Shown in pieces: positions 1 through 23,672 of a stretch of DNA of 23,672 bases. Origin of the DNA: a virus. Under the pieces are notes generated by a model, which saw only the letters and a program-made list of their open reading frames with translations, had not been told where the DNA came from and did not search any database. A program made the position numbers and the translations under genes. Location: positions 1 through 23,672 of the IMG/VR virus record IMGVR_UViG_3300045107_000076; one strand, 5' to 3'. Every line of letters starts with the position of its first letter. Position 1 is the first letter of the stretch.

Positions 1-22
1 TGTTCCGGCATAACGTTATAAA
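1..22 (-). repeat. Partial cassette junction (site F), cut by window edge
   Basis: On the minus strand the sequence reads ATTTATAAC followed by GTTATGCCGG and then leaves the window. The TTATAAC end is the inverted partner of GTTATAATG at 48-56. This suggests another attC-like junction and further cassettes to the left. Only its first arm can be seen. Confidence 0.35.
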
Positions 23-56
23 TTTAGCTTTTGAATAAACCGCCGGGCATTATAAC
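14..56 (-). other. Possible gene-less mini-cassette
   Basis: This unit of about 43 bases lies between a GTTATAATG end (48-56) and an ATTTATAAC end (14-22), which are near-perfect inverted copies of each other (GTTATAA shared). It contains no start codon followed by a useful reading frame. By the logic of the neighbouring units it would be a cassette with no gene. Alternatively it could be the decayed edge of a larger unit. Confidence 0.3.
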
Positions 57-128
57 TTTATTCGGCTGCGGTTGCCGGGGCTGACGAATCAATGAAGCCC
101 CCAACAGCATAAATACCTGACGTTAGCG
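45..128 (-). repeat. attC-like palindromic junction, site E
   Basis: On the minus strand the site opens with CGCTAAC (stop codon of the 87-residue gene included) and closes with GTTATAATGCCC. The interior is an imperfect hairpin: plus-strand GGTTGCCGGGGCT (71-82) pairs with AGCCCCCAAC (96-105) across a loop of about 13 bases. The motif CCGGGGCTGACG (75-86) is shared in slightly altered form with sites A (GCGGGGCAGACG) and B (GCGGGCTGACG). The length of about 80 bases is within the usual attC range. Confidence 0.5.
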
Positions 129-386
129 GGCATTATACTGACTCACCAACTTTTCTGCTTTTTCTCTATTGAATCGAGTATTTTCATCGCTCCAGCAAAT
201 ATTCAATGTACATCCTTCAATCCATCCCCAAGCAGTTCCATCACAATTCGGGTGTGCATTTTGCTTTATTATCAATTTCTTTCTTATAGGAATAATTGGC
301 TGACCACTAGTGTCATAACCAATAACGCCCGCTAACACATTATTTGCGTCAGTGGGGATTTCGTTCTTTTTATAATCTGTGTGCAT
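123..386 (-). CDS. Hypothetical cassette-borne protein, 87 residues
   Basis: I do not recognise this small protein. It is soluble, has no signal peptide or membrane segment, and has a middle part with HPNCDGTAWGWIEGC (two Cys and several Trp) that could be a small folded core. The start at 386 is an ATG in a very AT-rich leader, 48 bases after the upstream cassette end GGTGGGGCATTA. The TAA stop lies inside the cassette end CGCTAACG. The unit's two ends share GGGCATTA/TAATGCCC as an inverted repeat, a weaker match than in the other cassettes. The gene sits alone between two palindromic junctions on the same strand as the rest of the window. Function cannot be inferred. Confidence 0.6.
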   Translation of the reverse strand: MHTDYKKNEIPTDANNVLAGVIGYDTSGQPIIPIRKKLIIKQNAHPNCDGTAWGWIEGCTLNICWSDENTRFNREKAEKLVSQYNAR

Positions 387-428
387 ATTTTAAATTTTTG
401 TACTGTTAATAATCTTTGGTGGTGTAAT

Positions 429-462
429 GCCCCACCGAACGCAAATAATCGTTCCGTTGGGC
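429..462 (-). repeat. Short attC-like hairpin junction, site D
   Basis: On the minus strand GCCCAACGGAACG (450-462), an 8-base loop, then CGTTCGGTGGGGC (429-441). The two 13-base arms pair at 11 positions. The opening GCCCAAC fits the attC core RYYYAAC exactly. The closing core reads GGTGGGG rather than GTTGGGG, so it departs at an invariant position. At 34 bases it is shorter than typical attC sites and may be a deleted or decayed junction. Confidence 0.45.
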
Positions 463-469
463 GAAATGC

Positions 470-838
470 CTACCACTCCGTAACTACACAGACAGACCAA
501 CCCCAACTTCTTAAATGAGTTTCTAAATATTCGCAAAACGTATCACATTCGCCCGGAGCAGCTTCATCAACAACGGCCTTGTATTCATAACAGCTATCTC
601 CGTGAAGTTTTACAACCTCATTACATTTCAAATCTCCCCAGTTTATTGGCTCTGAATTATCAATTTCAAAGTGCTTAATTCGTTCCGGGTCAACTCTTGT
701 TAATGACTTAAATTCTGCAACAGGAATATACAACGCCTCAATAAGCATATTGACAAGCGATTGTATTCTCATTTCGGAGGTTGTTTCTTTAAACAACCCA
801 TTGGCTGCATAAAAATCAAATTGTTCTTTATTATTCAT
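470..838 (-). CDS. Hypothetical cassette-borne protein, 122 residues
   Basis: This is an unrecognised acidic, soluble protein. There is no signal peptide or membrane segment. The C-terminal third has several Cys and Trp residues (GECDTFCEYLETHLRSWGW, then a hydrophobic VCVVTEW end), and the N-terminal half looks helical. The ATG at 838 lies 40 bases after the cassette end GTTGGGC (872-878), which fits the classical GTTRRRY core exactly. The TAG stop (470-472) is directly followed by GCATTTCGCCCAAC, the inverted partner of that end (10 matching bases, GTTGGGCGAA). The gene is therefore framed by one matched pair of cassette ends and is probably a mobile single-gene unit. Nothing indicates a biochemical role. 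Confidence 0.65.
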   Translation of the reverse strand: MNNKEQFDFYAANGLFKETTSEMRIQSLVNMLIEALYIPVAEFKSLTRVDPERIKHFEIDNSEPINWGDLKCNEVVKLHGDSCYEYKAVVDEAAPGECDTFCEYLETHLRSWGWSVCVVTEW

Positions 839-871
839 AGTTTGACATTTTTATAATTTACCGGCACATTC

Positions 872-996
872 GCCCAACAAGGGTATTGCTTCCATTGGGC
901 TGCGACACAAAACTCATCCAAGTACATATCCAAGCTAATTGCATAGGCTGAACATCACCTATAAATTCCCAACGGCAGCAATACCTACCGTTACCC
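872..996 (-). repeat. attC-like palindromic junction, site C
   Basis: On the minus strand it opens with GCGGGTAAC (990-998) and closes with GTTGGGC (872-878). Inner arms GGTATTGCTGCCGTTGGG and CCCAATGGAAGCAATACC pair at nearly all positions, with a long loop between them. Length is about 125 bases. GTTGGGC matches the attC core GTTRRRY exactly. The opening core is the end of the methyltransferase cassette. The arm GGTATTGCT is also found in site A. Confidence 0.55.
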
Positions 997-1002
997 GCAA
1001 TG

Positions 1003-1674
1003 CTAAAACAGCGACACGGATACTCCATTAAGCAGGTTTTTAGCGGTTCGACAATATTCGGGTTCAACTTCAAAACAAATGAAATCCCGCCCTATTTCTT
1101 TACAAGCCCTTGCTGTTGAAAAACTACCAGCAAAAGTATCTAAAACTAAATCGCCTTTATTGGTGCTTTTTTCTATCAAGTATCTTAAAAGGTTTGTTGG
1201 TTTTTCGGTTGGGTGATTATCAGTAGGCATCTTTGCACATTTAATTACATTGCTACTTCGCCCACCATTTAATTTTTTACTTCCGTTGCTACAAAATATT
1301 ATCAGTTCATACTTTGGGGCGTAATCGCCAAGTAAATCACCGCTACCGTGATTATTCTTTTCCCATACTAATATATTTTTTACATTGAAATACGCCCCTA
1401 ATGTTTGCTTAAAAACATCAATATTATGCCAACTGCAAAAAATATAAAGGTGGGCTTCGGTCTTACATACCCTTTTTAGTTCTTTGCACCAATCACTCAA
1501 CCAGCCCAAATCAGTATCGTTTTGGATACTTTTGTGCTTTTCTTTACGCCTGTTGCTCCTGTATGCCATACCATATGGCGGGTCAGTCAAAACAAGGTCA
1601 ATCGTGCTATCAAAAACCTGCTTAATTCCATCTTCCCAATCAATGCAAACCACTTCATTAACGAAAGGAAGCAT
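1003..1674 (-). CDS. Beta-class DNA methyltransferase (N6-adenine or N4-cytosine)
   Basis: Probable AdoMet-dependent site-specific DNA methyltransferase that modifies an exocyclic amino group. Numbered from Met at 1674, the catalytic motif DPPY is at residues 31-34 (LVLTDPPYG), HPTEKP at about 154-159 and the AdoMet-binding motif DTFAGS at about 179-184, followed by FICFEVEPEY. Catalytic motif before AdoMet motif is the beta-class order. The AdoMet motif reads FAGSFS where FAGSGT is usual, so the Gly-to-Phe change is worth noting. The frame is open to an ATG at 1746, but those 24 extra codons are made from attC-like site B. The ATG at 1674 lies within the 14-base cassette end GTTACCCGCAATGC and gives 223 residues. 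The stop abuts the inverted copy of that end. No restriction endonuclease is adjacent, so it is an orphan enzyme, perhaps protecting the element from host restriction. Target sequence unknown. Confidence 0.85.
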   Translation of the reverse strand: MLPFVNEVVCIDWEDGIKQVFDSTIDLVLTDPPYGMAYRSNRRKEKHKSIQNDTDLGWLSDWCKELKRVCKTEAHLYIFCSWHNIDVFKQTLGAYFNVKNILVWEKNNHGSGDLLGDYAPKYELIIFCSNGSKKLNGGRSSNVIKCAKMPTDNHPTEKPTNLLRYLIEKSTNKGDLVLDTFAGSFSTARACKEIGRDFICFEVEPEYCRTAKNLLNGVSVSLF

Positions 1675-1677
1675 TGC

Positions 1678-1811
1678 GGGTAACACGGGTTTTGCGTCAG
1701 GCGGGCTGACGTGCAAGTTTTCAAGTTCTGTAATTCTATTTATCATCTGTGCTTAAATTAAAGTTTGGTATTTCAAATCCCGCCCGAACGCAAAGCCCTC
1801 GAACGTTAGTG
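1678..1811 (-). repeat. attC-like palindromic junction, site B
   Basis: On the minus strand the site opens with CACTAAC (1805-1811) and closes with GTTACCC (1678-1684), 134 bases in all. Its arms GGGCTTTGCGTTCGGGCGGG and CCCGCCTGACGCAAAACCC pair at most positions and enclose a loop of roughly 55 bases. Plus-strand 1768-1816 resembles 2553-2600 in site A at roughly 70 percent by eye, and GCGGGCTGACG (1701-1711) recurs in altered form in sites A and E. Confidence 0.6.
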
Positions 1812-2447
1812 GCAATTTTCGGGTAACAGGTTGCTACCATTGCCAGACGTTATATTGTTGAAAAAATCTATTGTTTCAGAAAAGGCTTTGACACCTCGTG
1901 GCGTATCAGAAGTTTGAACAGGGGCGGGTATAAAACACTCTTTCAACTTTTCTTTTTGACACCCAAGGTCAACGGCATATTTGCTAATTACATCGGCATC
2001 CGAAACATGGTTAAATAGAATTTCATTCAGGTATTCGTAAAGGTTTGTTTTCATGTTTGGCGGCAGCGGAACAATATTCTTTACGTTCGCCTCATTATTG
2101 TAATCAGGCTTAAAATAATCGTAGCCGTAATCTTCATCATCCCAATCGGTTTGATAACTGCCTTTCAAGGTTTCAAATCCGCTAAATACTCCCATGTGGC
2201 ATGGAACAAAAGTTATTTGAACCTTCATTGTTAGTGTGCCTGTTCGCAAAGTGTTTGACAGGTTTATTTCATGCTCCATAAAAGCATGGTGTGTTTGCCC
2301 TACTTCCGCAGCTTTGGGAATACGGAAAATGATACCTTTTTTGTGCTTGTAACGCCTTACATCAAAGTGCGGAGTTGACTGCACCAATTCGGAGTAATCC
2401 CAAAGGATTTTCGGAAGTTGTAATGTTGTGTAGTTAATTGTTGCCAT
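1806..2447 (-). CDS. Hypothetical cassette-borne protein, 213 residues
   Basis: I do not recognise the family. The protein is soluble, of mixed composition, with an acidic Tyr-rich stretch in the middle (WDDEDYGYDYFKPDYN) and no signal peptide. The ATG at 2447 lies 23 bases after the cassette end GTTAGTGGCA (2461-2470), and the TAA stop is inside the inverted copy TGCCACTAAC (1805-1814). The last 15 or so codons after FFNNI overlap a second small palindrome (1805-1850), so the natural C terminus may once have been shorter. The next unit downstream is the methyltransferase cassette. There is no evidence of a functional link beyond shared strand and array membership. Confidence 0.65.
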   Translation of the reverse strand: MATINYTTLQLPKILWDYSELVQSTPHFDVRRYKHKKGIIFRIPKAAEVGQTHHAFMEHEINLSNTLRTGTLTMKVQITFVPCHMGVFSGFETLKGSYQTDWDDEDYGYDYFKPDYNNEANVKNIVPLPPNMKTNLYEYLNEILFNHVSDADVISKYAVDLGCQKEKLKECFIPAPVQTSDTPRGVKAFSETIDFFNNITSGNGSNLLPENCH

Positions 2448-2463
2448 GACTGAATAAAACTGC

Positions 2464-2597
2464 CACTAACATGGTATTGCTAAAAGCGGGGCAGACGTAA
2501 CGCATTTCAGCAACAGGAATACTATTAAACTTCATCAAGCCATCGGGCGGACGTATTCCAAATTCCCGCCTTCAGCAATCCCCGAACCGTTAGCAGC
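2464..2597 (-). repeat. attC-like palindromic junction, site A (first of the array)
   Basis: On the minus strand it opens with GCTGCTAAC (2589-2597) and closes with GTTAGTG (2464-2470). Inner arms, plus strand GGTATTGCTAAAAGCGGG (2473-2490) and CCCGCCTTCAGCAATCC, pair almost fully, with a loop of about 75 bases. It is the most upstream junction found. The inverted partner of its opening end (GTTAGCAGC on the minus strand) was not found further upstream, so this may be where the array joins phage DNA. Confidence 0.55.
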
Positions 2598-2602
2598 AAT
2601 AA

Positions 2603-2689
2603 CTACATCCTACTCCCTTCAACATAATTCTCTCTAATTGCTTTTGCCGCATCATTCTGCGCCTCTACTGCTCCTTTTTGCCAAGCCAT
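2603..2689 (-). CDS. Possible small ORF, 28 residues
   Basis: A short frame starts with ATG eight bases after the TGA of the 225-residue gene and reads MAWQKGAVEAQNDAAKAIRE to a TAG at 2603. Residues 3-20 could form one amphipathic helix with Ala/Lys/Glu. The close spacing suggests translational coupling to the upstream gene. It ends five bases before the opening core of site A. It could be a genuine small protein, or the 5' remnant of a gene cut when the cassette array joined. No function is recognisable. Confidence 0.35.
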   Translation of the reverse strand: MAWQKGAVEAQNDAAKAIRENYVEGSRM

Positions 2690-2697
2690 TATCACGA

Positions 2698-3375
2698 TCA
2701 CATCTCTCTCACATAAATGTTTTTCCTCTTTTTATTGAGTGCTAAAACAAAATATTCATCCGCTTCTTTTTCTTCTTTTATCAGACCGTCTTTTTTTAAA
2801 ATGATTCGGCTGTAATCAGGAACATTTTCCACCCTACCGGATCTTATCCGTTGATAAAATTCTTCCGTCCATTGCCGGTGAAAATTATCCAATTCTTCAT
2901 CTGAATAGATTTTAACAGGCGGCGGTTCTTTTTTCCTTTCTTCAATCTCATGACTTGCATATTTCCTTTCTTCCAGGTAGGGAATTAAAACCTCGTCCAC
3001 TAATGAAAGATTAAATGTTTTGCCCCAATCTTTGACAACAGTTCCTTTTTTTCTAAATGCAAATTCTATCTCATCTACATTCATGTTCGGATAGCTTTCT
3101 ATCAAATGCTTTCTAAACTGATCCGCTAAAACATCTTTTAATTCGGGTTCAATAACCCAGCCTGTGATGACATGAATTTTCAATAGCAATGCTTTTGTAT
3201 GTCGGCGAAGAGTATCCGGGTCCATGGTGCCGATCTGCGGACTTTGATATTTCATAGCAATGATTTGCTTATCCGGTTCCTGCAAGATCATTGCGAAGGT
3301 CATTGAGGATGGCAATGGCTCCTGAACTCTTATTCCGCTTTTGGGAAGTATTTCCGAAATGTGCTTTGCTTCCAT
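2698..3375 (-). CDS. Unrecognised phage early protein, 225 residues
   Basis: A charged soluble protein of 225 residues from the first ATG. Residues about 1-110 look mixed helical (SPQIGTMDPDTLRRHTKALL). The middle resembles a helical metal-free domain, and the C-terminal 80 residues are rich in Glu/Lys/Arg. No catalytic motif is recognised. It overlaps the upstream replication-type gene by 107 bases when started at 3375. Starts at residue 25 (3303) or 29 (3291) would cut the overlap to 35 or 23 bases, so the start is uncertain. Its position directly after a replication initiator suggests an accessory replication role such as helicase loading, but that is inference from context only. Confidence 0.75.
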   Translation of the reverse strand: MEAKHISEILPKSGIRVQEPLPSSMTFAMILQEPDKQIIAMKYQSPQIGTMDPDTLRRHTKALLLKIHVITGWVIEPELKDVLADQFRKHLIESYPNMNVDEIEFAFRKKGTVVKDWGKTFNLSLVDEVLIPYLEERKYASHEIEERKKEPPPVKIYSDEELDNFHRQWTEEFYQRIRSGRVENVPDYSRIILKKDGLIKEEKEADEYFVLALNKKRKNIYVREM

Positions 3376-4036
3376 TTGTTGGAAATTTATTTCTTATGAA
3401 ATTCAAAAAATATTTGTTTAGCTCAGACAGACTTTCCCATCTGCCGGGGGGATCATTCATCCGCTCCTTCAAAAATATTTTCCATTGCTGTAAAATGAAA
3501 TCGGTATTTTTTTCTTTCGTATGGGTAAACTGATTCATTTCTGCTGCTTCCAGAACGGTGGCAGAAAGTTCAATTTTTTCTGTCAGCAAAAATTCTTTCT
3601 TTTTTTCAAAAGAAAGTTTTTCAGACTTTTCAAAGAAAACATTTTCATCTTCATTTACATTTATATTTTCATTTTCAGTTAGGTTTTGTTTTTTTAACCT
3701 GTGGGTTTTGTTTAGGTTTTGTTTAGGTTTTGTTTTTTTTGGCCGCCCGCCTTTTTTTCCGTTCTCCCGGCTGGAATCCGCATCCCGCTTGCGTTTCAGC
3801 ATTTCATATTCCAGCCTTTTGTTATAAAAACCATACTCATCTTCTACGAATTTTTCTCTCACCCGGCTGAATTTTTCGGTCACAATAGCATTAAAATCCT
3901 CCTTTTTTATCCTTCCACCATGCTGGTGCTGGATGCAAAGTAGCTTGATAAATAAACCTAAATTTTCAAGGTCAAAAAACGCTGTTCCTATTAAAAAATC
4001 AGAACTGTATAATAAAAATGCTGGGTCCTTTCCCAT
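3269..4036 (-). CDS. Phage replication initiation-like protein (DUF1376/Lin1244-like N terminus)
   Basis: Residues 1-85 (DPAFLLYSSDFLIGTAFFDL, then LGLFIKLLCIQHQHGG) resemble the N-terminal winged-helix-type domain found in many phage and plasmid replication proteins of the DUF1376 / Lin1244-Lin1753 type. The motif NGKKGGRPKK follows at about residues 92-101 and is also typical. Residues about 103-145 are a Lys/Asn/Glu-rich linker encoded by tandem DNA repeats. The C-terminal part (QQWKIFLKERMNDPPGRWES) resembles a small helical DnaD-like or helicase-loading region. Likely role: binding the origin and recruiting the replicative helicase. The gene follows a 118-residue predicted DNA-binding protein by six bases and overlaps the next gene. 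The family name is from memory of the motif and was not searched. Confidence 0.7.
   Translation of the reverse strand: MGKDPAFLLYSSDFLIGTAFFDLENLGLFIKLLCIQHQHGGRIKKEDFNAIVTEKFSRVREKFVEDEYGFYNKRLEYEMLKRKRDADSSRENGKKGGRPKKTKPKQNLNKTHRLKKQNLTENENINVNEDENVFFEKSEKLSFEKKKEFLLTEKIELSATVLEAAEMNQFTHTKEKNTDFILQQWKIFLKERMNDPPGRWESLSELNKYFLNFIRNKFPTNGSKAHFGNTSQKRNKSSGAIAILNDLRNDLAGTG
3681..3735 (-). repeat. 11-bp iterons in the initiator gene; candidate replication origin
   Basis: Plus-strand AGGTTTTGTTT occurs at 3681-3691, 3714-3724 and 3725-3735, and GGGTTTTGTTT at 3703-3713. Three copies are contiguous, and the fourth sits exactly two units away, so all are on one 11-base grid. AT-rich, near 6-base-periodic DNA follows on the left (3640-3680). 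Iterons beside AT-rich DNA inside an initiator gene's linker are how the lambda origin is arranged in gene O. A purely coding low-complexity linker is the alternative. Confidence 0.5.
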
Positions 4037-4042
4037 AATTGA

Positions 4043-4399
4043 TTACCTCCTTACCCATACATTTACCGGCGTAGCATGGGCCTTAACGTTTTTACATTTT
4101 TTAATCCCCGCAAAAATGATCCACCCCTCCCGGACCGCCTTTTTACTAATGAAACCAAAAGCACGAAGGCTGGGCGGCATTTCCACCAGGTCATAATCTT
4201 CCAGATATTTTCTGAAATCTTCTATCATGAATTCATCTGAAAATCTTTTCTTTCTCCGGAGCCAAAGCAGGAAGTGCTGCCATACAATCCTTTTCCAGTC
4301 CTTTTGTTTTCTTTCTGCCGATTCAATTGCCAATGAAAGACCGGCTTCAGCAAAATCAGAAGCCAGTCTTTCATCAAATATGGATAACTGAAATCCCAT
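4043..4399 (-). CDS. Small phage protein with winged-helix-like features
   Basis: A 118-residue protein starting one base after the upstream gene's stop. The pattern resembles a common family of small phage proteins next to replication genes: an N-terminal helix (LSLAIESAERKQKDWKRIV), a segment like FSDEFMIEDFRKYLEDYDLV, PPSLRAFGFISKKAVREGWI as a possible recognition helix, and a C-terminal strand ending KAHATPVNVWVRR. The helical middle and the beta-rich tail suggest a winged-helix DNA-binding fold. It precedes the initiator-type gene by six bases in the same transcription unit, so a role in replication or its control is plausible. No family name can be given with certainty. Confidence 0.7.
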   Translation of the reverse strand: MGFQLSIFDERLASDFAEAGLSLAIESAERKQKDWKRIVWQHFLLWLRRKKRFSDEFMIEDFRKYLEDYDLVEMPPSLRAFGFISKKAVREGWIIFAGIKKCKNVKAHATPVNVWVRR

Positions 4400-4400
4400 C

Positions 4401-4655
4401 TTATAATCTGCTTAAAATTACTCTTTGCGATTCCTGAATTACACCTTTATATTTTTTATTTAAAATAGTTCCTCTTTTCACATTAAAGAACTTATCAAAT
4501 AATTCTGCGACGTACATTTTCCCCTGATCACATAAATAATATTTTATACCATCAATAGTTAGATGGGATACAATTTTTGGCATATGCCATTCTTTTTTTT
4601 CAGGATGCCAATCGGTAGCACAATTGAACCGAAATCCATGTTTCTTTTTTATCAT
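4401..4655 (-). CDS. Hypothetical protein, 84 residues
   Basis: Small basic protein with no signal peptide or membrane segment. The N-terminal part contains several His, Cys and Trp residues (FNCATDWHPEKKEWH). The second half (GIKYYLCDQGKMYVAELFDK) could be a small alpha/beta domain. Met26 at 4580 is an alternative start. It lies one base from the next gene and 11 bases after the previous one, so it is part of the early operon. No function recognised. Confidence 0.65.
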   Translation of the reverse strand: MIKKKHGFRFNCATDWHPEKKEWHMPKIVSHLTIDGIKYYLCDQGKMYVAELFDKFFNVKRGTILNKKYKGVIQESQRVILSRL

Positions 4656-4666
4656 AATAATTTTTT

Positions 4667-5188
4667 TTATGAAAGGTTTACACTAATAGTAGTAGTAGAT
4701 GATTTTGCAGGTTTATAAACTTTCCTGGTTTCTCCCGTTTCTCCATTGGTAATTATTAATCCACTGTCAGGAACGGTTTTTAAAAATTCCTGCCGGGCTT
4801 TTACCATTGCATCTATTTTCTCCTGCTGCACTAAAAGTTCATTCAACTCTTCATCCTCACATTTTGTCCAGTCATATTTTATTCCGGTTTCTTTGATCTG
4901 AAATTTTGCATTGTACTTTTCAAAACCATTACTGATCTTTCCCTCTTTTGATGCAGCTTCCAATAATGCAGCCCGGTATCTTTCGGCAAAATCCTTTCCG
5001 GTTTTTTCATCGGTAAGCATTTTAAAAATCTGCTCAATATTTTTCAAAAAAACATGGACCTGTAGCGGATCGGCTTCTCCGTTTTCCAGCTGCTCAATTA
5101 TTTGAAGGCAAAAAGATTTTCGCTGTGATTTGTTGCTATTTAATAATGCCAGCGTACTAAGCGGTGACATTTGCATGGTTGTTTCCAT
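4667..5188 (-). CDS. Hypothetical phage early protein, 173 residues
   Basis: A mostly helical, charged protein. Residues about 20-75 and 120-140 (ELNELLVQQEKIDAMVKARQ) look like long helices, possibly coiled coil. The C terminus is Thr/Ser-rich (KSSTTTISVNLS). It overlaps the annealing-protein gene by 32 bases, which implies translational coupling. The position behind an Mgm101/Rad52-like protein is where phages often encode an exonuclease, an SSB or an accessory recombination factor, but no nuclease motif or OB-fold signature is seen. Its role is unknown. Confidence 0.75.
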   Translation of the reverse strand: METTMQMSPLSTLALLNSNKSQRKSFCLQIIEQLENGEADPLQVHVFLKNIEQIFKMLTDEKTGKDFAERYRAALLEAASKEGKISNGFEKYNAKFQIKETGIKYDWTKCEDEELNELLVQQEKIDAMVKARQEFLKTVPDSGLIITNGETGETRKVYKPAKSSTTTISVNLS

Positions 5189-6026
5189 TATAAATAAATT
5201 TTGGGTTTAAAATATTTTTTGCATTGTCTTTTGAAATCCGGTAATAGGATGTAACATCATCCATAGTTATTTCACCGGTATGAATTTTCTTGAAAGCATT
5301 ATCCCATTCTTTGGTGCCGGGATTCAACCAGGGCTTTTGTCCATGCCCGGTCAACGTATTATTTTTGGGCTGTTCTTTTTCAGAATGAATGATACCCGGC
5401 TTTTCGTTTTTTTCTTTGGGATAAACAGGAGATTGATCGGAAGGAACAATTCCGGTCTCATTATAAAATGCCGGTGAATCTTTTTTTCTCCATTGCACAC
5501 CCACTTTTCCATCTTTCTTTTTTACAAACACCCGGATTGCATTATCGGCGCACCATTTTCTTATAAATTGCGGCTGCCATAATTCTGATGCTATTCCCAA
5601 ATCTTTGCAGCAGCGTGTAATACAATCTGATTTTGCACTTTCCCAAACAGACGCCCAGGACTGTTGCTGGTTGCTTTCATGATATTCGGCCTCACCTACA
5701 GCCGTGGACATGTAGCTACCACGCACCATTAATACCCCCTCAACGTATAATTTATTTGCTTGCGGGTCCTTTGTCTGATTTTTTACTATCAAACACCATT
5801 GACCAATGCCGAATGCCTGGTTAAGCCGTAGCCGCCAAAATGTTTGCGGCAAATAAATTAAGCCATCAGGCCTGATCTCAATAGATTTTTCATCAAAAGA
5901 AGCTAAAAGCATTTTTTGCTCCTCCTCTGTAATTTTTAGAAGAGACGCATTTTTGTAAATCTCAATCTTCTGATCAAGATTTTCGGCAGACTGATTTTCT
6001 ATTGTCTGCAATTGATTTTTTTCCAT
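5157..6026 (-). CDS. Mgm101/Rad52-like single-strand annealing protein
   Basis: Predicted phage recombinase that anneals complementary single strands. Residues 53-80 (PDGLIYLPQTFWRLRLNQAF then GIGQWCLI) match the start of the Rad52/Mgm101 core, in which an RLNxAFGxGxW motif is typical. Residues 93-118 (YVEGVLMVRGSYMSTAVGEA) and the signature AKSDCITRCCKDLGIASELW at 131-150 fit the Mgm101-type proteins of mitochondria and phages. The C-terminal 130 residues are Lys/Asn/Pro-rich and probably disordered, ending in a small helical segment (EITMDDVTSYYRISKD). Length of 289 is usual for phage members. It is in the early operon upstream of the replication genes, fitting a role in replication-linked recombination or genome repair. 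The assignment is by motif memory and was not searched. Confidence 0.75.
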   Translation of the reverse strand: MEKNQLQTIENQSAENLDQKIEIYKNASLLKITEEEQKMLLASFDEKSIEIRPDGLIYLPQTFWRLRLNQAFGIGQWCLIVKNQTKDPQANKLYVEGVLMVRGSYMSTAVGEAEYHESNQQQSWASVWESAKSDCITRCCKDLGIASELWQPQFIRKWCADNAIRVFVKKKDGKVGVQWRKKDSPAFYNETGIVPSDQSPVYPKEKNEKPGIIHSEKEQPKNNTLTGHGQKPWLNPGTKEWDNAFKKIHTGEITMDDVTSYYRISKDNAKNILNPKFIYNGNNHANVTA

Positions 6027-6063
6027 ACCTTTGTTTTTTATTGTTAGAAAATTTTTGCTTTAA

Positions 6064-6096
6064 ACCCTTCGCTTTTCAGCGAGGGGTTTTGTTTTT
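6064..6096. terminator. Possible bidirectional terminator hairpin
   Basis: Plus-strand ACCCTTCGC (6064-6072), loop TTTTCA, GCGAGGGGT (6079-6087). This forms a 9-bp stem with one wobble pair, then TTTTGTTTTTC. The T-tract is on the plus-strand side. For minus-strand transcription the run after the stem is only TTTA. The hairpin overlaps the stop codon of the 151-residue gene. It may only attenuate read-through into the annealing-protein gene. Confidence 0.35.
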
Positions 6097-6531
6097 CACC
6101 GGATGAATTACATTGATCGTAAATGTTTTTCCGGGATAAAGGGTGTCACAGGTGCAACGGCTGGTGTATCTCTTCTTTGTATCCGTATCAAGCAGATAAA
6201 CTTTTCGAAATCCACTGCTCAATTCTGTAATGTTGGTGACTAAAAATGTCATTTCCGACCTCTGTATTTTAGAAGGGTAGCAGGATGAAAAAAATAATAG
6301 GAAGGCAAGTAAGAGGGCTATTTTACTTTTGTGTATTAAAAATATCTTCCACTCTCGATTTTCCATTTTTTTTCGGTTCTCAATTTTCAATTTTTCGATT
6401 GCATTGTTAATTAATTGCTTTTCAACAATGATGCTGTTGGCAACAAAATTCAACCCCACCACATCCTTTTTCTTTCCGTCAATATGCAATTCAAGTCTGC
6501 TCATAGTGGTTAACTTATTTTTTCTTCCCAC
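6076..6531 (-). CDS. Putative lipoprotein, possibly two fused small genes
   Basis: From the first ATG the frame encodes 151 residues, in two unlike parts. Residues 10-50 (MSRLELHIDGKKKDVVGLNF and onward) look like a small soluble protein. From Met56 (position 6366) the sequence reads like a lipoprotein precursor: basic start, hydrophobic ALLLAFLLFF, then the lipobox-like FFSSC at about residues 80-84 and a secreted beta-type domain with two Cys (CTCDTLYPG). Between them, near-repeated A-rich DNA encodes KIENRKKMENREW. Translation may begin at either point. If it starts at 6531 the signal is internal, which would be unusual for a lipoprotein. The gene overlaps its upstream neighbour by 22 bases. 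Function unknown. Confidence 0.55.
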   Translation of the reverse strand: MGRKNKLTTMSRLELHIDGKKKDVVGLNFVANSIIVEKQLINNAIEKLKIENRKKMENREWKIFLIHKSKIALLLAFLLFFSSCYPSKIQRSEMTFLVTNITELSSGFRKVYLLDTDTKKRYTSRCTCDTLYPGKTFTINVIHPVKNKTPR

Positions 6532-6719
6532 TCATCCAGCTTCAACTTATAATCAACAATCTTCGGATACCGAAGATTCTTTTCTGCTCTGGGATGTTTT
6601 TTTTGAAGTATATCCTTGTCTTTTTTCCATACAGCCCAGGCAACAAAAAGCCACATGATAGAAATGATCAGCAGACTGTAACAGATGGAAGAAAGAGGAA
6701 TTGAAATTTCGTTTGGCAT
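6510..6719 (-). CDS. Small single-pass membrane protein, 69 residues
   Basis: The sequence has one hydrophobic segment at residues about 10-31 (YSLLIISIMWLFVAWAVW) followed by a strongly charged, probably cytoplasmic tail of 38 residues rich in Lys, Glu and Arg. There is no cleavage site. It is the first protein gene after a hairpin terminator downstream of the tRNA and overlaps the next gene by 22 bases. The family is unrecognised. Possible roles in phage early regions include superinfection exclusion or membrane anchoring, but nothing in the sequence decides this. Confidence 0.55.
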   Translation of the reverse strand: MPNEISIPLSSICYSLLIISIMWLFVAWAVWKKDKDILQKKHPRAEKNLRYPKIVDYKLKLDEWEEKIS

Positions 6720-6730
6720 ATAGTTTTTTT

Positions 6731-6753
6731 TAAAAATGCCGGTCTTTCCCGGC
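6731..6753 (-). terminator. Intrinsic terminator-like hairpin
   Basis: On the minus strand GCCGG (6749-6753), loop GAAAGA, CCGGC (6738-6742), then ATTTTTA. The stem is short but GC-rich. It lies downstream of the tRNA and could end a tRNA-bearing transcript or attenuate the early operon. Confidence 0.45.
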
Positions 6754-6775
6754 TGTCAGATAAATTTCATTTTTC

Positions 6776-6808
6776 GCAATCATTTCCATTTATCATGAAA
6801 TGAATTGC
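6776..6808. repeat. Inverted repeat in the tRNA-to-operon gap
   Basis: Plus strand GCAATcATTTC (6776-6786), a 10-base spacer, then GAAATgaATTGC (6797-6808): ten paired bases with small bulges. It overlaps the stop of a possible small ORF. It could be an operator or an RNA hairpin. No direct evidence for either. Confidence 0.3.
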
Positions 6809-6952
6809 TATTGGTCTTTGCCAATGTCAGGATGTTTTCGCCGTTTAGTAACCGATAATTCGCTTCCCTCTTGTGGTATTATATCTATGCTTTCCAAGAT
6901 GTCATCGGTTCCTACCTCATCACCGAAAGGTTTTTACGTAAGCTACTTCCAT
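6808..6952 (-). pseudogene. Possible frame-shifted small ORF
   Basis: From ATG at 6952 the frame reads MEVAYVKTFR and then meets TGA at 6920. Starting around 6927, the frame one base ahead continues with FGDEVGTDDILESIDIIPQE and onward through a Lys/Arg-rich segment to KDQ and TAG at 6808. Joined, they give a plausible acidic-then-basic protein of about 48 residues. Neither half alone is a convincing gene, since the second has no ATG. This could be a sequencing or assembly indel, a decayed gene or a +1 frameshift. It lies in the otherwise gene-free stretch between the tRNA and the early genes. Confidence 0.3.
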
Positions 6953-6996
6953 CCGTTTCTCTGTTGTTTGTGCGATTGACTTAAAGAACTTTTTTG

Positions 6997-7070
6997 TTGC
7001 GGGAGGCGGAGTCGAACCGCCGTCCGTGAGGTTATGAATCTCACCATCTAACCAACTGATTGTATCCCGC
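6997..7070 (-). tRNA. tRNA-Met(CAT)-like gene, irregular acceptor stem
   Basis: The 7-base loop TTCATAA places a CAT anticodon. The T arm is perfect, GGCGG/TTCGACT/CCGCC, and the box GGTTCGACTCC matches the tRNA B-box pattern. The D-arm AATCAGTTGGTTAGATG is normal in form. The acceptor has only six clean pairs (GCGGGA with TCCCGC), and the anticodon stem TGAGA/CCTCA has an A-C mismatch at its base. CCA is not encoded (AACA instead). CAT could read Met or, if the C is modified to lysidine, Ile AUA codons. It lies between the HTH gene and the early membrane proteins. It may be a phage tRNA or a degenerate copy. Confidence 0.65.
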
Positions 7071-7164
7071 TATGTACCGGCCAGCCAGGAATAGCAGCCG
7101 GGGAGTTTATGATTGAACCCATTAACCAACGCCCGTAATTTCTTCTGCTATCGAAACAACATTT

Positions 7165-7431
7165 TCATGCTGCGGCAGCGGAACCAGCCGAAAGCCGGTT
7201 GTCTTTGCAAGATGCCGGCTCCGACTTAGTATCTTCTTCCAATATCTCCGTATCGGTTAATCCGGTTTCCTCACGAATGATCCGCACTGCATCAGGAGTT
7301 GTGAGTCGAATATCTTTTGAATTAAGCCAGTTATAGATGCTTTGGTGTACTCTGTCGAAGTGAGCCATTAATCGGCCCATTGCTGCGTTGCTCTTGCGAA
7401 CAGCAGAAATCGCTTTGTCTGAGATTGTCAT
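7165..7431 (-). CDS. Small HTH-type regulator, 88 residues
   Basis: Residues about 12-60 look like a helix-turn-helix DNA-binding domain: AAMGRLMAHFDRVHQSIYNW with the turn at HFDRVHQSIYNWL, then TTPDAVRIIREETGLTDTEIL. It resembles the small HTH proteins that Bacteroidota prophages encode at the start of early regions. The C terminus is Ala/Ser-rich and simple (SAGSAAAA) and probably disordered. It has its own promoter 36 bases or more upstream and is the first gene of the leftward early transcript. An AT-rich palindrome sits between promoter and start, so it may repress its own synthesis. It could act as a repressor or Cro-like switch, but no partner regulator is in the window. Confidence 0.7.
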   Translation of the reverse strand: MTISDKAISAVRKSNAAMGRLMAHFDRVHQSIYNWLNSKDIRLTTPDAVRIIREETGLTDTEILEEDTKSEPASCKDNRLSAGSAAAA

Positions 7432-7440
7432 ATAATTGTT

Positions 7441-7461
7441 AATTAATTTTAAAATTGAATT
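7441..7461. promoter_or_regulatory. AT-rich palindrome, possible operator
   Basis: AATTTTAAAATT (7445-7456) is a perfect 12-base palindrome flanked by AATT on both sides. It lies between the predicted transcription start (about 7460) and the HTH start codon. The position suits an autoregulatory operator. In DNA this AT-rich, chance is a serious alternative. Confidence 0.25.
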
Positions 7462-7466
7462 GAAAA

Positions 7467-7497
7467 CAAAAATAGGACTTATTTAGAATATACCAAA
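7467..7497 (-). promoter_or_regulatory. Bacteroidota-type promoter for the early operon
   Basis: On the minus strand TTTG (7494-7497), exactly 19 bases, then TATTTTTG (7467-7474). This matches the Bacteroidota primary sigma-factor consensus TTTG-N19-21-TAnnTTTG. It lies 36 bases upstream of the HTH gene and 54 bases after the late terminator, so it probably starts the leftward early transcript. It is the only clear consensus promoter found in the window. Confidence 0.7.
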
Positions 7498-7550
7498 TTA
7501 ATTTGAAGATTTCTTAAAAATATTTTTGAAACATTGTTGCAAATGTTTAA

Positions 7551-7580
7551 TAAAAAGCCCCGCAGTAAAAACCGCAGGGC
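7551..7580 (-). terminator. Intrinsic terminator after the lysis genes
   Basis: On the minus strand GCCCTGCGG (7572-7580), loop TTTTTA, CTGCGGGGC (7557-7565), then TTTTTA. The 9-bp GC-rich stem contains two G-T wobbles. It follows the endolysin stop by 45 bases and separates late and early transcription. Confidence 0.8.
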
Positions 7581-7624
7581 GTAACCAAAACCAACTGCTT
7601 ATGAAAAACTATAAAAAATACATT

Positions 7625-8059
7625 TTAAGGCTTTACAATTAAAATATTATTCAACCCAGTATTCCGGCAATCAATATGCGTCCAGGTTGGAGTGAAGGCG
7701 ATATCTTCCAGCGTTGTAACTCCTAATTTTTGATAGATACCGGAATAATTATTGACAATATCATCATAAACCTCTTTTACTGTTACTCCCGCCACATTCA
7801 CGTCTATTGCTCTACCGAACTTATGCTGGGATAGTTTTCCGCCAACAGATGTGTCCGGCATCCGGAATCCACGATTATTCAACTGGCCACCAACGTGCCA
7901 GTTGTTAATCGTTACTGCTTTTCCAAACCGATTCCTGATCGCCTCGGCAATATCAATTATGCGCTTATCAATAAACCAAATTGATTTATCGCCGAACTGT
8001 TGAAATAATTCTTTCGGCACAAATTCTTCCAACGAAAAATTAGGACTTATTTTTCCCAT
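7625..8059 (-). CDS. Endolysin, peptidase M15 family (L,D- or D,D-peptidase)
   Basis: Zinc peptidase expected to cut the peptide cross-links of peptidoglycan at lysis. The family signature SxHxxGxAxD is present as SQHKFGRAID at residues 77-86, giving zinc ligands His79 and Asp86. The third ligand region is THID at 127-130 (His128). The whole protein is the catalytic domain, 144 residues, which is usual for M15-type phage endolysins such as M15_4/DUF882-like enzymes. There is no signal peptide, so it needs a holin for release. The start ATG overlaps the spanin gene by 20 bases. It is the last gene before a strong terminator. Whether it is a carboxypeptidase or endopeptidase cannot be told from sequence. 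Confidence 0.85.
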   Translation of the reverse strand: MGKISPNFSLEEFVPKELFQQFGDKSIWFIDKRIIDIAEAIRNRFGKAVTINNWHVGGQLNNRGFRMPDTSVGGKLSQHKFGRAIDVNVAGVTVKEVYDDIVNNYSGIYQKLGVTTLEDIAFTPTWTHIDCRNTGLNNILIVKP

Positions 8060-8690
8060 ACCTGATATTTAAAAAAATTATCAATACCAACATTGAAACA
8101 GCACCTGCCAAATACCATATCCACCAACTGAAAAGAAAATTCTTTTTGACATTTTTTGTCAACTCAGTTTTCTCTTTTAATAGTTGCATTCTTTCATTTT
8201 GCCAAACACTCAATGAATCGCTGTATTGTTTCCAGATTTCAGTAGCTGCCATCTCCAGGTGATTGTTTTCGCTACGAATATTTTTTATTAATCCTTCATA
8301 TTGTATCGTACCATCCGAAAGAACCGTGATCTTATTTTTCTGCGCAGCAATAAAAGCCGCTTGCTGCTGTATGATCTTTACCATCGAATCTTTTGAACAC
8401 GCCGAATCAATATTGATGATCGCCGGCGGACAGGGAGTTTTTTCAAACTTCACCTGTGTTTTTTTCAGATCGCTGATTTGTTTTTCATACCTCTGCCGCT
8501 GCTGCGTGATCTGCACACGTAAGCTGTCCCGCTGCTTTAAAGCAATTGAGTCTGTTTTAATTTCAGTCCTTGTAATCTCCCTGGTTGTTTTGCATCCTGT
8601 AATAACTGTAATTATCAGGGCAAGCAATAATAAAAGCAGGATGAATAATGCCATCCATCCATTTGGCCTTTGTCTTTCTTCTGTTATCAT
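8040..8690 (-). CDS. Probable unimolecular spanin (u-spanin)
   Basis: The 216-residue protein has two membrane-directing elements. Residues 11-30 are a very hydrophobic signal stretch ending in the lipobox VITGC (Cys32), predicting outer-membrane lipidation. Residues about 184-208 (FSWWIWYLAGAVSMLVLIIF) form a C-terminal transmembrane segment with a basic tail (RYGKNKS). Between them is a charged, Gln/Lys-rich, largely coiled-coil periplasmic region with two Cys. A lipoprotein end plus an inner-membrane C-terminal anchor in one chain is the u-spanin layout, as in phage T1. Such proteins fuse inner and outer membranes at the end of lysis. The neighbours are the endolysin (20-base overlap) and small membrane proteins. 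An Rz-like i-spanin is the alternative if the Cys is not lipidated. Confidence 0.65.
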   Translation of the reverse strand: MITEERQRPNGWMALFILLLLLLALIITVITGCKTTREITRTEIKTDSIALKQRDSLRVQITQQRQRYEKQISDLKKTQVKFEKTPCPPAIINIDSACSKDSMVKIIQQQAAFIAAQKNKITVLSDGTIQYEGLIKNIRSENNHLEMAATEIWKQYSDSLSVWQNERMQLLKEKTELTKNVKKNFLFSWWIWYLAGAVSMLVLIIFLNIRYGKNKS

Positions 8691-8935
8691 TTTTTTTGGT
8701 TTAAGCCATCCCGCAATCCACGCTGGTATTCGGCTTGCTTTTCCAGTTCACTCAATCGCTTATCCTGCGATTGTATAAGCTGAAATTGCCTGTCCTGTCT
8801 TGCTTCTATCTCTGCTTGCTTTTGCTGTTGCGTTTGCACTTTGTTATAAAAAACACCGCCTGCTACTAAAAAAGAAGCAATGCCAAACAGTGCCTGCCAA
8901 TACTGCAAGATGCCGGGATGAGGTTTTTTATTCAT
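8687..8935 (-). CDS. Small membrane protein with coiled coil, lysis cluster
   Basis: The protein has 82 residues. Residues about 12-32 (WQALFGIASFLVAGGVFYN) form one transmembrane segment. The rest (QQQKQAEIEARQDRQFQLIQ and SELEKQAEYQRG) is a Gln/Glu-rich coiled coil. The layout suits an accessory lysis protein or a single-pass holin/antiholin-type regulator. It overlaps the spanin gene by four bases and the two-segment holin candidate by eight, so the three are translationally coupled. Family not recognised. Confidence 0.65.
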   Translation of the reverse strand: MNKKPHPGILQYWQALFGIASFLVAGGVFYNKVQTQQQKQAEIEARQDRQFQLIQSQDKRLSELEKQAEYQRGLRDGLNQKK

Positions 8936-9149
8936 TGCCGGCCTTGATCGCTTTATGAGCTAAGCCCACACCGCCAAGCACCATTCCAAACCACAGCAGT
9001 GTATCTACTGTCGGTTGTATCCATGCGGCGGTTGCCCCGAATTTCCCAACCACAACTTCCATCAGGAAGGATGCAAGGAACATTAACACTGCGGCAATGG
9101 TTGTCTTTTTACCATTGAACCAATTAATGAGATCATTTAAAAATTTCAT
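8928..9149 (-). CDS. Holin candidate, two membrane segments
   Basis: The protein has 73 residues and two predicted membrane helices: about 16-35 (TTIAAVLMFLASFLMEVVVG) and about 50-66 (LLWFGMVLGGVGLAHKA). A short soluble N terminus has KFLNDLINWFNGKK, and the C terminus is small and polar. A short protein with two helices next to endolysin and spanin genes fits a class II holin, which would open the inner membrane for the endolysin. It is the best of the four small membrane proteins here for that role. The assignment rests on topology and neighbourhood, not on sequence homology. Confidence 0.6.
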   Translation of the reverse strand: MKFLNDLINWFNGKKTTIAAVLMFLASFLMEVVVGKFGATAAWIQPTVDTLLWFGMVLGGVGLAHKAIKAGNE

Positions 9150-9166
9150 GATGTTTTGTTTTTTTA

Positions 9167-9394
9167 TTATTCACGATCTTGTTTGCTTTGTAATTCAACT
9201 CTTATTCCGTTTATGCTTTCGCTGATCGAATCCAGTTTTTTTAAAATTGCATCATCCTGCTTCTCTACTGTTCTCACACGTATGTCCAGTTCTTTCAGTT
9301 TCACTGACACTTTCACATAAATACTGATCACAACGCCTGCCAGCGCTACCGCCTGCCCAAGTATAAACACCAATATCTTAGTATCCATTTCCAT
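9167..9394 (-). CDS. Small membrane protein with coiled coil
   Basis: Residues about 5-28 (KILVFILGQAVALAGVVISI) form one transmembrane segment, followed by a 45-residue charged helix with heptad-like spacing (VKLKELDIRVRTVEKQDDAI) and a polar end. The topology is like the 82-residue protein encoded two genes downstream, so both may work with the holin. It lies 17 bases upstream of the holin candidate. Sequence family not recognised. Antiholin or membrane-anchored lysis accessory is possible. Confidence 0.6.
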   Translation of the reverse strand: MEMDTKILVFILGQAVALAGVVISIYVKVSVKLKELDIRVRTVEKQDDAILKKLDSISESINGIRVELQSKQDRE

Positions 9395-9422
9395 TTCTAA
9401 TTTTTATTTTTTTTGCCGGATG

Positions 9423-9671
9423 TCATTTTTTTCCGGTTGAATCAATCTTCATTCTGCTTTGTAAAATATTCCAGGCGCTATCTATCTGGCCTCTCACGAA
9501 CTTTACTTCTCCATGCGGAAGGTTACTGTTATCCATATACACGCTTACCCTGGCAAGATGCAGGTATATTTCCTGCACTTCTTTTTCTGTGAATGTTGCT
9601 TTATAGTTTACTTCTCCTGCAATTCCGAAACTCATCAACCCGATAATGAACACTATGAATATTTTTTTCAT
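9423..9671 (-). CDS. Secreted small protein, 82 residues
   Basis: A clear Sec signal peptide at residues 1-19 (KKIFIVFIIGLMSFGIAG) is followed by a soluble helical domain of about 60 residues (TEKEVQEIYLHLARVSVYMD and onward to the C terminus). There is no lipobox Cys. The protein should enter the periplasm. It is the first gene of the small-protein lysis cluster, 28 bases before the next. A periplasmic role in lysis control or in superinfection is possible. Family not recognised. Confidence 0.6.
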   Translation of the reverse strand: MKKIFIVFIIGLMSFGIAGEVNYKATFTEKEVQEIYLHLARVSVYMDNSNLPHGEVKFVRGQIDSAWNILQSRMKIDSTGKK

Positions 9672-9715
9672 GTTGTTTGTTTTTAAAAATTATTTTCTAA
9701 AAAATATTACCTGTA

Positions 9716-10156
9716 CTATTTGTTTTTACCCTTTCCTTTACCGGTTGTTTTACTCGCAGCGGTTAATGTTGAACCGCCCCCGCCGATTTGTATTCCGGCA
9801 AAATCGGTTGTATGTGTATTGCCATTGGCATCAACATATTGAATTTTGTATTGCCAAAATCCATCGGGTAATCCTGTTTTGGGATAATTCAAGCCACCAT
9901 CATTTCCATAATCTTTGGCTGTACCGAAAGGGGTGGGAAGATACCCCAGAGAACTTAACGGAACAGGGCTATTAAGTACATCGTTGGGGTCGGCTTGCAT
10001 ACCCGCTAAACCAACAGCTTCATCTTGGTCTCTCTTTCTAAAAATGTACGCCCAGCGAATCTGTTCTCCGGGCTCAAGGTTGGCCGCATAATCAATTTTT
10101 GCATAATTGTAACCTTCGGGTGTTACTTCGTGTGTTACGGTAATAGTCGGGTTCAT
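9716..10156 (-). CDS. Hypothetical beta-rich tail-region protein, 146 residues
   Basis: Residues 1-125 look like an immunoglobulin or fibronectin-type beta domain: TITVTHEVTPEGYNYAKIDY, a middle with RWAYIFRKRDQDEA, and FWQYKIQYVDANGNTHTTDF near the end. A Gly/Thr/Lys-rich disordered tail follows (GGGGSTLTAASKTTGKGKGK). No signal peptide is seen, unlike the neighbours. It sits at the end of the adhesion cluster and could be a virion decoration or tail accessory protein that binds a surface. That is inference from fold type and position. Confidence 0.6.
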   Translation of the reverse strand: MNPTITVTHEVTPEGYNYAKIDYAANLEPGEQIRWAYIFRKRDQDEAVGLAGMQADPNDVLNSPVPLSSLGYLPTPFGTAKDYGNDGGLNYPKTGLPDGFWQYKIQYVDANGNTHTTDFAGIQIGGGGSTLTAASKTTGKGKGKNK

Positions 10157-10196
10157 AATATTATTTTTTATTTTATAAAATTTGTTTCAGTCCAAT

Positions 10197-11036
10197 TCAT
10201 CTCGATAATGCTGTTTGAAATGTTTGAATATCACTATACATATCAGCAGCCATTGATGAACTTATGCCATCGCCTACGCTTGCAAATGAATATTGCCTTG
10301 TTGAATATCTTCCGGTCAAATCTCCATTGGCATTTCCTATATAAATTGATATACCAGGAAGGCTGCCTGTATTTATAGACGAATTTATGTTTTGTGAAAT
10401 TCCATTCCGGTACACTGTATGGTCGGTTGATGATGTTCTTGTGTCTAAAAAGTATGCCGCTGTACTGCTATTAGAAAATATCGTCCTTTGACTCACTGAA
10501 TTATACTGGTCTCCATAGAAATTGTTATCTGTCCATTTCAAGTGGAATGAAATTCTCGAAGATGAACTCGAAACCGCACCCATATCATAAGATTGTTCAG
10601 CCACATTAGTTCGTGACCAGATACTAATATGTGTATCCTCATAAGTCAAATCTGTACTCGGTACTATACCGGTATTGGCGTAGGTAGTTGAGCCGTCACC
10701 CTGTATCCCATCCGATGAAATTGTCCAAGATCCGGTAAAAGTTAAATCAAAAGTTCCAGGTGATTTAAGATTAACTGCACAGGTGGAAGATGTGCCTCCA
10801 ACCATAGGATAGATAGCAATACACTTACTCCACCAACCATTTGCTTTTGCTGACAATACAAGCGTATTCACAGCGTTTTTAATTGTTGCATCTGTTATCC
10901 CGGTTGCTGTGAAAAACGCTTGTGCATCCGGATCATAACTTACGATTGTAGCTTTCGTATTTGCATAAAAGAAGATTCTCGGCTGTGCGTTTGCCACTCC
11001 GATCAGCAGCGATAATATCAGTAATAGTTTTTTCAT
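10197..11036 (-). CDS. Secreted lectin-like (LamG-type) tail-region protein
   Basis: I start the gene at 11036, where KKLLLILSLLIGVANAQ forms a standard Bacteroidota signal peptide. A start at 11069 would add 11 residues before the signal and overlap the previous gene. Residues about 85-250 (numbered from 11036) resemble a LamG/concanavalin-like beta sandwich: IQGDGSTTYANTGIVPSTDL, HISIWSRT, a repeated beta pattern and YRNGISQNINSS with ISIYIGNANGD. Such domains often bind carbohydrate or cell surfaces. Family assignment is by pattern only. It follows the Gly-rich protein by two bases and is probably part of the host-recognition cluster. Its secretion signal is odd for a virion protein. Confidence 0.7.
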   Translation of the reverse strand: MKKLLLILSLLIGVANAQPRIFFYANTKATIVSYDPDAQAFFTATGITDATIKNAVNTLVLSAKANGWWSKCIAIYPMVGGTSSTCAVNLKSPGTFDLTFTGSWTISSDGIQGDGSTTYANTGIVPSTDLTYEDTHISIWSRTNVAEQSYDMGAVSSSSSRISFHLKWTDNNFYGDQYNSVSQRTIFSNSSTAAYFLDTRTSSTDHTVYRNGISQNINSSINTGSLPGISIYIGNANGDLTGRYSTRQYSFASVGDGISSSMAADMYSDIQTFQTALSR

Positions 11037-11038
11037 TT

Positions 11039-11797
11039 TTACATAAATCCTAAATGAGTTGTACGCCATGTTATCCTTACCTCACCTCTTGCACCTTGAC
11101 CTCCGTTTCTTGTTGTTGCATTATTACTGCTTGCACCACCACCACCTCCTCCTACGGTACTACCGTTACCGCCGGCGCTACCGCCACTTACGCCAGCAGC
11201 ACCATTGCCACCGGAAGTTGCAGTTCCTGTTCCTGCCGCATTCAATGAAGCATTACCACCATCACCTCCTGTGCCAGCTCCACCGCCTCCAGCTCCGGAA
11301 TTAGTTGCTCCTGCATTACCGCCACCTCCACCATAGTATATAACATCACCCACTCCACCAGTTGTAATTCTTGAATTAGCACTTGCAGCACTTCCGGCAC
11401 CTGTAACTCCCGCCGCACCTCCAATGGCTTTAACAGTGCTTTCAGATGAAAACCAACTATCATTTCCTGCCGTTGCTGCTGTTGTTTGAGTTGCTCCAAC
11501 TGTTACGGTATAACTTGTTCCCTGCGTTATGCTGATTCCGTCTTTTCTTGCAAATCCACCACCTTGCCCACCGGCGCCTCTGCCGGATGAACTGGTTGTG
11601 CTGCTGCCACCGCTTCCACCACCAGCCCAGCATTGAGCATCTACTGTTGCAACTCCAGCAGGGGCTACCCAGGATGAAGATGAAGTGAAAGATTTATACT
11701 GGAATTGTCCGTATCCGGTTGTAGTTGCATTGGATTGTGTCTGAGAAAATGCAACCACAGATAAAAGAATTGATAGTGTTGTTATTATTGTTTTCAT
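11039..11797 (-). CDS. Secreted Gly-rich phage protein
   Basis: Signal peptide at residues 1-18 (KTIITTLSILLSVVAFSQ, cleaved before Gln-type residues). Then FTSSSSWVAPAGVATVDAQC introduces a long Gly/Ala/Ser-rich stretch (for example GSGGSSTTSSSGRGAGGQGGG) to the C terminus, where EVRITWRTT ends the chain. The W-xAPAGV motif before Gly-rich repeats is typical of phage Gly-rich-domain tail proteins, which can form a beta-type adhesive tip. Low complexity makes the reverse strand full of false ORFs. Two bases separate it from the lectin-like gene and 11 from the fibre gene. Confidence 0.75.
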   Translation of the reverse strand: MKTIITTLSILLSVVAFSQTQSNATTTGYGQFQYKSFTSSSSWVAPAGVATVDAQCWAGGGSGGSSTTSSSGRGAGGQGGGFARKDGISITQGTSYTVTVGATQTTAATAGNDSWFSSESTVKAIGGAAGVTGAGSAASANSRITTGGVGDVIYYGGGGGNAGATNSGAGGGGAGTGGDGGNASLNAAGTGTATSGGNGAAGVSGGSAGGNGSTVGGGGGGASSNNATTRNGGQGARGEVRITWRTTHLGFM

Positions 11798-11808
11798 TCT
11801 AAATTATT

Positions 11809-14800
11809 TTATAAACCATCTAAAACAGAAATCAAATCCCATTTGCTATCAGTTGAGTTGTAAATAAATTTTATATACATGGTCTTACTGATAGTTGTTG
11901 TTGTTGGCAACGAAAGATTTGTTCCCGCTCTGTAAATAGCGTTCCACCCACTTATACTTCTCGCTGTTCCATTATCTTTTACTCTTATCAAGAGTGTGTT
12001 ATGATTAGCTGGTGTGCCACTCGGAGCATTGATAGTTGTTACTGCTGCCGCCTGTGCAGTTATATCGTAATAGTTTTCTCTCGCATCTCCATCCGGCGAC
12101 CATGTAGCATTGCTGCTGATGGATGCCTCCTTATAACCCATGATCGTACTCGTTACAGTCGGAAGTGTCAGCGTACCGGTATTGCTGATTGATGAAATGG
12201 CAGGCGCAGATGAAAATGTTTGTGTTCCGGTGAATGTCTGTGCCGCATCAGTTCTCGCAATCGTTGCACTTGTAGATGGGAATGTCATAGTAGTACCATC
12301 TGTTCCGTCAAGTGTCAAAGATTTTGCAACAGTTAAAGTCTTGGATGCAGCCGAAAAAGCAATCGTTCCTGAATTGCTGTTGATAGTTAAAGTTCTTCCT
12401 GCATTGTTCACTCCAGTTCCACCGTAAGTAGAACTGATAACTGAACCTTGCCAGGTACCTGTACCGATCGTTCCTAAAGTTGTTATGTTAGTTGTCGCTG
12501 CATTAACCCATGCGCTACCATTATATCTCAAATAATCACCCGTTGTTGCAGAGGTAATAGTAACATCTGTAAGCCCATCCAAGTTTGTTGCTCCACCTCC
12601 ACCGCCATTTACGCTTCCGTCTTTCCAATAATGTACGTTTCCATCGTAATAATAACTTAATACCGTAGTATCTCCGGCAGCATTGTTAAGCGTAACAGTT
12701 CCATCCGGAACAGCCAAAGTTCTTCCACCGGTACCGTCTTGTACTACTACCAACGTACCGTAATCACCCGCTTGCTCATTACTGAACGCAAGCGTTCTAT
12801 TGCCGCCCAATGTAACGTAAGCATTGAACCCGTTGTTCCTGTCCCAAGAAATAGTACCACCATCCGTAAGTGAAAGTGGTGTTTTGTTTGTTCTCAACGC
12901 TTGCCCGGTTAAAACCAAATCATGTTCGCTTGAAAGAGTAACATCTCCTGTATTCGTTCCGGAGTTTGTACCGGTTATATCCGACAAGTAAGCTATCGTT
13001 CCATTCGCAGCCTGCAATGTAGCCGTATAATTGCTGCTGCCGGTATTAGCGGTTGAAATAGTTGTAACGCCTGTTGATGTTCCCTTCATTGCCAGCTTAT
13101 CCTTATCAAACGTCTTTAACCCGGTTACAGATTGCGTAGCCGAGAGAATCATATCTCCACTTCCGGATGGAGCATCCCATGTACCATCATCTTTAAGATA
13201 TTTTCCAGTTATATTGTCTGGCATTGGAACTAAGCCGGTATTATTTCCGTTAAACGTATTAATAAAAAGTGTGTCATTACTAATTGCACCTCTTACGCTA
13301 TTATCTGAATAGTCAACATCAGATACTACACTTATACCACCGCTTCCAACCGATAATGTTGCTGTATCTCTCCATAAGTCGCCATTAGCATCTGCTACAA
13401 TTCTACCCAAATTAGTTCCGGCACTTGTAGTATCTCTTAATCCAACAAATCTACCAACAGATGTATTGTGAGGAGTAGGAACAGTTCCACTATTATTATT
13501 CAATACAAATTTTCCATTAGGCTTTATAGCGAAAGGAAAATAGTTTGTTCCAGCTTGATAAACTAAATAAGAATTAGCAGTACCGCTTCCACTGGCACTA
13601 TGTCCTGCGCCAAAATACCATTGATTATTTGCACCATATAGCGTAGCAAGGTTTGAAATGGTTTGCGAAGAAATATTAAGCGGACAAAAGTTATCGCTTG
13701 TAATCTTAACCGTTTCACTTCTGCTTGAAGATTTTGCATTGAACTCAGCAAAAGTGTTAGATGCCTCGCTGCCAACAGATGTATTAAGTCTTAAATTATT
13801 GCCATCTGTTGAGCCTCCTATATAAATATCACCGTGAAACTGTTTATATGTCTCTGGATATTCAACTTTGCCTCTCTTTAAAACGTAAGCCGTATTGTTA
13901 TCGTTTCCCTGCATTATAAAAAGCCTGTCCTTATATTCTCCACCGCCTTGAGCATGAGAAATGCTAAGCGATGGTACAGATCCAATTCCTCCTATGTTAA
14001 ATTTGTGCCACTTATCTTGCAAATCCAAATACGCAACTTCTGCTGTATTAGATATTCCATTATGCCCGTTGATATAAAATATCCAGCCGTTAAAAAGAGC
14101 TACAAGCGGGAATTGCTTTGCGTTTGTAATTGGTATGGTATCAAGCTCCCACCACTTAGTCAAATCATCTGCTTTCGCATAAAAGTTCCTCTTTGAATAA
14201 GTTCTTTTAGCAGAATTATCATCATACTTTCCACCAACTCCTATTCCATACACATAACCATTTCTATATTTGAACTGGTTAGCATCATTACCGCCTAAAG
14301 TAAATCCACCTACATTTATTCCACTCGCAATCTGTGTCCACGTTGCTCCATCTGTGCCGCCATCTGAATAAATATCATCGAGATGATTTGCGGAATCATT
14401 CGTTGATTGCCCGAAACCCCAAAAATTTACTCCATTATCGTCAGCCCACGAGCTTCCTAATAGCCTTTCTGCTCCTCCGTAATCTGCTGTAGCTGTTGTA
14501 AATGTTCTGAAATCAACTGTAGTAATTACTGTTTTTCTATCTGTATTTGTTCCATAACCATCGCTTCCGCAAAACATCCAATAACCTCTTGCTTGATTAT
14601 AATGATAAGAAATTGAATGACCTTTGTATGGAAATCTTACAGGCCATAAGCTCCATGTATTGTAAGGAGGTACCGAATAATATATGCTATCGGTTGTATA
14701 TGCAGATGCTCCAGTGTACCAGCCATTTACTTTAAAAAGCGTATCGCCATTATAACAAAAAGAAGTACCATCATAATAGTGTGGCAATTGATTTGTAGTT

Positions 14801-16053
14801 AAAGTGTCCCATTGCAACTCAGGACTGTATGGATTTGAATTAGCTGTAACAACAGATTGCTGCTGTGTAACTTTTGGAAAAAGTGATATTGTTCTGTTAG
14901 AAGAAAGGTCTCCTCCTCCCTTGACAGGAAAATTGGTGTTGATTGTTCTTGAATTCGCAATTAAATATCTTGTGTTATAATAGTTTTCAGAATGTAAATC
15001 AGGAACACTTGTACTGTCAATTGTTCCAAAGGCAAGCGTAGTTCCATTTCTCCGTAATACATAATTGTCACTCCCAGCAGTAATATCAGCAACATTTCCT
15101 GTACTGTTGGAAGCCCGCCCAATTACAGAAAGTCCGGCTGATTGCCTGAGCATACCATCAGTAACTTTATTACTTCCGATTGTTGTAGTGATAGATGTTG
15201 CACCACTTCCGCTTACATCTCCGGAAAGCGTTATTGTTTGATTACCGGTTAAATAGCTGCCGATAGGTTGATACAGGCCGTCATAGTAGAATTTCGTATG
15301 CCATCTCGTTGTGTCGAAAGTTGCCGTTAAATTCGACAAACCACTTCTTCCTAAAGTAAGTGTTGCATCTGTGAAGGAAGCAGATGTTGTATAGTTATTT
15401 CCATCACCTCCTCCAGCAATTAAAGCACCCAATGAATCAATTTTCCACTTTGTTGCCACTTTAGAACTGTCCGCACTAACTACATGACCGGATTTATTTA
15501 ATCCCCAACCAACCTGGTTAAAGTAGTTCGCCAACATTGCTGCTGTATCAGAAATATTCAACTTGCCGGATATATCGGCAGCGACTAAATAACCTGCCGG
15601 ATTACTTCCTAAAGGATAATACCTGCCATCATAAAAACCCATCGAATGATATTTAGTTGAATCCCACGATGCCGATAAATTACTCAGTCCGCTTCTCGTC
15701 AGCGTTAATACATTATTTGAAAATGTAATTCCTGTTGTATAATTGTTGTCGCCACCACCGCCTCCGCCACCTACTTTGTTCAATGTATCCCACGAAAGTG
15801 AAGATGGATTATACCACCAAACAAGATAATTACACGTATCAACGAAAAATGCTCCCTTCCTTAAATCATAAGCCTTTAATGATGTCGGCTGTCCGCATCC
15901 CGTAGGGACCAATAACGTACTGTCAAAAGATGCCCGCTTGCTAATGGTGCCATAAGCACCCGGATTAGGATTGAGCCACCCTCCTTGTGCATTTACTTTC
16001 ACTGCTAAATTTATTAGCAATAAAATGCAAATAAAATGAGCATATTTTTTCAT
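11809..16053 (-). CDS. Large tail-fibre protein with beta-propeller insert
   Basis: 1414 residues. A signal peptide (ICILLLINLAVKVNAQ) is followed by shaft modules: residues about 96-150 and 214-266 are a clear internal repeat (YTTGITFSNNVLTLTRSGLS against YTTSASFTDATLTLGRSGLS). Residues about 270-420 are typical phage-fibre sequence (LSGDVSGSGATSITTTIGSN, DNYVLRRNGT). Residues about 430-760 are Trp/Tyr/Gly-rich with repeating strands (GYWMFCGSDGYGTNTDRK, YGIGVGGKYDDN, LFIMQGNDNN) and look like a kelch or sialidase-type beta-propeller, perhaps the receptor-binding or glycan-binding part. The rest returns to fibre repeats (ITGTNSGTNTGDVTL), ending with a module (HNTLLIRVKDNGTARSISGW) common at fibre C termini. 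Nine bases from the collar gene. No enzyme residues are assigned. Confidence 0.8.
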   Translation of the reverse strand: MKKYAHFICILLLINLAVKVNAQGGWLNPNPGAYGTISKRASFDSTLLVPTGCGQPTSLKAYDLRKGAFFVDTCNYLVWWYNPSSLSWDTLNKVGGGGGGGDNNYTTGITFSNNVLTLTRSGLSNLSASWDSTKYHSMGFYDGRYYPLGSNPAGYLVAADISGKLNISDTAAMLANYFNQVGWGLNKSGHVVSADSSKVATKWKIDSLGALIAGGGDGNNYTTSASFTDATLTLGRSGLSNLTATFDTTRWHTKFYYDGLYQPIGSYLTGNQTITLSGDVSGSGATSITTTIGSNKVTDGMLRQSAGLSVIGRASNSTGNVADITAGSDNYVLRRNGTTLAFGTIDSTSVPDLHSENYYNTRYLIANSRTINTNFPVKGGGDLSSNRTISLFPKVTQQQSVVTANSNPYSPELQWDTLTTNQLPHYYDGTSFCYNGDTLFKVNGWYTGASAYTTDSIYYSVPPYNTWSLWPVRFPYKGHSISYHYNQARGYWMFCGSDGYGTNTDRKTVITTVDFRTFTTATADYGGAERLLGSSWADDNGVNFWGFGQSTNDSANHLDDIYSDGGTDGATWTQIASGINVGGFTLGGNDANQFKYRNGYVYGIGVGGKYDDNSAKRTYSKRNFYAKADDLTKWWELDTIPITNAKQFPLVALFNGWIFYINGHNGISNTAEVAYLDLQDKWHKFNIGGIGSVPSLSISHAQGGGEYKDRLFIMQGNDNNTAYVLKRGKVEYPETYKQFHGDIYIGGSTDGNNLRLNTSVGSEASNTFAEFNAKSSSRSETVKITSDNFCPLNISSQTISNLATLYGANNQWYFGAGHSASGSGTANSYLVYQAGTNYFPFAIKPNGKFVLNNNSGTVPTPHNTSVGRFVGLRDTTSAGTNLGRIVADANGDLWRDTATLSVGSGGISVVSDVDYSDNSVRGAISNDTLFINTFNGNNTGLVPMPDNITGKYLKDDGTWDAPSGSGDMILSATQSVTGLKTFDKDKLAMKGTSTGVTTISTANTGSSNYTATLQAANGTIAYLSDITGTNSGTNTGDVTLSSEHDLVLTGQALRTNKTPLSLTDGGTISWDRNNGFNAYVTLGGNRTLAFSNEQAGDYGTLVVVQDGTGGRTLAVPDGTVTLNNAAGDTTVLSYYYDGNVHYWKDGSVNGGGGGATNLDGLTDVTITSATTGDYLRYNGSAWVNAATTNITTLGTIGTGTWQGSVISSTYGGTGVNNAGRTLTINSNSGTIAFSAASKTLTVAKSLTLDGTDGTTMTFPSTSATIARTDAAQTFTGTQTFSSAPAISSISNTGTLTLPTVTSTIMGYKEASISSNATWSPDGDARENYYDITAQAAAVTTINAPSGTPANHNTLLIRVKDNGTARSISGWNAIYRAGTNLSLPTTTTISKTMYIKFIYNSTDSKWDLISVLDGL
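15256..15768 (-). repeat. Duplicated shaft module in the fibre gene
   Basis: Two copies of a roughly 55-residue module are encoded at 15604-15768 and 15256-15414. They share YTT, LTL-RSGLSNL, ATF/ASW-D, YDG-Y-P-GS in the same order. This looks like an internal duplication that lengthened the fibre shaft. Confidence 0.65.
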
Positions 16054-16062
16054 TGTACAAAT

Positions 16063-17460
16063 TTATATTAAAATCAAAAGATAATGTCCTGTATTTTTTG
16101 GTGTCGTTTCTGTTCCTGTCGGACTTCCATCCGGCTTTACAATTGTGTAATCCTTATCAAATGGATTTACATCACCCTTGCCCGGTCGCTGGCTCCATCC
16201 ACCTCCCGGATTGCCGGTAAATGAATTTCCCATTGAGATTGTGGCTTTGAGCGGCTGTACCGCCATATCCTGAAACGATCCCGCTTTTCTTGTCACATTA
16301 TCCACTCCTCTCATATATCCATTGTCATATAATCTCGGAATCCTGAAAGTTGTGCTTCCATCTCCAGTAGAATACTTTCCCGTATTGTTCAATGAAAAAT
16401 TTGTCCAATCGGCATCACTTACTATCGCAGAAGAATCCAGACTTTGCACATAATTCCATAAGCGCTTATAAGTTGTCCTGCTAAGTAGTGCGCCATTTGC
16501 AAATATCGCATTTACCGGATCAACAGATTGCGGCAATAAATAAGAGGACACAATTTGTCCAACACTTCTCATTCCCGATTTTTCATTAATAACCTTCCAA
16601 TGATAATCGTCCACATCAGACGGATTCACCCATTTGAAAAGCCATAGCAATTCCGACTGTCCTAAAATCAATTCGCTTAATTCCTGGTTCAACCAATGAA
16701 TTTTATCCCAGCCATATGCAGAAATTGAGGCATTGATATGATTACCAGAGTTTGAAACTATCGGGATAATTCTATTGGCAAGTACTGTTTTTATATCTGG
16801 CAATGTAATCGTAAGAAATGGGTTTTCTCCTTCTATGAAAACTGCTTTATTCATGTCAGAATTAGTAAGCGAAATATTGTCTGTAACCACCATTACTGTA
16901 TCAAAGACTTTTGCCCCTCCCGGATTCGATGTTGGCGTTACGACTGATATTTTCGGGTAAAAATGAATGATATAAACTTCCTGATCCTGAAATGTATATC
17001 CGTCTAATATTACTTCAAATCCAAAATGAGGGGAAATAATCTTATTCCACTCAACATCTTTTTGTAATTGACCGAATGATTGCCGGATCTCTATTTCATA
17101 ATCCCATCCATCCCACCTGTTATCCGAAGGAACGAAAGATGTATTACCTGCATCAAACCCGGCAGTAGTTCCAACAACAATAAATTCATCAAATTTTATT
17201 TCTGCATTTGTGAAAGACGGATCATAAATAAATTGATGGCGAATTGTTCCACCGACAGAACCGGAAGTGTTTTCAAATATTTTTACGATGTGAACGGCAG
17301 GGTTCACATTGGTAAATGATATGTTTCTCGGACTGGTATGCGGAGCTGCATACGCCTGGAAATCCACTACGGTGGTCGGTGAGCTTGCTTCATAAATGGC
17401 AACAACTAAATAATTTGTCGTTATTGCCGGAGCCGCCGATATGCTTAAATTAATATCCAT
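16063..17460 (-). CDS. Tail-collar-domain fibre protein
   Basis: 465 residues. The start codon follows directly after the stop of the preceding gene (zero gap), so the two are translationally coupled. Residues about 1-170 look like Ig-type beta domains (LVVAIYEASSPTTVVDFQAY, NPAVHIVKIFENTSG). Residues about 300-390 fit the phage tail-collar domain (VGQIVSSYLLPQSVDPVNAI, ANGALLSRTTYKRLWNYV, GDGSTTFRIPRLYDNGYMRG). The end GTETTPKNTGHYLLILI matches the usual collar C terminus. Collar proteins sit at the distal tail and often help bind receptor. It has no signal peptide, unlike its neighbours. Confidence 0.8.
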   Translation of the reverse strand: MDINLSISAAPAITTNYLVVAIYEASSPTTVVDFQAYAAPHTSPRNISFTNVNPAVHIVKIFENTSGSVGGTIRHQFIYDPSFTNAEIKFDEFIVVGTTAGFDAGNTSFVPSDNRWDGWDYEIEIRQSFGQLQKDVEWNKIISPHFGFEVILDGYTFQDQEVYIIHFYPKISVVTPTSNPGGAKVFDTVMVVTDNISLTNSDMNKAVFIEGENPFLTITLPDIKTVLANRIIPIVSNSGNHINASISAYGWDKIHWLNQELSELILGQSELLWLFKWVNPSDVDDYHWKVINEKSGMRSVGQIVSSYLLPQSVDPVNAIFANGALLSRTTYKRLWNYVQSLDSSAIVSDADWTNFSLNNTGKYSTGDGSTTFRIPRLYDNGYMRGVDNVTRKAGSFQDMAVQPLKATISMGNSFTGNPGGGWSQRPGKGDVNPFDKDYTIVKPDGSPTGTETTPKNTGHYLLILI

Positions 17461-20400
17461 CTAATCTACTTTTTCAACTTGAACAATATTATCCGATCCC
17501 GCACCGTCACCAAACGCTTTTGTATTGATGTTATAAGCCACCGTCAATTCATTATCCAGTTGTCCACTTGTGCTGAGCGATATTCCATCCCTGTTCTTTC
17601 CTTCCCGAACTATGAGCGTCCAGTATTTTAAAGGCGACCCCGGAACAGTGGTCTTTTCCATCTTCGCATCGCTATCCCTGCTGAAATATTTTCCATCAAT
17701 CTTTACCGAATTCAACATCATGATGCGATTGATTTTGTCGGCCATCCAATCCGGCAACCCACGATTGAAACCAATATTCAGCTTATAAGTGCGATAAGGA
17801 ATTCCATTCAGCGTTTCAATATCTGCAGGTTGATTTACATAGCTGGTGAAAATTCCTTCTGCAGAAAAATCATCCATCCACCCTTCCACACGAATAGACG
17901 GATCATAACCCGAACTGAAAATACAAGCCTGTTTGTTTTTTGCATTTGTATATTCAAAAAGCAAAGTGTTCTCGTGATTTTCTTTTACATAAAGCGGCTC
18001 GCTTAACATTTGTGCTATCGTTCCGCCTGTTCCCGCAGTAAGCAGCAGGTAATAATATCCATCTTCCAGACCCACTAACGGAATATTTCCTTCAAATAAA
18101 ATCATGGGAGAAATAACAGATGGATCAGAAACAGTGGAAAATGAAACACTATTCAATACTTTTCCTTCGCAATCCAGCAAATCGACCTGCACTGGACCTA
18201 ATCCATTTGTCTGACATTGTATTTTTATTTCATCGTTTGTCTGCCATTTTTGGGCATAGGTATTTTGCTCAACATAGTGTTGTATCTGCTCACTATGCCA
18301 CCATTCATCCATGTGTTTGAAATGATATTGCGCCGGCATATTTATTCCAAGTGGAACAAACTTTGCCGGGCATAAATGGGGTACGAAAACAGAAAGGTCG
18401 TTCATAACTAAAAAGTTTAAACCGTTAATATCCAAATCCTGTAATTTGGAAAGATTAGTGGATGGAGATAATAACAATTTCCATTCCTGCGAATCATTCA
18501 AAGAAGGCTTCACAGATACTTCCATTGGAAAACCAAACATTTCAACGCCATTGTATGTAAACCGGATATGCCCATTCACCGCTTTGTTCATAATTTCTTC
18601 AAATGTTAATGGCACTTTTGTTTTGAATGATGCGATATATGGATAGAACAAAGGAGCATCTAATTGGCCGATCGGTTGATCGGTTTTTTCAATGACGAAA
18701 GTTGTTCCTTGTTGTGTGGCCAGTTCTTTATTCTTATTCAGGTTTAAAAAAGTGAGGTATTCTGTTGCCCGGTTATAAAGTGAACCCCGGATATAATTGC
18801 CATGTTTCAGCAACATTCTTTTCGGGGTAAGGTCGGCGATATTAAAAGCGGTTTCTGGATTAATGATGCCTGTTATTGAATCGTATGTTTCTCTCAGTAA
18901 ATCATAAATGACACCCGTCATGAATTCAATTAATACAGAAGCGTCTGTTTCATCAGTAAGTGATCCGCTTAGGCTTACAAATTGAATAAAGAAAGATTCT
19001 GTTATACTGGTCACAGTATATACACCATCGTTGGATGCGCTGCCGGTTATCCTTATCTGCTGCCCTTGTGCAAAATTTATTCCTAACGGGGTTATCATCA
19101 TCCCTAAAGATGAACTGAAACTTACCGTAGCGGTTACCGGGGCTGCAGCCTGCTTGTCAATTGCTATTACAAAAACGCTATTATCGCTTTTGTTATTTAC
19201 CGTTTGGTTTCCGGGGGCCAGGAATCTTGTGTACTCAATTCCGTAACTATCGGCACGGTAAACTGATATTAATTCAACCGCTTTTTTATTTATGTTCTTC
19301 AGCGGAGATTGCCATTCTGCTGTTGTGTTATATTCAAGCTGGCCCTGCCTTTCATCATATTGCTGTTCGGGATAACCTATTTTAAGATTATTGAAAAAAT
19401 ATTCATTTTCCGGTGTGATTTGCAAACCGCTTACTTCTCCAAGATCGAGGTCAATTTGCAGAGGATTAAAAACGAATTTCTTTTCTTCCAAAAAAAGAGA
19501 TTCAGACTGATTGATTGTTGCAGAGATTTTTTCTATTTTTATTGAGGCATGCGATTCATCCTGTTTAACAGTTCCATCAGAAAATAATAATATAGGCCCA
19601 AAAATACCCAGCAATACCGATCCTACTGTATAGCGGCCATTATTGAATGCGGAGCCTGAAATGCGAATAATATCACCCGGCGAAATTGAAAATCCAATCA
19701 GTGTATTATATTCAAGAGAATTATTGGCAACCAAAAACTTTGCTGTATTGGTAAATGCGGTTTGTATAACCGAATACTTAATGTTGCCGGGAGGCAGTAC
19801 TCCAAGCGAAGCGTTTAATATCGCATTGAATGATTTAAAAAAATCAGTAATAGACGTTTTTATGGTTGCGCTGGGGGTTTGTCTCAGAGAAGCACCACTG
19901 GTAAGTACGAGATGATTGTATCTATCTAACAGATCACTGGATGCAGAAAAGATACCGTTGCTTGCCTTTTGTATTAATGCCTGCAATAGATCAGACGCTT
20001 TCCATCCCCATGCCAATGTAGAACGGTAGCGACTATCAAATTCAATTGTTATTTCATCATCGAAAAATGTATAGTTGGCTCTTTGCGTAGGAACGACCGG
20101 CGGATTGTCCACTAATAAAAATATCTTTTCTCCCGGCGATAGATTAATTGTAATGTCAATCGGAAATTCTTTTATTTCACCTACATTTATTGAAGTAAAA
20201 TCATAAAGAACGTATAAGTTTAATAAAGATGTAAGGATTTTTATCTTAACGGATGAATGATCGCTAAGATCAACGGCATCCAGCCTTATTCTTAACTTTC
20301 CTTTTATTCGAACTGAAATTGCGGAGGTGGTTGAAAAAATATAATTACCAGATGTTTGAACATAAGTATGTGAGTTATCTCCTGCTTCGTCTGAGTTTTC

Positions 20401-21069
20401 ATAATTTTCTGTTCCGCTTTCAATGCCTATGCTGTCGCCATCCGTATTGACAAATCCTATTGGATAGGTGAAATGCAAAAACGCTGTTTCGACAGAAAAA
20501 TTAATGCCCGTATAATGATATAATGCCCGGAATTTTATTCCATCAAATCTTATTCTAATGTTTCTTGGATCGGTTCCATCGCATGGTAATTCAAACGTAT
20601 TGTCCTCATTGGATTTTAAAACCTGCACAATGCCTGATTCTAAAAAAGGAACGGTAACGCCGATTGCCGACTCATCATTCATCTTGCTCAAATCCAGTTG
20701 TCCTTTATAATAAGGCTGATAGATTCCGGTTATATCGTCCCATTTATTTACATTCAAAAACAAATCCTGGTCAATTCCTTTTTTGGTATAAAATAAATTT
20801 CGGATAATAGAAGCGCCATCTCCTACAAATTTCAATGACGGCGCAAAAGACCTGTTAAGCCCATAATACTTTGTATTGCGGGCAAACGAAAGCGTAATGT
20901 CCTTCCATCCGTCGGGGGCTTCCGGCAGCCAATGTGGATGATTGTCTTTTAGCACCGAGCCATTGTTTACGTAATAGCTCCTTCCTCCGGTATCGGTAAG
21001 AAAAAATAAATATAATTCACGAACAACGCCCATGAATAGAAAGGTTAGTATTAATAGTTTTAATTTCAT
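17461..21069 (-). CDS. Large tail protein, likely tail-tip/hub-associated
   Basis: 1202 residues, encoded directly after the tape-measure gene, where tail-tip and hub proteins usually lie. Two similar small beta domains occur at about residues 461-515 and 662-716 (GDIIRISGSAFNNGRYTVGS against GQQIRITGSASNDGVYTVTS). The rest is beta-rich with Tyr/Trp and no recognised catalytic motif. From ATG at 21069 (ATGA overlap with the tape-measure stop) the first 25 residues are hydrophobic (LKLLILTFLFMGVVRELYLF), which could act as a signal peptide. Alternatively Met13 (21033) is the true start, since MGVVRELYLFFLT is more like a tail-protein N terminus. Exact function not assigned. Confidence 0.75.
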   Translation of the reverse strand: MKLKLLILTFLFMGVVRELYLFFLTDTGGRSYYVNNGSVLKDNHPHWLPEAPDGWKDITLSFARNTKYYGLNRSFAPSLKFVGDGASIIRNLFYTKKGIDQDLFLNVNKWDDITGIYQPYYKGQLDLSKMNDESAIGVTVPFLESGIVQVLKSNEDNTFELPCDGTDPRNIRIRFDGIKFRALYHYTGINFSVETAFLHFTYPIGFVNTDGDSIGIESGTENYENSDEAGDNSHTYVQTSGNYIFSTTSAISVRIKGKLRIRLDAVDLSDHSSVKIKILTSLLNLYVLYDFTSINVGEIKEFPIDITINLSPGEKIFLLVDNPPVVPTQRANYTFFDDEITIEFDSRYRSTLAWGWKASDLLQALIQKASNGIFSASSDLLDRYNHLVLTSGASLRQTPSATIKTSITDFFKSFNAILNASLGVLPPGNIKYSVIQTAFTNTAKFLVANNSLEYNTLIGFSISPGDIIRISGSAFNNGRYTVGSVLLGIFGPILLFSDGTVKQDESHASIKIEKISATINQSESLFLEEKKFVFNPLQIDLDLGEVSGLQITPENEYFFNNLKIGYPEQQYDERQGQLEYNTTAEWQSPLKNINKKAVELISVYRADSYGIEYTRFLAPGNQTVNNKSDNSVFVIAIDKQAAAPVTATVSFSSSLGMMITPLGINFAQGQQIRITGSASNDGVYTVTSITESFFIQFVSLSGSLTDETDASVLIEFMTGVIYDLLRETYDSITGIINPETAFNIADLTPKRMLLKHGNYIRGSLYNRATEYLTFLNLNKNKELATQQGTTFVIEKTDQPIGQLDAPLFYPYIASFKTKVPLTFEEIMNKAVNGHIRFTYNGVEMFGFPMEVSVKPSLNDSQEWKLLLSPSTNLSKLQDLDINGLNFLVMNDLSVFVPHLCPAKFVPLGINMPAQYHFKHMDEWWHSEQIQHYVEQNTYAQKWQTNDEIKIQCQTNGLGPVQVDLLDCEGKVLNSVSFSTVSDPSVISPMILFEGNIPLVGLEDGYYYLLLTAGTGGTIAQMLSEPLYVKENHENTLLFEYTNAKNKQACIFSSGYDPSIRVEGWMDDFSAEGIFTSYVNQPADIETLNGIPYRTYKLNIGFNRGLPDWMADKINRIMMLNSVKIDGKYFSRDSDAKMEKTTVPGSPLKYWTLIVREGKNRDGISLSTSGQLDNELTVAYNINTKAFGDGAGSDNIVQVEKVD

Positions 21070-23672
21070 TCATACACTGCTTTGCGTATATGGTCTGAAT
21101 TTTTAAAATCCCCGCTTACAAATACATTCAATGATTTTTTATTCCTATATGCCTTTGTTAATTCATTCGTCTGCCAGGTAGTTATATCCCTTATTTCCTG
21201 CCTTAGAAATCTTATTTCTTTTGCTGACGCATCTGTCCGGGGTGCGAAATATTGTTTTTCAAATATTCCTGCCGTACTCATTTTTACCACTTCTTCATGA
21301 GGAATGATTTTTGTTCCCTTCTGTAGTTTTCTTAATGTGGGTTGATTGTTTCCGAAAAACATAGAGCCATCGGGAAGTACATACATTTCCGGTCCTTTCT
21401 CATCCGTCAATGCAATTTGATCTTTCGGAACAGTACCGCCTTTTTCATATTTGGGAAGAGGTGTTGAAATGGCTTTTGCTAATTGCAGAGAACCAATAAT
21501 GCCCGCAGCAATAGATTCAGCAACATTTCCCTTTGCCAAAAATTTCATTATAGCAGATGCGGTATTTAGTATAATCTCGGCAATAGAAGCGGCTTTATCA
21601 AATTTTGCTTTTTCAATATCAAGCTGTCTTTGCTTTCTTGCATTCTGTTCTTTTTGTGCCTGCCTTTGTGCTTCGAGAATCTTTAATTTATTTGCCTTGT
21701 CCTGGTCGGCAAGTGTGGAATTATTGATCCGCTGAACTTCTGATTCATAATTTTGCTGTTGCGCATCTTCTATGCTTTGAATATCATTTTTCTGCCTTTC
21801 AATGCTTGCTGACATAATACCAGCAATTTCAGACATAACCGTCTTTGCATAGTCTGCCCATTTTTGAAGTTTTTCAATCTTTTTATTTATTAATTCCTCA
21901 TCAGACTTCTCCTCTCTTTTATTTTCCTCAATTTTATGTTGGGTTAAAAGTGACGTAAGTTTAAGCCTTAACCCATTCAGCTTTGATTCCGCTACACCAA
22001 TGGCATCAAGAGCTGCTTGTTTTTTTATAGGATCATCTATCTGTGCCGCTCTTGCTTTGGCAATTTCAATTTCTGATTGAGCAAATTCAATATCTGCAAT
22101 AAGTATATCCCTGTTTTGGCGGAAAATTATTTCAGCCCTTTTCTTTTGGTATCGTTCTTCATCTTTGGCAAGTTTTTCTTTATTACCAGCATCTTTTTTT
22201 ATTTGCTTTTCATATTTCTTGTCCAGTAGTTCAAGCTCATGAGCATATTCATTATTGATTTCTTCCAACCTTTTTTCCTTTTCCGATTTTCTGTGAGCAT
22301 CATCACCAGAATTTATTCTATCAATGGTTTCTTTAATAGACTTAGCCGATTCTTCCCTTGTCTTTTTTAGTTTTAAAGAAAATTCTTTTTCAAGTTTAAG
22401 AATATCGGAATTTTTTTTGTTTTCCAGTTGCAGTTCATCCTTTTTAAATTTGGTGTTCAAATCTGCAATAGCCTCATTATTGCCTTTGTTTTGAGCAATA
22501 TCAAAATCAAGTTTTTCTTTCAGTAATTGTTTTTCAACATCAAATTGTTTTTTTCTGGCAAGAATCCGGGTAGCAATATCGGCATCGCCATTTTTAGCCA
22601 ATTCTTCCCAGGCATCTTTCATTTCTTCAAGCTGGGCATTGAAATATTCCTTGAGCTTGTGAGATGATTTATCATCATCTTCAAAGTCGAATAATTTGAA
22701 TTTTCCATCTTTGGCGATTTTAGCCGCTTCCGCACGGAATGATTTAAAAATGTCGAGAAAGGATTTTTCTTGTAATTTTAAATTATAGGGTATTCGGCGA
22801 TCAGATATTGTTTTAATCAAAGCATCATACTCTGATTGTAAAGATTGTACTCTTTGTTGGGTATCTTTTGGTAAATCAGATAATGAATGTTTTATTAATT
22901 TTCCATTTTTATCAATTGTTTCACCAACTTTTATTTCAAGTGGAATAATAGCATCTAATTCCTCCTGTATGGCATTCAATCTTTTTATTTCTTCCGTTGT
23001 TCCTTTCTCTAACACATCATCGCTTCTGGTCCCCATTTTAAGCAAAGCCTCTTGTTGTTTTTCTGCAGCTTCGGCTGCTTTACCTAATGCTATATTTGCT
23101 GCCGCCCTTAATAACATAAATTGCAAATATGCATCTGTCTTGTCGGCTAAGTTCTTTTCAACTCCACTTAACGTCTTTACCTGACCAACCGTTTTGCCCA
23201 TCGTTTCGTTATATTCCTTTACTACTTTCTCTTTTTCAATAAACCCATCTTTAGCAAGCTGAACATCTTCTTTTAATTGCTGAACATTCTGGATTGCCTC
23301 GGTATATGCTTTATCTTTTAATGCTTCGGTTAGTTCTTTTTGCTTTTCTTTCATTACATCTATTGACTTGGTGGCGCTTACCAACTTATAGATCAGGAAT
23401 CCTATTGCAGTGGCAACGGCTGTAACCAGGAAAGCTATTCCGGCAAATCGCAAAGCCTTCGTGAGTTTTGATGATGCCGCTTCCGCCGCTACTGTGGCGG
23501 CTGTATTTTTATTCGTTGCCGTTGTGTTTGTATTCGTTGCTACATTTAATAACTCTGTCGCAACTGTGTTTTCTTTTGTGAGGGCTGTGTTTTTCAAAAT
23601 GGCGGCTGTATTGGCTTCCGTTGCTGCTCGACTGGCTTCTTTTCCTCTTAATAAGGCGGCCATGCCTTGTAT
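21066..23672 (-). CDS. Tape-measure protein, 5' end beyond the window
   Basis: The frame is open to the window edge (Ile-Gln-Gly precede the first Met at 23663), so the N terminus is missing. It contains at least 868 residues. Numbered from that Met, residues 12-64 are an Asn/Thr/Ala-rich helical stretch (NTNTTATNKNTAATVAAEAA), 71-94 one membrane-type segment (FAGIAFLVTAVATAIGFLIY), and about 100-690 long charged coiled coil (EKEKRLEEINNEYAHELELL). A small hydrophobic segment (SIAEIILNTASAIMKFLAKG) and a C-terminal domain with GPEMYVLPDGSMFFGNNQPT follow. This helical rod plus membrane segment is how tape-measure proteins of long-tailed phages look. They set tail length and help DNA enter the cell. 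ATGA overlap with the next gene. Confidence 0.85.
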   Translation of the reverse strand: MQGMAALLRGKEASRAATEANTAAILKNTALTKENTVATELLNVATNTNTTATNKNTAATVAAEAASSKLTKALRFAGIAFLVTAVATAIGFLIYKLVSATKSIDVMKEKQKELTEALKDKAYTEAIQNVQQLKEDVQLAKDGFIEKEKVVKEYNETMGKTVGQVKTLSGVEKNLADKTDAYLQFMLLRAAANIALGKAAEAAEKQQEALLKMGTRSDDVLEKGTTEEIKRLNAIQEELDAIIPLEIKVGETIDKNGKLIKHSLSDLPKDTQQRVQSLQSEYDALIKTISDRRIPYNLKLQEKSFLDIFKSFRAEAAKIAKDGKFKLFDFEDDDKSSHKLKEYFNAQLEEMKDAWEELAKNGDADIATRILARKKQFDVEKQLLKEKLDFDIAQNKGNNEAIADLNTKFKKDELQLENKKNSDILKLEKEFSLKLKKTREESAKSIKETIDRINSGDDAHRKSEKEKRLEEINNEYAHELELLDKKYEKQIKKDAGNKEKLAKDEERYQKKRAEIIFRQNRDILIADIEFAQSEIEIAKARAAQIDDPIKKQAALDAIGVAESKLNGLRLKLTSLLTQHKIEENKREEKSDEELINKKIEKLQKWADYAKTVMSEIAGIMSASIERQKNDIQSIEDAQQQNYESEVQRINNSTLADQDKANKLKILEAQRQAQKEQNARKQRQLDIEKAKFDKAASIAEIILNTASAIMKFLAKGNVAESIAAGIIGSLQLAKAISTPLPKYEKGGTVPKDQIALTDEKGPEMYVLPDGSMFFGNNQPTLRKLQKGTKIIPHEEVVKMSTAGIFEKQYFAPRTDASAKEIRFLRQEIRDITTWQTNELTKAYRNKKSLNVFVSGDFKNSDHIRKAVYE

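Follow-up and report, generated by a model that had tools for sequence, protein, structure and literature searches.

The start of this virus record raises the question of whether a phage can carry an integron-like cassette array and, if so, which enzyme moves the cassettes. Bacteroidota, the phylum to which the sites point, are recorded as nearly integron-free: a survey of more than 20,000 complete genomes found one complete integron in the phylum (PMC9024848).

Structure of the Cassette Array

Positions 1–2591 of the window (the whole virus record, 23,672 nucleotides) form a cassette array without an integrase (Table 1). As described in the first-pass annotation, five imperfect palindromes opening in AAC and closing in GTT on the minus strand (in the order E, D, C, B, A) delimit units with one gene or none. 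The latter wording stands because unit 0 lacks a gene and has paired ends; its termini GTTATAAT.../...ATTTATAAC are inverted (pairing by eye). The termini of all four gene-bearing units were likewise inverted copies of each other at 10–11 of 11 bases, and those of neighbouring units differed, as had been noted. On the plus strand, the order within a cassette is G|TT, reversed gene, AAC, hairpin, and G|TT. Since the contig start falls within another site, position 1 cuts the array short. The reported closeness of start and stop codons to the unit ends was correct, except that genes 1 and 3 begin inside hairpins B and D. In these two cassettes, of the four with genes in the window, translation starts at a codon in the hairpin loop and continues through the 3' arm; for gene 3, this arm encodes the N-terminal ...SPPDAKPVLPA... 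segment.

No tyrosine recombinase was found anywhere in the 23,672-base record, an absence uninformative by itself because the contig is that whole record. No transposase was detected among the window cassette genes using Pfam and PHROG, and the Rfam search of the window returned a single tRNA and nothing else. The phage encodes its own Mgm101/Rad52-like (Mgm101-family) protein at 5157–6026.

Table 1. Features of the cassette array at the start of the window.
Feature	Position	Strand	Characteristics
Further attC-like site (putative), 3' end, cut by the contig end	1–15	+	Plus-strand GTT at 15–17; sequence and inference
Cassette 0, gene-free	16–122	+	attC top strand is the plus strand
attC-like site A, probable	54–124	+	Imperfect palindrome; no significant R1 match; weak fold
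Cassette 1 (gene 1 and site B, between G|TT points)	123–456	+	End boxes 10/11 complementary
Gene 1, 87 aa	123–386	-	Start within hairpin B; stop codon overlaps the exchange-point TTA
attC-like site B	334–458	+	R1 329–463 (-), 82.4 bits, E = 2.2e-20
Cassette 2 (gene 2 and site C)	457–990	+	End boxes 10/11
Gene 2, 122 aa	470–838	-	No Pfam or PHROG match
attC-like site C	876–992	+	R1 871–997 (-), 19.9 bits, E = 1.2e-3; fold z -2.8 and -3.1
Cassette 3, methyltransferase cassette	991–1805	+	G|TT breakpoints in six contexts; end boxes 11/11
Gene 3, N6/N4 DNA methyltransferase, 247 aa	1003–1746	-	PF01555, E = 3.7e-39
attC-like site D	1682–1807	+	R1 1677–1812 (-), 120.9 bits, E = 1.1e-30
Cassette 4 (gene 4 and site E)	1806–2589	+	End boxes 10/11
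Gene 4, 213 aa	1806–2447	-	No Pfam or PHROG match; stop codon overlaps the exchange-point TTA
attC-like site E, final site of the array, followed by phage genes	2468–2591	+	R1 2463–2596 (-), 42.3 bits, E = 1.2e-9

Evidence for attC-like Sites

The covariance model R1 was trained on 28 chromosomal Bacteroidota sites, none of them from phages. On the minus strand, where the first-pass annotation had expected attC models to match, R1 recovered four of the five junctions (B–E) with E-values from 1.1e-30 to 1.2e-3; in the same search of the window, site A gave no match and is regarded as a probable attC-like site. As R1 was built from one hairpin family, other Bacteroidota sites may behave differently. 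When the sites were folded, DNA z-scores ranged from -0.2 to -3.1, with site C folding best and sites A and D at around -1 to -1.5. By themselves, these scores fail to separate sites from shuffles and constitute a weak test; the case for the putative sites is carried by homology and covariance evidence and not by folding.

Hairpins with unpaired bases between R'' and R' were recognized for B–E by R1 and the folds. Most cores deviate from the RYYYAAC/GTTRRRY consensus, as had been observed: each box was strict in one of the five sites (R'' in C and R' in B), and GTTR was present in all five. In classical attC sites, the extra bulge base is part of the top-strand L'' arm; according to the pairing counts, the single extra bulge base here appears to be on the opposite arm.

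Exchange at G|TT Boundaries

Five other viral contigs (L002, L003, L004, L005, and L007) contain the methyltransferase cassette, with 87–93% identical DNA and unrelated flanks. All six left flanks on the plus strand end in g|TTACCC, with nothing in common further left. The hairpin 3' of the gene (plus strand) ends in G|TTA in the window, L002, L003, L004, and L007, and the corresponding end in L005 is G|TTAGGC. The same gene thus occurs in differing contexts with breaks at the GTT ends in all six copies, as the cassette reading had predicted, and in the compared copies the G|TT boundaries on the attC top strand follow the integron exchange rule. Contig L007 contains a lone cassette with no further hairpin on that side. 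L004 and L005 retain the gene core with differing hairpins, so that some exchange also takes place at the inner box or through homologous recombination of the arms. Neither gene 4 nor the phage gene at 2698–3375 had relatives among the viral contigs; the gene order could therefore be checked for the methyltransferase cassette only.

Hairpin Family and Array-Adjacent Recombinase

The exact hairpin pattern was found in at least 119 stretches of bacterial genomes, nearly all of Bacteroidota among the matches listed. The family was present in 19 of 296 Bacteroidota genomes, with zero matches in the reversed control; one genome had 326 R1 matches in 420 kb, part of an array of about 500 kb. On Bacteroidota plasmids, hairpins of this family adjoin resistance genes, lnu(H) among them, and the system may therefore play a part in the spread of resistance. 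The phage host probably belongs to Bacteroidota, as judged from the site family and not from the phage proteins, for which no close relatives were found. A blastn search of the phage hairpin against named phages gave no match. R1 matches in Polaribacter phage P12002L and Tenacibaculum phage JQ were unconvincing (best E = 0.0011), which assigns their sites to a different subfamily.

Chromosomal arrays of the same hairpins start beside a tyrosine recombinase of about 360 aa, located within about 5 kb of a site in seven of eight genomes; Thermaurantimonas aggregans and Hymenobacter cavernae are among the species with such an array-adjacent enzyme. It was found in about 12 of 119 regions extending up to 8 kb around the listed sites, against an estimated 0.25 by chance, and hairpins and recombinase co-occurred across genomes (Fisher p = 2e-4). 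Along the attC top strand, the recombinase lies on the 5' side of the site in 11 of 12 chromosomal loci. Its TIGR02249 scores were 191–198 bits against a cut-off of 265, compared with 394 and 509 bits for two true IntI, and the IntI-specific extra domain (near patch III) was absent in the alignment. None of the 12 hairpin-carrying genomes had a match above the IntI cut-off. The best NCBIfam model was NF040815 (200–221 bits, cut-off 220). The recombinase has an extra N-terminal part of about 85 residues; a HARP-like domain was considered for this part and rejected, the single match being weak (E = 0.041). The recombinase tree was poorly resolved, with IntI as its own branch in an unsure position, and the AlphaFold2 model (mean pLDDT 78, pTM 0.53), whose best structural matches were integron integrase 2a3v and archaeal Xer, does not discriminate between the two. 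The earlier suspicion of a recombinase that is divergent or not an IntI agrees with these data, and the association suggests that this enzyme acts on the sites.

Gene Orientation in Phages and Chromosomes

In ordinary integron cassettes, the gene is directed towards its attC. Chromosomal cassettes follow this rule, while in the window and in viral cassettes the gene points away from its own attC. Read along the gene's strand, each hairpin goes with the gene that follows it, and the cassettes are therefore inverted relative to ordinary ones. The first-pass annotation, correct in recognizing cassettes, had overlooked this inversion. The hairpin pattern scan yielded 21 viral stretches. With the orientation-blind pattern, viral cassettes were reversed in 16 of 16 cases, with the start within the hairpin in 16/16 and read-through in 15/16, whereas chromosomal cassettes were ordinary in 82 and reversed in 4 of 86, with read-through in 1/88. 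In a wider model-based set, the cassette orientation was 49:1 in viruses versus 8:29 in chromosomes. The 46 phage cassette proteins included seven N6/N4 methylases, two C5 methylases, one Dam, and one Mom. The inverted cassettes of phages are best read as a separate pool that is rich in genes for DNA modification.

Proposed Mobilization of the Phage Array

Most probably, the array comprises five or more integron-like cassettes that are carried by the phage and that a recombinase of the host moves in trans. When phage DNA enters the host, the recombinase would bind and cut the folded attC strand and then insert or remove cassettes at the G|TT points. Cassette orientation would be set by insertion into the existing array; if the array opposes transcription, only cassettes with reversed genes would be co-directional with phage transcription, which may account for the inversion. 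The 5' leader would come from the attC, as would the start codon in many cases, and the benefit would be fast exchange of anti-restriction genes. The R1 matches, the G|TT exchange, and the lack of a tyrosine recombinase in the record uphold the earlier proposal of an integrase-less attC cluster in a phage. Of 24 phage records with cassettes, 21 likewise lacked such an enzyme, although the contigs come from uncultivated viruses and several of them are incomplete, so that the phages may carry it elsewhere.

An unlikely alternative is that the cassettes are classical integron remnants moved by a true host IntI, with the array-adjacent recombinase a bystander and the reversal due to chance or sampling. 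It would fit the G|TT points, which are the IntI rule, the recombination of P12002L attC2 by IntI1, and the attC clusters already known in phages (the latter two from PMC9892861). However, none of the 12 hairpin genomes exceeds the IntI cut-off, a non-IntI recombinase is strongly enriched beside the hairpins at their 5' end, and reversal in 16 of 16 is not chance.

Still less probable is gene shuffling through the conserved hairpin arms, by homologous recombination or single-strand annealing, aided by the Mgm101/Rad52-like protein without a site-specific recombinase. The phage does encode such a protein, and L004 and L005 share a gene core with different hairpins, but annealing predicts mosaic breaks within the arms, and all copies break at one base-exact point. 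Past G|TT, where homology ends, the sequences are unrelated, and L007 has no further hairpin on that side. Very improbable is a reading of the units as small transposable elements whose terminal inverted repeats are the hairpins: the unit ends are mutually inverted, yet the ends of neighbours differ, the window cassettes lack a transposase, and the chromosomal one-direction ordered arrays adjoin a single recombinase.

Beyond movement by a host recombinase, the data lean, with less assurance, towards a Bacteroidota integron system of its own, with a tyrosine recombinase devoid of the IntI domain and arrays of more than 300 sites, together with a phage-evolved inverted class in which the hairpin also supplies the leader, the start site, and the coding sequence of the N-terminus. 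Such a system would have been overlooked because detection relies on the IntI domain, and any captured gene would be expressed in the phage operon owing to its hairpin. If true, it would explain the integron gap of Bacteroidota and broaden the definition of an integron. On the phage side, it would represent gene capture tuned for phages, with reversed cassettes often bringing their own start codon; the recognizable cargo, mostly DNA modification genes, would allow anti-restriction tools to be swapped.

Comparison with Known Systems

The first-pass annotation is thus partly supported. Its view that integron arrays joined to phage genes are rare was too strong: integrase-less attC clusters in phages are already known, and Qi et al. 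2023 (PMC9892861) described 21 phages with integrons or attC clusters, including methyltransferase cassettes. Those clusters (CALIN) likewise have attC-like hairpins without an integrase, DNA methyltransferase cargo, and no enzyme nearby. P12002L has the same reversed layout by eye, and its divergent attC directions were explained there as a possible by-product of mosaicism. The available part of that paper includes no general reversal, attC-internal starts, Bacteroidota hairpin family, or recombinase of that family. What the present analysis adds to the earlier annotation is the widespread Bacteroidota hairpin family, the non-IntI recombinase beside its sites, and the orientation split, apparently an undescribed integron-like gene-capture system of Bacteroidota.

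The XerA-like "site-specific tyrosine recombinase/integron integrase" model (NF040815), which scores best for the array-adjacent recombinases, does not cover their N-terminal part. To our knowledge, NF040815 proteins have no known tie to cassette arrays. Insertion by IntI at attG sites, short non-att targets outside arrays (Loot et al. 2024, cited in PMC11023631), resembles L007, where a lone cassette seems to have landed outside an array. Sedentary chromosomal integrons of the Vibrio type share with the Bacteroidota arrays their long one-direction organization, a 5' recombinase, genes followed by attC, G|TT exchange, and closely similar hairpins inside an array. The Bacteroidota system differs in its recombinase, which lacks the IntI-specific domain and has the N-terminal extension, in the R boxes and apparently the bulge side, and in one array reaching about 500 kb.

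Attachment-like sites and their hairpin family

The complete virus record of 23,672 bases was covered, and its minus strand carries every gene under discussion. The five junctions read earlier as AAC...GTT palindromes were searched, unfiltered, with the covariance model R1, built from 28 hairpins of the same type collected in bacterial chromosomes. Since R1 holds no phage sequence, the matches in the window present an independent test. The covariance check proposed in the first-pass annotation was positive for junctions B to E on the minus strand and negative for A, which remained unmatched in the window; A is a probable attC-like site, since a palindrome can be seen there and the unit ends pair. 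The described pairing of unit ends as inverted copies was found in all four gene-bearing units (10-11 of 11 bases). By thermodynamic folding, the junctions were just weakly better than shuffles.

Features of the window and of the compared sequences
Feature	Sequence	Position	Strand	Details
Junction A	window	124-54	minus	AAC...GTT
Junction B	window	458-334	minus	AAC...GTT; R1 82.4 bits, E=2e-20
Junction C	window	992-876	minus	AAC...GTT; R1 19.9 bits, E=1e-3
Junction D	window	1807-1682	minus	AAC...GTT; R1 120.9 bits, E=1e-30
Junction E	window	2591-2468	minus	AAC...GTT; R1 42.3 bits, E=1e-9
Methyltransferase cassette	window	991-1805	plus	
Mgm101-family (Rad52-like) annealing protein	window	5157-6026	minus	E=5e-41
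tRNA-Met (CAT) gene	window	6996-7071	minus	
Methyltransferase relative	L006	1500-2150		67% identical; own GTTACCC/GGGTAAC ends; unrelated hairpin
Array recombinase with N-terminal part	L144	1596-2666	minus	
Read-through cassette	L177 (Rudanella paleaurantiibacter)	7391-7690	minus	
Chromosomal array	CP058707.1 (G001; L275-L277, L291-L310)	3,487,000-3,986,900		
Site adjoining lnu(H)	L315 (Empedobacter brevis plasmid NZ_CP043636.1)	4001-4127		

The two-arm hairpin pattern was found in at least 119 stretches of bacterial genomes, nearly all Bacteroidota among the matches listed, and in 19 of 296 Bacteroidota genomes, where a reversed control pattern gave zero matches. The complete metagenome-derived chromosome CP058707 contains 27 exact matches on a single strand across ~500 kb; a tyrosine recombinase lies 3.3 kb away from the last of these sites. 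R1 gave 326 matches in 420 kb of this chromosome, a few of them weaker opposite-strand readings of the same hairpin. This ~500 kb array, with more than 300 sites in 420 kb, practically all on one strand, and the recombinase at one end, may rank with the largest known integron-like arrays. The same attC family adjoins lnu(H) and other genes on the E. brevis plasmid, in stretch L316, and on Myroides plasmids, suggesting that Bacteroidota plasmids carry resistance cassettes of this hairpin system.

Cassette boundaries, orientation, and cargo

The methyltransferase cassette was also present in five further viral contigs (L002-L005 and L007) with a DNA identity of 87-93%, which in L005 covers the gene core only. 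On the plus strand, the six copies are wholly different to the left of g|TTACCC, an edge shared by the more distant relative in L006; on the right, the hairpin after the gene ends G|TTA in the window, L002, L003, L004, and L007, and G|TTAGGC in L005. These edges follow the integron exchange rule, and the gene occurs in other contexts with breakpoints at G|TT. L004 and L005 retain the gene core with a hairpin unlike that of the other copies, which implies that cassettes are exchanged at the inner box, or through homology, as well. The L006 gene may represent a second cassette lineage.

The block common to the copies comprises hairpin and gene, the hairpin coming first on the gene strand; given exchange at G|TT, the top strand of attC is therefore the plus strand, against which the genes are reversed. 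Chromosomal loci agreed independently, the recombinase lying 5' of the site on the attC top strand in 11 of 12. Among sites taken from an orientation-blind exact pattern, all 16 viral cassettes were reversed with the start codon within the hairpin, and 15 had a reading frame open across the hairpin 3' arm; of the chromosomal cassettes, 82 were ordinary (gene towards its own attC) and 4 were reversed, and the frame was open across the arm in 1 of 88. The wider R1-found set gave reversed-to-ordinary ratios of 49:1 (viral) and 8:29 (chromosomal). Hairpins B and D of the window hold the starts of genes 1 and 3, respectively; the N-terminus of gene 3 is MINRITELENLHVSPPDAKPVLPA, and the conserved hairpin arm encodes PPDAKP. 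The sole chromosomal cassette of the phage type (reversed, read-through) in the exact-pattern set, that of R. paleaurantiibacter, lies near groEL with no obvious prophage around.

According to Pfam, 11 of 46 phage cassette proteins belong to DNA modification families (seven N6/N4 methylases, two C5 methylases, one Dam, and one Mom); the remainder are mostly small and unknown. The 4.2 kb contig L003 carries four different methyltransferase cassettes in series. Outside the array, the Mgm101-family protein of the window had no match in named phages.

Recombinase adjoining the arrays

The array recombinase comprises ~360 residues. The integron integrase model TIGR02249 scored it at 191-198 bits, in two pieces, under the cut-off of 265 bits, versus 394 and 509 bits for two true IntI. 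In the alignment, the IntI-specific region is absent, with a short stretch YRPKxWLFEGQxGGQYS instead, and there is an additional N-terminal part of ~85 residues, which agrees with the earlier suggestion of a divergent or non-IntI enzyme. This part (L144, L249, and others) showed no clear Pfam family and a weak HARP match (E=0.041).

The recombinase was located within ~5 kb of a site in seven of eight examined genomes; in the eighth (G002), the best copy and the sites lie far apart. The enzyme occurred in ~12 of 119 chromosomal site regions (8 kb at most), against ~0.25 expected by chance (own estimate), and in 11 of 19 site-bearing versus 49 of 277 other genomes (Fisher p=2e-4). No tyrosine recombinase was matched in the window or in 21 of 24 cassette-bearing phage records, many of which are fragments.

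Most likely, a host recombinase would insert and remove phage cassettes in trans at the G|TT points. Reversed cassettes probably remain in phages through an expression advantage: their genes run in the direction of phage transcription, and the hairpin often brings a start site. Hairpin family, exchange points, recombinase association, and cassette orientation are direct findings; the activity of the enzyme, its action in trans, and the expression advantage are inferences. The main rivals are movement by a conventional host IntI and homologous recombination via the hairpin arms, helped by the phage Mgm101-like protein. IntI1 was shown to recombine attC2 of Polaribacter phage P12002L (Qi et al. 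2023, PMC9892861); none of 12 array genomes contained an IntI over the cut-off. Recombination via the arms is consistent with the hairpins of L004 and L005; against it, the homology stops at G|TT with unrelated sequence beyond.

Comparison with known systems

Phage attC clusters are already known, Qi et al. (PMC9892861) describing integrase-less clusters with methyltransferase cassettes included, and the IntegronFinder 2.0 work (PMC9024848) listed just one complete integron for Bacteroidetes proper. The open-licence papers searched described neither a hairpin family of Bacteroidota that goes with a non-IntI recombinase nor phage-specific cassette reversal; both appear to be undescribed. By eye, the P12002L sequence has the reversed layout of the window cassettes, whereas its hairpins fall outside the R1 family.
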